64,000 bases of DNA from Symmetrospora coprosmae (lineage: Eukaryota > Basidiomycota > Cystobasidiomycetes > Symmetrosporaceae), in assembly GCA_008802785.1 (NCBI GenBank), contig VUYT01000015.1, forward strand, positions 1 to 64,000. The letters are read 5' to 3'. The notes beneath the pieces are model-generated. The model did no database searches, was not told the DNA's origin, and was given only the letters and a program-made list of their open reading frames with translations. The translations under genes and the position numbers were made by a program. How positions within the stretch are numbered: position 1 is the first letter of the stretch; each line of letters opens with the position of its first letter. Shown here piece by piece: positions 1 to 64,000 of this stretch.

Positions 1-2068
1 GGGGGGGGGGGGGGGGGGTGATGGACGCCGATGATTCTCTGCTTTCGGTGATGGCGGAGGTCTGATCACGTGCTCCTGAGTTGCGTGCAGGAAAGCCCGG
101 ACTGTCCTGGGGAACCTCTTTGCGCTGTTTTGGGCACTGTCGACTGATCAAAAGATGCTCTGCTGCTTTCGTGTTGACATTGCCACTGTCGGGGTCGGCG
201 GTCTATCAGTACAGTCCGGAGGCCGAGAGCCCGAATCTCCAGCCGATCAGGCGGAGGAGCAACGGATGTCCTGACTGAGAGCCTTGATGCGAGAGGGAAT
301 ACAAGCACCATGCAACACTCGTTCTCATTCTCTTGCAGTCCGCGCTCTTCGTTGCATTGTCCAAGCGAGACCTTGGTCGTTGTCGTGCCGTCAGAAACAC
401 TTCAACGCGGAGAGCTCGGTGTGGTGTTGCAGGGGACCCGGTAGTGCATAGCAGCAGTTATGCGCGGCGGACGATGTGCTGGATCAACCACGCAGCCGGG
501 ATGACGTGCCTGCGTGCCGAAACTATCTGCAATAGGCGGATGTCGGTCCTCGGCTGTTGGGACGGTTCCATAAGACGGCTTATATTGCCTCCTGGGCCCT
601 GCAGCACTTTATCGGCCTGGACGAGACGGGGTTTGTGGGTCAGCGAACGGGAAACGAGTTGTGTACATACCATTCCCATTATATTGAAAAGCTCGGGGGT
701 GCAGTCAAAGTGCAGAGGATTGTGAGCACGCAGATGTATCCAGCGGTCGCACATACATCGTGTACATCGCATGTGACTGGGTATGACATAACCGAGAGGT
801 GCAACGGAACAGCTGTATCACTCTTTCGGCCAGGCACGGCAGGCCAATGAATGGAACGCGAGCACGGGGTTGCCTTCTTCCGACACCTTTCACTTGTCAT
901 ACCCTTCGTCTAAGTGTCCATCTATGGCTTGTGCCGTTACGCTTCTACTCGTTTCCTGTAGAGCAACCGGTCTCCCATCGCTCTAAACACAACAACCCTA
1001 GAGAGACGCGTCGAGCGAACAAAGATCTAGTCGCAGCCCGGGTTTCGCACCCCGACGCTCACTTCACAATTCAGGTGGCGGCGCTCGATTTACGATCGGA
1101 CACTGCAGGATCTCATTGGTCGCAATTTCGCGTTTTGACACGCGTTGTACAGTGTGGTCGCGCCGGCGGCGAAGCTGGGCCGGTAAACAATACAGCGAAA
1201 AGCCAGCCATCGGATCTGAATATGGACAAGACATCTGCCAGCACATGGCCCAGCTTGCTGGCAACTGTCGAGAGCTTGAGACCGGCGTTCGACTCGCCGT
1301 TTACTCATCTTTTGCTCCTCCTGAGCACTTGCCCCATCCGCGGCAGGACATGGGTAGCCTCTTCTGGCCATTTCCGAGCGATTCCTGCAATCTCACGAAA
1401 AACGGAGAAGTTCCCACTTTTTTGGGTGGCAACACACGCAATCACGGGACCGCGAACAGAGGAGGCCGGAGTCGATATGGCTGCACTCAGAGATGATGCT
1501 TTGACGAGAAGCAATTCGGCAATATGCTCTGTTCCATCTTTATCGTGTTGTTGTGGCCTGCAGCCGCTCTGTCTGCGCTTGCACGTGAGAACGACTGAAA
1601 AGCTCACCAACCATTCGGATAATGACTTCTTGCACAAACAAGGACTCTGTCATGTTCTTGCACACAGTGGCTACACGGTGTACAGCTTTGTAGAGCTGTA
1701 GTGTCATTGGGAAGATTGCGAGGCGGCCCCGATATCGAGATGTTTCAGTCAATGCCAGCTCAGCCGGACATCGCGTGCGGAACACACAAGCAGGCCCATG
1801 GCGAGCCAATGAGCAGGCGTGTAGTCCGTACGCATGAAATCCTACATCCCTGCAGGACAACATATCGCACTCTGCTCGCCCACCCTTCTTCGTTCCCGTC
1901 GAGAAAGCTCGATGGACCGCCAGGCACAGGCCCCCCGGAGTCCGGTCGGCACGTGACCTTCCGGCTAGCGACGAATGCCGCAGCTATCCGACCCCGGAGC
2001 GTTCGAGGAGGTTGAAGTCGCTTTGTGCAACACGCACACGGACATTTCCGACACGCAGGTACTGTACC
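1..2068. other. Region without a recognisable gene
   Basis: I find no family-recognisable coding sequence here on either strand. The first 18 bases are all G, which suggests a sequence or contig edge artefact; it is not a TTAGGG-type telomere repeat. The longest open stretch on the plus strand ends at 1701 and has its first ATG at 847, but its translation shows no motif I know and the GC-rich composition allows long chance frames. The last few hundred bases must hold the promoter of the dehydrogenase gene starting at 2069. Confidence 0.5.
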
Positions 2069-3393
2069 ATGTCCTCGAACACGTCCGAGATGCGCACATA
2101 CACCATCCTCGAAGCCGACGGGCAGTACACGGAGAACAGCCTGGAGGACGCGCTGTTCATTGCGGACCCTACGCACAAGTACAATGTCCGCTTTCTTCGA
2201 GCTCAGCTCGCGCCGGTCGGTGTAGACACGCTGGCGCCTTTCACGGACATCCCCGAGGAGATCCGCAACCAGGTGGACGGCCTGATGATCCTCAAGGTGT
2301 ACCTGACCGAGAAGGACCTGGACCTGTTCCCAAAGCTCAAGGTGTGAGTATTGCCCGTCTTGCAATCCGTACTCGATGACTGCTGAGGGCATCACGTCAC
2401 TCCAGCGTGGTCCGCTGCGGTGTTGGGTACGACCGCATCGACCGAGTCGCAGCGGAGAAGCGCGGCATCACCGTTTGTAATGTACCAGGTGAGCGGATCA
2501 CCCCCGGCTGCACGACCACAGCTAAGCGTGATTCGCGCAGACTACGGCACGGAAGAGATCGCGGACCATGCTCTAGCTCTGGCCCTGTCGATGCGCCGGG
2601 GTGTCCTGCTGCATCATGACCTCCAGCGCGGTCTGAGCCCCGCACCATGGGCGCACATCGACCACCCGCTCGTCGCCCGCCTGCAAGGCAACACGTTTGG
2701 TATCCTCGGCCTCGGGCGCATAGGGACTGCCGCAGCGCTCCGGGCCAAGGCGTTCGGATGGAAGGTCCTCTTCTACGACCCGTACCTGCCCAACGGCGCA
2801 GACAAGGCGCTCGGCATTGAGCGCACCAAGGACATCAAGGAACTCTACCGACGCTCGACGACGCTGTCGATCCACTGTCCTCACACGCGCGAGACGAGGA
2901 ACTCTGTCACCTACGAGCAGCTCAAGCTCATGCCTAAAGGGTCTGTGCTCGTCAATACCGCACGAGGCGAGATTGTGGATCTGGATGGCGTGGAGCGGTG
3001 TCTCAAGGAAGGGATCCTGGCTGGAGCAGCGCTGGATGTGCTGCCGGTGGAACCGATCCCAGAGGATAATGTGCACCCGCTCATCAAGGCTTATCGAGAG
3101 AAGGAGGAGTGGTTGATCGGTCGTGGGTGGCGATGTGGAGTCTCATGTGGCACGAAAAGGCACGCTGATCCCATTGTCCGCCATTCGAAATAGGCCTGGT
3201 CCTCACCTGCCACACAGCCTTCTTCAGTCCGTCGTCCATCTACGAGATCAGACTGAAGTCCGCTCAGACCATGAGAGACGTCGTGAGTGGGTGTTCCGTC
3301 AGAGGAAGAGGGCCGACACCCGATGCTGAGCAGTCCAATCCGCAGCTCATCGACAATCTAAAGAGCAACATCATCGCCCCTCATATGGAATAG
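2069..3393 (+). CDS. CtBP-like D-isomer-specific 2-hydroxyacid dehydrogenase
   Basis: Exons 2069-2343, 2406-2488, 2541-3122 and 3194-3393 join in frame to 379 codons plus stop. The protein has the two-domain D-2-hydroxyacid dehydrogenase fold. The segment VRCGVGYDRID is followed by the Rossmann motif GLGRIG near residue 175, the substrate-binding Arg in NTARGE (about 259), the Glu in PVEPIPED (about 289) and the catalytic His in CHTAFFS (about 319). The YGTEEIADHALAL stretch resembles CtBP and its fungal relatives more than phosphoglycerate dehydrogenase, and there is no ACT domain. Substrate is unknown; the CtBP family includes NAD(H)-dependent enzymes and transcriptional corepressors. I chose the first ATG after a possible 5' splice acceptor; the codon upstream in the same frame is only TTG. 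The last 25 residues are poorly conserved and could hide another short intron. Confidence 0.85.
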
Positions 3394-3585
3394 CTGTGGA
3401 TGCCTCTTACGTATCATACGTGGAAACCTCGTCTTTGCTGCTATACCAGCTGCGAGTGGAGCCGAGCTCGGTGCAGCAGCGTACATGTCTTCGCATCAGT
3501 CACTTGGCGTTGTATGACCCGTCTCAACGAGTTCATTTCTTCTGCCCTCGCTGCGCACGACCCTACAACAATGGTACACACTCGT

Positions 3586-5092
3586 CTAACCAGGCGGCAG
3601 CATGCCAGCGTCGACACCCGCGAGCTCCTCCTCTGCCGGCTCGTCGTCTGCCATGCCAGTCCAGGGCGACTGGATGGGTGCGCGGGGCATGACCATTGTA
3701 CCCGTCCGGGCCGCCTCGAGGATGCCGTACGGCCTGACGAGCTTCAGGAAAGCGTCAATGCGTGCCGTCTTCCCGCTGAGCTCGACAATAACGCAGTCGT
3801 TCGACACGTCGACGATGCGCCCTCCAAACTGCTTGGCGAGGTTGTCGACGCCAGAGAGGTGCAGGTGCTTCTGGCGCAGCGCCTCGGACGGCGTCAGGCT
3901 CTGCCGGGGCGGGGTGGGCGTTGTTCCAGGGAACAAGGTGCCGGGGTGCGCGGCGTGCGCTGCCTCCTCCGTCGCGCGCGCGCTCTGGTCCGCCGGCGAG
4001 CCCGGCTGCAAGGGGGCAGGGTGGTGCACCTCGTCCTCACTCACGGGGTGGTCGCCCTGGTGGCTCAGCGCCTCGGCCATGCGGGCCTCCTCGATCTTGC
4101 CCGCGAGCTGATCCTCAAAGTACTCGGGTCCGAGAATCGAGACCTTGCAGAGCAGCAGCTCGCGCTCGATGGTGCGGGTGCGGGTGTAGTCCAGCACGGC
4201 CCAGACGGGGACCTGCAGTCGGCAGAGACACACTCAGCTCTGTGCGCGGAGATTGCGCCTCGCTAAACCTTGGAAGCAGTCACTCACCAGATCCTCGAGC
4301 TGCCTTCGTGCCTGCTCGACAACGCCGTCCTGTCCCCTGAGGACGATGCACATCCTGGACAGATCCTTGACCTCGGTTGTGCAGACTACGAGCGAGTCAA
4401 TGCTGTGAGGTGTGATACGGAGCGGACAGCGGAGATTAGCCTCCGCTTGTGCGGGACGAAAAGAGAGGGCGGAGAAGCGAAGCACGCACTTGAAGCCACG
4501 GGCGGCGAGCGTGCCGGAGACCCTCGAGAGGACACCAGGCTCATTCTGCACGAGGCAGTTGAGCACGCGTCGGCTGTAGGGCTGGTTGGAGGGAGGTGGG
4601 GCTGCATGCAGGGCGGAGACGGAGCTGGGTGTCAGTATAGCTGCACCTGCAGCGGGGTCGCGCATCGATACTCACTGTTGCTGGCGACGACGAAGAAGAT
4701 TGTGGACATGGTATGACGATGGTCAGCCGTTGCTCCTGCAGTCTGTCGCCCATCACAAGCCAATGCACGCACTAGAGAATGTTGGTAACGGCGTACTCTG
4801 CCGACCACTTGGGAGGGTCAATCTCTGGCAAGGAAGGCGGTCTCGGGCGTGGGTGCTGGAGCTTGAAGTCGAGCGCGGACGTGGACGATGCTGTCCCCTT
4901 TGGTGGGTGAGGTGGTGCTTTGTTGCTGTTGCCGCTGCTGCTAGTGCCTCCTGCAGCGCTCCCTCCGGATGCACCGGCGGACGAGCGAGCCGCAGCGCTG
5001 CCCGTGGAAAAGAGTCGCGCAGCGGCATACGAAGAGCCGCGACGCAGACCACTAGAAGCGACGAGCGTCGTCGACAACCTCGAGAGCTGCAT
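3586..5092 (-). CDS. ilv6: Acetolactate synthase regulatory (small) subunit, mitochondrial
   Basis: Minus-strand exons 5092-4773, 4680-4676, 4601-4490, 4402-4288 and 4212-3586 give 392 residues. The product is the valine-sensitive regulatory subunit of acetohydroxyacid synthase, which starts Ile, Val and Leu synthesis in mitochondria. The first 60 residues are Ser/Ala/Arg-rich like a transit peptide. The ACT domain carries LNCLVQNEPGVLSRVSGTL, NIDSLVVCTTEV and LSRMCIVLRGQDGV; the C-terminal domain has VPVWAVLDYT and FGGRIVDVSNDCVIVELSGK. A low-complexity insert (His, Pro, Ala, Glu) separates the two parts. The conserved YNTPPPSNQPYS junction only reads through if a 5-base exon (4676-4680) is used; see findings. 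It is divergent from the WD40 gene at 5630. Confidence 0.95.
4676..4680 (-). other. ilv6: Five-base microexon of ilv6
   Basis: On the minus strand the bases CAACA are flanked by TCGCCAG upstream and GTGAGTATCG downstream. The preceding exon ends in TA and the next begins CC, so the join TA+CAACA+CC gives Tyr-Asn-Thr, as in the conserved ILYETP/ILYNTP segment of fungal Ilv6. Skipping it shifts the frame. Confidence 0.8.
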
Positions 5093-5629
5093 GTTTGCTA
5101 TGCTGCCCTGTGTTGTGCGCACTTCTGACGGTGTCGACAGGTGCAAGAAAGAGAAGCGTCAAGGGCCAAGTCCAGAGGACAACGACCGGCAGCCGTCTCC
5201 GACTTCGACAGGTATTCGCGGAGTGCACACACTACTCTCACACCGGAATACTTCCAATAGTTAAGCAGCAGATCAGGCAGCTAGATTGGCAGAATTACAC
5301 CCACACTGCGGAATACTCGTACAGCCATTCAAACACGGACCCTTCGTCAAAACGACGTAGACTGCGCCACACACCGACGCTACCCGGAACCCGCTCGCGT
5401 CCTGCACTGGCACCGCTCTCGTCAGTCTGACGCGCTCAGCTCCAGGAGAGAGGTCAGGCTACGAACGATCCTAAACAGGGAGCCTTCGCACATCTGCGAT
5501 AGAACTGCGCATCCAATCGTCGCTTCCTCGCGGCTTGCCAGCGACCCTCTTGCCTTTGTCGCACAACTCGACCTGCATCGCGTCACACCTCCCTGTCCAC
5601 CTTCCAAACGCCCCGCTACCCCGGCCAAC
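5093..5629. promoter_or_regulatory. Divergent intergenic region ilv6 / WD40 gene
   Basis: This 537-base gap separates two start codons on opposite strands, so it should contain both promoters. It is rich in CA and TC tracts. I looked for a Gcn4-type TGACTCA element and did not find an exact one. No gene is visible. Confidence 0.5.
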
Positions 5630-7026
5630 ATGTCTGGACCTGACTACCTCGACTATCACTCTCCCTGTGCGTTCAGATTCGGCTGATTTTCTCTGCCAGG
5701 TGGCCGACACCGCGATTGCTCGACCATGCAGCTGACAGGATGCCTTTCTCGCACGTGTCTGTACAGGCCAGACGTTTTCGCTAGCCTTCTCATCCACCAG
5801 CGGGACCTCGGGCTCTGCAAAAGCCTCTGCGTCACGGAGTGCACTCGCTCCCTTCCCCGTTGACCTCAAGCTAGCCGTCGCTTCCTACTCCGAGACGAGC
5901 TCGGAGAACAACATCACCGTTCTCGGGCTGAACCCGTCGCTCGCGCACGATCCCGACAGCTACAGCTTCAGCAGCTCGAGCTCGGACTTTGTGCCCCTCG
6001 CACAGCATGCGACGCAGTATCCCGTCACAAAAGTCGACTTTGCGCCCGCCAGCCTGGCCGCCCGCTTGCAATCGACCGCAGGAGGAGGGGACAGCACCAG
6101 GGAGATGGTCGCAACGACCAGCGATTGCCTCCGCCTCTGGGACCTCTCTGGCGACCCAAGGCGCTCTCACACGCTCTCCCAGCGATCGAAGCTGTCGAAT
6201 GCAAAGTCGGAACATACCGCGCCATTGACGAGCTTCTGCTGGTCGACCATTGACCCGTCCAGCATCGTTACCTCCTCCATTGACACAACCTGCACGATAT
6301 GGGACATCAATACAAATCAGGCAGTGACGCAGTTGATGTAAGTGATATGGGTGATACACGAAAGGGCTGCGGACTGACCTAGCTCGTGTCGCCCTTTCTA
6401 GCGCCCACGACCGCGAGGTCTTCGACGTCGCCTTTTCTCCCGCGTCAAGAGACATCTTCGCATCTGTCGGGGCAGATGGCTCGGCCCGCTCCTTCGACCT
6501 GCGCCATCTCGACCATTCCACCATCCTCTACGAATCGTCATCCGCTAGCGGCGCTTCTGGCGGCTCATCCACCGGCCCTTCCACGTCTTCCTCCGGGACG
6601 GCCTCAAACGCCAATGGGACACGCCCACGGGGCTCGCCCCTATTGCGCGTAGCGTACAACCCAACAGACGCCAATTCGCTCGCCGTGATCCACGCCGACA
6701 GCGGGCAGATCACAATCCTAGACGTGCGCTCGCCCGGGCTGGCGGTCGCAGAGCTGAAAGGGCACTCGTCGAGCGTAAACGGAATCGCATGGTGCGGAGG
6801 CGAGCAGGAGAACGCCATGCTTGCGAGCGTGGGCGACGACGCGCAGGTGTACATGTGGGACCTCAATCGCCCTAGCGAGAGCTCGAGGCAGACACTGCCC
6901 AGAACCGTAGGGCTGCCCAACGCGGCGTGTTCGCTGCAAGCAGAGGCGAACTCGGTCGTTTGGGGTGGAGGACGGGGATACCTGGCCGTCGGGATGGGCC
7001 GGACTGTCCGGTGCCTCCGCGTGTAG
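5630..7026 (+). CDS. WDR68/DCAF7 (TTG1/HAN11)-like WD40 protein
   Basis: Exons 5630-5666, 5767-6337 and 6402-7026 join in frame, giving 410 residues. The order of elements is that of the WDR68/DCAF7 family: an N-terminal FSLAFS strand followed by KLAVASYSE, then WD blocks ending in CLRLWD, TCTIWDIN, SARSFDLRH, QITILDVRSP and QVYMWDLN. The phrase SFCWSTIDPSSIVTSSIDTT and the following AHDREVFDVAFS are strongly family-like. WDR68 proteins are scaffolds that bind DYRK kinases and CUL4-DDB1 in animals and bHLH/MYB factors in plants; the fungal role is not settled. A Ser/Gly/Thr-rich insert lies between blades at about 6535-6640. The next gene (rrs1) is convergent with only 113 bases between stops. 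Confidence 0.85.
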
Positions 7027-7139
7027 CTTACGCAGATCTTGACATCTTGCAGGAGAGAACGACAACAGGGGACACAAACGGCAGCTGACGTTGCACGAAA
7101 TCTAAGAGGGAAAGCCCTCTCCCTCTTGAGTCTGCTTCA

Positions 7140-7907
7140 TCACTTCCGCGCAGGCTTGCTCTTCTTCCTCGCCTCCTCCGCCCGGGCCCGCTCCACATTC
7201 TTCTCCCGCTGCAGCGTGTTCTTGAGCGTACGGGCTTTACGCTCTCCCTTGGCCATCTCTCTGGGATTATAGTCTCCGTCCTTGCCCGCTGGCACTTCCA
7301 CCAACCATTGATCTTCCGCATCCTTGTTCTTTCCTTGGTACCCGTACCGCGGCACCCAGTCCTTCTTCTCCTCGTCGTACACGAGCCTGTCGCGCTTTGG
7401 CTTAGGCGCAATGCCCTTTCTGTTGGCAAACTGCTCCCACTTAGTAGGCGCTTTGGCCTTTGGTAGCGGTTTTTCACGCGGGAGAACCGTCTCGGACTCG
7501 GGCAGAGACGCCATCACGCCGTCGTCGGTAACGCTCGTCGGCCGCTCCCACAGCGCATTGATGAGACCTTGCAAGCCTTCGCGCGCATTGACGCGGAGGG
7601 CCTCCTCGCGGTTCGTAGCGTACGCTTGCGTGTCGAGAGGGGATGGGTCGAACACGGCGAGAAGACCCAGGTCGTACCGGAGCGGCTCGGCAGTCTTTGG
7701 GAGAGTGGATTGCCTGCAGGTGGGGTGGAGCGTGTACGGAGGGGCGAGTGAGGTGCAGTGTACGCAGTCAGCTGTTGGCCTAGGTCTTACCCGCGAGGCA
7801 TAGTACTCTTGGTCTCACACTCACTTTTTGGACTGGCGGGCGGCGAGAGCTGGCGCAGCGTCAATCACGGCCGCGCTCGTCGAGGCGACTGGGGATCCTT
7901 CGGCCAT
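7140..7907 (-). CDS. rrs1: Ribosome biogenesis regulatory protein Rrs1
   Basis: Two exons (7907-7825 and 7713-7140) encode 218 residues, close to the 203 of yeast Rrs1. Rrs1 works with Rpf2 to load the 5S RNP (5S rRNA, uL5, uL18) into pre-60S particles in the nucleolus. Diagnostic parts are LRYDLGLLAVFDPSP, then LINALWERP, KWEQFANRKGI, KRDRLVYDEEKKDWVPRYGY and the basic tail ending KKSKPARK, which fits nucleolar targeting. The intron (7714-7824) is one of the longer ones here and lies after the 28th codon, a typical position for a fungal 5' intron. The start MAEGS is the first ATG in an open frame. Confidence 0.93.
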
Positions 7908-8335
7908 TGTGTGTGAGGGTCTTAGAACGATGAAGGAGACGGTGTGTATGTAGTGTTGTGTAGGAGGAGAGACGACGGGTCAGAGGGTGCAAGTCGAGAC
8001 GAGAAAGAGCCGGCGTCGACGACCGCAAGTCACGCTTTTTCACAAGCCGGCAGGCGAAATCTGCAGGATGGCATGCATGCAGTCCTCAGTCACTCTCACG
8101 TACGAGTCCGAACGCTTCGTCTACATCTCTGCACACGACGACAGCTACTTGCAGACCAGTTCGCGCCTGTGCCGTCGAAATGCGACCCTTGCCTCCGGGT
8201 ACCCCAGCCCTGACAGCGTCACAGGGTAACACTCCAGGCTGCGAGCATGATTACAACAAGCATGCACGACGAGACTGCTAAAAGGGATGACGATACTGAA
8301 CTGACACTACTTGCGCGGAGATGCCTCGGACCATG
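7908..8335. other. Intergenic region upstream of rrs1
   Basis: This 428-base gap contains the rrs1 promoter and the 3' end of the kinase transcript. I see no open frame with family character and no repeat. Confidence 0.5.
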
Positions 8336-11117
<2,782 letters not shown>

Positions 11118-11661
11118 CGTTTCGGCCGTTCGAGAGGAGGGAGTGCACGGACGCCCAGCGGGACAGGAGAGGAGACGTGGCACGTCGAGCGTGTCCAAAC
11201 AGAGAGATGCCAGAGCAGGTGTCAGGTGTAGATGTCGAGTATACCTTGACGTCAGTGAGCGCACCGACAACACAATGTCCGCCTGTGCCAGTTCAGGACC
11301 GGGATGGTGCCTGCCCTGGGCCCGCCCGGGACCCTGGCTGGCGCGGTCGTCACTACTCACCATGCTCCAGGGCAGAGTCAGAGTGTCTGGACGGGCAGGA
11401 CAGAGGGAAAGGGAAAGGGCGGTGCTGGCGAGGCGGGGACTGTCTCAAGATGTCGACAGGATGTCATCCATTGCAGGCAAGGGCGGAGGTACCACGCTTG
11501 TTCTGGCAAGAGCGGACGCGCTCGGTGCGCTCAGGCACGGGGGCAGAGTCGCCACCGTGAAGACCGCGGCTAGCAGATGTACAAGCGCGCCCGTGGTCCC
11601 GCTACAGGCACGATGATCAGGCCAATTTCATGACCTCACTCGTGATGTATAGTCATCTACC
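11118..11661. other. Intergenic region upstream of the kinase
   Basis: This 544-base gap between the thr4 stop and the kinase start holds the kinase 5' leader and promoter. I see purine-rich tracts near 11400 and no supported gene. Confidence 0.5.
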
Positions 11662-13737
11662 CTACACGCTCGCTCCAGGCTCCTCCTTCGCCTGTGGTGC
11701 CTTGGGCGACTGCCCATACAGCTTTTCGACCTGCTCCATCACGATCTTCTTGGTCAGCTCTGGGTCGGCGCCTTCGACGTCAATGACCCGCCTCTCCTTC
11801 TCGAGCAAGCCTGCAAACTCTTTTGGAAGCACGTCTCGCTCAAAGTTGAAAGCCGCGTGCGAGGATAGCGCATCCTCCACCGCCGATGAGAATTTGGCTG
11901 GGTGCGCAGTGGACAGGACGACCTGCGTGACGCCGTCCGAGCTGCTCAGACGATAAACAAGTGTCAGTATTTGTCTACTTGCCGATTTGAGGACGCCCCC
12001 GTCAGGAAGGAGACACATACCGCAAGCGAGAGGCGGCAGCGAGACCAACAGCCGTGTGCGGGTCCACCACGTACTGCCCAAATGGCTGATCAGGCCTGAA
12101 GTATCGCTCGATGGTCTCCTTGGTCTGAAGCGGGGCGAGGCAACCATCAGTGCGCTGTGGGCCAAACGAGATACGAAGCACGGTTGGAATGCTACCCACC
12201 TCCTCGTCAGATACTCGCTCAGCAGCAAACTCCCTCCGTGCTGCCTGCAAGACATGCGTGGGAACCTTGAACGATCCCTGGCTCTTGAGCTCGTCCATCC
12301 AGGCCTGGACCGTCTTTCCTGCCAAGCGGATCTTTGCGGCTGCGCCACCATCAATCTCGCCTGCCTTCTCGTCGACATACGCCGTGCTCGTCATGTGCTC
12401 GAGCGCGAGGTAGAAGAGGAGGCGCTCAAAGTTGCTCGAGACGAGAATGTCCATCGCGGGCGAGAGGGTTTCCTTGACAGCCGAGGCAGCCTGTCCGCCG
12501 TCCGTTGCCCCGCCAGTCTTTTCTGTCTGGGCCGTCTCCGGCGCCGAGGATGATCCAGACGCCTCGGACGAGGAGTCGGCCTTCTCGTACCTGCCCGTCC
12601 TGAAGAACCGGGGAAGGATATCGTTCGCGTTGGTTGCAATGACGAGCGGCTGGACGGGCAGCCCGAGGCGCTTGGCATAGAAGCCGGCCAGAATGTCACC
12701 AAAGTTGCCAGTAGGGACCGCGTACTGAATCTTGGCATTGAGCGGCGTTGCCGTATCTGGCCGCTTCTTCTGCAGCTCCGCGACGAGGTTGAAATACGAG
12801 GAGAAGTAGTAGGTGATTTGCGCAAGGATGCGCGCCCAGTTGATGCTGTTGACAGCACCAAGACGGTACGTCGCGTTGAACTCCTTGTCGGCGAAGAGGG
12901 CTTTCACAATGTCCTGGAAGGGGATCACGTCGCATGAGGCTTCAGTTGGTTTGCAGCAGCAGCCAGTACAAGCTGGCCCGAGGGGCTCGGCCTCACCTGG
13001 CAGTCATCGAAGGTGCCCTTGACGGCCAGATTGAAGACATTTTCGTCCTCCACAGTAGTCATCTGAGCTTCCTGGATAGGGCTTACCCTCCCCTTTGGAT
13101 GCAGAATGAAGATGGAGACGTCCTTCTTGCCGCGCAGACCGTAGATGGCAGCCGATCCAGTGTCACCGCTGGTTGCGCCAACGACGGTCAACCTGTCGCG
13201 AGTCTCGTCGTCCTGCGCTCTATTGGCATTGCGCCTGCTGAGGAAGTACTCGAACAGGTTCCCCAAGAACTGGAGAGCAACGTCCTTGAATGCGAACGTC
13301 GGGCCGTGGAAGAGCTCGAGAATGTACTCTGCCTCCCCTGTCTGCACGAGCGGAGCCACCTCCGGCTTGCGGAAGGTCGCATACGACTTTTCAATGAGCG
13401 TCTCGAGGTCCTCGCGCGGGATCTCGCTCGGGCTGATGAAGAGCGAGTAGATCTCGAGGGCGAGCTCCTGGAACGAGAGCTTGGCCCAGCTCGATTGCCA
13501 GTCCTCTGGGAGGCGGGGAAGCGACGCGGGGATGAAGAGGCCTCCGTTGGGCGCGAGTCCCGTCATGACGGTCTGCGGGTACCATCACCGTGCGTGTCAG
13601 CCTGCGAGCTCTGCGGGCAAGCCTTGCGCATGCGATGACTCTGGGCAGGGGCGGCTGCGACTGACCTCCTCAAAGGTGAGGCGCTCCTCCCCTCCCCGGG
13701 TTGACAGGTACTTCATATCGTGATGAGGAGCTGCCAT
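11662..13737 (-). CDS. thr4: Threonine synthase
   Basis: Five exons (13737-13666, 13572-12997, 12913-12200, 12124-12021, 11941-11662) give 581 residues. It converts O-phosphohomoserine to threonine with PLP. The start MAAPHHDMKYLSTRGG is typical of fungal Thr4 (YxSTRG). The PLP lysine sits in FHGPTFAFKDVALQFLGN; other blocks are VVGATSGDTGSAAI, FILHPKGRVSPIQEAQM, the GAVNSINWARILAQITYYF core and YAVPTGNFGDILAGFYAK. The insert containing KADSSSEASGSS and an acidic Thr/Gly stretch lies between RFFRTGRY and SPAMDILVSSNFERL and is longer than in yeast. All introns keep frame with family-conserved joints. It is divergent from the PRMT3-type gene, with 232 bases between start codons. Confidence 0.96.
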
Positions 13738-13969
13738 GGCTGCGTGTGCTCGTCGGGTAGTGCAGTTGGTGCGATCTGACTGCGATGCGACTGGCTGATG
13801 GAGGACGAAAGGCGGGAAGAGGACGGACGGTCCGCCGTCGTCACCGTCCGTGCTGGCTGCCCGCAACGAAAAAAGTCAGGCACGTGCCCCAGCCGTGCAG
13901 GCAGCGAGGACAAGCTCGCTCGAGCCGCACCATCTCTCTACGCTGCACTCCTCACGCACTTCTCGCACC

Positions 13970-16164
<2,195 letters not shown>

Positions 16165-16340
16165 GATTGCCGGGAGATGTCCGTTCCACATGCATGGAGG
16201 GCAATGGAGGTCGACCTGGATCGGCCCTATGGACACCTTGCATAATTCCTACTACTACTGCTACTGCGCATGCTGGTTACAGACAGCTAATTGCCTCACA
16301 GAATGCAAGGTGCCTTCTTCCCAAACGACGCATACTTGAC

Positions 16341-17700
16341 ATGGTCGCCCTTTTCGATGGCCCCTCGCCATCGTCTGGCACAACTTCCTTCCTGTCCAGC
16401 CGGCGGCTCATTGTCCCCGCAGGCGGGCTCTTTCTCCTCGCAATCCTGCTCTTCTCTGCTTCCTCCTCCGAGCAAGTCTCTACACATGCATCGGCGGCCG
16501 GGAAGAAGCTCCTCAGCTACTATGGCCCCGCTTCTGCGGCACAGGGCGGCGCTGCCTCTAGGCCTGTGCTCGCCCTCGGCCCTACCAATCTGCAGGCTGC
16601 CGTGGCCCAGAGCGAGGCCATCTGGCAGCGCAACCTCGACAAGCGCAATGCGTTCATCGAGAAGAAGGGCGGGCTGGACAAGATGACGATGTTCGAATAT
16701 GATCCGGCTAAGCCACACGCAACGGATGGCGCCCAGAGTAGGCCCTTCCCGCTTCTATACACGCCCGGAAGCGTGACTGATACCGCCGAGAGCGCACAGT
16801 GTGGGTGGTCTGGGATCTCTTCACTCCTGCCTACAACTGTCCCTGGGAGGTCGAGCGGATCGGCGCGACAGCAGATGTGAGCGCTCGTGTCAGACTCGTG
16901 ACTCCTCGAAGCTGCGCGTTAAGCCGTTTCATCTACAGGGCGGCAAGTACGTCTGTGGACTGGAGCGGATCGTGTCCAAGCGCCAAGACAGGTGCATCGT
17001 GTACAGCTTTGGCATTTGGACCGAATCGTCCTTTGAGGCCGAGATGCTCGAGCGGAGCGAGTGTGAAGTGTGGATGTTTGACTTTTCAGTGAACAATGTG
17101 AACAAGGTGATTGGCCGCGAGCCATCCGCACGCCTAGTAGAGAGCTGACTCTGCGATTTGCAGCCTGGACCCGAGGTCCGCGCTCTGCCAAAGCCTTCGT
17201 TGGAGCGGGCTCATTTCTTCCCCTACGGCATCGGGCCTCGGAACTACATCCGAGGCGACAACCACGACCGCTTCTACACTCTACGCACTCTCATGGAGAT
17301 GAATGGGCACGATCATATCGATATCCTCAAGGTGGATGTGGAGGGTGCCGAGTTTGGGGTGCTGGACCAGATCATAGACGACTTCGGCCAAGGCAAGCTG
17401 CCGTTCGACCAGATGCAGCTCGAGCTTCACATCGAGCAGACAAAGCCACACGACACGACGGCCGACCTTCACAAGTGGTGGACGAGCCTTGAAGCGGCAG
17501 GGTTGCGGGCTTTCTCCTCCGAGCTGAACTACCCGGTGAGTCGGGTCGTAGCGTAGGCATGCTGTCCTAGACTAATGCGTCTGTATGCCGTGCTTCCTGT
17601 GCAGAGTATCCACTGGCTCCCTTATCCCACAGCGATGGAGATGAACTGGATCAATACCTGCAACGGCGCAGAGGACTGCGGGGCTCTCGTTCGGGACTAG
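16341..17700 (+). CDS. METTL24-like methyltransferase-domain protein, type II membrane
   Basis: Five exons (16341-16737, 16800-16876, 16939-17097, 17164-17535, 17605-17700) give 366 residues. A hydrophobic segment (RRLIVPAGGLFLLAILLF) near residue 20-38 would anchor the protein in the ER/Golgi with the rest in the lumen. The domain reads NCPWEVERIG, GGKYVCGLERI, CIVYSFGIW, CEVWMFDFS, then YTLRTLMEMNGH, IDILKVDVEGAEFGVLDQII and LELHIE, which are marks of the METTL24/Methyltransf_22 family, distantly related to FkbM methyltransferases. Substrate is unknown; a lumenal glycan is plausible. The donor site of intron 3 is ambiguous: GTGAAC after VNN fits the family best, a second GT six bases later would add two residues. 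Confidence 0.8.
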
Positions 17701-17846
17701 CTTTGCTGTCACTGTGCTACATACGTTTGTGTTGTCTGTAAGAGCATCCAAGAAGCAGACACAAGAGTACTCGCATATCTTCCAGCGTCATCATACATGT
17801 ATTGCCTACATCTGACGAGACGAATCACTGTCACGGCATTGCTCTC

Positions 17847-19822
17847 CTAGCAGCCAAGCGCAATTCCGCTGCCTTGTTGGCCCGGGGAACGATGGCTGCT
17901 TTCCGGGAGGGCTGAGGAGCAACCTGAACCGGACGTGTCCATGTCGCTAGCCCGCTCGTCCGGACGTGTCCGTGTCGCTAGCCCGCTCGTAGGCCTGCTA
18001 CTTGCGGGCGACACCTGCGACACGGCTGACGGAGACCGCGGCAGGGGCGCTCGAACGCGCGAGGAGGTGCTGCTACCGACATCTACCGTGCTCATGCTCG
18101 CCGTAGACGTCCGGGAGTGGCCTATGGCGGGTGTGGCACGCTCGCTTGTCGCGATGACATTGGGCCCCGTCCCGCGCCGCAAGAGACTCGCTTTGTTGAC
18201 GCGAGGAGCCATACTTGGCGTTTGTAGACTTGCCAGGCTTGAGCGCCGGGAATGACCCGCTATTGCATTTTCACTGGTGGCACGGCTGGATGAGCCAGAC
18301 AGCGAGCCGAAGAGCGCAGCTCGCTCGGCTGTTGTGTAGCTCTGCCGGCGCACACTTGAAGTCGGCAGAGGGGGAAGGCCTCTCTGTGAGGTCCGGAGGG
18401 AGTAAGCCTTTGTCTCCTTCGGCACGATGGACTGCGACCGCAACCTTATCAGCTGGAGTTGCTGCACATGTTTAGCTAAATAGCGGACTCACCGGAGCCG
18501 CGACTGTGCTCTGCACACTCAGCCTCCGTCCACCAAACCCTGGCTGCCCCTCGAAGCCCTGACTCCGCTCTGACGTGTTTGAGCTCTGGCGACGCACCGT
18601 AGCTGGCCGGAGTGTCCCCACTTTGTCCGTGCTTTCGCTCGACCCTCCTTCCAGCCGCGCGATGCTGGCTTTCGTTTGACGCGGCGCTACCGTCGGCTGC
18701 AGCAGTGATCGGACAGTCATCGAGCCCGTCTTCCGTCCGATGGAGACCGGGTCTTCGCGGGTGACCGTCCCAGTCGGATTGGTCACTGCCTGCTGATGCG
18801 CCTCTCGGTTGTGCACCTCCGCATCTGCGCTCCGACCCCGTCGCAAAGCCGCAGCTTTCGTGAGCCGTGGCGTGATGGAAGGGGCCGAGGTCGTCCCCGG
18901 CAGCGCCCGCGCTCGAAATGGGACCGTAGTGGTCTTTTCAGGCGCATCGATGCGGTCCGACGTGCCCGATGTAGTACTCGTGCCGGACGTCCGCCTTGTG
19001 CCGGTCGACGACTGACGGCTCTCTGCGACGTTCGAAGCAGCAACGACCTTGCCGATGTGGGGGAGCGGCGAAGCGATAACATTGTTGCCTTCAACATCGT
19101 CCTCGTCTGGGCATGCAGTCCTTTCGACATTCTCGTGCTTGTCTGGCGGCGCGCAAGATGCAGCGCTATCAAACGTAAAGACCCGCTTTTCCGTTGCCGG
19201 ACTGCGCAGAACCACAGGCTCCGGGTCTTCTGAAGGGAACAACATGGCGATAGCCTCATGCGAGTCTGTCGTAGCGAAGGTGCTGCCGTCGAAGGGGGGG
19301 GAGAGCCTGTGCATTACCGCATGTCAGCACGTTCGGGGCTGCGGCAATCATCCAGTAGCGTCCACCCACTGCAGCGCAGTGCCCTCCTGACGCGCAAAGA
19401 GTTTTGACAGTCTCTCCGAGAGCTGCAGGGTAGAAGTGGGTTGGTAAGACGTGTTTAGCGGTGACATCGGGCCCCGAGGCTCAAAAGTGGCCATACTGCC
19501 CAGACTCACAAGCTCCGCAGTGGACTTTTCATCGTCGTCCTCCTCAGCATCTCCAATCAGAGCAACCCATGCAGGCGCAGTTGCACTGTTGATGCGTGGT
19601 CAGCTCATATCTGCCCGCCCGCCTTTTGCCCTCTTGTGCTGCTGCGACGCACCTCGTGACCGCGACGACCTGGGCGAGTTCCGGGCCGACACCTCGGTCT
19701 AGGAGGCGCTCCTGTATGACAGCCAGACCATGCTGCTGCTCCAGATGCTGCTTTACTTCGCGCTTGACTGCTGTATCGAGGCTGCTTGAGCCAGTGCAGA
19801 GCAGGAGACACTGGGCGCGCAC
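17847..19822 (-). CDS. Unknown Ser/Thr/Arg-rich protein with three PRxxKAxxxR motifs
   Basis: I do not recognise this gene. Coding character is clear over about 2 kb on the minus strand: a conserved-looking N-terminal part (around 19822-19660, with LEQQHGLAVIQERLLDRG), then exons containing APAWVALIGDAEEDDDEKS, LSERLSKLFARQEGTALQW and a long disordered region 19300-17847. The disordered part carries three copies of a motif of the form (S/T)xxPRxxKAxxxR: SITPRLTKAAALRRG near 18830-18880, TVAPRQTKASIARLEG near 18645-18695 and SMAPRVNKASLLRRG near 18168-18222. The true start codon is not resolved: upstream of 19822 the first codon in frame is GTG and an upstream exon is likely. The C-terminal tail is altered by a 31-base tandem duplication. 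Role unknown. Confidence 0.5.
17931..17992. repeat. 31-base tandem duplication
   Basis: Two copies begin GGACGTGTCC at 17931 and 17962 and share the core TGTCGCTAGCCCGCTCGT, with one internal mismatch. The period is 31, not a multiple of three, so the same bases are read in two frames inside the C-terminus of the unknown gene (RASDMDTS versus LATRTRPDE). Confidence 0.85.
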
Positions 19823-20103
19823 GACTGTTGTGTCGCGAGGCTCGCCACAGGGAAGGGGGGAAGGGGGACCCAGTCTGAATGACGCGCAGAGCGCAGACGG
19901 GTCGAGGCACGCTGCTGAGGGTCAGACGGTGCGACTCAAGCACAATTGCAGTATGCGCTAGATATGGGCGGTTGTGCGAACGTATGAAGGCGCCCAGAGC
20001 CGCCCAAAGCCCAAACCGCACGCGCCATCTCCGCAACTTCGCGCGCCCAAAGCCTGCTCAAAACAAGTCTGCATTACGACAGTGCGAAAGTAGCGAAAAG
20101 AGG

Positions 20104-22522
20104 CTACACCGACGTGGGCTCTGTTGGCTCGTACAGGTCCGTAACTGCGCCGTGCGATGCGTCCGAGACCAGCCGGATGTACTTCCACAGCGTGCCTGAT
20201 GACGAAATGCATCGGTGTTAGAGCCCGCAGAGGCTTAGAGACACATGCACGAACTCACCCTGCGTGACCTTAGGCGGTCTCGGCGTCCACGTCTTCTTGC
20301 GCTCGGCAAGCTCCTCGGGGCTAACATCCACGTCGAGCGTGTTCTTGACGGCGTCGATAGTGATTATGTCTCCATCCCTGATGAGGCCGATCGGTCCGCC
20401 CTCAGCAGCTTCTGGCACGACGTGGCCGATGCAGAAGCCGTGCGTGCCGCCAGAGAAGCGGCCGTCGGTCAGGCACGCGACATCGTTGCCGAGGCCAGCG
20501 CCCATGACGAGCGAGGTCGGCTTGAGCATCTCTGGCATGCCCGGTCCACCCTTGGGGCCCAGGTACCGCAGGACAATGACCGTCTTCTCGCCCGTCTTGA
20601 TCTCGTTGTTCTCAATTGCACTGACGAGGTCAACCTCCGCCTCAAAGACGCGCGCCTTGCCCTGAAAGTAGGTTCCTTCCTTGCCTGTGATCTTGGCCAC
20701 GGCGCCTCCCGGCGCGAGCGACCCTCGCAGGATGCGCAGATGCCCTGTCGACTTGATCGGGTTCGACAGCGGCCGCAGGACATCCTGGTCCGCGGGAAGA
20801 GACGGTGCCTTCTCGAGGTTCTCGGCCAGTGTCTTGCCCGTGACGGTCATGGTGGATCCGTCAATCAAGCCGTTTTCGTGCAGGTACTTCATGACGGCTT
20901 CAAAGCGTATGGGCGACGTAGTCAGCTTCCGCCGAGTTTCGGTACAGGCGAAATGATATTATGCATCGGGATGACCCACCAGGAATGCCTCCGATTCGGT
21001 GCACGTCCTTGAAGACATACTTGCCGGACGGCTTCAAGTCGGCCAAGAGGGGAATGCGGTCGGACACGCTCTGGAAGTCGTCGATGGTGAGCTTGATGCC
21101 AACGCTGTGGGCGATAGCGATCAGGTGAAGGACGGCGTTGGTGCTTCCGCCCAGAATCATGATGAGGACCATGGCGTTCTCGAAAGCCACACGCGTCATG
21201 ATGTCGCGTGGCTTAATGTCCTTCTCAAGGAGTATCTGCATCGCCGCTCCAATCCCATCGCATTCTTGCGTCTTCTCCGGGCTTTCTGCCGGGAAGGACG
21301 ACGAGCCTGGCAGAGTCATGCCGAGCGCTTCTGCTGCCGAAGCCATTGTGTTTGCCGTGTACATGCCTGTGCGAGGAGGACAGCATTGCGGATCAGCAGT
21401 GGGACCGTCAATGTCCACGCGGCACTATCAGACACTCACCTCCGCACGCCCCCGGCCCTGGGCAAGCATTGCGGACGGTGTCGTACCGCTTCTTCTCCGC
21501 CTCCTCCGTCTTGCCCTCCTGCAGGTACTGCCCATAGCTCTGGAATGCCGAGACAATGTCGAGCTGCGGCTGTCCAGCGCAGCTACCTGGCCGGATCGTG
21601 CCTCCGTATACCATCAGTCCCGGCCGGTTGAGTCGACCAAGCGCCATGAGCGTTCCAGGCATGTTTTTCTGTGTGTGCGATTGGAACGCGCTGTGTCAGC
21701 TTTGGCAGCCACGCAGGCAGAGACCGCGTGTGCGCCGATTGCTCACATCGCATCCAGGCACCACGACAACACCGTCTAACCAGTGTCCTCCAGCGACTGA
21801 CTCGACAGAGTCCGCAATGAGATCACGGCTCTGCAGCGAGTACGACATGCCGAAGGTACCCATCGAAATGCCGTCCGACACGGCGGGTGTGCCAAACTGG
21901 TACCCGGTCAGGTTGGCTTTCCGGATCGAGCGCGTTATCCGCTGGCCCATTCCGAGGAGGTGGCCATTGCATGGGTTGCCCTCGTACCTGCAGCGTCGAA
22001 CACAACGACCCGAGTCGAGCGTGACAAAGAGTAAGTGGCGACTTTCTGGGACGACAGCTGGCTCTGCGCCATGCGGGCGGAGGACACTCACCAAACGCTC
22101 GCCACGCCAATCATTGGCTTCTCGAGGTCCGAGTCCTTCTCAATGCCCTCTGTCGCGTACAGCATTGCCTGTTTGTCGGAGCAGCAACGTCGTGCAGCGT
22201 CATACCGGCCGAGTGAGCGGGCGGCCAATCCAGGTGAAGTCGATTCGAGCGTTCGCACGTCAGCGTACACATCACACACGCCCAACCAAGCGACAGCGAG
22301 ATGACAACGTACCTGTGACGCGCCCTGGTCCTTTGGCTTTGTGATGTTCCTGCTGTACTTGTTCAGCCCGGTGTGGCCCGACGAGCCGCCGGCAGCGGCG
22401 GAGGTAGAAAATTGTCCACATCCGAGGGCGCGGTAGACTGAGCAGCCGCCGCAGCGCGGTCCTGCAGGAGTGTTGCCGCTCGACATTGTTCGTGCGAGGT
22501 TGGCTGCAGAGGCGCGGAGCAT
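20104..22522 (-). CDS. ilv3: Dihydroxy-acid dehydratase, mitochondrial
   Basis: Seven exons (22522-22313, 22168-22092, 21987-21747, 21668-21440, 21366-20980, 20897-20259, 20195-20104) sum to 624 residues. It dehydrates dihydroxy-isovalerate and dihydroxy-methylvalerate, the third step of Val/Leu/Ile synthesis, in mitochondria with an Fe-S cluster. The start [12 protein letters not shown] looks like a transit peptide. Cluster ligands are visible in YEGNPCN, VVVPGCDKNMPG and [17 protein letters not shown]. Further blocks are [37 protein letters not shown] and the terminal [18 protein letters not shown]. Upstream in-frame sequence exists to 22666 but begins with GTG, so the ATG at 22522 is preferred. 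The promoter side faces the 3' end of mdm38, 302 bases away. Confidence 0.96.
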
Positions 22523-22710
22523 CCTGGCTGGGAGGGAGCTTCTGGCGGGAAGTGGGCGCAGGAGAGCCACAGGGTACGGCGCAGGCGGCTCCACGCGCGT
22601 GACGAGCGGCTTTGTGGCGACGATGAGAGCGAGACAGGACAGCGAGACAGCCTGCCAGTGAGGCACACGCCAGACACACGGGGATCATCGAAGTAGTAAA
22701 GAGGTGGGGA

Positions 22711-22719
22711 AGACTCATG
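22711..22719. promoter_or_regulatory. Possible Gcn4-like half-matched site upstream of ilv3
   Basis: The plus-strand stretch around here reads AAGACTCAT, one base from the ATGACTCAT Gcn4/bZIP consensus, about 190 bases upstream of the ilv3 ATG. Amino-acid biosynthetic genes of fungi are commonly under Gcn4/Cpc1. A single near-match is weak evidence. Confidence 0.2.
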
Positions 22720-22824
22720 CAGACTGCTAGAGATACATAAATACGCGACAATATAAGGCTGGCCTACCCATAGCACTCGCATGAGATAGCCTTTTTTTCC
22801 GTACTCGTCTCGGACCGTTCGCTA

Positions 22825-25680
22825 CTACTCGACAATCTCCTCGCGCTTTGGCTTCTTTGGTGTGCTAGCAGGCTTCTCTTCCTTCTTGCTCTCAGCAGTC
22901 TCGCTGCCCTTGAGCTTGGAAGACAGAGAGCTGGCCGCCGAGCCGAGCAGGTCCGTGATGCCTTCGGTCTTGCGCAGCTCTTCCGTCTCGCCAACGATCT
23001 GGTCCGCTGCGTCGTCAATGACGACACCAAGGCTGGTTGATGAGATGGGAGGGGTATGTCAGAGATCCATCGGTGCCACAGATGCATAAAAAATGTCGAC
23101 CGAGCTCACCCTTCGACCTCGGCCAGCGAGGTGACATCCTCAAGTGGGACAAAGCCGTCGTGGTCAACGTCAAGCTTGTCAATGAGCGCAGTGATGGTCT
23201 CGTCGTCCGGCCGGTGCCTGATTTGCTCAAACGCGCTGCGCAGGTTCAGGACGCTGATCTTGCCGTCGGCGCAGTCAAAGTGCTGCAGCTTGTCGTAAAC
23301 CTGGTCGGCACAAGACCTGAGCGTCAGCACGGCTGCCGGACGTGCGAGCATGTAATACCGTCTCTCACCTCCTTGTCGTACGCATCAAGCTGCTCGTCGA
23401 TCTGCGTAATCATCTTCTGGATACGCTTTTCGAGCTTGGTGACGACCGTGTCCTCCTTCTGTGGCTGCTCCTCCTTGGCCTGCCCTGCTTCGCCGACCGC
23501 AGCGGACGCAGACGTCTCGCCAGCTGAGGCTGCCGCTGCTGTACCGAGCGACTCCTCCATCAGTTTCGCCAGATCCTGTCGCTCTCGCCTCACGGACGAG
23601 CGGGCGCTCAGGATGGACAGAGCCTCGCCGAGCTCGGTAAGCTGCTCGGTCGTCATCTTGGCGTCCTTCTTTGCAGCAGAGGCAGGCGCATCTCCGGCAA
23701 GCGTAGCCGTGGCAGTGTCGGTCTGCGCAGCCATCTCGTCCGGCAGCATCTGCTTGGCCTGCTCTCGCTCTGCCTCGAACTTCTCGCGCTCGACCTCGAC
23801 CTCGCTCAAGCCAGGGGCGACGGGGTTGCCTTCTGGCGTGGCTGCAGACGTCTGTGCTGCTCCGCTCTCGGCTGCTGCGGCACGAGCCGCCTCCTCGGCC
23901 TCTTCCTGCTGCTGCTTCCGCATCTTACGCGCTTCTTCTTCCTCCTGCTCCTGCTCAGCCTCGTCTTCGATGAGCTCCTCTTGTTCCTGGAGCACCTCGA
24001 GGCGCTGCTTGAACGCCTTGTCTTCCTCGTCGCTCAGCATGCCAAGCTCAGTCTCGTTAAGGAGCGTGTCGGGGAGACTGGACAGCGTATGCTTCAGGCT
24101 CGACAGGTGGTCGATCGTGCCATCGGGCTTCTCCGTGAAGGCGAACGCCTTGCTCAGGATGAGCAGCGTGCCAGAGAGATTGTGCTTGAGGTGCAGGTCG
24201 ATCCACTGGCCGAGCTCTGCCCGCTGCTTCTCCTCCGGTGAGTTGGCGGACGAGGTGCGGATTCCTCGGCTGGCACAGGCGTGCGCCAGCTCGGTAGCAG
24301 AAAGCGAGTCCACACCTTCTGTCTGAATCAGCTTGTCGTCCTTCTCCAGCTTGGCCATCCGGCTCCGGATGGTGTATCGAAGGAAGTTGTCCGTCCCGAA
24401 TGCGTTGATGTTCATGTAGCGGCACATCGAGACGAGCTGTGGGCGGGACAGGTTGTCCAAGGTGAGATCGTCCTGGAATAGCCGTGCGACCTTGACAATG
24501 TCGTCGGTCGATGGCTGCTCTCCGGTGGAGCGGACCTGCAAGCGATGACGACGGCGACGTTGAGGGTGCGATCAGATACTGCCACAAACAGTCTACGAGG
24601 GAAGGACAGGGGGCCGAGGCATGCGGAGCTCACTTTGCGGAAGAAGGTGCGGAACTCCTCAGACTGTTTGATCTTCTCCGGGTCGTTGGCAAGCCCAGAC
24701 TCTCGGATAGTCTCCTGTAGGAATTTTGCCATCTCGATCCTGACCTTGAGGAGCTTGCGCTTTTTCTCGTCGGCAGCGTGCTTATCCTCGAATGTGGATG
24801 GCAGCATGTTGGGGAAAATCTTCAGAGCTACTGGGAGAAGGAGCTCCATGAATGGGATGACGAGGAAGGGAATGAAGGGAATCAGGCGGAGAAGGTCCTG
24901 CGTCGTGCGCTTGAGCTGACGAGCGAAGAGACGTCGCGAGGATCAGGGCGAGCGACAATAGTCAGCGCCCAAGCACTGCAGCAGCAGAGAGATAGGGAAG
25001 GTCAATGAACGTACTTGCCGCTTCTCTCGGCGCGTCAGGCTCTTGCCTTGGAGCAGCTTGTACTGCAGACGGGCCGAAATCTTGATCTCCTTGCCGAGGA
25101 GCTTTGTCCCATTCCAGTAGTGGTTCGCCTCATGCTTGATCTTCTTCCACACGCGCGTCGTGAGCCTCTCCTTTGGCTTGCCGACTTCCTTCTTGTCCTT
25201 CGCGGTCGTTGACGCTGTCGACGCAACGGTGCCTGACTTCTCCTTGCTGGCAGCACCCAGGGCCGCAGCAGACTCCGCTCCATCCAGCGACGCCGATACT
25301 TTGGCCGCTGTCGCCTTCTCGCTGCTGCTGTCTGGCTGCAAGCTGGCTCCTGCTGCTCGCTTCGCCTTGTCGGACGTGTAAGGAGGCGGCGGCGGTGGTA
25401 CCGCAGTCGCACCTCCTGATGACGGACGAGCCTCTGTGCTCTGAAAACGAGACTGCAGCAGGCTCAGCGGTATCCCGCTCGAGCCATGTGCGTGTATGAG
25501 GGAACCATGCCGGAATGCCGCTCTGCCCCGAGGCTGCTGAAGCAGTGCACAGCTAGTGCTGGTGCTGCTGCTGGTGCTGCCGTATCTCCGAAGCGATGCC
25601 GCATCGAGCTGCTTGAGCAGCTGCAGCGACACAACCGGCGCCGTCTGCCGGTTCACTCTGCGCGCTGTAGCTTGGAGCAT
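22825..25680 (-). CDS. mdm38: LETM1/Mdm38 mitochondrial inner-membrane protein
   Basis: Five exons (25680-25015, 24915-24634, 24535-23369, 23300-23110, 23032-22825) encode 837 residues. LETM1 proteins support K+/H+ exchange, mitochondrial morphology and ribosome-membrane contact. A Ser/Arg-rich presequence is followed by WKKIKHEANHYWNGTKLL, the transmembrane block LIPFIPFLVIPFMELLLPVA, and the ribosome-binding LETM domain (SRPQLVSMCRYMNINAFGTD, LRYTIRSRMAKLEKDDKLI, SPEEKQRAELGQWIDLHLKH). Long Glu/Ala/Gln-rich coiled coils follow. Near the C-terminus DVDHDGFVPLEDV forms an EF-hand-like loop, as in animal and plant LETM1. Yeast Mdm38 is shorter. ATG at 25680 is chosen for the presequence; an in-frame ATG at about 25836 would add residues without obvious targeting character. 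Confidence 0.93.
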
Positions 25681-26018
25681 TGTAGCAGGTTTGCGACGGG
25701 TCGAGGTGCGGTCGACTGCGCAAGAGGTGCTGGCGCGCGTCTGACCGGCTTGGTGGCGAAGGCCCTCGAAATACTCGCAAAGCAAGGGCGACCGCTCCAG
25801 CGAGCAGGACCTCAGGCGCAGGACAGTCTGTTTCATTATATGATCGTCGCTACAGAGTATACCTAAGGATGCAGACATTACAAGAGCTCACTCGAGTGGC
25901 TGGAGGGGAGTGGGGTCGGTCTAAAGATGGCTCGAAAGCTACCAAACGTACGGAAATGAAGGAAGGGATGTAGAAACAGGCAAGAGATACGAAGGAAGGC
26001 CACTCCCGCTAAGCTCGC
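25681..26018. other. Short intergenic region mdm38 / fzo1
   Basis: This 338-base gap contains the mdm38 promoter and the fzo1 3' end; both genes read leftward. No gene is visible. Confidence 0.5.
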
Positions 26019-29000
26019 TCATAGCTCGACGAGCTCGACCCGCGAGTTTTCGCTGGCAATCTTGTCGAGGTACTCCTCGAGGAACGCCATTGCCTTGTCG
26101 GCCTTGTCCATCTTGCCCTCGACCGCCCGGCGGTCCTTCTCGCTCGCCTCGAGCGCAGCGCGGAACCGCTCCCGGAGGTCCCATCCGGCCATTCGCATCA
26201 CCTTGCGCGTCTCGCCTGCGATGCGCTCGCTCTCGACTGCGCTGAACTCGGCAGACACGAGCTGCGCGTGCAGCTTGCGCCCAATGTTGGCGGGGATGGC
26301 CCGGGGGAGATCGTGAATGATGTATGCGCCAAGTGCGAGAGCTGAAGCGGGTAGACAGCAATGAGCATCATGTTCAATCTAGAAAAGGAAGGGGGAGACT
26401 GGACTCACTCATGACTCCAGCGATCGGACCCGCCCATTTCCTGGCCGCCCGCGAGCCGAGCAGCTCGCACAAGCTCGTAATGGCTTCGATCACGCTCTTG
26501 ACGCCGACGACGCGCGTGCCAAACATGGTGATGGCACCTACCCCAAGGCTCGCCATGGACAGCGCAGAGCCCGCTTCGACCAGCGCCTTGCTGCCGATGT
26601 CGCCAGCCAGGGTGCTCTTTGGCGACATGAGCATGGAAGATCGGCCGAGGCGAAGAAGGCGGTCCATGTCGAGCAGGTCAAGGAACGACAGCTCGATCTC
26701 GCTCGTGGCTGCCGAGAACTTGACCAGCTGCCGCTCGGCCTCCGTCAGTGCAGAGGCGGAATGCTGGCTGCGCTTGCGCTTCTCGAGCGCCTGCCGCCTC
26801 TTGCTGAACATTGCCTTGTGGTTGAATATGCGCTGAGGCAGGGCAGACGCTGCGCCGGCTCCTGCTGTTGCGGTGCCTGCCGATGCGGACGGTCCAGCAC
26901 TGCTGGGAGCGGCGGCCGGCAGGAATTGCTTAGCGAGATCGCCAGTGACAGTCTCGACACCCTTGATCGTCTGCTGCTTGGCTTCCTCCTCGGCTGCCCA
27001 AATCTCGCACTCGACATGTTCGACCAAGCTTGCCTTGATCTCGCCCATCCAGTCCCACAAGCCAAGAACGCCCGGATACTCGGGCGTCTGCACTTTGCTG
27101 CCGATCGATGCGACCTGCTCGACGGCATTCTGCAGTAATTTCTTTGCGCTCGAACGGACGTGATCGAATGTCTCCTCTTCTTCCTTGCCCACAGCCTCCT
27201 CGACCAGCTCGCGCTCCTTGACGAGCTTCTCGTGCAACGGCTTGACCTGTGCCAAGCGGATCTCTGCCTCGTCAAATTCGCGTGCAGCGTGGATGAGGTT
27301 CTCCTCCGCGACGATTGAGAGGTCCGACAGGAGATTGAGTAGATAGTGCTTTGCGGGCGTGAGCTTGCTGATGCTCCGCTTGAGCAGCAAGAACGAGCGC
27401 AGGCTCTCCTCGAGGTGGACAAAGGCCGTGTCCTCGGCAGTCTCCTCGCCAATGGTTGCTTTGGCAATCTCGTCAATCACGTTGGCCGCCTCGACAAAGT
27501 GAACGAGCTCTTCGCGATTCTCCCACGTCTTTGGCGAGACCTTCTTGATCTGCTCGAGAATGTTCTTGCGCGCCTTCTCCTTGTTCCGCAGCGTCTCGAA
27601 CTTGTTCACGACGATGAAGATGTAGGCCTTCTCCATGCCCGCCGTGAAGAGGAAGTTCTTGCCGCTCTCGGTAAGGTACTCGGTGGCCGTCGCGACAAAG
27701 ACGACAACGTCGATCTCGGACTGGCGGGCAAACACAGCCGTCGTCTTGAGACTGTCGATGTTTAGCCCAGGCCCGTCTATGAGCGAGATGGACACGATAC
27801 CGTTCCGGATGAATGACTTGTTCGTCTTGGCCTCCTGCTCGGCAGGGATGGTGTGTTCGACGACGGCTTCGACGGTCGACGAGATGGGCGCACGACTGTC
27901 CTCGAGGTACACTTTGACGATGCCAAATCGCTGCTCCTCGTCCGTAGCAATCTCCTCCAGCTTGTCGAGGCCGAATCGCTCAAACGTCTCGCTCGAGGTA
28001 CGCTCGTACTTGGACAGGTTCTTTGCCAGGATGGCATGCACCTCCTCCTTGCCCTCATTGTGCGCCTGTGCATCGAGGACCTCACAGAAGACGGTTGTGA
28101 GGGGCTGCTGATCGGTGGGGAGGATGTCTCGGCGCAAGAGCGCGTTGACAAACGTCGATTTGCCGGCGTTGACGTCGCCGGTAACGAGAATGCGGGACTG
28201 ATTGTCCTTGACCCGTGCCTGGAGCGACGAGAGCTGTGACGAGGCGTGCTCGAATCGCTTGCTGAGCAGGCCAGCGATGGTGGCGTGCGACATGGACTCC
28301 ATCAAGTTGGCTGTCGCCGTCTGCCCGGGCGCACCGAGGCGGAGGTCGATGGCGAGCGGGTGGGAAGTCGATGCGGTTGCAGGTCCTGACGAGCTTGATG
28401 ATACGTGAGCACTGTGTGTGGGCGTCATCGTGCTGAAAGCCCGCTGGTGCTGCTTTGGGCGCATAGGGGTGGTGGGCGCGGAGGCTGGTCCGGCGGCAGC
28501 CTCGTCGCCGAAGAGACTGGCGGACCTGCGCAGGTCTCGCACGCCAGGCGCATGGAAAGCTGCCGCTGTGCTCTTTGTGCCCTCCCTCGTGTCGACAAAG
28601 CCGAGCTTGGTGGACGGGTAATGCATGGACCACTTTGAATCGTTGAAGCCGGAAAGGGAGGAAACAAACGCGGTGGTGTTCTCGATGGAGGACAGGAGTC
28701 TGCAGCGTGCGCATCGGATCCACAGCAAGCAAGCAAGCGACTGTCAGTCCCATTGTTTCTTCCTCTCTGTCGCAGCGTGTCGCTGGATGCTCGCGAATTC
28801 AGCCGGCCCTGCCCGGCGAGCGAGGGGCAGCGGCGCCTTGGAATCGCCTGAAGGGGGTGGGCTACACTCACGCATCCCGCTTGTATGCAAACTCGACAGC
28901 AGCCCCTTCGTGCTTGTTGCTGGTCGACGATGCCGCGTCGCTCATCGCTGTTGATGCACGACGGTTGCTGGTCGCTATCGCGGTCTCTGCCTCTGCCTCT

Positions 29001-29041
29001 GCAGCCGCGGCCGCCGCAGGGCCGGCGTAGATCTGTGCCAT
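26019..29041 (-). CDS. fzo1: Mitofusin, mitochondrial outer-membrane fusion GTPase
   Basis: Three exons (29041-28872, 28699-26409, 26341-26019) give 927 residues. Fzo1 is a dynamin-like GTPase that tethers and fuses mitochondrial outer membranes. The GTPase domain shows G1 GDVNAGKST, G3 SLIDGPGLNIDSLKT and G4 VVNKFETLRN. A heptad region (RSSAKKLLQNAVEQV onward) precedes two membrane segments around ALVEAGSALSMASLGVGAITMF and LGSRAARKWAGPIAGVM plus the exon-3 hydrophobic stretch LALGAYIIHDL; the C-terminus is a second heptad repeat (MDKADKAMAFLEEYLDKIAS). The N-terminal 150 residues are Ala/Ser/Thr-rich, variable sequence. Start is MAQIYAG; upstream sequence is not open. The neighbouring mdm38 also acts in mitochondrial morphology. 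Confidence 0.95.
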
Positions 29042-29502
29042 TGTCCCCCTTTGATATCCTGCTTCGGTTGGATAGCCTGAGTGCTATCTGGACGTGTATG
29101 ACCGCTGATTGTCTTCTGTCTGGATATGCTTTGATGACGACCTGTGCCGTTTCGGTGTTGTCGCTAAGGAGGAGGAGGAATGCCCGTCCCCGTTGGCCTG
29201 CGTGCGACCGATGGGCGGATTTCCAGGCGGCGGGTGGCGAGAGGCGAGCCGCGAGCAGAGACACCGTGACGAACCGGGACAACGCCTCCCTTCGCTCTCA
29301 TCCATGGCGGGATCTGTATAATATATAACAGCTGCTAGTCTCAGCATCGCTACAAGGTTCCGCTCGCGACTCTTCCACTGGCTTCAAGGGAAGGCCGCTC
29401 GTTCGTCTTCGTCCAGATCCGCACCGGTGCTCTCCACCCCCTCCCCTCACATAGCCGCTTGATCCGTCCCTTCTGCAGCAGCCCGCTCTCCCACATACCG
29501 AT
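29042..29502. promoter_or_regulatory. Divergent promoter region fzo1 / unknown acidic gene
   Basis: 461 bases between divergent start codons. A strong AT-rich TATA-like patch, TATAATATATA, lies at about 29317-29327, some 175 bases before the plus-strand ATG, and stands out in otherwise GC-rich sequence. No coding frame is convincing. Confidence 0.45.
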
Positions 29503-30426
29503 ATGGACTCGGAAGACTGGCAGGAAGCCGCCCTCACCTCGCGGCACTCGCACAACCGCTCGACCCGCGGCAACGGCTCCGGTGGCAAGGGCAAGAAGGG
29601 CGGCGCTGGCGGCGCCTTCGACGTGCGCAAGGCGCTGGGCACATACGAGCTGGCGTGTCCTGCTTTGGGAAAGCTTTCCGGAGCGAAGAGTCGCTCCGCC
29701 GCGAATGGAAACGGGAAGACGGGCTCCCTCCAGCTATTTGGCTTCTCGCAGGACGGCCTCGGTATCACAGGCGTGATGGAGCTGAGTCCCGCTCTGAACG
29801 GACAGGCGCGAGTCGTCCTTGCAGCAAGCAGAAAGAGCATAAAGGTCGTCCTTGACAACCTTGTGGCTGCCCAAGAGCCGGAAAGTGAGAGCGGGAGCGA
29901 AGGCGAAGGCGGGAGTAGCGACGAAAGCTCAAGCGAGGCTTCCGATGACGACGCGGAAGGCGAGAGCAATGTGGAGGATAGCGATGAAGAAGAGCAAGAC
30001 CGCTTCGCGAGGTTCGAAAAGAACTCGTTTCGCTCGCCAAAATTTTGGCTGCGCTGGCAGGCGGACCTGCCCACCGCGCCTGCAATAACGTCGTCTTCCG
30101 CGATTGCCAGCGCGCCTGAAGTGACGCCATCCTCTTCTGAGACGTCCTCGGAAGGGGTCGACGGCTCGTCGCTGGAATCGCTTGTCGGCGGGCTCAGTCT
30201 GGACGCTCCGAACGACGGTCCAAGAGCCACTCTCGTCGAAGAAGATACGGGCTATCTCGTCTTCGCTGGCAACGACTGCAAGAAGTTCTCCGCCACGATC
30301 AGCTGCCGCAGACTAGGCTGGAAGAACGTTGCCGTGACAGGCTGGAAGCTGAAAGGCGGCAAGGAGAGGGACGTCGAGCTGCAATGGCTGCGCACGCCGC
30401 AAGCTGGCGAAGAAGCGTTAGAATAG
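29503..30426 (+). CDS. Conserved-looking acidic protein of unknown function
   Basis: A single uninterrupted exon of 307 residues, unusual in this intron-rich neighbourhood. I do not recognise a family. It starts MDSEDWQEAALTSRHSHNRS, passes through a Gly/Lys-rich basic patch, then a folded-looking segment (LQLFGFSQDGLGITGVMELS, RVVLAASRKSIKVVLDNLV), an extended Glu/Ser/Asp-rich acidic run (about residues 125-170), a short basic/aromatic segment FRSPKFWLRWQADL, and a C-terminal domain with GYLVFAGNDCKKFSATISC and LGWKNVAVTGWKL. The basic-acidic-folded layout recalls nuclear or nucleolar proteins, which is inference only. The stop TAG is at 30424. Confidence 0.7.
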   Translation: MDSEDWQEAALTSRHSHNRSTRGNGSGGKGKKGGAGGAFDVRKALGTYELACPALGKLSGAKSRSAANGNGKTGSLQLFGFSQDGLGITGVMELSPALNGQARVVLAASRKSIKVVLDNLVAAQEPESESGSEGEGGSSDESSSEASDDDAEGESNVEDSDEEEQDRFARFEKNSFRSPKFWLRWQADLPTAPAITSSSAIASAPEVTPSSSETSSEGVDGSSLESLVGGLSLDAPNDGPRATLVEEDTGYLVFAGNDCKKFSATISCRRLGWKNVAVTGWKLKGGKERDVELQWLRTPQAGEEALE

Positions 30427-30494
30427 TTTGACTAGCTCATCGTGTGCGATCGCTGCCGTGTCATTCGTGTGCATGGCTGCGCAATCGGGCGAGA

Positions 30495-33400
30495 TCACCC
30501 ATCCATGGCCAATCGCGCTACGCTAGAGGCCAGTACTTTTTGAGTGTCGGCATCAGAGGAGTCTATTCCGCGGTCGTTCACCGACGAGATGTACGCCTCC
30601 TCGAGACGGCTGATGCCCCCGTCCACCCCATCGTCCTTTCCTATGTTCCCGCTCTTCGGCCCCCTGAAGCAGCCACGCCGCACTGCGAATCTAATGAGAC
30701 TGCGCCAGTAAGGGTCGCCGAAAAGGGTCTCCATGTGGCCTATGCAGATCATCAGCTCTTTCGCACGCGTTGTTGCCACGTTGAAACGCTTCGGATCGAA
30801 GATGAGGCCCCGATTACGCTTCCGGTCGTCCGGCACGAAACGATGCGAAGTGCGCACCGTCGAGACGATGATGATGCGGTTCTCGGCTCCCTGAAAGTCC
30901 GATTCCCGGCCGACGTTGACGTCCCCGAGGCCAAGTGCTCTTAGCGCGAGACGCACTTTCCAGACCTGCCGGATACAAGCGGTCAGGTCCCCGAATCGCT
31001 GCCTTCACAGCAAGCCAGATAGACAAACCTGCTCTCTAAAGGGCGAAATGACGCCGATGTCGGCTGGCTGGACGGTTCCGTGTGCTGGCTCGACCGTCCC
31101 ACTTGAGAACACCAGACTCTTGACCACCTCCACGACCTTTTCGACCTCTTTGTCGTTGTACCAGCTGGCACCCTCCTCGAACATCTCTTCGCTGCCTTCC
31201 GGGATGTTCCAAACCAGCAGAGGGATATCACGGCTTGTCAATTCTCGCCATTGCAGAAGCCGCGTGCTCTGCACCGCTTTCTCCGCACATGGCTCGAGAG
31301 TATCGTTATAGAACAGCGATGATGGCACCATTAGGAGCCCAGCATGAGAGCGGTAGTTGTTGGCGAGGTTGGCAAAGGGAGCCGACATGTCGGGGTGTAC
31401 TCCGTCATCGGTTGCTCCGTTGCTGCCTTGGCGTGACATCGCACTTGTACTCGACGTTCGCGACATTGATGTATCCTCGACTCGGGGGACAACAGCCAGA
31501 AGCCTGTTTGCCTTCGCCGAAGGCAAGTTGTGTCTTGCCCGTGGATGGTCCTTGTACAGCCGTCGCTCGAAAAGGCGCTGAAGCAGCGAGAGATCCAATT
31601 CGAGCGTCCGCGCTCCACAAGAAGTGATGAATGCCGATAGCTGGTGATGATCACCGCAAAGTACGAGTTGTGGCCAACGGCGAGTCGCGTGCTCTGGCTT
31701 TGCAAGGACTGAATCGCGATCCGGACAGACGACAGAAAGGGCCGATGCGATCTCTGGCTCGCTTGCCTGCGCCGCTTCGTCGATGACAAGGTAATCGAAG
31801 TGGTAACTGCGTGCGGCATAGTGCTGCCGGAAAGTTGTAGCTATCCGATGGTCTAGCAATGCGAGATGAGTGTTGGTGAGGCGGGCTGCGTACAGAACGC
31901 TGGCGTCCAGCACGCTCGTGACGACAACTTTGTATTGCAGCATTTCGCTGAATAGAGAGGTCATACTCAATGAGCTTGCAGCAGGCGAGCTGACCGACGT
32001 CGCCTCTTACACTCACCTAAAGTCCGGTAGGCCGAAACGATCGTCTTTGACGCGACACCAGGGGAGAAGCGTAGGTCTTACTTCGTCGAAGGGTCGGCTC
32101 TCATCGTTCAGGCGCAGCATCTGCTTCGGCCCCAAATGCGGGGCTAGGCGAAGAGCGAGTGTGTCGCTCGAGGGGTTGGACGCCCCGCAGAGCAGAATAT
32201 GCGCATCAGGCCAGGCCTTGAGGATTTGCAAGACACACTCTGTGACCGTCTTGGTCTTGCCAGTCCCCGGCGGGCCGTTGATGAGGAAGGGGATGCGTCT
32301 CCTTGCGTACACTATGCTCTGCACGGCTAGCTGTAAATCCCGAGCATCAGCGAGACGCAGCGTCTGTGACCTCGGAGTCGCCCCACAGCTGCACACCTTT
32401 TGCTCTTCGTTCAGATTCTCGTCCACCCACGTCATCTGGCGCGGCATCTTAGCATCAGGCGCCGGCAAAGGAGTGGTGTAGTCTAGCTGCGTCGGGAAGA
32501 GCCAGGCCTGCCCTATTGACCATTCCGGCGCAGAGTCCGGTTGCGATACCTTCTTGAGAAGAGTGGATATCGGTAACTGCCTTGCAAGGTAAGTGAGACC
32601 CTTGTGCGCGGCGAAGAACGGCCGGTCTGAAAAGCCACAGGCGCGGGCCAGGTATCAGCTTGACTTGTCTACAGGGCTCTTCCCTCTGCGGGTAAAAGGA
32701 AAAAGGCAATCTCACCTTGTGGACGGAAGCTGACATTGAAAAGCATGCTCTCCTGTCGAAGGGGAAGGCTGTCACACCGCAGTATGATGGTGGCTTGACC
32801 TCGGCGGACAGCCCAGCTTTGGGTCGCAGGGTAGCGTCGGCAGAACGAGTATGTGCATCAGACCAAAGCGACATGCGCGGAACCCCGCGAATCGATCTAC
32901 TCACACTGAAGCCACAAACTCGATGCCTTGCCAGGCCTTGAGTTCCGGTCTCAGTTGCCTAAGTAAGACTACATCGGACACGTCGAGCATGGGATAGCCC
33001 TCCCGAAGAGCCGGCACTTGCAGCTTGTACAGCTTTACAGGGCTCACGGAATGCTGTGGGCCTGTCCCGTTGGACGCAGTTGAGGCAGTGGAAGTCGATG
33101 CAGCGGGCGGAAGCTCATATTGAGTGAGCGGGACATTGTAGAGGTTTGCGCTATTGAGCTCCACCTTCCGTGCGCTGTGCTCGTTCACTTGGAGCTTGAC
33201 CAGCTTCGATGCGTACTTGGTATCTGGTGCCTCGTTGCTCGAGGCCGCGCCGGCAGCAGCGCCCTTTGCATCGTGCACACCGAGCTTCTCCAGCGGGCCC
33301 GAATAGCTGACGGCCTTCTCCGCCTGTCGTTCTGCCTTGTCAAAGGCGTCCAGAAGAGACTTTGGGTAGATATGCTCTGGATACGCCAGGATGTTCTGCT

Positions 33401-34007
33401 TGCGTGATCCGTCGTCTGGGAGGATCGTCTGCGAAGGTTGGCTGCTGTTAACGTACCGCAGCCACTGGGGAATGTAGACTGAGGCGAAGCGATCCATTCC
33501 ATCCTTGCTGACTTGCTGGTACGTTCCGCTATTCCCTTCCACCTCGAAGAAGGCGCCCGTTGCAGATCCAGCGTGAGCGAAAGCTCCGGATCCAGTGTCG
33601 AAAGTGGGGGAGTGGACGCTGGTCGGCGGTGTACGCGTTGCGTCAGAGAAGCCGGAGGCCGATGAGTCGAAGGGCGAGAAGCCAGCTTCCGGTGAGAATG
33701 CGGGCTTCGAGGACCCGGGCAGAGGCTGCTTCGCGGATGAGGGGGGAAAGTGCTCGGTCATGGAATGCACATGGGGTTGAGGCTGGGGAGGAACGAGGGG
33801 CTGAGACTGGGCAAGACTGGGCCCAACCGCAGCGGGCATAGGGAAAGGATGCGGCGTGGGCCACTGCGAGGGTGTGCTTGACTGCCATATGAGGGTTGAT
33901 CCGACATGGTGCTGGGCCGGAGCAGGTCCGACCTTGACGCCTCTGAGATAATCGCGATGCGAAACGCCCGCGGCAGCCGCGTAAGACGGTCCTGCAGGCT
34001 CACTCAT
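30495..34007 (-). CDS. MOV10/SDE3- or Upf1-like SF1 RNA helicase
   Basis: Six exons (34007-32905, 32816-32716, 32626-32397, 32330-32017, 31965-31029, 30965-30495) close to 1051 residues. The C-terminal half is a superfamily-1B helicase: motif I GPPGTGKTKTV, II VIDEAAQASEPE, III LCGDHHQL, IV NNYRSH, V RESDFQGAENRIIIVST and VI FNVATTRAKELMI. LNEEQKLAVQSIV precedes motif I as in MOV10/SDE3 helicases. The N-terminal 330 residues are Pro/Ser-rich and disordered, followed by a segment VVLLRQLRPELKAWQGIEFVAS like the MOV10 beta-barrel region. MOV10-type helicases act in RNA silencing and mRNA decay; without phylogeny I cannot separate it from a Sen1/Upf1 side branch. Start MSEPAGPSYAAAAG is the first ATG in the open frame. 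Confidence 0.85.
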
Positions 34008-34166
34008 GTCACTCTATAGAGCATTTGTCTGCACCTGGTGCGTAGAGGTCTTCTGATATGGTCAGGCAGGTGAGTGGGGTCCGACGAAGCGACCCCGTTC
34101 GACCGCGGACTCGGCGTCGCGGGCTGCAGGTTGTCGAGAGGCCAACCGGCGACACGGCTTCTCACC

Positions 34167-34886
34167 ATGTCGACGAGTCTCAGCAACGTTCTCGCGCACG
34201 TCAACACGACGTCCGAGTCTTTTGTGTCGGCGTACTACACCGCATGGGACAAGGACCGCAACACGCTCAAAAGCCTGTACACGCCCAACTCGCGCATCGT
34301 CTGGAACGGCAACCCAATCTCTGGGTCAGGCGAGATGGAGCAGTTCATCGAAAAGATGCCCGCGAGTCGGCACGATGTGCGTGCCTGGACTTCAGGCGCG
34401 AGGGCCCGGCAAAAGACACGCAGGCTGATTGTGGGCGCTTCTCCGAATATTCCGGGTGCCTCCGTCTTGCACATACGCGCAGATCCAGGCATTCGATTGT
34501 CATCCACTGCCAGGTTCGCGCTGAATAGGAAACTCTCGCGAGGGCGTGCCTCAGGCTTTGCGTCCTTGACACCGACTGACTCCGCCCTATACTCATGCCG
34601 AACTCGATGTGCCCTCTCAACAGGCTCGACAGAGGCCAACATGTCATCCATCATCATCTCCGTTAGCGGGACCCTTCAATCTTACAACGCATCTGAAGGC
34701 GAGCCTCTGCCTCCACCGCCTCGGCCAGCACCGGGTCAACCACGACAGCCGCGCCAGAAGGACGACACGGATATCGACCTGCTCCCTCGCCTATTCAGCC
34801 ACTCCTTCGTGCTCTGTCCAGATAGAGGCGCAGACGGGACTCTCAGCTACGTCGTGCAGAGCGAGACGTTTCGCTTTGTTGGGTGA
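34167..34886 (+). CDS. nxt1: mRNA export cofactor Nxt1/p15 (NTF2 fold)
   Basis: Exons 34167-34376, 34483-34513 and 34624-34886 give 167 residues. Nxt1/p15 pairs with Mex67/NXF1 in mRNA export through nuclear pores. The NTF2 fold is evident in SESFVSAYYTAWDKDRNTLK, SLYTPNSRIVWNGNPISG, then IQAFDCHPLPG encoded partly by a 31-base exon, and SSIIISVSGTLQSY. A loop rich in Pro/Arg/Gln (PLPPPPRPAPGQP) precedes FSHSFVLCPD and SYVVQSETFRFVG at the end. The 31-base middle exon is confirmed by frame and by the conserved VQAFDCHPLP joint. The 5' flank is only 159 bases from the divergent helicase start. Confidence 0.9.
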   Translation: MSTSLSNVLAHVNTTSESFVSAYYTAWDKDRNTLKSLYTPNSRIVWNGNPISGSGEMEQFIEKMPASRHDVRAWTSGARARQKTRRLIVGASPNIPGASVLHIRADPGIRLSSTARFALNRKLSRGRASGFASLTPTDSALYSCRTRCALSTGSTEANMSSIIISVSGTLQSYNASEGEPLPPPPRPAPGQPRQPRQKDDTDIDLLPRLFSHSFVLCPDRGADGTLSYVVQSETFRFVG

Positions 34887-35348
34887 TGCAGGACGCCGAA
34901 GGTTAGCAATGCTCAAACGCCTACCACTCCACAAGTGCGCGCTGGTGCTAAAGCTGACGTAGTTCGTGTCCACATAGATAGTTTACTTGCTACTGCAAAG
35001 CGCCAAGGCTTCATAAGAGTAGTACGCTATTCGCGTGACTTGTACTACAGGTGGGAGCCTCTGGCCAACGACGATACCTCGGCACAGAGACTGTGCCCAA
35101 GTCCACACCGCTACAGAAGTACAATCGATACAGAGTGTACCGACTCGCTAGGCGATCATGGATTACCTCGATATAGCTCGCACGGCCGGGCTCAGCGTAG
35201 TTATGGCGACAGTACTCATATTGTACGAGTGATGATGCGCTAAGTCGCACAATGCCACCACTTGCTGCCGAGGCTTGTTGCGTCTGTGGGCGGGTTATGA
35301 TGCGCGGCTCCCCGTGCCCGGGTCGTGGTGGTCTACAGGCTCTGTGAG
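34887..35348. other. Intergenic region between convergent genes
   Basis: 462 bases between the stops of nxt1 (+) and the WRAP53-like gene (-), more AT-rich than its surroundings. It should hold both 3' ends. No gene or repeat is seen. Confidence 0.5.
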
Positions 35349-37335
35349 CTAGGTCATTGACCAGATCTGCAGGCGCGAGGCTGAGGACTTGGCGGCGATG
35401 ACGTTATTTTCTTGACGCGGAGCTCCCTGAGTAACCGTTGGTATCTCGAGGTTGACTGGCACGACACTGCCAGCACTCGAGCCGTCCAACCCGCCTTCGC
35501 TCGACTGAGAGCTGGAGGAGCTGTCGTCGTCACTCTCGCCGCTTCCCGACGAACTCTCGTCCGAAGAAGATGCAAAGTTATTTTGGCGAGCACGGATCCG
35601 GCGAGACCCTGATGTTGTGAGCAGATACGGCAGGAAGGGATGCAGTGTCGCGGAGCTGATTGTGTCTGCAGAGTGGAGTCAGGTCAAATGGGGCCTGCCC
35701 GCAGTTTCAAAGGGCCGTCCCACCCTCACCATTGGCAAGCTTGTACGACTGGACTGCCTCGCTGCCTTCTGGGTCCAGCGTATCGAAGAAGTGTACAGTC
35801 CCGCTCTGATGGAGGCAGAGTGTCAGCCACGCCTGTCAGGATCACTGCAGACGAGTTTCTGCGCACCGTGTCGCCGGTCACGAGCCATTTGCCTGCTGCA
35901 TCGATATCAAACTGGATCCGCTGGTTTGTATTGCCCTTCCTGGCATGCTCGAGTACGACGCTATTGGTATTACGAACGTCCCACACGAGAATCGAGTTCG
36001 AGCACCGCGAGGTCGTGTACAGCAGCTCTGGGGCGGTCGGGTGGAATTTGACCTGCGTCACGCCCGACCCGCCCACATCGTGGTGCTTGCTCTTGAGCGA
36101 CCGAATCATGCGCGGCTCGCCGCCCGACGCGTCGTACAGGCAGATGCTGCGCGAGTACGAGCCGGCGGCCATGAGTCCGTCGTGCTCGGGCGATAGGGCA
36201 ATCGTAGAGATCATGCCTACAGCGACCGGACCGAGTCAGATTACGCTCCTGTACACCCAGTTGGACCCAGCTACCTCTTAGCAGCCTCACCTTTCTGGCC
36301 CTGCTTGCTGTTTCGCGATGGAGAGAGCTTGAAGCGGCGTCCGGTGCTGCCAGGATCGGCCACATTGAAGCATTCGATGGCGCTCTCAAAGCCACAGTAT
36401 AGCCTGTGCGATCGATATCAGCCAGCCAGATCAGCTGTGTGCTTTGAAGAGCACGACCGGACGCACTTCGTCCCGTCGAGGGAGAACTGCAGGCTCTGCG
36501 GCCCGATGAATCGCTCCTGATGATCGATGATGCTGTACGATGCGCGGATCTGCGAAGGGACCGCCTTGGCATCATACCTGCGAGTAATGACGATACGCGA
36601 GCCGTACCTTGCCAGTATTGCCGTCAACGAAGGCGACCGGAACGTCCCGGACGCTCCGCACAAAGCAGAACGTTTCTGGCCGATAAACGGACGCGAACGG
36701 GAACCATTCAATGCCCAGCAGAGCAGCTGGAGACTGGTCGGATGATAGGTAGGGTTGCAGTAGTGCGGGTTCGTCTATGCAAAAGGCGTCAGCTCGTCCG
36801 GCAGGTCGAGCTGGCATGGATGTAAGCGCCAGCTCACTCGAGCCTTGATCTGCAGGGACTTGCGCAGCGCTTTGAGGTACAACATTAGCCGCTAGATGCT
36901 CATTCAGCGAGGGTCTGCGCACGTCCTTGGTCCCGGGCAAGACTCGCTCACAATGGGAAGATCTTTGTCCGTCGGTCCTCCTCGTGCGTCAGAACGCATG
37001 AACCGTCTGGGCACCTACGGGTGTGGAAAGGGCAAGCAAGGGAGACGACTCTTCAGTGAGCGATGTCCCATGTACCGCATCTCATCGCTTACGCACCACT
37101 TTGCGCCTCTGAAGAAGTTGTCTGGCCGAGAAGAGGTGTCGGCGCCGGCGTAGGCGAGCTTGGCTGGAGGAGCAGCGAAAGAGAGTGCATAAGGGGTAGA
37201 TGCATCCGGTCCGAGTATTCCGGTCACAGTTTCTGCCGTGTCTTCCGTAGGAGCTGTCACGTTGCCCATGTCGGCCGTACCATCGGCTGCGGCTTCGTCC
37301 GCAGTGGGAGCGAGCTGTCCATCGAAGCTGTCCAT
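35349..37335 (-). CDS. WRAP53/TCAB1 (Swt21)-like WD40 protein
   Basis: Nine exons (37335-37097, 37014-36952, 36914-36838, 36774-36608, 36549-36467, 36403-36291, 36216-35867, 35805-35730, 35665-35349) sum to 494 residues. The order of motifs follows WRAP53: FFRGAKWCPDGSCVLTHEED, then IEWFPFASVYRPETFCFVRS, RDVPVAFVDGNTGKIRASY, SLQFSLDGTKLYCGFESAIE, GMISTIALSPEHDGLMAAGS, VTQVKFHPTAPELLYTTSRC, ILVWDVRN, NTNQRIQFDIDAAGKWLVTG, GTVHFFDTLD and TISSATLHPFLPYLLTTSGS. Human TCAB1 binds the CAB box of scaRNAs and telomerase RNA; yeast Swt21 has been linked to splicing. Which role holds here is unknown. An acidic Ser/Asp/Glu stretch precedes the last strand LQIWSMT. An ATG further upstream in the same frame is unlikely to be used. 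Confidence 0.88.
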
Positions 37336-37623
37336 GGAATCCCCGAGAAGCAGGCTGGCGGATTGCGCGAGTACTAATATGCTACTGACATCTGCGCTGC
37401 ATGGTCGTGTACGCGGGGCTGCTGTTGCGAGGAGGAACGGCAGAGCGCGGCAATGCAGGTGCGCATGCGCCGAAGACGAGACGCGTCTCTCTTGCTTCTG
37501 ACAATCTCGCATCGCACTCAGCAGCAAGCAGCACCAGCAGCTCCACACGCCAACACAGCGTAGATCGCAGAAGAGTCACACTGCCCTTGCTCATCAGTAT
37601 CGTGACGATATCTAAATAGCACA

Positions 37624-38496
37624 ATGTCCGGCGAGTCTGCATCCCCCCAGAAGAGGTCCGTCGACGAGGTCTCCGCACCCGAGGTCGTCGACGACAGCAA
37701 GCGGTGAGCAGATGGCAAATACGGCACACGACGTGGGTAGATGCGAATATGCCAGCTCATGCCCCCCTGCTGTGCCTCTGCAGCGCCAAAGGAGACGAGG
37801 CGGCGGGAGAGGCAAAGGCGGTCGACGAGATGGCTGCTGGAGAGGGGGAGGCTGCAGAGGCTGGGGACGGCGAGGAGAAGGAGTTTAACGAGGATGAGAT
37901 TGACGATGGTGCGTGTTTTCCTGTGTCCTGCCCGTATGTACCCCTCTGCGTCTAGCCGTCGAGGCGGACCGAGGGACGCGCGCGCATACAGGGCCAGGCA
38001 CACCCCCTTCTCGAGAGGGAGGAGGAGACGCGTCGACTGACCTTTTATGGCCCTGCCTGCACCATACGTGCAGACGAGCTCGCCGCACTTGACCAGGACA
38101 ACATCATCGAAGGCCCCAGGACTCGTATGTTGTGCCCCTTCCATCGAGCATTCACGTCCACGCCGCCCGATTGACCTCGTCCTGCTTCGCTTCCGTCGCG
38201 TCCCACAGGAGGAAAGAAGATCGACTTCAGGAAGGCGTCCGAGGAGGCCGGTGGTGACGACGAGGTGCGTCGCTCGTTCTCATTCCTCAGATATTTGATG
38301 CATCTTGCTCAACAGAGGCTGACCCCTGTCCTTCGAATGCCGTTCCCGGCCTGCCACTCGACTCCAGGATGACGACGACGATGCGGACGTCACGGCCAAC
38401 ACGACAATGCCAAAGACCGATGACGGCACGTCCGACGAAGATGAGGAGGAGGAGGAGAGAGACGAGTCTGTTGTCGTTGAGGGCGGCGACAAGTAG
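37624..38496 (+). CDS. chz1: Histone H2A.Z-specific chaperone Chz1
   Basis: Five exons (37624-37703, 37784-37908, 38074-38124, 38209-38264, 38368-38496) give 146 residues. Chz1 binds H2A.Z-H2B and hands it to the SWR1 complex. The CHZ motif reads LAALDQDNIIEGPRTRGKKI followed by DFRKASEE, split by two introns that leave exons of 51 and 56 bases. The rest is disordered and highly acidic: a Glu-rich N-terminal half with NEDEIDD, and a tail of Asp and Glu runs ending VVVEGGDK, as in yeast Chz1 (153 residues). The start MSGESASPQKR is the first ATG. Divergent from the WRAP53-like gene with 288 bases between. Confidence 0.92.
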
Positions 38497-38967
38497 ATGA
38501 TGCATGCTCCGCCCTGCTCTTAGGGGCCTGCCCGGCCCCTCTGGAAGGCTGCGAGAATCATTGCCAACAACGGAAACCATGCGGGAACGTTGAACTCATT
38601 GATTTGCTTGAGACGACGTTGCGTGTTTCTTTTCCTGCCCGTCGTCGAGCCTGACTTGTTTGAAACTTCCCACGCTTTCGGTCGGACGCCCGTCATCGCC
38701 TCCGTCTAACGGCACTGACGGAGCCTCGTCTGAACGATTCTGCAGCTCCCGGCTCATTCTCTCTTCCTCTTTCAGTCCGCATACTCGTATGGGGACAGTA
38801 ACTTGGTCCGCTCTTCGCGTCAAAGGACTCGGAGAGATTTCGAACGCGTCCCCTAGTCGCCATCCTGGCACTGACCAAACAACCGACTTTGCTCTCTTTG
38901 GGCCACTTCATGTGATGCTAGGAAACCATCAAAGCCGACCCAAGGATAAAGTCAGCTGACATTTGAG

Positions 38968-40132
38968 AATGCCGCTCAACAGCATCGATGAGCTGGTCTC
39001 TGCGGAAGGAGAGCCTCTTCTGCCGGAGGCTCAGCTGGGCGGTGGCGGATTCTATGGTACGCCAGGTTTCGCGGACCGGTGCTAGATGACGAGCAGTGCG
39101 ATCTAAATTTTGCAAGCCTCCATCCGCAGCCATCATGGGCGCTCGTCTGTGGCTAGAGTCCGCTGCGGTCGGCCTCATCGTTGGCAGAGGGTACGACTTT
39201 CCTTCCCCTGTTCAGGAGAAGCTGGACAGCTACGGCCCCTGTTGGGCTTATCGAGACTACCCTGCCGAGAGGACCTTCCGAGTGCGTTGGCTTCACCCGG
39301 GATACATCGCAGCGGGGCTGGTTTGGCTCACACCGCTCATCGACTCGCAGGCAAGGACGACGCTCTCGGGAACCAAACGCACATTCGAGGCTCTGGGCAA
39401 GCGGATCTGGCAGGCGCCTCGGGACCTCGCGCTGGTCGGGTACGGCGCCCCGGCGTTCCTGCACCTCGTCTGCTCGCCGCAGCAGGCGGCCGATTTCCTC
39501 CACGAGCTGCATGATATGGGCAACGGCTGGGACAGGACCAGGATTATCTTCGAGCCCATGCCGGCTGACTGTACCCCAGAGAACCTCGAGGCGCTGAAAG
39601 CCGTCCTGCCCGACATCGAGGTCTTTTCACCAAACGAGGAAGAAGCCGCCAGATTTCTGGGTATGCAGCTGCCGGAAACTACAGACGAGCGACGAGCAGC
39701 CATCCAGGACGTCGCTTGCCGCATGCGTGCGCTCGGCGCGAAGAAGCACATCGTGATCCGGAGCGGCGCGCTAGGCGCCTGCATTGATTCGACCGAAGGA
39801 GGCTGCTGCTGGATTCCAGCTTACCACGGCAGTACCGAGAAGATCGTCGACTTTACAGGAGCTGGCAATGCCTTTCTGGTGCGTGTGCAAGCCTGTACGT
39901 GCCCCAGACTGTTGGCCTGACGAGCCTTCCTCGTCAATGACAGGGCGGCCTAGCAAGCGGTCTCGGTTTGACAATGGGCAGTGCAGACATCGTCAGCGCA
40001 GCCATGAGAGGAGCCGTCTCTGCAAGCTACATGCTGGAACAGTATGGTTCCCCTCGCCTCGAACGTGCTGAAGGCGATTCCCCGCAGGACAGGTTTAACG
40101 AGTTGAGCGGGCGTTTTCATCACCGCCTCTAG
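38968..40132 (+). CDS. Mak32-like PfkB-family protein (5' end incomplete)
   Basis: Exons 38968-39056, 39130-39878 and 39944-40132 are clear. An upstream exon ending at 38911 reads PTLLSLGHFI and joins in frame through a 56-base intron to MPLNSIDELV, restoring the family's LGxFIxDE start; its own ATG was not found, so the true start lies further upstream. The body shows QLGGGGFYAIMGARLWL, VGLIVGRGYDFP, the ligand face RTFRVRWLHPGY, IIFEPMPADCTPENL, FSPNEEEAARFLG, HIVIRSGALGAC and the phosphate-binding IVDFTGAGNAFLGG. In active PfkB kinases the last motif is GAGD; here Asp is Asn. Yeast MAK32 is needed for L-A virus maintenance, mechanism unclear. The stop is only 52 bases from the convergent asparaginase stop. 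Confidence 0.8.
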
Positions 40133-40184
40133 AGCCCCAGACCGTTGTATTTGCAGACGCTCCTCCTGCGACGTGTACACGGGT

Positions 40185-42621
40185 TCAGAGCCCGATAGCT
40201 TGCCAGATCTGTACGTCCTCCGCGTGCGACATTGCTCGTTGCCCAAGCTCCACCTCGGCGCCCGCTAAATGCGCTCCGGCCTCAATGAGGAGCTTCACTA
40301 TACTGAGCTTCTGTTGCTGACTCGCCTCCTTCGATGTCGCAGCGTAGTACAGTGCAGTGTGACCCTGGATGTCCCGCAGATGTACTGAAGCGCCATGGGT
40401 GAGGAGAAGCTGCACATTCTCCTCTATCCCGTGCAAGCAGGCGATGTGAAGCGGAGACATAGTCGTGAACGTATTCAGCAGAGCCAGGCCCTGTGGTCGT
40501 GGCGCGCCTGGTGTATCCGCTGGCTTGCCCAGCAATGCCGAGAGGAGGTTCTTGAGCGTGTCATCGACCTTTGCTGCTGCCGATGCAATGAGGAGCGGGT
40601 TGAGCGTGTCTTCGACGGATGAGAGGTCGCTATCGCTGAAGCCCTCTCCACCAACGTGATGGAGCGTCCGGCTGATTTGCGGTATACTCTTCGAGCTTGA
40701 GAGCAGCAGGAGGCGGGAGAATAGCCCGCGGATTCGACTGTCTTTCGACCCTGTGAGATCGCTGATGAGCGGCTTGGGCGGAGTGAGATCTCCTCGGAGC
40801 GGTGTGCCGACCAAGTCGCGAATTTCCTGAGGCTGGAGCCCTTTGCCGAGCAGGTACGACAGCTTTGCCAGCGCACACTCAATGGTCATATCGGCTCCCC
40901 CGACAACGCCCGAGGCTGCCAGCTTCCTGCCGTTTTCGTCTAAAAGGCCCGAGATTGACCGGCGTGAATGTCAGGGCGTGAACTGCGGTGAACAGGAAGA
41001 GGGACCTACAAAGATTGCCCTCCACCATGCCTCTTTGGCATTGTGTCACGTTGACGATGACCAAGCCTCTCTCGCTTGCCTCCTGGAATGCTTGCAGCAG
41101 GTCTTTCCGCTGCGGACAATTGCCTGCTCCGTATGTTGACAGTACTACGGTGATGACGACGTAGATCAGCTTTGGGAGGGTGTGACACCAATCTTGGACG
41201 GACATACCGACTCCTTGCAGCGGTGCTGCGAGGAACGCCCTCACTGAGCTCGTGGTTATGCCTGGGAAGAGGCGCAATGTCGCGACATTCGGGTTCAGAT
41301 TCCTGTGCACTCGGAATGGCTCGAGTGCCATTGGTCGAATGACATGCTGCCAGTCCACATCTGCACAAAGGAAGACTATCAGGCATGGGTGATGCGGCAT
41401 ACGGCGAGGCACATCCCGGACCTATGTTGATGCCGACTCGCGCGAGAGGCGTCATGTTCGGGGACGAGAAGGCTCTGCAAGTGCGGCAGGTTTCAGACGA
41501 AGAGGGGGTTATGTGCATGTGCCCGCGTCCTCACTCGAAGTCAAAGCTTGAACTCTTGGTGCTGCGACATCCGCGGAACAAAGTGTGGTGGAAGAAGAGG
41601 CTACCATGCGACACACATTAGCGAGTTCTAACTAGAAAGGTAAGACAGGCTTGTGCAGCTGCTTACGTGACTTCGGGAATGGTGAAATTGCCTGCCAGAG
41701 CGAGCGCGCCGAGCAGGTTATCAACGGCATCGTTCCGCACTTCGGACAGCGGTATCTGGGCTCCAGTGACAATGACAGGCTTGCCAAGGTTCTCGAGGAG
41801 GAAGGAGAGTGCGCTGGCCTGTGACCCATGCCGCAGAAGGCGTCAGAGCCCTGCTGAGCAGCGCTATTGTCCGGCACGCTGACCCACACTGTAGGCCATT
41901 GTGTCCGTGCCGTGCAGGATGATGAAGCTGTCATAGGCCTTGTAGTTGGCCTCGATGTCCGTAGCCATCCTAATCCAATCGTCAAAGCCGACATCTGACG
42001 AGTCTATCAAGTTCTCGTACTCGTAGATGCAGTAGCGCACCGACTTCCCGCTTGATCGGGGCGTCTTCAGGCTTGGCAGCTGGATGGTCTTTCCCTTCTG
42101 TGTGATGACGGGAAGAGTGGCTTCGTGTCGACTGGCTATCCGGGATGGAGGCAGATGAGCTGGAGCAGCCAGGCTGGAGACTGGGCTGGCGGCTCGACTG
42201 CCTTCGCGGGAGGAGGATCTCTGCCATTCCTGGAAGCTCTGGATGTCGCGAGAATTACTGAAGATAGTATCGCCCAGAGGGTCATGGAACCGCGCTTGCG
42301 AGCGCAGGTTGTCGTAGAGGAAGCCGGGATATGTCTTCTTGCCGTCCGGCGACTCGAGCATGCCGATGGTCCCGCCTAGCCAAGAAGCGAAAGCAGGAGT
42401 CAAGGCATCGTGGAGGTGAAGGAGAGGAGGCAGTGGCGCAATAGAGCTGATTCTTAGCCTGTTGATGCGATGAGCGGGTGCGAGAGTCTGCGAGCGGGGC
42501 TATCCCGAGGATCACAAGTGGACTCACCGGAATAGATGATCAGGACGCGTCGCTCGTCTAGAATACGTCGAATCAGTTCGTGCACACTGCTTGAGCGCGT
42601 GGCCGGCACGGACTAACCCAT
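40185..42621 (-). CDS. Type I (cytosolic) L-asparaginase with C-terminal ankyrin repeats
   Basis: Nine exons (42621-42618, 42557-42528, 42375-41888, 41818-41667, 41600-41535, 41474-41422, 41360-41208, 41144-41010, 40939-40185) give 611 residues. It hydrolyses asparagine to aspartate and ammonia. Catalytic signatures: the first Thr in [12 protein letters not shown], the second in [20 protein letters not shown], then [20 protein letters not shown] and [30 protein letters not shown] and [13 protein letters not shown] complete the domain. After the enzyme come two to three ankyrin-like units ([34 protein letters not shown]), as in human ASPG. A Ser/Arg insert follows FQEWQR. The first coding exon is only ATGG; the second starts ACGAG to give [11 protein letters not shown]. 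One donor (41421) is GTCCGG, weaker than the rest. Confidence 0.9.
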
Positions 42622-42932
42622 GATGAGCGCTCCTTCCAGCCGGTGTCTAGGCTTTGCGGTTGTTGCAAGGTGAACGAACAAGCCCGGAGAGCGCGCGCGG
42701 GCGGACAACCGCGACAGCAGACAAGAAGGAAGACCTTGCATATATTTCGGTCTCGTCAACAACGTGTTCTCTGTGTATGATACATGATGCCGCCGACTGT
42801 GAATCCTGCTTGTTTTCGTTCAATTGGCATTTCCGCCTTCGAAGCAGCGCTTTACGAGAACCATCCCCTGAACACAAATTATGGGTGTCAATGAGTTGCC
42901 CTTTCATGCACTGAAGCGGGGGACATGACGAC
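42622..42932. promoter_or_regulatory. Upstream region of the asparaginase gene
   Basis: 311 bases between the LEA-like gene stop and the asparaginase ATG. It includes an AT-rich GCATATATTTCGG patch near 42738 that could be a TATA element about 120 bases upstream. No gene is visible. Confidence 0.4.
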
Positions 42933-43712
42933 TCACTTCTTCTTGTTGGCCTCTGCCTTGACGTCGGCCTTGACCTCGTTCGCCTTTGCCTCGCCCTGGT
43001 TGACGAGCGCCTTTGCGTCGTTGATTGCCTTCTGGGCCAGGTTCTCCGACTCGTTCTTGGCACTCCTGTACTCTGCGTCGGCCTGGCGCTTGACCTCCTC
43101 CCACTTGCGGTCGCCCTTTGCCTTGAGGCGCTCAGCCTCGGCCTCGAGTGCCCTCGCCTGGTCGGCGGCAGCGCCCTTGAGCTCGTTGAACTTTTCCTCG
43201 CCAGCGTGCTTCAGCGCCTCGACAGCCTCGCCTGCCTTGTGGGTGGCATCGCGCGCTGCAACCTCAGCGGTGCCTGCCATCTGCTTTGCATCTCCAGGTC
43301 GGCTGCATGACGAAGGAAGAGGGGCGGTCAGGTCAGCAACGGGGACAGCAGGCAGGCTGCAGCCATCGAGAGACAGGAAGACGAACGTGAAGAAGTAGAC
43401 ACCAAGACCAGCAAGGGCGGCGGCACCGCCGAAGATGAGAATGGGGTTTGAGCCAGTCTGCGGCGGCGGGTTCTGCGGAGATCGAGAAGGGCGGGCGAAA
43501 GCTTCAGTAACCAGCGCCCCAGACTCCCGAACAACGGAGGAACCTCGGGATTACGATCTAGTACTCACGTCTCCAGGGCGTGCTCCCGGCTGTGTGGGCC
43601 TGATGGGCTCTGGTCCGGGGGCGACAGCGTATGTCCGCTGGAGGCGCCCAGCGACCAATCTCGAGGCGGCAGCCTGCCTCGTCAGGGTTCGGGAAGCGGT
43701 GGAAGTGAGCAT
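42933..43712 (-). CDS. Mitochondrial single-pass membrane protein with LEA/apolipoprotein-like helices
   Basis: Exons 43712-43569, 43472-43387 and 43302-42933 sum to 199 residues. The N-terminus MLTSTASRTLTRQAAASRL is Arg/Ser/Thr/Leu-rich without acids, a strong mitochondrial targeting candidate, followed by a proline-rich linker, one membrane segment (ILIFGGAAALAGLGVYFF) and a long charged helix made of Ala/Lys/Glu-rich stretches (DATHKAGEAVEALKHAGEEK, DAEYRSAKNESENLAQKAIN) ending KKK. The helical part has the 11-residue-like amphipathic periodicity of LEA group 3 and apolipoprotein-type proteins. Function is unknown; membrane protection during stress is a guess. The second intron donor is GTTCGT, accepted because it restores the frame into the helix. 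Confidence 0.75.
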
Positions 43713-44126
43713 GGTGGAGTGTGAGTGTGTTGGATGTGGATCGGATGCAGAGAGCAGTCGCTTCAAATGTGGAGTGCTTGCTGTTGCTTGTCGAGGAAAG
43801 CAAGAAGCAGCGTGGACCAGCGAAGGGTCGTCTCCCCTTTCGTGGTCCTCCCCCGCCCGCCAGTCAGTCCCCGCCACTCTTCGCATGACGTACTCGAGGA
43901 CCCTCGCCCTCTGTGCCGTCACTGGGGAAAGAACACACCGTGCAGTGACACATCGCACTTGCGCAAGCAAACATTGTCAAGGCAGACAGAAGATGAGAGT
44001 TGCACTGGGATAACGCATATTTGCCATGAATAACTCTTCTACGCTAGCTGCCACCAACAGAACTGCATGTCGAGGGCAGAGCGGGCGGGTATAGATGACG
44101 TTGCGGCGGACCAGCTCGACGCACGC
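43713..44126. other. Intergenic region upstream of the LEA-like gene
   Basis: 414 bases holding the promoter of the LEA-like gene and the gdh2 3' end. No supported coding frame. Confidence 0.5.
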
Positions 44127-47100
44127 CTACAAGGCTTTGCTGTCCTTGATGGATGTAATGTGCATGAGGAACTGGACCGACGAAGCACGCACGCCGTATC
44201 GGTAGAGGAAGCGCGAAGCGACATAGGAGCTGAAGATGCTCTTTGCGTACTGCTCTGGCAGACGCTCAATGAGCTTGTCAAGGCCGACCTGGAGACACGA
44301 TTGCAATCAGCTCGAGGTGCTTGAAAGATTAGCATCCAGCTCCACACTGCACTCACATGGTCGACAAGCGGCTTGGGCATGCCGAGGGCAAGCACCCTCT
44401 TTCGGACTTCAGGATCGTAATTCCACAGCTCCGAATTCTCGCTGCAAGCCGAACGGCAAGTCAGCGTTGCTCACCATGGCAAAGCACGCTCCGACCGACT
44501 CACAGCTCGTTCTGCAGGTCAATGAGCTGCCTGCCAATGTCATCCGAGATGAGAGTGAGCGGGCGCTTCGTCTCCTGGTGCTCCTTCCACATTGCCGAGA
44601 ACTCGCTTGCGGCATTGTCGCTGATGACCTTCTGGATGGCCTGGACGTAGTCAATGTAGAAGTCGCTGAAGCCTTCCTCCTGCTGCGATGTCATGAGCGT
44701 GATGAATTCCTCATCCTCGAGGCCGAGACCAGCGAGCACCTCGAGCGACGATGAGGTGACACCACCCTTGTTGGCACTGGCGTCCTTGAAGAGGATGACA
44801 CCCTTCTTCTCGAGAGCAAGCCGCGCCTGCTGCGTGATGAACAGGTTGGCGCCTTCGACAATGTACTTGAAGTTGCAGCGTCCTTCCTCGTCAAAGAGCC
44901 GGCTGACGTTCGAGATGTTGATGGCCTCTGGTCGCCCGCCACACGGAACGAAGATGTCGCTCTTGTAGCGGAAATGCGCGTTGTTTCGGAAGTCGGCTCC
45001 ATCAGCGATGATCTCCCCACTCGGCAGCTTGAAGTCCTGATCTTCAACAAGGATGCGGTATCCGTCCTTGGAGAGCTTGGATGCATCGAAATGGTTGCAC
45101 ATCTTGCGCTCCTTGGCAAGACGGGTGAGCTCCTCGCGGTCGAGACCGAGCGGGTCGTGGAGGACTCCAGCACCGTCGATAATGCTGTGCGACATGTCCG
45201 GAGTCGCGAAGCCCATCAGCTTGTCTGAACACACACAGAGGGCATATCGCGCATAGCGGACACGACCCACGTAATGGTCTTGTCCTTGCTCAGCAGGATC
45301 TCATTGCTCCCGAGATCGCCATCCGGCCCGCCCGTCTGCACCTTTGTGATGTTCTTCTCGTCCAGGCCGAGCTCGCGGTAGATGCCGACGATGTACTGCC
45401 GAACAGACAAGCTCGTCATACCGAAGAGGTCGTGCGGAATGCCTCCGAGCTGCGCCTGCCCTTTGCCAGTCGTGAACGACTTCCAGCCTGGCATGCCCCG
45501 CTCGCGCGCGTGCAGCGCAGCCCAGTCCATCATGTCGGCCGTTCCCTCATCCGGACCGAAGAAGAGGATCTCTTCCTTGTCGTACAGGTCGACAATCTTC
45601 TCCTTGATACCGGGAGAGACGCCGGGAATGAGCAGATCGAGAATCGAGTCGACGTATGACTCGAAGCAGACTCGAGGGTTGGCATCGAGGTCTGGTAGAA
45701 TGACACCCTTGGCGCCTCCCTCCGGAATGTCCTTGTTCTTGAGGGCCTGTGTGCTCGCAAGCGCGTAGTTCTCGCTGGGGAGCGGGTGAGGCAGGATACG
45801 AGCATTAGTTGAGGTCCCACTTCCGAGAGTTACGGAAGCAGATTCACAGAACTCACTCGAATAGGTTGCGAACATTGATACTGTAGGCCTCCTTGTTGCG
45901 CGAGCGGATGATTCGGATACCGCCTCGGGCAACGTCCTTGAAGCGCAGGTGGAAGCCTCGGAACTGCGAACCAATGACAAAGAAGAGGCCGTACGGCTTG
46001 TTGGGGTACTCCATGTCTGGAAGGAAGGATGGGTCGAGTCGGAAAGAGAGCGCGACCTTTGTCGGCTGGTAGAAGCTGTGGCATAGGTGTCAGGTGCTGC
46101 ACTCGCAATGACAGCGCTACCGCACACGCACTTGGTCTTCAAGATAGCTTTGTTGAAGATGAGGAAACTCTGAAGGACCTCGTGGTCGTGCGTGTTGGCA
46201 GCGGACCTCTTGACCCTGTTCTGCAGCTCCTCCTCGCTGAGAACCTGCTGCGTGTGCAACCGCTGATACGATAGCGTTGGCATCAACTGAGCACCCTGCG
46301 CCTGGATGTAGTGCGTCATCGCAAATTGGATGTATAGCAGTCGGATGAGCTCAGGGTAGCTGGGCGCAAGGAATTGCAGACAGATTAGCCTGTGCTATCG
46401 TAAGAAGCGTATGACGCGAGCTGGATGGTACGTACCCCTGGATGACCTCTAGAATGCTCTGCCTCGTAAACGTCTCGGCTCGTAGCTTGGTGCGAAGATC
46501 ATTCAGGATCTGAGCTTGAGATGCGTCGTTCTCGTTGACAATCTTTTTGAGCGCGAGGTACGGCGAGCCCAAGCGGTTGAGGAAGTGTTGTCTACACGAG
46601 TCATGGGTTAGCTTGTATTCCAGCTCCAGCAGAAAGACTGCGCCTCACGCGAAGATCCAGCCAGCATTCGCGTAAGCTGCTTCCTGCACGGCATGCCCGG
46701 ACGAAGGGGTGTAGAAGCTGCGAGATCAGATACCAGCGTCAGCTACGCGGGTTTGGTTCGCTCATTGCCGGCGTTCAACTACTCACGGGTTCTTTGGCAA
46801 GCAAAACAGGAGAGACGCCTCCCGCATGATTTGGTAGATAGACGCCTCGATAGGTGGGCCTCGACTGGTGAGGCAGCGAGCGGCGTCGACGTGATGAGCC
46901 TGAGTGGGCATGATGAGCGGTCCACAGCTCGCTTCAACTCACTTGAGAGGATTCAGGTACAGAGAAATGATTGTGTAGCCATTGCTGAACTGCTCGACGT
47001 ACTTCCTGGCGCTGAACAGGCCGTAGAAGTGGTAGAGGTTGCTCAGGGCGCTGAAGAAAGACGAGACTTTGCCCTGCTTGTAGCCGATGACGACTCGTCG

Positions 47101-48454
47101 TTCACGAGTGCCTTCGACTTCGTAGCATTCGACGATGGGTCCCGTTCGCTGGAGGGCGTGCGTCATGACCTCCTGGTAGATGTCCAGCGTGTTGGGGGAG
47201 ACCTGTGAGTGGGCGGGGTGTAGGGAAGAGCGTGGCTAGTCAGCAGCAGCCCAAAGTGCTTCTCGCATCGACTCCAGCAAGAGCGACTCACCTTCTCAAG
47301 GAAGGACTTGGCCGACACTTTACGGATGTCAGACTCTTCCGGGTCCGGGTTGGGGTTCTCGAACTCGCACTGCGCGACAAAGTAGCATCGCAGTTCTGGA
47401 GGTTCGAGCAGTGAGTCAGGATCAGCAGTGCCGTGGAAGGTTGGTGAACATACGGTGAGCGAGCCCTTTCGAGGGGTTGCCAGAAGAGCGGTAGGTCTCG
47501 AGACGGTAAGCCTTTTGCGGAGTCGAGTTGTCGAGGTATTTCTCGTCAATTCTGCGCGGTGAGCATAGCAGTTTAGAGCAGGTAGGTATAGCAGAGGACA
47601 GGCATGGCTTACCTCTGCTCGACGTTTGGTCCGTCAAGATCCGTCACACCGGGCGTGCTCGTGTTGATGTAGAGCTACAGCAAGACGAGCATTGAGTCTG
47701 AGTCAGTGGGGTGACCCTCTCTTCCAGACTGATCTGCACTCACCGCGCTCTTCTCTCCCTCCTTCTCGAGGTTGATCTTGAGCTTGTGATCTGCCCTGGC
47801 GTAGGCCTGCACCTTTGAACCGTAGAGCGAGACAATGTGCGAGACAATCTCCTCGACGGACGTGTTCTGAAAGTAGCCGTCATCAATGCCCAGTGAGGAG
47901 AAGAACCTGTGTCGTTGGAAGATGTATTGTGGTGAGCCGGGTGGAGACAAGCACTCGGCTGAGCTCAGCAGAAGGGGCAGGCGACCCACCACTCGACCTC
48001 GCCCTTGACGAGTCCGTCAGGGATGAAGCCAAGCTCCTTGATCTTGGACTCTACCCGAGAAGCTTGTGCTTTCTTGCCAGAGAAGACAATGTCGTGGTAG
48101 CCAATGTCGCTCGAGACGAATTGCCTCGGGGTTCCAGGGGTGCCTGGCACACTGCGGTCGCGCGAGGTACACGAGATAAAGGGGTCAGCCTGCACGCGCG
48201 GGAGGTTATCACTAGCACGACGTAGTGACGAGCACCTACCTCAGCAGGCCTGATGGCGAGGGTGCTGCACTCAGGTGGCCATTTGCCGTGCTCAGGTTGC
48301 TCTGATTGCCGCCGGCAGCCCCGTTCGAGGGGGCCGCTCCGCCTCCGATGGGGCCATGAGCGCCATTGATGATGTGATGCGCAGCCGAGGGTGAGGACAT
48401 GGTGATGTGGATGGATGCAGAAGGGTCGTCGTTGCTGCTGCTTGGGTCCTGCAT
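44127..48454 (-). CDS. gdh2: NAD-specific glutamate dehydrogenase (large, 115-kDa type)
   Basis: About sixteen exons encode a Gdh2-type enzyme of roughly 1,050 residues that oxidises glutamate to 2-oxoglutarate and ammonium. N-terminal regulatory part: SDIGYHDIVFSGKKAQASRV, ELGFIPDGLVKGEVEWWFFS, SLGIDDGYF. Catalytic part: FRGFHLRFKDVARGGIRII, the glutamate/2-oxoglutarate lysine region IPEGGAKGVILPD, GPDEGTADMMDWAA, the NAD-binding TGGPDGDLGSNEILL, and NKGGVTSSSLEVLAG. The joint ITIIDGAGVLHDPLGLD uses a GTGGGT donor near 45268 and an acceptor CGCACAG near 45186; reading through it adds false codons. The gene ends HITSIKDSKAL. ATGs at 48454 and 48400 are both in frame; the first is given, the second starts MSSPSAAHH. 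A CTG/CAG run near 48572-48590 lies in the leader. Ankyrin-asparaginase and an amino-acid permease are close by. Confidence 0.94.
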
Positions 48455-50433
48455 GCGAGCAAGGGCGAAGAGGGAGAATGGTGCGCTTCAGTCGGGGGAG
48501 AGCTCCTGTGTCCTCGTGACGCGCTCGCTGCTTGTGCCTGGCGGTGCAAGGCTCCTCGACGCGAAAGCAGGAGCTGCTGCTGCTGCTGCAGACTACTCAC
48601 AAAAGGGTATTAGCTGTGCTAGATGGTGTGGTGGTGCTCAAATGTAGGATAACATGGCAGAGGAACGGTAACACGTCCGTTGAGCGAGCATCAGTATTCG
48701 GAGTGTTCGCAGCGCACGCCTTGGGGAGCTGTCAAGGCCCCGCAGAGCTCAAGCCGGGACTGACCTCGTGCGTTGTGGCTGGAGTGGGAGAGACGATGCA
48801 GCGGCAGGACTGTTCAATTGATCTGTGTAGAAATATTAAAGAGTCTGCCAGAGAGGAAAGCGGTGTCCGTGTGTCGAACAAGAAGTAGTCAACCACAGCG
48901 GAGCTCACGGAGGAACCGCAGCCAACCGGTGGCGCAAGAGGTCACGCGCGACTGGATCCACAAAATTGTGCAACAGGTCACGAGAGCGGGCCCGTTTCTC
49001 TTACAGCTTGGACTGCTGTTTGTGCGAGATCTGAACGTCAAACACAGGGAGCTTGCTCTCCCTGCCTCTCCATATGCAGCTCCCTTGACTGCCTGACACG
49101 GACGCGTTCTGCTGCGGGACTGCCGACCTCTGAACACGTCACAGGCTCCGTTTTCCAACACTGACTCCGCAGCAGATCCTGTCGATCCTCCTGCTGCAGT
49201 GACGCCCACTTAGTCGAGCTCCAAGCTATCATATGCTTTTCTTTCGCCTGCAAACTGTCAGATGGCATCAGCTCCGCTTGCTGCCCAGACTCCAACCGCC
49301 TCAGGACCTGCAGGACATCCAAGCCAGACTCGAAAGGCTGGGGCAGGCAGAAGTCCAGCGCGCCGTGCACTGACAAGGCTCGTCGACGGACGTGCTGCAT
49401 TCCCACCCATACTGCTAGAACTCCCTGTGCCGTGCGCGCGGCTGCTGCTCTCGCCAGCATCGTCCTCCAGTTGAGCCTGACCTGCACCAGCAGTTCGTCC
49501 AGCGCACGCAAGTGCAAGGCCCCTCAACGCGTCGCCATCGACACCGCTGGACCGGCCCCTTCTCATCAGACATGACTCTCTTTTCCCGCTGAAGCAATAA
49601 TCTCGAGCAATTCAGAGTGCTTCAGGTGCCCCTCAAACCCATCGCGTTCACGTGAAGATTCGGACGGTGCAGAAGCTGGGTTACCGCGAGCTTTCAGCGT
49701 CTGGCTTTGCCGGACCCGAGGTGACCGACGTCCAAGGCCGCTCGCTGCTGGCCTCTGCTGGCTGCACCCCTGAAATCAGTGACGCTCTGATTACAGTGGC
49801 GATGCGCCGCCTCAAGTCGCCAACAGGGGCGTCTCGCACGGCGAAAGTGAGGCGTCGTGACGAAGTGCACATTGAGCAGGCATTAAGCGCAGTATCACGT
49901 ATGATGCTGGTGTGATGCGAGCCCACTTCCTCATTCGGTCGCCTCTCCCTCGACATGTGACCGGCCTCGGACTCGGCCCGAGAAGCTCGATTGGGCGAGA
50001 TGAACCGGCCCGCTCCACGCAGACGCACTCTGCCGCGCGGACCCGCCCAAGCTGGTGCGCTCGAAGATTTTCAGGACCCATGCAGCCCCCGGGGGATGTT
50101 GATCGTCACCTGCAGAGGGACCGCCACGGCGGGAGCGAGGTGGCCCTCCATGCACCACAAGCTCTTTCTCCTTCCCTCTTCCTTTCAGCAAGGCCCGGAC
50201 CACAAAGAACAGGTCCAAAGCTTCATCGTCAGCGTCAGCGCAAACCGCCTTTGCACTAATCGGTAGCGGCTCCGCCTCCAGCACAGACCGTACGTCACGT
50301 CACTCGAGCTCCTTGAAGACCCAAAGGGGAGCCCAAGAAGTCGACCTTGCGCGAATTTGCCGAGTTCGCCGTACACCCACCTCGAGCCTTGCGCACCAAC
50401 ACTGTTCAGCTTTTCCGCATCAAATAGCCCATC
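48455..50433. promoter_or_regulatory. Long divergent intergenic region gdh2 / amino-acid permease
   Basis: 1,979 bases between divergent genes of nitrogen metabolism, the largest gene-free stretch except for the window start. I see a CTG run at about 48572-48590, a GATAA near 48645, a TATC near 49228, and overlapping bZIP/CRE-like half sites at 50293-50303. Several open frames of 60-160 codons occur on both strands, none with family character. A short non-conserved gene cannot be excluded. Confidence 0.5.
50293..50303. promoter_or_regulatory. Overlapping ACGTCA half sites
   Basis: The plus strand reads ACGTCACGTCA: two ACGTCA half sites of the CRE/bZIP type share an A, about 135 bases upstream of the permease ATG. 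Position and form fit a bZIP site; no direct evidence of use. Confidence 0.3.
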
Positions 50434-52747
50434 ATGGCGTCTGCCGTCATCGGAGCTGTAGACAGCAAGAACCCTCTGGCTGGCGTGCCGTCACCAAGCC
50501 ATGAGAAGTCAGAGAAGCAGGCAGCAGGGTCCGGCCTTGGCCAGGACTCGGCATATGCAAAGGAGGAAGGGTCCGCCCTGAGCGTGCTCGAGCACATGCA
50601 CAACCACAGACGGTTGACGGCAAGGCAGATTTCCTTCCTCGCCATCGCCGGTACTATCGGTGCGTGCTCGCAGGACTGCGCTTGCAGCGTCGGTGCCGGA
50701 CAGTGGAGCTGATGACCTCGGCTGGCTTTCTTGCAGGCGCTGCGCTCTTCGTCGGTATCGGTACATCCTTGCGGAATGGTGGTCCCGGAAGTTTGCTGTA
50801 CGTGACGTTCAGGATTTTTGAGGGACGGTGCGGTTGTGCAAAGGCTGACCGCCGCCGGCATCCCTTACAACAGCATCGGCTTCATGATCTGGAGTAGTGT
50901 CATCTGGTCTGTCGCGCAATGCCAAATCGAGACCGTCACTATGTTCCCTACGGATGGCTCTTTCATCCGAAACGCGGGACGGTTCGTGGACGAGGCTTTC
51001 GGAATGGCCGCTGGTTACAACGTGAGCGGAGCTACATACGGAAGTTCTTGCGCGCATGTGCTGACTCCCTTGCTGTTTCCAGTACGTCATCAACCAAGCC
51101 GCTCTCGCCTGCTTCGACATCACCGCCTTCAACACCCTCATCGCCTACTGGAAGGATGACATTCACCCAGCAATCTTTATCTCCGTCCTCATCTTCCTGT
51201 TCTTCTGCTTGAAGTGAGTCTCTTCGAAGTCATAGCCCGGCAAGTAGGCGAGTGCTGACATCCCTCCTCCCCCAGCATCTGGACCGTCTCCTTCTTCGGA
51301 GAGGCCGAGTTCTGGCTAGCACTGGGCAAGGTCTCCCTTGTGCTTATGCTGCTCTTCTACACTATCGTCACCATGTGCGGAGGCAACCCGCAGGGTGACG
51401 CCTTCGGCTTCCGGTACTGGCGCGATCCAGGATCATTCCGAGAGTACATCAACGGTGGCTCGCTCGGTCGCTTCCAGGGTGTTCTCGCTACCATCATTGG
51501 TGCCGCGTTCGTTATTGCCGGGCCAGAGTACATCTCGATGGTGGGTTCCAATGGCCATATTGACGGAGGAAACGGAACTGACCCTTTGCTTGCTCTACAG
51601 ACTGCCGGTGAAGCCAAGAACCCCAGAAAGACCATGCCCCGGGCGTTCAGCTCCATCACCTACCGTCTGGTCTTCTTCTTTATCGCTGGTGCAATCTCCG
51701 TCGGTGTTCTCTGCCCATACGACGCACCTGAGCTTGTCGGAGCATCTGGTGTCTCTGCCGCGAACAGCCCTTACGTTATCAGCGTGAGTCGAAACCCAGC
51801 ATCGTTATCTTGATGTGGCCTCGGACTAAGTCGACCTCTTCTCCTCGCAGATGCGACGCCTCGAGATCAGCGTCCTCCCCGACATCGTCAACGCACTCAT
51901 CGGAACGAGTATCGTCAGTGCCGCCAACGGCTACGTGTTCACCACAAGCCGATCGCTCTACTCGCTCTCGGTTGCTGGTCAGGCGCCAAGGTTCCTGAAC
52001 AAGCTCAACAGGAACGGTGTCCCCTACCTCTGCGTACTTGTCACGATCGCCTTGACAGGCCTGTCGTACCTTTCGGTCTCTGCCGGAACCGCTAAGGTCT
52101 TGAACTGGTGGATCAGCCTTGTCACGGCCTCGCAGCTTCTCAATTGGATTGTAAGTCTCCTCGAGTCCAGCATCGCGAGCAGGAGCCTGACTTACACTCT
52201 CGCACACAATTAGATCATGTCTACGACGTGGATCCGCTTCAACAACGCCATCAAGGCGCAGGGCTTGGACCGAAAGACGTTCCTGCCCTACCGATCTCGC
52301 TTCCAGCCATACTGCGCATGGTACGCCCTCACCTGGGCGACAATTATCCTCATCCTCTCGGGCTACACGCTCTTTTATGTGCGTGTCTGTGCTTGCTTGC
52401 TGGTCGTCCTGGAGGTCCTGGCTTGCCGGGAGTCCGGTCTCCCGGGTTCTGGTGCGACCGGGGGCGCTTCTTGCAGGACGAAGAGGCTGACATCGCCCTC
52501 TGCCCTCTTCCCTTAGCCTGGAGCGTTCAAGGTCGACGAGTTTATCTTCACGTACGGGATGATTTTCATCTACCTCGCGCTCTTTATCGGCTGGAAAGTC
52601 GTCAAGCGCACGCGCTGGCTCCGGGGCAGCGAGACGGATCTCGTCTCCGACCTGCAGGAGTACAACGACTACACGGAAGACTTCAACCAGCGCGAAGCCG
52701 ATAAGCCTGTGACACTGTGGGGCCGCATCTCGAACAAGTTGTTCTGA
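50434..52747 (+). CDS. Amino-acid permease (YAT/AAP family, plasma membrane)
   Basis: Exon 1 is 50434-50659, exon 2 50736-50797, exon 3 from 50874; further short introns follow near 51023-51082, 51214-51275, 51784-51850, 52151-52213 and 52378-52516. The protein is a twelve-helix APC-superfamily transporter of about 530 residues. Diagnostic blocks: RRLTARQISFLAIAGTIGAA, LFVGIGTSLRNGGPGSLLIG, INQAALACFDITAFNTLIAYW, SFFGEAEFWLALGKVSLVLML, IGAAFVIAGPEYISMV, AGEAKNPRKTMPRAF, VNALIGTSIVSAANGYVFTT and GVPYLCVLVTIALTGLSYLS. The tail ends DKPVTLWGRISNKLF. Substrate range is unknown. An ORF reading through intron 2 (after GPGSLLY) gives a false C-terminus. Confidence 0.92.
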
Positions 52748-53643
52748 GTTTGCTATGCTGCTCAAAGGTGGCCAAATCCGCGCGACACCTGGGCCAGCTG
52801 CCTCTAGAGCGGCCTGTATCAATAGCTTACTCCATGTACCATACGCTCAGGCTCTTTCGCAACCTTCTGCCTGCTTGAAAGCCTTCGCAGAGTCTCCGGG
52901 CTTGTCTTCTGCAACTCGAGAGTATTCACGGCAGTGGCGAATCTCTGCTCGAGCAGGCGGGCATCCACGTGTCCTCGCCTTCCCTGAGCTCCTGCCAATT
53001 CCTGCCGCTTCAGGATGCTCAGGCGAGCTGTAGTAATGACCATCAGCACTGTAGAAGAGCATTGGCACTCCTTTGCGGTCGGGAGAGGCTGCGGTCGTGC
53101 CTGCGGAGCGTCCCAGCCGTCTGCGCCCCGCTTTTGACCCGCTGACTGCACCACAGGACGACCAAGGGACTGCCACGAAGACACTCCATCACAGACGGCA
53201 GTTTCTGCGGCATGAGCTGAATTACACTGCAGACTCCGCACCAATGTCTTCTGCTCGCTTCAGCGCCCCTACTGCCTCGCACCAGCCTCGAGGCGTTAAC
53301 GCTGAGTCTCATCTTCCCGTGCAGCTGCAGCCACTTTTCGCGATGCGGCCATCCCTACTCGCAGCACTGACATACTGACGTCAATCCCTAGCGTGTCATC
53401 TGATCTGCTTCCTCTCCGCAGGCCGAATGATCAGTCCTATGATGCTCGCGGATGACCCGGTCGCAGGCGCCTGTGAAAGCTAGACACTCGTGACTCACCG
53501 TCTGCCATGGAACTGGAAGATCAGAGCCCATAAAAGACGGCTCGGTCGTCTCTTTCCTTCTTTCCTTTCCTTTCTCCTCTCCCAGCCGAACAGCCTGACC
53601 GAACAGCCTGGATCACGCTGACCCAGCTCAAGGAGCCCTCGAC
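52748..53643. other. Intergenic region, possible small unassigned gene
   Basis: 896 bases between the permease stop and the zinc-finger gene. On the minus strand 53020-52819 an exon-like frame, opened by a plausible acceptor (branch CTGAT, then CTACAG), reads RLSILKRQELAGAQGRRGHV and LLEQRFATAVNTLELQKTSP, with helical, charged character. I could not find the 5' exon or a family, so I do not call a gene. Confidence 0.3.
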
Positions 53644-54932
53644 ATGGGTACGTCTGCCGTGACGCCTCCTTATTCAGCTGCCACCGTCGTGGGCGCGGCC
53701 AGGAGGGTGACTCGCAAGAGGAAGACGGACCCGGCGGCCGGCACGCCGACACTCGATAACTTCTTCGGCAAGAAGGCGAAAGGTGTGCGCAACCTCTGCA
53801 GGGTCCAATGCACATACTGATGATGTCTTGTGACTACTCTGCAGTGGTCGGCACCCGCGCAGAGCCATCATCGAGCACAGCATCACCGGCCGCAGCTGCC
53901 GTCGGGAAAGCGGCGAGCGGAAGCAGCGCTCACGAGTCTTCCTTGCGCGCACCTGACCCGGCGAGTCCTGACCCGAACGGAGCATCTACTTCAGCCACCA
54001 GCCGAAGAGCAGCTCGGGCATCAAACAAGCCCATCATCCAGGAGGGTGAGTCTACGCTCCACCGGAGATATCCCACACCGGAGGTAGCTAATGCAATCAG
54101 CCTTCCCTCGCAGAGCCGTCTCGGGAAGGCACCGCCTCTTCATCTGGGACTGCGCCGACCAGGAAGGGTACCGTAAAAAAGCGAGGCCAGACGCCGTGCG
54201 AGTACTGCGGCGAGGCGGATGCTTCGTACGTGGGCCTAGCTCTGCGCTGCTTCCCCGGCTGACTGGATGCCTGTTCACGTTAGCGCGAACCACGTCGCCC
54301 GGGGCGGCCAAAATCCGTCAAACATCGACGTCGCATGTGTTATACCTACGTGCGACATGAAGTGGTCGGGCAATAAGGCTCGTGACCACATGCACACGCA
54401 CTGCCGCGAGGATCACGGTGTCCGCAGACGCGTCAAGGTGGACCACTGCCCCTGGTGCGATCTCAAGTTGGGCGACGTGCAGTAGGTCCCTGCTTCGCTT
54501 GTCAATGGCGAGTTAGACGAGGCTGACACGGTTGTTCACGCCTACAGAAACCGCCACAAATACGTTTCTAACTGCACAGATAACCCCACGATCTGGACTT
54601 GTCGCTTTAAAGGCTGCGAGGCGACGTTCACCGGACGCAACGGTTACCGGAACCTCCACAACCACCAGAGCAAGTGTCCGTCCGACCCCAATGAGGAGTA
54701 CCAAGTGCAGGTACTGCCCGCGCGTAGTACCAACGTGAGTCGTGGCGGCTGCGATCAGACGCATGTGATGCACTCTAACGATTACCTCATCCCGCCCTGA
54801 GAACGCAGTGCTCAGCTTCACGTTCACGAGGCCAACTGCAAGATCCAGAACTGGCCGAGCGAGTATTGCGGCACGGAGTTTCGCTGGCGAGTGGAGCGTC
54901 CACAAATCGATCTGCTAAAAGGCACAAGCTGA
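53644..54932 (+). CDS. Multi-zinc-finger protein with PIP-box-like motif
   Basis: Six exons (53644-53782, 53845-54045, 54114-54225, 54284-54481, 54548-54734, 54816-54932) sum to 317 residues. After a basic N-terminus (RRVTRKRK) comes TPTLDNFFGKKAKG, which fits the PCNA-interacting pattern LxxFF followed by basic residues, with Thr in place of the usual Gln. A disordered Ser/Ala region follows, then several Cys/His clusters: CEYCGE; ACVIPTCDMKWSGNKARDHM with HTHC; CPWCDLKLGD; and WTCRFKGCEATFTGRNGYRN with HNHQSKC; ending with ANCKIQNWPSEYCGTEFRW. I do not recognise the family. The last acceptor is chosen at 54815 because it yields another Cys pair; an acceptor at 54808 gives a different tail. 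Replication or chromatin association is inference from the PIP-like motif. Confidence 0.65.
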
Positions 54933-55012
54933 CTCTCACGCCTTGGCAAGTTTGCGCGTTCCAAGCGAGCTTGGTCTCGCAAGGCCGTTCGCAAGTGGAT
55001 GCGTGAACTCGT

Positions 55013-55855
55013 TCAGCGGAACTGGTCGCCTCTTGGGGTAGCCTCGACCGTAATCTGGGAGATACGCCCAAGGAGCGTGAGCGGCGTGCGGAGACGGCTG
55101 TCAAGACGCTTACTCACCGCCCATGGGAACGGCAGGACATCATTAGAGCTAATGGCTGGAGTGTGATCTCTGTGACTGTCTGCAAATGTGAGCATGTTCA
55201 AAACGAGACCCTTCAGATCCGCCTTCGTGATGTCGTCAATGCGGTTGCGCTCTGGTCCAGGCCGTATTAGCGACACCGGGGATGTACGTAGTAGACCGGT
55301 GCCCACCTCGCTCAGTCTGCCCCACGAGTACTTTCACGTTTACTCTCCATTGCTCCCAAGGGACCTCCCTAAACGCGGAGACCACCGTCAGCTGGGGTCC
55401 AAGCGGGGCTGGATGGTGTGGCGCGCTTGAGCTCACTCCGAAACTGTAGAGTACCATGTCCGTCGCGTCTTTTCTTCCTTGAAGCTCACGACAACATCGA
55501 TCTGACGTGGTGTGCTTCCGCTTGCTTGCTGCTGCTCAATGGCTCGATAGACCTCGTCTGCTCGAGTGGCGACCGTCTGGACCAAGTCGGCTGCGTCGAT
55601 GCTTGGGAGCTCAACGCCGCACACTCGGCTTGTGCTGATGACGGAGTCAGTGTCAACCGAAGGGCAGGCCATGCGACACGCGCCTACGTCGGCTTCACGG
55701 TTCCGAAAGCCCTCTGAAACAGGATGGCCCTCAGCACGGCGCCGACCGCGGTCTTGGTCATGGACCGCTCGCATGTCTAACGCGCACGGCAGAATCAGCA
55801 CGAGCGCTCTCCTTTCGAGAGCTTAGCGCACCAGAGAAGTTGCGAACGTCTCCAT
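55013..55855 (-). CDS. atg101: Autophagy-related protein 101 (HORMA fold)
   Basis: Six exons (55855-55832, 55776-55688, 55634-55437, 55368-55326, 55249-55118, 55054-55013) join in frame to 175 residues, near the usual 180-220. Atg101 pairs with Atg13 in the Atg1/ULK complex that starts autophagosome formation. Family landmarks in order: the first helix TAVGAVLRAILFQRAFGTVK, ADLVQTVATRADEVYRAIEQ, the strand VVVSFKEEKTRRTWYSTVSE, the WF-finger-region EEVPWEQWRVNVKVL, then HRDHTPAISSNDVLPFPWAI and TVEAT at the end. The first coding exon is eight codons and the last thirteen. Every junction closes the frame and a conserved block, which is the main support. S. cerevisiae lacks Atg101; S. pombe and most other fungi have it. 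Confidence 0.85.
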
Positions 55856-56166
55856 GTTGGCGCTTATGGAATGCGACGAAGCCAAGTCATCGCGGTCGGG
55901 CTGACTCCCGGAGCCGCAACGAGGAGTCAGGACGGTCAAAGAGTCGCACGGCGCAGGAATAGCGAGGATGGCTTCAGAAGTTGCAGTGAGAGCAGGAGTG
56001 TCTACTCTAGAACATGACAGAACGCTAGGCGTTCGATTAGGACCTCGCTCAAAGTGGAGCGGAAACAGGAAGGTGGGTATGTAGGGGATCAGGCGTACTG
56101 CCGAAGGAAATAGAAGGATTGCGTCTATGTAGAAGCGGGACTGATAGGGTACAGCTAGAAGACGGA
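55856..56166. other. Intergenic region upstream of atg101
   Basis: 311 bases between the atg101 start and the stop of the repeat protein; holds the atg101 promoter. Nothing else seen. Confidence 0.45.
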
Positions 56167-59100
56167 TTAATGTTCGAACCGAGACGAGCCGCGCTTGCTA
56201 GCGTGTCTGCTCCGCTTGATCTGCTCCTTGTGCAGCTTGAGACACCGTGTGTTGTTGAGGGAAGCGACAAAGCCTGGCTGGCAGCTAAGCACCACACATT
56301 GCCCAGCAGAGCATCCGACGCCTGCCGAGTGCTTGATCTTTGTGCAGTCCTGTCCCTCTCCGGTCGACGCGCACCCTCCGCAGGATTCAATGGCGGTGGA
56401 GGTGTCCATGCATTCGAAGCCTCCCGCGGTGGACGCAAAGTCGAGCGACTTGTGTAGCGAGCCAGTGAAGGCGTCGAAGCTGGCAGATCCGGCGATAGGG
56501 CAGGCGGTCTCGCCGGTCGGGCAGAGTGCGAACGATTTTTGCGACCGCTTCTTCGTCCGAGCCTTGGCGGAGGGAGTGAGTGTGCAGCTCTTCTGGTCCG
56601 CTGAGGCAGTGTAGCCGGCAGCACAGGTGATCAGGCAAGCACCGCTTCTGCAGGTGCCCGATATGACACCCGTCCCGGAAGTCGTGCACTTGTTGCCGGT
56701 CGAACCACAGTTGTTGACATCGCTTGAGGTGGCAACGCATCGCTTATTGTCAGCGGAAGGAGAGTAGCCAGATTGGCAGGTGAGCTGGCAAGAACCGTTC
56801 CTGCAGCTTCCCGACGAAACACCAGTGCCGGAAGTCGTGCAGACATTGCCAATGGCACCACAGCTGAGAGCAGAAGAACAAGTCAGCGGGGCTCATACCA
56901 TATGCAAATCTGCAAATATACTCACTTGTTGTTGTCCGTTGCGAAGGGGTTGTAACATTGGTAGTTGACACAGACGAGGCCCTGGTCACAGGTATTGTCG
57001 TCTCCGTAGGGCGTGATCCCGATACCGCAGATTGACCCAGCTGGAAGACCGTTGTTGTTGGACGAAGTTGTGAAGCAGCTGCCGCTGTAGCAACCCGAGT
57101 TCGGGAGGCCGGTCTTGGCCTGGCAGTCTGCATTTGAGGAACAGCCGTAGCGCGTGCACTGGCCGAAGGAGTAGACGGAACCGTCCTTGCAGATGCTGTT
57201 GCAGCTCAGGTTGTCCGAGGATGCAGTGTACCCTGCGGCACAGGAGATACGGCAAGAGCCGGCGACACAGCTTCCAGAATTGACGCCGGTGCCGGAGGTA
57301 GTGCACTGGTTGCCCAGGCTACCGCAGTTGTTGACATCGCTGGAGGTTGCTACGCAGCTCTTGTTATCGGGAGACGCTGTGTAGCCGCTCTGGCAGGTCA
57401 GACGGCACGAGCCGGTGACGCAGCTGCCGGACTGGACGCCGGTGCCGGACGTTGTGCACCGATTGCCGATGGTACCACAGTTATTGACATCGCTCGCCGT
57501 GGCAACGCAGCTCTTGTTGTCGGCCGAAGGGGTGTAGCCGCTGTTACAGGTGATACGGCACGAGCCAGTAATGCAGCTGCCGGACTGGACGCCAGTACCG
57601 GAGGTCGTGCACCTGTTGCCAAGCGTACCACAGTTGTTGATATCGTTTGAAGTAGCAACGCAGCTCTTGTTATCTGCTGCGGCGGTATATCCAGGTGCGC
57701 AAGTGATCTGGCAGGCACTGTTCGTGCAAGTGCCCGAGACGACGCCAGTACCCGATGTGGTGCACTGGTTACCGATGGTACCGCAGTTGTTGACATCAGT
57801 TGTAGTCGCAACACAGCTCTTCTTGTCGGCGGAGGCAGTGTAACCGCTCTGGCAGGTGAGGCGGCACGAGCCGGTGACACAGCTGCCGGATTGGACACCG
57901 GTGCCGGACGTTGTGCACTTGTTGCCGACAGTGCCACAGTTGTTGACGTCGGTAGATGTGGCAACGCAGCTCTTGTTATCGGCCGATGGTGAGTAGCCGG
58001 AGGCGCAGTTAAGCTGGCAGCTACCGTTGACACATGATCCCGACGAAACTCCCGTGCCGGAAGTGGTGCACGCATTTCCGAAGGTGCCGCAGCTGCAGGC
58101 GAAGTTCTGCTCAGCATTTGCCATCAATCCACAAACACCAACCGTTACACTCACTTGGAATTGTCATTCGTGAAGCGGTTCTGGCACTTGTAGTCGAGGC
58201 ACACTAGACCAGTGGCACAGAGATTGTCGTCACCCGATCCAACACCTTCAGCACCGACTCCGCATGAAGAGCCAAGGGGGCGACCGGCGGCGTCTGTTCC
58301 GCGGGATTTGGTCTCAGTATATATAGCACAAGGCGAGCAGGAAAGACTGATGCTCACTGCTGGAACCGGTGTAGCAGGTGCTGTACTGGCAGGTAGCGCT
58401 GGCGACACCAGTCTTCGCGGCACAGTCTGAGTTTGTTGCGCAGGCGTCTGTGAAATACAGGCGGGTCAGCTGAAATCCAAGATTTCGCATATCCGACGCA
58501 CTCACATCGAACACATTTGCCAGCGTTAAAGTAGGTACCGTCCTTGCATTGGGCCGAGCAGCTGAGGTTATCGGCTGAAGCAGTGTAGCCAGCAGCGCAG
58601 ACGATCCTGCAGCCGCCGGCCACACAGGAACCGGAAGTGACACCGGTTCCGGACGTTGTGCACTGGTTACCGAGCGAGCCGCAGTTGTTGACGTCGGTCG
58701 ACGTTGCTACACAGCTCTTATTGTCGGGTGACGCTGTGTAGCCGCTCTGGCAGGTCAAGCGGCACGAGCCGGTGACGCAGCTGCCGGACTGAACACCGGT
58801 GCCGGATGTCGTACACTGGTTCCCGAGCGTACCACAGTTGTTGACATCGGTCGAGGTAGCGACACAGCTCTTGTTGTCGGCGGCTGCAGTGTAACCGCTC
58901 TGGCAGGTCAGACGGCACGAGCCGGCGCTGCAGCCACCCGACTGGACGCCGGTACCGGAGGTGGTGCACCTGTTGCCAATAGAGCCGCAGTTGTTCACAT
59001 CGGTCGAGGTTGCTACACAGCTCTTATTGTCGGCAGACGCTGTGTAGCCGCTCTGGCAGGTCAAACGACACGAGCCGGTAACACAGCTGCCGGACTGGAC

Positions 59101-60806
59101 GCCGGTGCCGGATGTCGTACATTGGTTCCCGAGCGTACCACAGTTGTTGACATCGGTCGAGGTAGCGACACAGCTCTTGTTGTCAGCCGCTGCAGTGTAA
59201 CCGCTCTGGCAGGTCAGACGGCATGAGCCGGTGACGCAGCTTCCGGATTGGACGCCGGTGCCGGATGTCGTGCACTGGTTGCCGATGGTGCCGCAGTTGT
59301 TGACGTCCGAAGAAGTGGCCACACAGCTCTTGTTGTCGGCGGCTGCAGTGTAACCGCTCTGGCAGGTGAGACGGCACGAGCCGGTAACACAGCTGCCGGA
59401 CTGGACGCCGGTTCCGGATGTCGTGCACCTGTTGCCGACAGTGCCACAGTTGTTAACGTCTGAGGAAGTGGCCACGCAGCTCTTGTTGTCGGCGGCTGCC
59501 GTGTAACCGCTCTGGCAGGTCAACCGGCACGAGCCGGTCACGCAGCTTCCGGACTGGACGCCAGTGCCGGATGTCGTGCACCTGTTGCCGACAGTGCCAC
59601 AGTTGTTGACGTCGGTCGAGGTAGCGACACAGCTCTTGTTGTCGGCAGAGGCAGTATAGCCCGAGGCGCAAGCGAGCTGGCACGAGCCGTTGACGCAAGA
59701 ACCAGATGAGACGCCCGTGCCGCTGGTAGTGCAAACGTTGCCAGCAGTACCGCAGCTGCAGCAAAGTAAGAAGGGTTCGAGTTCAGTAAACATACGCTGC
59801 AGTTCGCTAGATCAGAAGACCGGCTACTCACTTATTGTTGTCGGAAGCGAAGGGGTTGGTGCACTTGTAGTTGACACAGACGGTACCGGCAGCGCACGAA
59901 TTGTCATCTCCGTTCGGCGAAAGACCGCCGTAACCGCAGTTAGAGCCAGCAGGCAGACCGGCGGTGTTGGAGGATGTAGCGAAACAGACGCTCTGGTAGC
60001 AGGCTGAGTTGGTTAGACCAGTCTGCCTCTGGCAGTCGGCGTTGGTCGAGCAGCCATATCGAGCGCAGACTCCGTTGCTTGCATACGAGCCGTCCTTGCA
60101 TGTGAGAGTGGCCGTGCAGCTCTTGCCATCGGTGGAGCGCGTGTAGCCAGAGGCGCAGGTGAGCTGGCAGGCTGCGTGTGCGCGAGACCCAATACGCTCA
60201 GCTCTGTCAAGACCGCATGGAAGATGGGAACTTACCAGAGTTGGTGCAGGTGCCAGAGGCGACACCAGTTCCAGAAGTCGTGCAGGTGTTACCGAGACGA
60301 CCGCAGTTGTTAACGTCGTTGGTGAGGCTGACACAGTCTTGGCCGTCGGAAGTGAGCGTGTAGCCGCTTGCACAGACACAGTAAGGGCTGCTCCTGCCCG
60401 AGGTCGTCCAGCCATCCTCACAGCCGACCCAGCATGTAGAGCCGGTACAGCCGATAAGTGATCCTACACCGGGCTGGTTCGCATAGCCGTTGTAGCACTG
60501 CTGGTTTCGGGTGGAGGAGCATCTGTTGGGACGAGGTGCCAGCGTCAGCGACAACGTCGGGCTCGGCTTGCCGAAATATCTGACGGCCACCTACTCCCAG
60601 ACACCGTAGTGACGCTTTTGCAGACGGTGATCCCGCTTTGTGGATCGCTTTGCACGCGCGTCCATGGGAATGCCCACGATGAGCTCGTTAGGGTCTGCGC
60701 CAAGGGCGAGGTCGTTGGCATTGGGAAACTCGGCCAGGTCCTGCGCGCCAACGAGAGCAGGCAGCAGGACCGTAGCGAAGAGGGAGATGATGGTCGATGA
60801 CCGCAT
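56167..60806 (-). CDS. PriA-like secreted cysteine-rich protein with nested tandem repeats
   Basis: Eight exons (60806-60595, 60522-60236, 60171-59832, 59755-58506, 58447-58358, 58293-58155, 58092-56926, 56863-56167) sum to 1,393 residues. A signal peptide (MRSSTIISLFATVLLPALVG) is followed by an N-terminal segment with Lys-Arg pairs typical of Kex2 sites. The body is made of about seventeen 51-residue units with six cysteines each (consensus VNNCGTxGNxCTTSGTGVQ, SGSCVTGSCRLTCQSGYTA, DNKSCVAT), in blocks of 1, 8, 6 and 2. Between blocks lies a linker domain with NADCQxKTG, GLPAGSxCG, GDDNxC and VCVNYKCxNPF. The C-terminal domain (CPTGETACPI, GGFECMDTSTAIESCGGC, GQDCTKI) matches the PriA family of basidiomycetes. 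Likely extracellular or cell-wall associated; precise role unknown. Confidence 0.85.
56600..60330 (-). repeat. Nested coding repeat: ~17 units of 153 bases in four blocks
   Basis: Units of 153 bases (51 codons) occur once around 60330-60100, eight times in 59755-58560, six times in 58092-57170 and twice in 56863-56600. The linker domain recurs between blocks, so there is a higher-order repeat. Neighbouring units in the eight-copy block differ mostly at synonymous sites and two are identical in protein sequence, which suggests recent unequal crossing-over or gene conversion. Three introns interrupt the first unit of a block at the same place, before the first Cys. Confidence 0.9.
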
Positions 60807-62364
60807 GGTGATTGATGGGATGCGGTACTTGTTGGGTTGGCGTCGAGAAGAGGGCTCTGGACGCTCTCTCGTGTGGATGGCGGTGGTGATTAGTGAATGT
60901 GGAGGTGACCTTGAGTGCCCTCTAGAGTAAGTTGAATTCGCGTCAAGTGAGGGTGAACGTAGTACGTATGCGACTAATGCTCTTGGCTAAGAGCCCTTCT
61001 TGGGTGTGAGTCAGATGCTATGAAGAGAGAGAGAGAAGGGAGAGGAGAGGAAGGGCAGCAGATGAGAGTCGAGTAAAAGTAAGGCACAGTGAGTAGGCGG
61101 TATCGCATGCAGTCCCTCGCTCGGGATGCATAATTCTCTTTGATGCGTCGAGCAGGTCAGCTCTTTACGCGCAATCTAACCCTCCTCGGGTGCGGGGCCT
61201 GAGGTGGGCCTGGAACCGCGGCAGAGTAGTCCCATGCGTGATGCAGCAGAACTTTCAGGCCCCTCTAGCTTTGTGCCTGTGACGATGTCGTGCTGTATAA
61301 GCCAGCACTTGCCATGTTTGTGCTGGTGCAGCAGGTGGCCGGCCAGCCCCGAGATCCAGGCTATCCCCTGCTTCGCGGTCTAGCCTGAGAGACGGGTTCA
61401 GTTCGGCAGCATGCACATGCGTACAGCCGCCCTGCATTGCTTGCTTCTTTTCATCGACCTGTTCCTGCGCATCCAGCTTCCACTTCTGGGAGGGGTGCGC
61501 CGACGAGGCAGGAAGTAGAAACGCACCCGCCGCCGCCGGCTCTCACTTTCCGCAATTGGAAGGGGTCGCCGCGGAGAGGGCAGGCGAGGCGGCAGTTCGT
61601 CACTCGCAGGAAACGAAAGAACCGAGCGAGCATGGCTATCGATATCGAGGAAGGATCTCATTGCATTCATGGTACCAGATGCGCGGTGGGACCACTCGTC
61701 CTTCCAAGCGTCTCCTGCAGGCGGCCGGATCTCTCGAGGTCCCGCAGACACGTGATTTGCAGCTGGCGCGAACGCGGACGCTCGCGCAACTGGACAGTGT
61801 CGACTCCACCTCTGTTCATCCAGCATACGCTGTAGCACCAGTAGCAGGCTTGTCCCTTCTGAGTACTCGGAAGCACTTGCTGCCTCTGATGGATGTATGC
61901 TGACGGAGGATGCACGGCAAGAGCCAGGCTTCCTGCGGAACTTGCCGTGCTTCCTGCGGAAGCTGACGGATGCTCGCGTGGCTCAGTGCCTGGCCTTTGG
62001 AGTTGCAGCCTGAACTTTTGCAAACATCAGCTGCCTTCTCGGCTTCGCCAGCGGCGTACAAGCGCATGGCTCGTATGCAGTGGCCAGTCTCCGCGCATTG
62101 CTCGCGCTGACCGAATCAGATAGCCGTTGTAATACGGGCCCAGCTGAGCGGCCCACCGCCTGGTAGGACTGCGTCTCATGGCCTGTCATCAACTTAGAAT
62201 GTGTAGTGACGGAGTCGCAGGTCATAGGCGTAGACAGACACTTCAACGCCAACCTGACATCTACTCCCGTCTGTTGAGCGCTAGTCCTGGCCTGCATAGA
62301 CAATCCGGGCACTGCTCGCCTCACTGATCCGTTCCGACTGGTTCTCGACATTGAGCTTCACGAC
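60807..62364. other. Long divergent intergenic region PriA-like / NIF3-like
   Basis: 1,558 bases without a recognisable gene. A purine tract with GA repeats runs from about 61023 to 61065 on the plus strand, inside the likely PriA-like 5' promoter or leader. Open frames of 60-146 codons on both strands show no family character. Confidence 0.5.
61023..61065. repeat. GA-rich purine tract
   Basis: The plus strand is almost purely G and A here, with five GA dinucleotides in a row, so the PriA-like coding strand carries a CT tract about 220 bases upstream of its ATG. Such pyrimidine tracts are common in strongly expressed fungal promoters. Confidence 0.6.
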
Positions 62365-63388
62365 ATGGCCGTACGACATTCTGAGCTCTATCGCTTCTTC
62401 AGTCACATCTGTCCGAATGAGGAGCTTCTCTATCACTCGCCGCTCCCGCTTTCACGACCCTACCACCCGTCTCGAACCGGCTTTGCGGCACACGTCCTGA
62501 TCCTATCCCTGACGCCCACGGAAGGCGTCTATGATGCGCTTGCGGCGGCTTCCGAACGAGGGCAGCGCTCGTGTGTTTTTCTCCATCGCCCTTTCCGCCT
62601 TGACCGGCGGCGCGTTCCGGTTCGTGCACTCGAGGTGCCCACGCGTGGAGAAGCCGGAGCGCTCTGTCATCAAGGCTCATATGTACTCCAACTGCCACTC
62701 TCCCTCTTCACGCTCTTGTGCTGCTCGCGCAAACTCCTCGCAGCACGGCACACTCGTTCTCAAATCGCATACATCGTTCGACGAGGTCCTTACTACCGGC
62801 TGGAGCGAGGCTTTTGCAGATGCGATTGGTGTCAGGCAGGATGGCAGGGTCTGTCTAGCGGGTTACAAGAACAACCCGGATAGGAGGATTGGCCTGCTCG
62901 GTCGAATGCGAGTACCGGCGCTCGCGGAGACGTATGCCGAACGGATCTCTCAGGCCTTCGGAGGTCACGATGCCATCCTCCTGCCCGAGAGTGGCACAGA
63001 GGATGAAGCGACAGAGGCGCAATCAGCACACGACACGCTTGTTGACGTGCTAGTGAGTCTGAATGCCTTCACCCCGGAAGTCCTGACAAGGGTGGTCAGC
63101 GAGGTGGAAACCCTGGGATCGTCGGCCTCCCGCACGATTGCAGTAACAGGCGCGATAAGGGAGCCGGGCATGGAGGAAGCTCGCAGGCTCGGACTGAGCG
63201 TCGCAGCCGTAGGTCACAAGCGATGCGAGGACTGGGGGATACGGTACCTCATCGAGCGGGCAAAGGCGAGGTACCCGTCAATGCAGGTTCAGTGGGTGGA
63301 CGAGGAGGAGTTGCCGCCGCCGCCGAAGCCTGCGAAGAGTGTACCTGTAGAAGCGGTAGTTGATGCGCCTCCAAAGCAAGCAGCATGA
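62365..63388 (+). CDS. NIF3/DUF34-family metal-binding-type protein
   Basis: Two exons (62365-62619 and 62744-63388) give 299 residues. The first contains HVLILSLTPTEGVYDALAAA and VFLHRPFRLDRRRVP, the second continues HGTLVLKSHTSFDEVLTTGW. Later blocks are NNPDRRIGLLGRMRVPALAE, RTIAVTGAIREPGMEEARRL and SVAAVGHKRCEDWGIRYL, corresponding to the GEMSHHD...H region of NIF3. NIF3 (DUF34) proteins form rings and usually bind two metals; the biochemical role is unsettled. The 124-base intron is longer than most here. Reading straight through it gives a false N-terminus. A Pro/Ala/Val-rich tail follows the domain. Which His residues serve as ligands cannot be judged by eye. Confidence 0.7.
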
Positions 63389-63594
63389 GCGACGCCTGCA
63401 TCGGATGCGTGAGCCTCGAGATGCCGAAATGTCGGCAACAACTGTTCCGTTCGGCGGACCTCCGTCGTTCCCATCGATCACCACCCGGACGACCCGCTGC
63501 ACGCGCTTTCGTGACTTGCGAAGCATCGCCTCTGTCGCGCACTCTGCCGCTTGCCTCAGTGCCAAAACCGCACCTTCCTACGCTCGTCGCAGCC

Positions 63595-64000
63595 ATGTCT
63601 GCGGGCTACTTCATCTACGCCGGCTTCAAGCCATGTCTCAAGGTGCGCCCTGGGCTTGGCCAGAGCTAGTCTTCGCGCCTCCGTTCCTGAGCAGAGGATC
63701 TCCGGAAGAGACAAGTCGCCCAGTAACTGACTCCCGCTTTCGTACTCGCACAGATGATGCTGACCATAGGTGCGACTTGCGAGCCCTTTCGGAATCTCCC
63801 AAGCTGCCAAGCTGACTGGTGGCGAACTGATACTTCGGCTTAAACTTCCTGCATTAAACAAACACCTACCCCTGACCACTCCTCTGCCTCTCCGATGTCA
63901 TACGCTCTTTCTGGTATCCTATCGACCCGCTCACAGGAGCAGGATATGGCCTGTCGAAGAGCGGACGCTTCCCTCCCGCCGCGTCGAAGGGTCTCTCGCA
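63595..64000 (+). CDS. Auxin-efflux-carrier-type transporter, 5' part only
   Basis: Exons 63595-63642, 63754-63769 (16 bases) and 63937 to the window end join to MSAGYFIYAGFKPCLK, MMLTIG and AGYGLSKSGRFPPAASKGLS. This resembles the first membrane helix of the auxin efflux carrier / Ecm3 family of fungal transporters (pattern: KxxLTxGxGxxLxKxG...P...KGLS). The gene continues beyond the window. The very short second exon is supported by the frame and by the conserved joint. Confidence 0.6.

Follow-up and report, generated by a model that had tools for sequence, protein, structure and literature searches.

Very small exons, though uncommon, occur in plants, animals and fungi, and exons of 2–5 bp in Arabidopsis, Drosophila and humans have been published, together with one of a single nucleotide in Fusarium (PMC12940212). 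The Fusarium exon lies in the CYP621A P450 genes, where that report describes RNA reads from two species and 20 orthologous genes. In Arabidopsis, the APC11 gene also has a single-nucleotide exon, which was tested in protoplasts (PMC4674806). Plant microexons of 15 nt or less are described as conserved and often misannotated, and a 5-nt exon in rice was validated by RT-PCR sequencing (PMC8831610). For basidiomycetes, exons down to 6 bp are reported in the P450 genes of P. chrysosporium, with alternative splicing suggested (PMC1184071), and an 8-nt microexon in P450 genes of this species is quoted in PMC12940212. In Trichoderma virens, inclusion of a microexon in the transcription factor Xlr2 was shown experimentally to be glucose-dependent, and the authors state that filamentous fungi had no functional microexon on record until then (PMC11121469).

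How does the predicted five-base exon CAACA in the ilv6 gene of Symmetrospora coprosmae compare with these? Like the exon in CYP621A, it is a tiny, frame-restoring exon in a conserved protein motif of a fungal gene, it was found by homology, its flanking exons being of incompatible phase, and its two short introns resemble one over-long intron (139 nt in the published case, 171 nt in ilv6). The two differ in length (1 versus 5 nt) and in setting (an ascomycete P450 versus an amino-acid biosynthesis subunit), and RNA and orthologues are described for CYP621A (PMC12940212), the ilv6 exon being predicted from genomic sequence. With APC11 it shares its place in a core cellular gene, the APC11 exon being constitutive, and the successive removal of flanking introns that is proposed below for ilv6 is one of the explanations offered for APC11; the latter, however, is a plant gene studied in protoplasts (PMC4674806). 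The microexons of PMC8831610 are likewise from plants, with conservation and RNA shown. The P. chrysosporium genes are, like ilv6, basidiomycete genes with short introns, but they belong to the P450 family and the shortest exon named is 6 bp (PMC1184071). Xlr2 also has its microexon in a fungal gene, in this case a regulated transcription factor (PMC11121469). Since exons of 1 nt and of 2–5 bp are already in print, the ilv6 exon opens no new kind of biology; it is a good new example of a known one. No description of the ilv6 microexon itself was found in the literature, searched with a coverage mostly outside subscription journals.

The ilv6 gene and its product

The gene lies on the minus strand near one end of the window, by which is meant the whole stretch of 64,000 nt that was analysed (Table 1). 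The minus strand was examined from 6200 to 3600, and the joined exons encode 392 amino acids, from the ATG at 5092 to the stop ending at 3586. The product scores above the cut-offs of two Pfam families, PF22629 (ACT_AHAS_ss; 64.4 bits, cut-off 27) and PF10369 (ALS_ss_C; 65.9 bits, cut-off 23.2), and the solved proteins nearest to it are the regulatory-subunit chains PDB 6wo1_B and 6u9d_C, both of which we take to be yeast Ilv6. Judging from its sequence, the gene is fungal ILV6, encoding the regulatory subunit of acetohydroxyacid synthase, and the N-terminal part of exon 1 is presumably a transit peptide. (Viral contigs were scanned for relatives with 137 residues of the product; six stretches matched the pattern and none was confirmed by tblastn.)

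Table 1. Features of the ilv6 gene, listed in the direction of transcription
Feature	Position	Strand	Basis
Exon 1 (320 nt), ATG to ...TNIL plus TA of Tyr codon	4773..5092	-	gene finder; alignment from residue 67
Intron 1 (92 nt), GTGCGT...CGCCAG	4681..4772	-	gene finder, splice scoring
Branch-point-like GGCTGAC of intron 1, branch A 4723	4722..4728	-	motif scoring
Exon 2 (5 nt), CAACA	4676..4680	-	homology, gene finder, parse ranking, shuffles
Intron 2 (74 nt), GTGAGT...ATGCAG	4602..4675	-	gene finder, splice scoring
Branch-point-like TACTGAC of intron 2, branch A 4632, used AG 30 nt on	4631..4637	-	
Proximal AG in intron 2, 7 nt from branch A 4632; rival single-intron acceptor	4625..4626	-	
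Exon 3 (112 nt), PPPSNQPYSRRVLNCLVQN..., ACT domain begins	4490..4601	-	alignment, Pfam
Intron 3 (87 nt)	4403..4489	-	gene finder; junction aligned gaplessly
Exon 4 (115 nt), most of remaining ACT domain	4288..4402	-	gene finder, Pfam
Intron 4 (75 nt)	4213..4287	-	gene finder; junction aligned gaplessly
Exon 5 (627 nt including stop), rest of protein and C-terminal ALS_ss_C	3586..4212	-	gene finder, Pfam

CAACA (4680-4676 on the minus strand) is preceded by ...TCGTCGCCAG and followed by GTGAGTATCG. Its bases complete a Tyr codon (TA/C), supply an Asn codon (AAC) and start a Thr codon (A/CC), and the spliced product reads ...TNILYNTPPPSNQPYSRRVLNCLVQNEPGVLSRVSG... around the microexon, with the peptide ...NILYNTPPPSNQPYSR across the junction. 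The exon falls within the limit of 15 nt for an internal microexon, and the GT-AG introns on its two sides, 92 and 74 nt long, each have a branch motif. When it is included, residues 67-232 of the product align with residues 25-190 of 6wo1_B over 166 residues with no gap on either side, and NILYNTPPPSNQP in the product stands opposite SIIYETPAPSRQP in the chain at the junction; a segment across the junction reads ILYNTPPPSNQP in the product versus IIYETPAPSRQP in yeast Ilv6. A reading of the sequence alone had proposed that the protein with the exon matches the conserved Ilv6 segment, and this gapless alignment bears it out. The alignment to yeast Ilv6 scores 318.1 bits with the microexon and 304.9 bits for the best rival, a loss of 13 bits, and the best product lacking the exon, made with an intron at 4772-4625, has a six-residue gap exactly at the junction. 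The rest of the open reading frame is intact, and the alignment reaches the C-terminal PPG of yeast Ilv6. Both the gapless alignment and the best protein score among 107 competing parses thus indicate that the exon is needed for the conserved protein sequence.

Gene finding, splice signals and chance

Genes were called with a two-strand gene finder (our own script) that combines a codon model, donor, acceptor and branch matrices and an intron-length prior, and that was trained on the window in six rounds. The intron cost, the length prior (centred near 72 nt) and the branch-point offset were set by hand after a first version had over-called introns. (This first version, in which the cost per intron was too small, gave 512 introns and many tiny false exons and was discarded; in ilv6 it called the microexon but joined it to the AG at 4625, with an extra intron at 4620-4574 after a 4-nt exon.) The trained gene finder predicted 24 genes and 125 introns in the window and called the ilv6 microexon structure exactly, without protein evidence. 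Both of the introns that flank the microexon were kept at all six intron penalties (−5 as trained; −4, −6, −7, −8 and −10 without retraining), and at −10 the gene lost intron 3, which is backed by the yeast alignment. Apart from the microexon, none of the 102 predicted internal exons is as short as 10 nt; the next sizes are 16, 18 and 31 nt. No exon of that shortness came out of the reversed window, which is a weak control because just five introns were called in it; the useful controls are the shuffles and random spans described below.

Other features of the window may be listed here. An 18-nt internal exon, a second candidate microexon, is predicted at 18493-18510 (minus strand) in a gene spanning 18260-22522, and a 16-nt internal exon, likely unreliable, at 63754-63769 (plus strand) in a gene that runs off the window end. 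At 35349-37335 (minus strand), nine exons are predicted to encode a WD40-like protein of 479 amino acids, with telomerase Cajal body protein 1 as its best solved match (7bgb_K, 192 bits); its alignment to that protein over residues 42-397 in one stretch, with small gaps, serves as a partial check on the gene finder. A 763-codon exon with a dynamin-type GTPase domain (PF00350) lies at 26410-28698 (minus strand), and an exon with CPL1-like domains (PF21671) and cysteine-rich EGF-like matches at 58507-59754 (minus strand). High intron density and proteins with CPL1-like domains are usual in basidiomycetes, and both features of the window fit a fungus of that group. Across the 64 kb (1-64000), ARAGORN found no tRNA genes and no Rfam family reached its gathering score.

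Outside ilv6, the predicted introns of the window have a median length of 69 nt (range 52-173, n = 121), and these 121 introns provide the scale on which the two flanking introns can be judged. For intron 1, 66 of them have a donor that scores no higher and 90 a branch motif that scores no higher than GGCTGAC, while the acceptor outscores or equals only 6; for intron 2, 91 donors, 78 branch motifs (compared with TACTGAC) and 52 acceptors score no higher. The donor and acceptor of the microexon had both been called good in the sequence-only reading. This is correct for the donor, with 91 of 121 scoring no higher, but the acceptor, GTCGCCAG followed by the first C of the exon, is among the weakest by the window's own consensus. 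It is nevertheless the first and only AG downstream of the branch motif of intron 1, at a distance of 42 nt, which is long (15 of the 121 predicted introns have at least that distance). In intron 2, splicing has to pass over the AG at 4625, 7 nt from the branch A, in favour of the one 30 nt away. Of the 121 predicted introns, 26 skip an AG that lies 9 nt or less from their best branch motif and 3 use one, in no case at 7 nt or less; these tallies are of predicted introns and, as the branch search started 7 nt away from the G of the AG, are silent on shorter distances. The window-wide skipping of AGs near the branch (26 against 3 used) hints at a minimum branch-to-AG distance, and the branch consensus is near CTGAC.

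Competing structures for ilv6 were scored with leave-out models, from which the gene's own four introns had been dropped. The calls for the other 23 genes were those of the run with these four among its 125 introns, and the matrix of that run was used to choose the branch motifs; the same models served for the comparison with the 121 introns, the shuffles and the random spans. All 107 parses compared were in frame and stop-free between fixed ends; they contained no more than two introns, each 40-220 nt long, with a donor score higher than 1 and an acceptor score higher than −3. When codons and splice signals were combined into a gene score, the microexon parse came first of the 107 with 14.28, followed at 8.04 by a single intron of 148 nt. 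It also came first by alignment score to yeast, with 195 against 174 for the next parse, this BLOSUM protein score, here and in the shuffles, being based on one yeast segment of 97 residues only. With the outer sites fixed, no other parse with two introns has an inner exon of 1-60 nt.

How easily would such an exon arise by chance? The interior was dinucleotide-shuffled 5000 times while the outer donor and acceptor were kept. Of the 5000 shuffles, 4229 contained a small exon (1-60 nt) that was in frame and free of stops, and 897 contained one of 5 nt. The observed gene score was reached in 1 shuffle, the observed alignment score to yeast Ilv6 in 98, and both in one parse in none. Among 20,000 random spans of 171 nt, taken from both strands whether coding or not, 72 had an AG-N(1-12)-GT pair whose splice signals were as good, and in 28 of these 72 there was a pair of exactly 5 nt. 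A 5-nt exon alone is therefore cheap by chance, but not one with these signals and this protein. An origin by tandem duplication was also considered, and no direct or inverted repeats of at least 12 nt were present in 4560-4820.

Other readings of the junction

Most departures from the microexon structure would end the protein early. If intron 1 is retained, alone or with intron 2, a TAG follows at once after ATT CTC and the product stops at 106 amino acids; retention of intron 2 gives a stop at 122 amino acids, and inclusion of the microexon with use of the proximal AG (4625) a stop at 158. The sequence-only reading held that the frame is lost without the exon. This is so when the exon is skipped to the acceptor at 4602, with a stop after 126 amino acids, and only then, since skipping to the AG at 4625 gives a product of 398 amino acids, open to the normal stop, with six added residues. 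The latter product corresponds to a single intron of 148 nt (4772-4625) that uses the proximal AG, with YSVSALHAAPPPS in place of YNTPPPS and no microexon at all. Such an intron is in frame and stop-free, one splicing event would be enough to remove it, and it ranks second of the 107 parses by gene score and by protein score alike. However, it is 6.2 natural-log units worse in the leave-out scoring, and it pays for its simplicity with the six-residue gap and the 13 bits lost against yeast Ilv6. Only one good branch motif is available to it, 7 nt from its AG, and none of the 121 other predicted introns splices at that distance; it would also be long, with only 4 of the 121 longer. Although it keeps the ACT domain in frame, the single intron is clearly a poorer model than the microexon, and we consider it highly improbable.

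Inclusion might also be incomplete, so that both isoforms exist and sizeable skipping, to the distal AG or to 4625, tunes the amount of Ilv6. This possibility, which overlaps with the preferred reading, seems quite unlikely, even though the upstream acceptor is weak and its branch-to-AG distance long. Because 5 nt is not a multiple of three, skipping to the distal AG gives a premature stop, which would lie ahead of introns 3 and 4, and a microexon switch is known in fungi from the report on Xlr2 (PMC11121469). On the other hand, nothing noticed in scoring the splice sites and reading frames marks the exon as regulated, and while five of the six computed mis-splicings stop early, the same is expected in many genes. 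In its strongest form, the exon would be a regulated gate on the amount of Ilv6: with a weak acceptor and a long branch-to-AG distance, a variable fraction of transcripts would skip it and end at the 126-codon stop or encode the 398-residue variant. We find this very unlikely. If true, the variant would have an altered linker just before the ACT domain, and valine feedback on acetohydroxyacid synthase could be set by splicing. It is scarcely credible, finally, that a broken gene or an indel in the assembly lies behind the structure, with a microexon that mends the frame by coincidence. All that the sequence offers in favour of this is that the stretch in which the frame is rescued is short; against it stand the intact remainder of the open reading frame, aligned to the C-terminal PPG of yeast Ilv6, the complete canonical signals in both introns, and the 5000 shuffles, none of which did as well on both scores.

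Two related arrangements were considered and set aside. In a stwintron, one intron sits inside a splice element of another and no exonic base is left between the two; here, donor, branch motif and acceptor are present separately for each of the two introns, and five bases are needed in the mRNA for the frame. A recursive-splicing ratchet point is an AG followed directly by GT, a zero-length exon inside a large intron; in ilv6, five exonic bases separate the AG and the GT, and the whole span is 171 nt.

Recognition of the exon and its significance

The internal exon of five bases proposed in the sequence-only reading has thus found support in homology, splice-site scoring, shuffles and the gene finder, and the gene very probably holds a five-base exon between two ordinary short introns. 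The splice signals, the reading frame and the homology were all obtained by computation; from them we infer the inclusion of the exon in the mRNA, the mode of its recognition and the order of events. It is highly likely that exon 2 of ILV6 is 5 nt long and belongs to the normal mRNA, with each intron recognised by intron definition, so that the length of the exon is no limit. The donor, branch point and acceptor of each flanking intron would pair across that short intron, and with such pairing the exon could be of any length. The sequence-only reading had presented the exon as a test of exon definition. This framing is off, since the flanking introns (92 and 74 nt, against a median of 69 nt) are of ordinary size and intron definition is their natural mode of recognition. 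Intron definition was reportedly described in S. pombe by Romfo et al. in 2000. In a review of the subject, the sites pair across short introns, efficiency is set by the length of the intron and not of the exon, and intron definition may be secured even where exons cannot be defined (PMC8624252).

The two introns are most likely taken out one after the other. Across an exon of 5 nt, U2AF at the first acceptor and U1 at the second donor would occupy overlapping positions, which makes stepwise removal likely. Intron 2 may go first, an order that its better donor and acceptor would fit. For a 9-nt exon in potato invertase, the second intron is reported to be removed first (as told in PMC4674806).

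What does a five-base exon mean for the gene and its host? It means a very small coding exon in a metabolic gene that is conserved, in a fungus rich in introns. Annotation pipelines may well overlook it or substitute the in-frame single intron of 148 nt, an error that would place six false residues beside the ACT domain; misannotation of tiny exons is described in both PMC12940212 and PMC8831610. With one weak AG 5 nt ahead of a good donor and another AG that lies 7 nt from a branch point and has to be skipped, the two acceptors also offer a compact natural test of how introns are defined, how an AG is chosen and in what order splicing proceeds.
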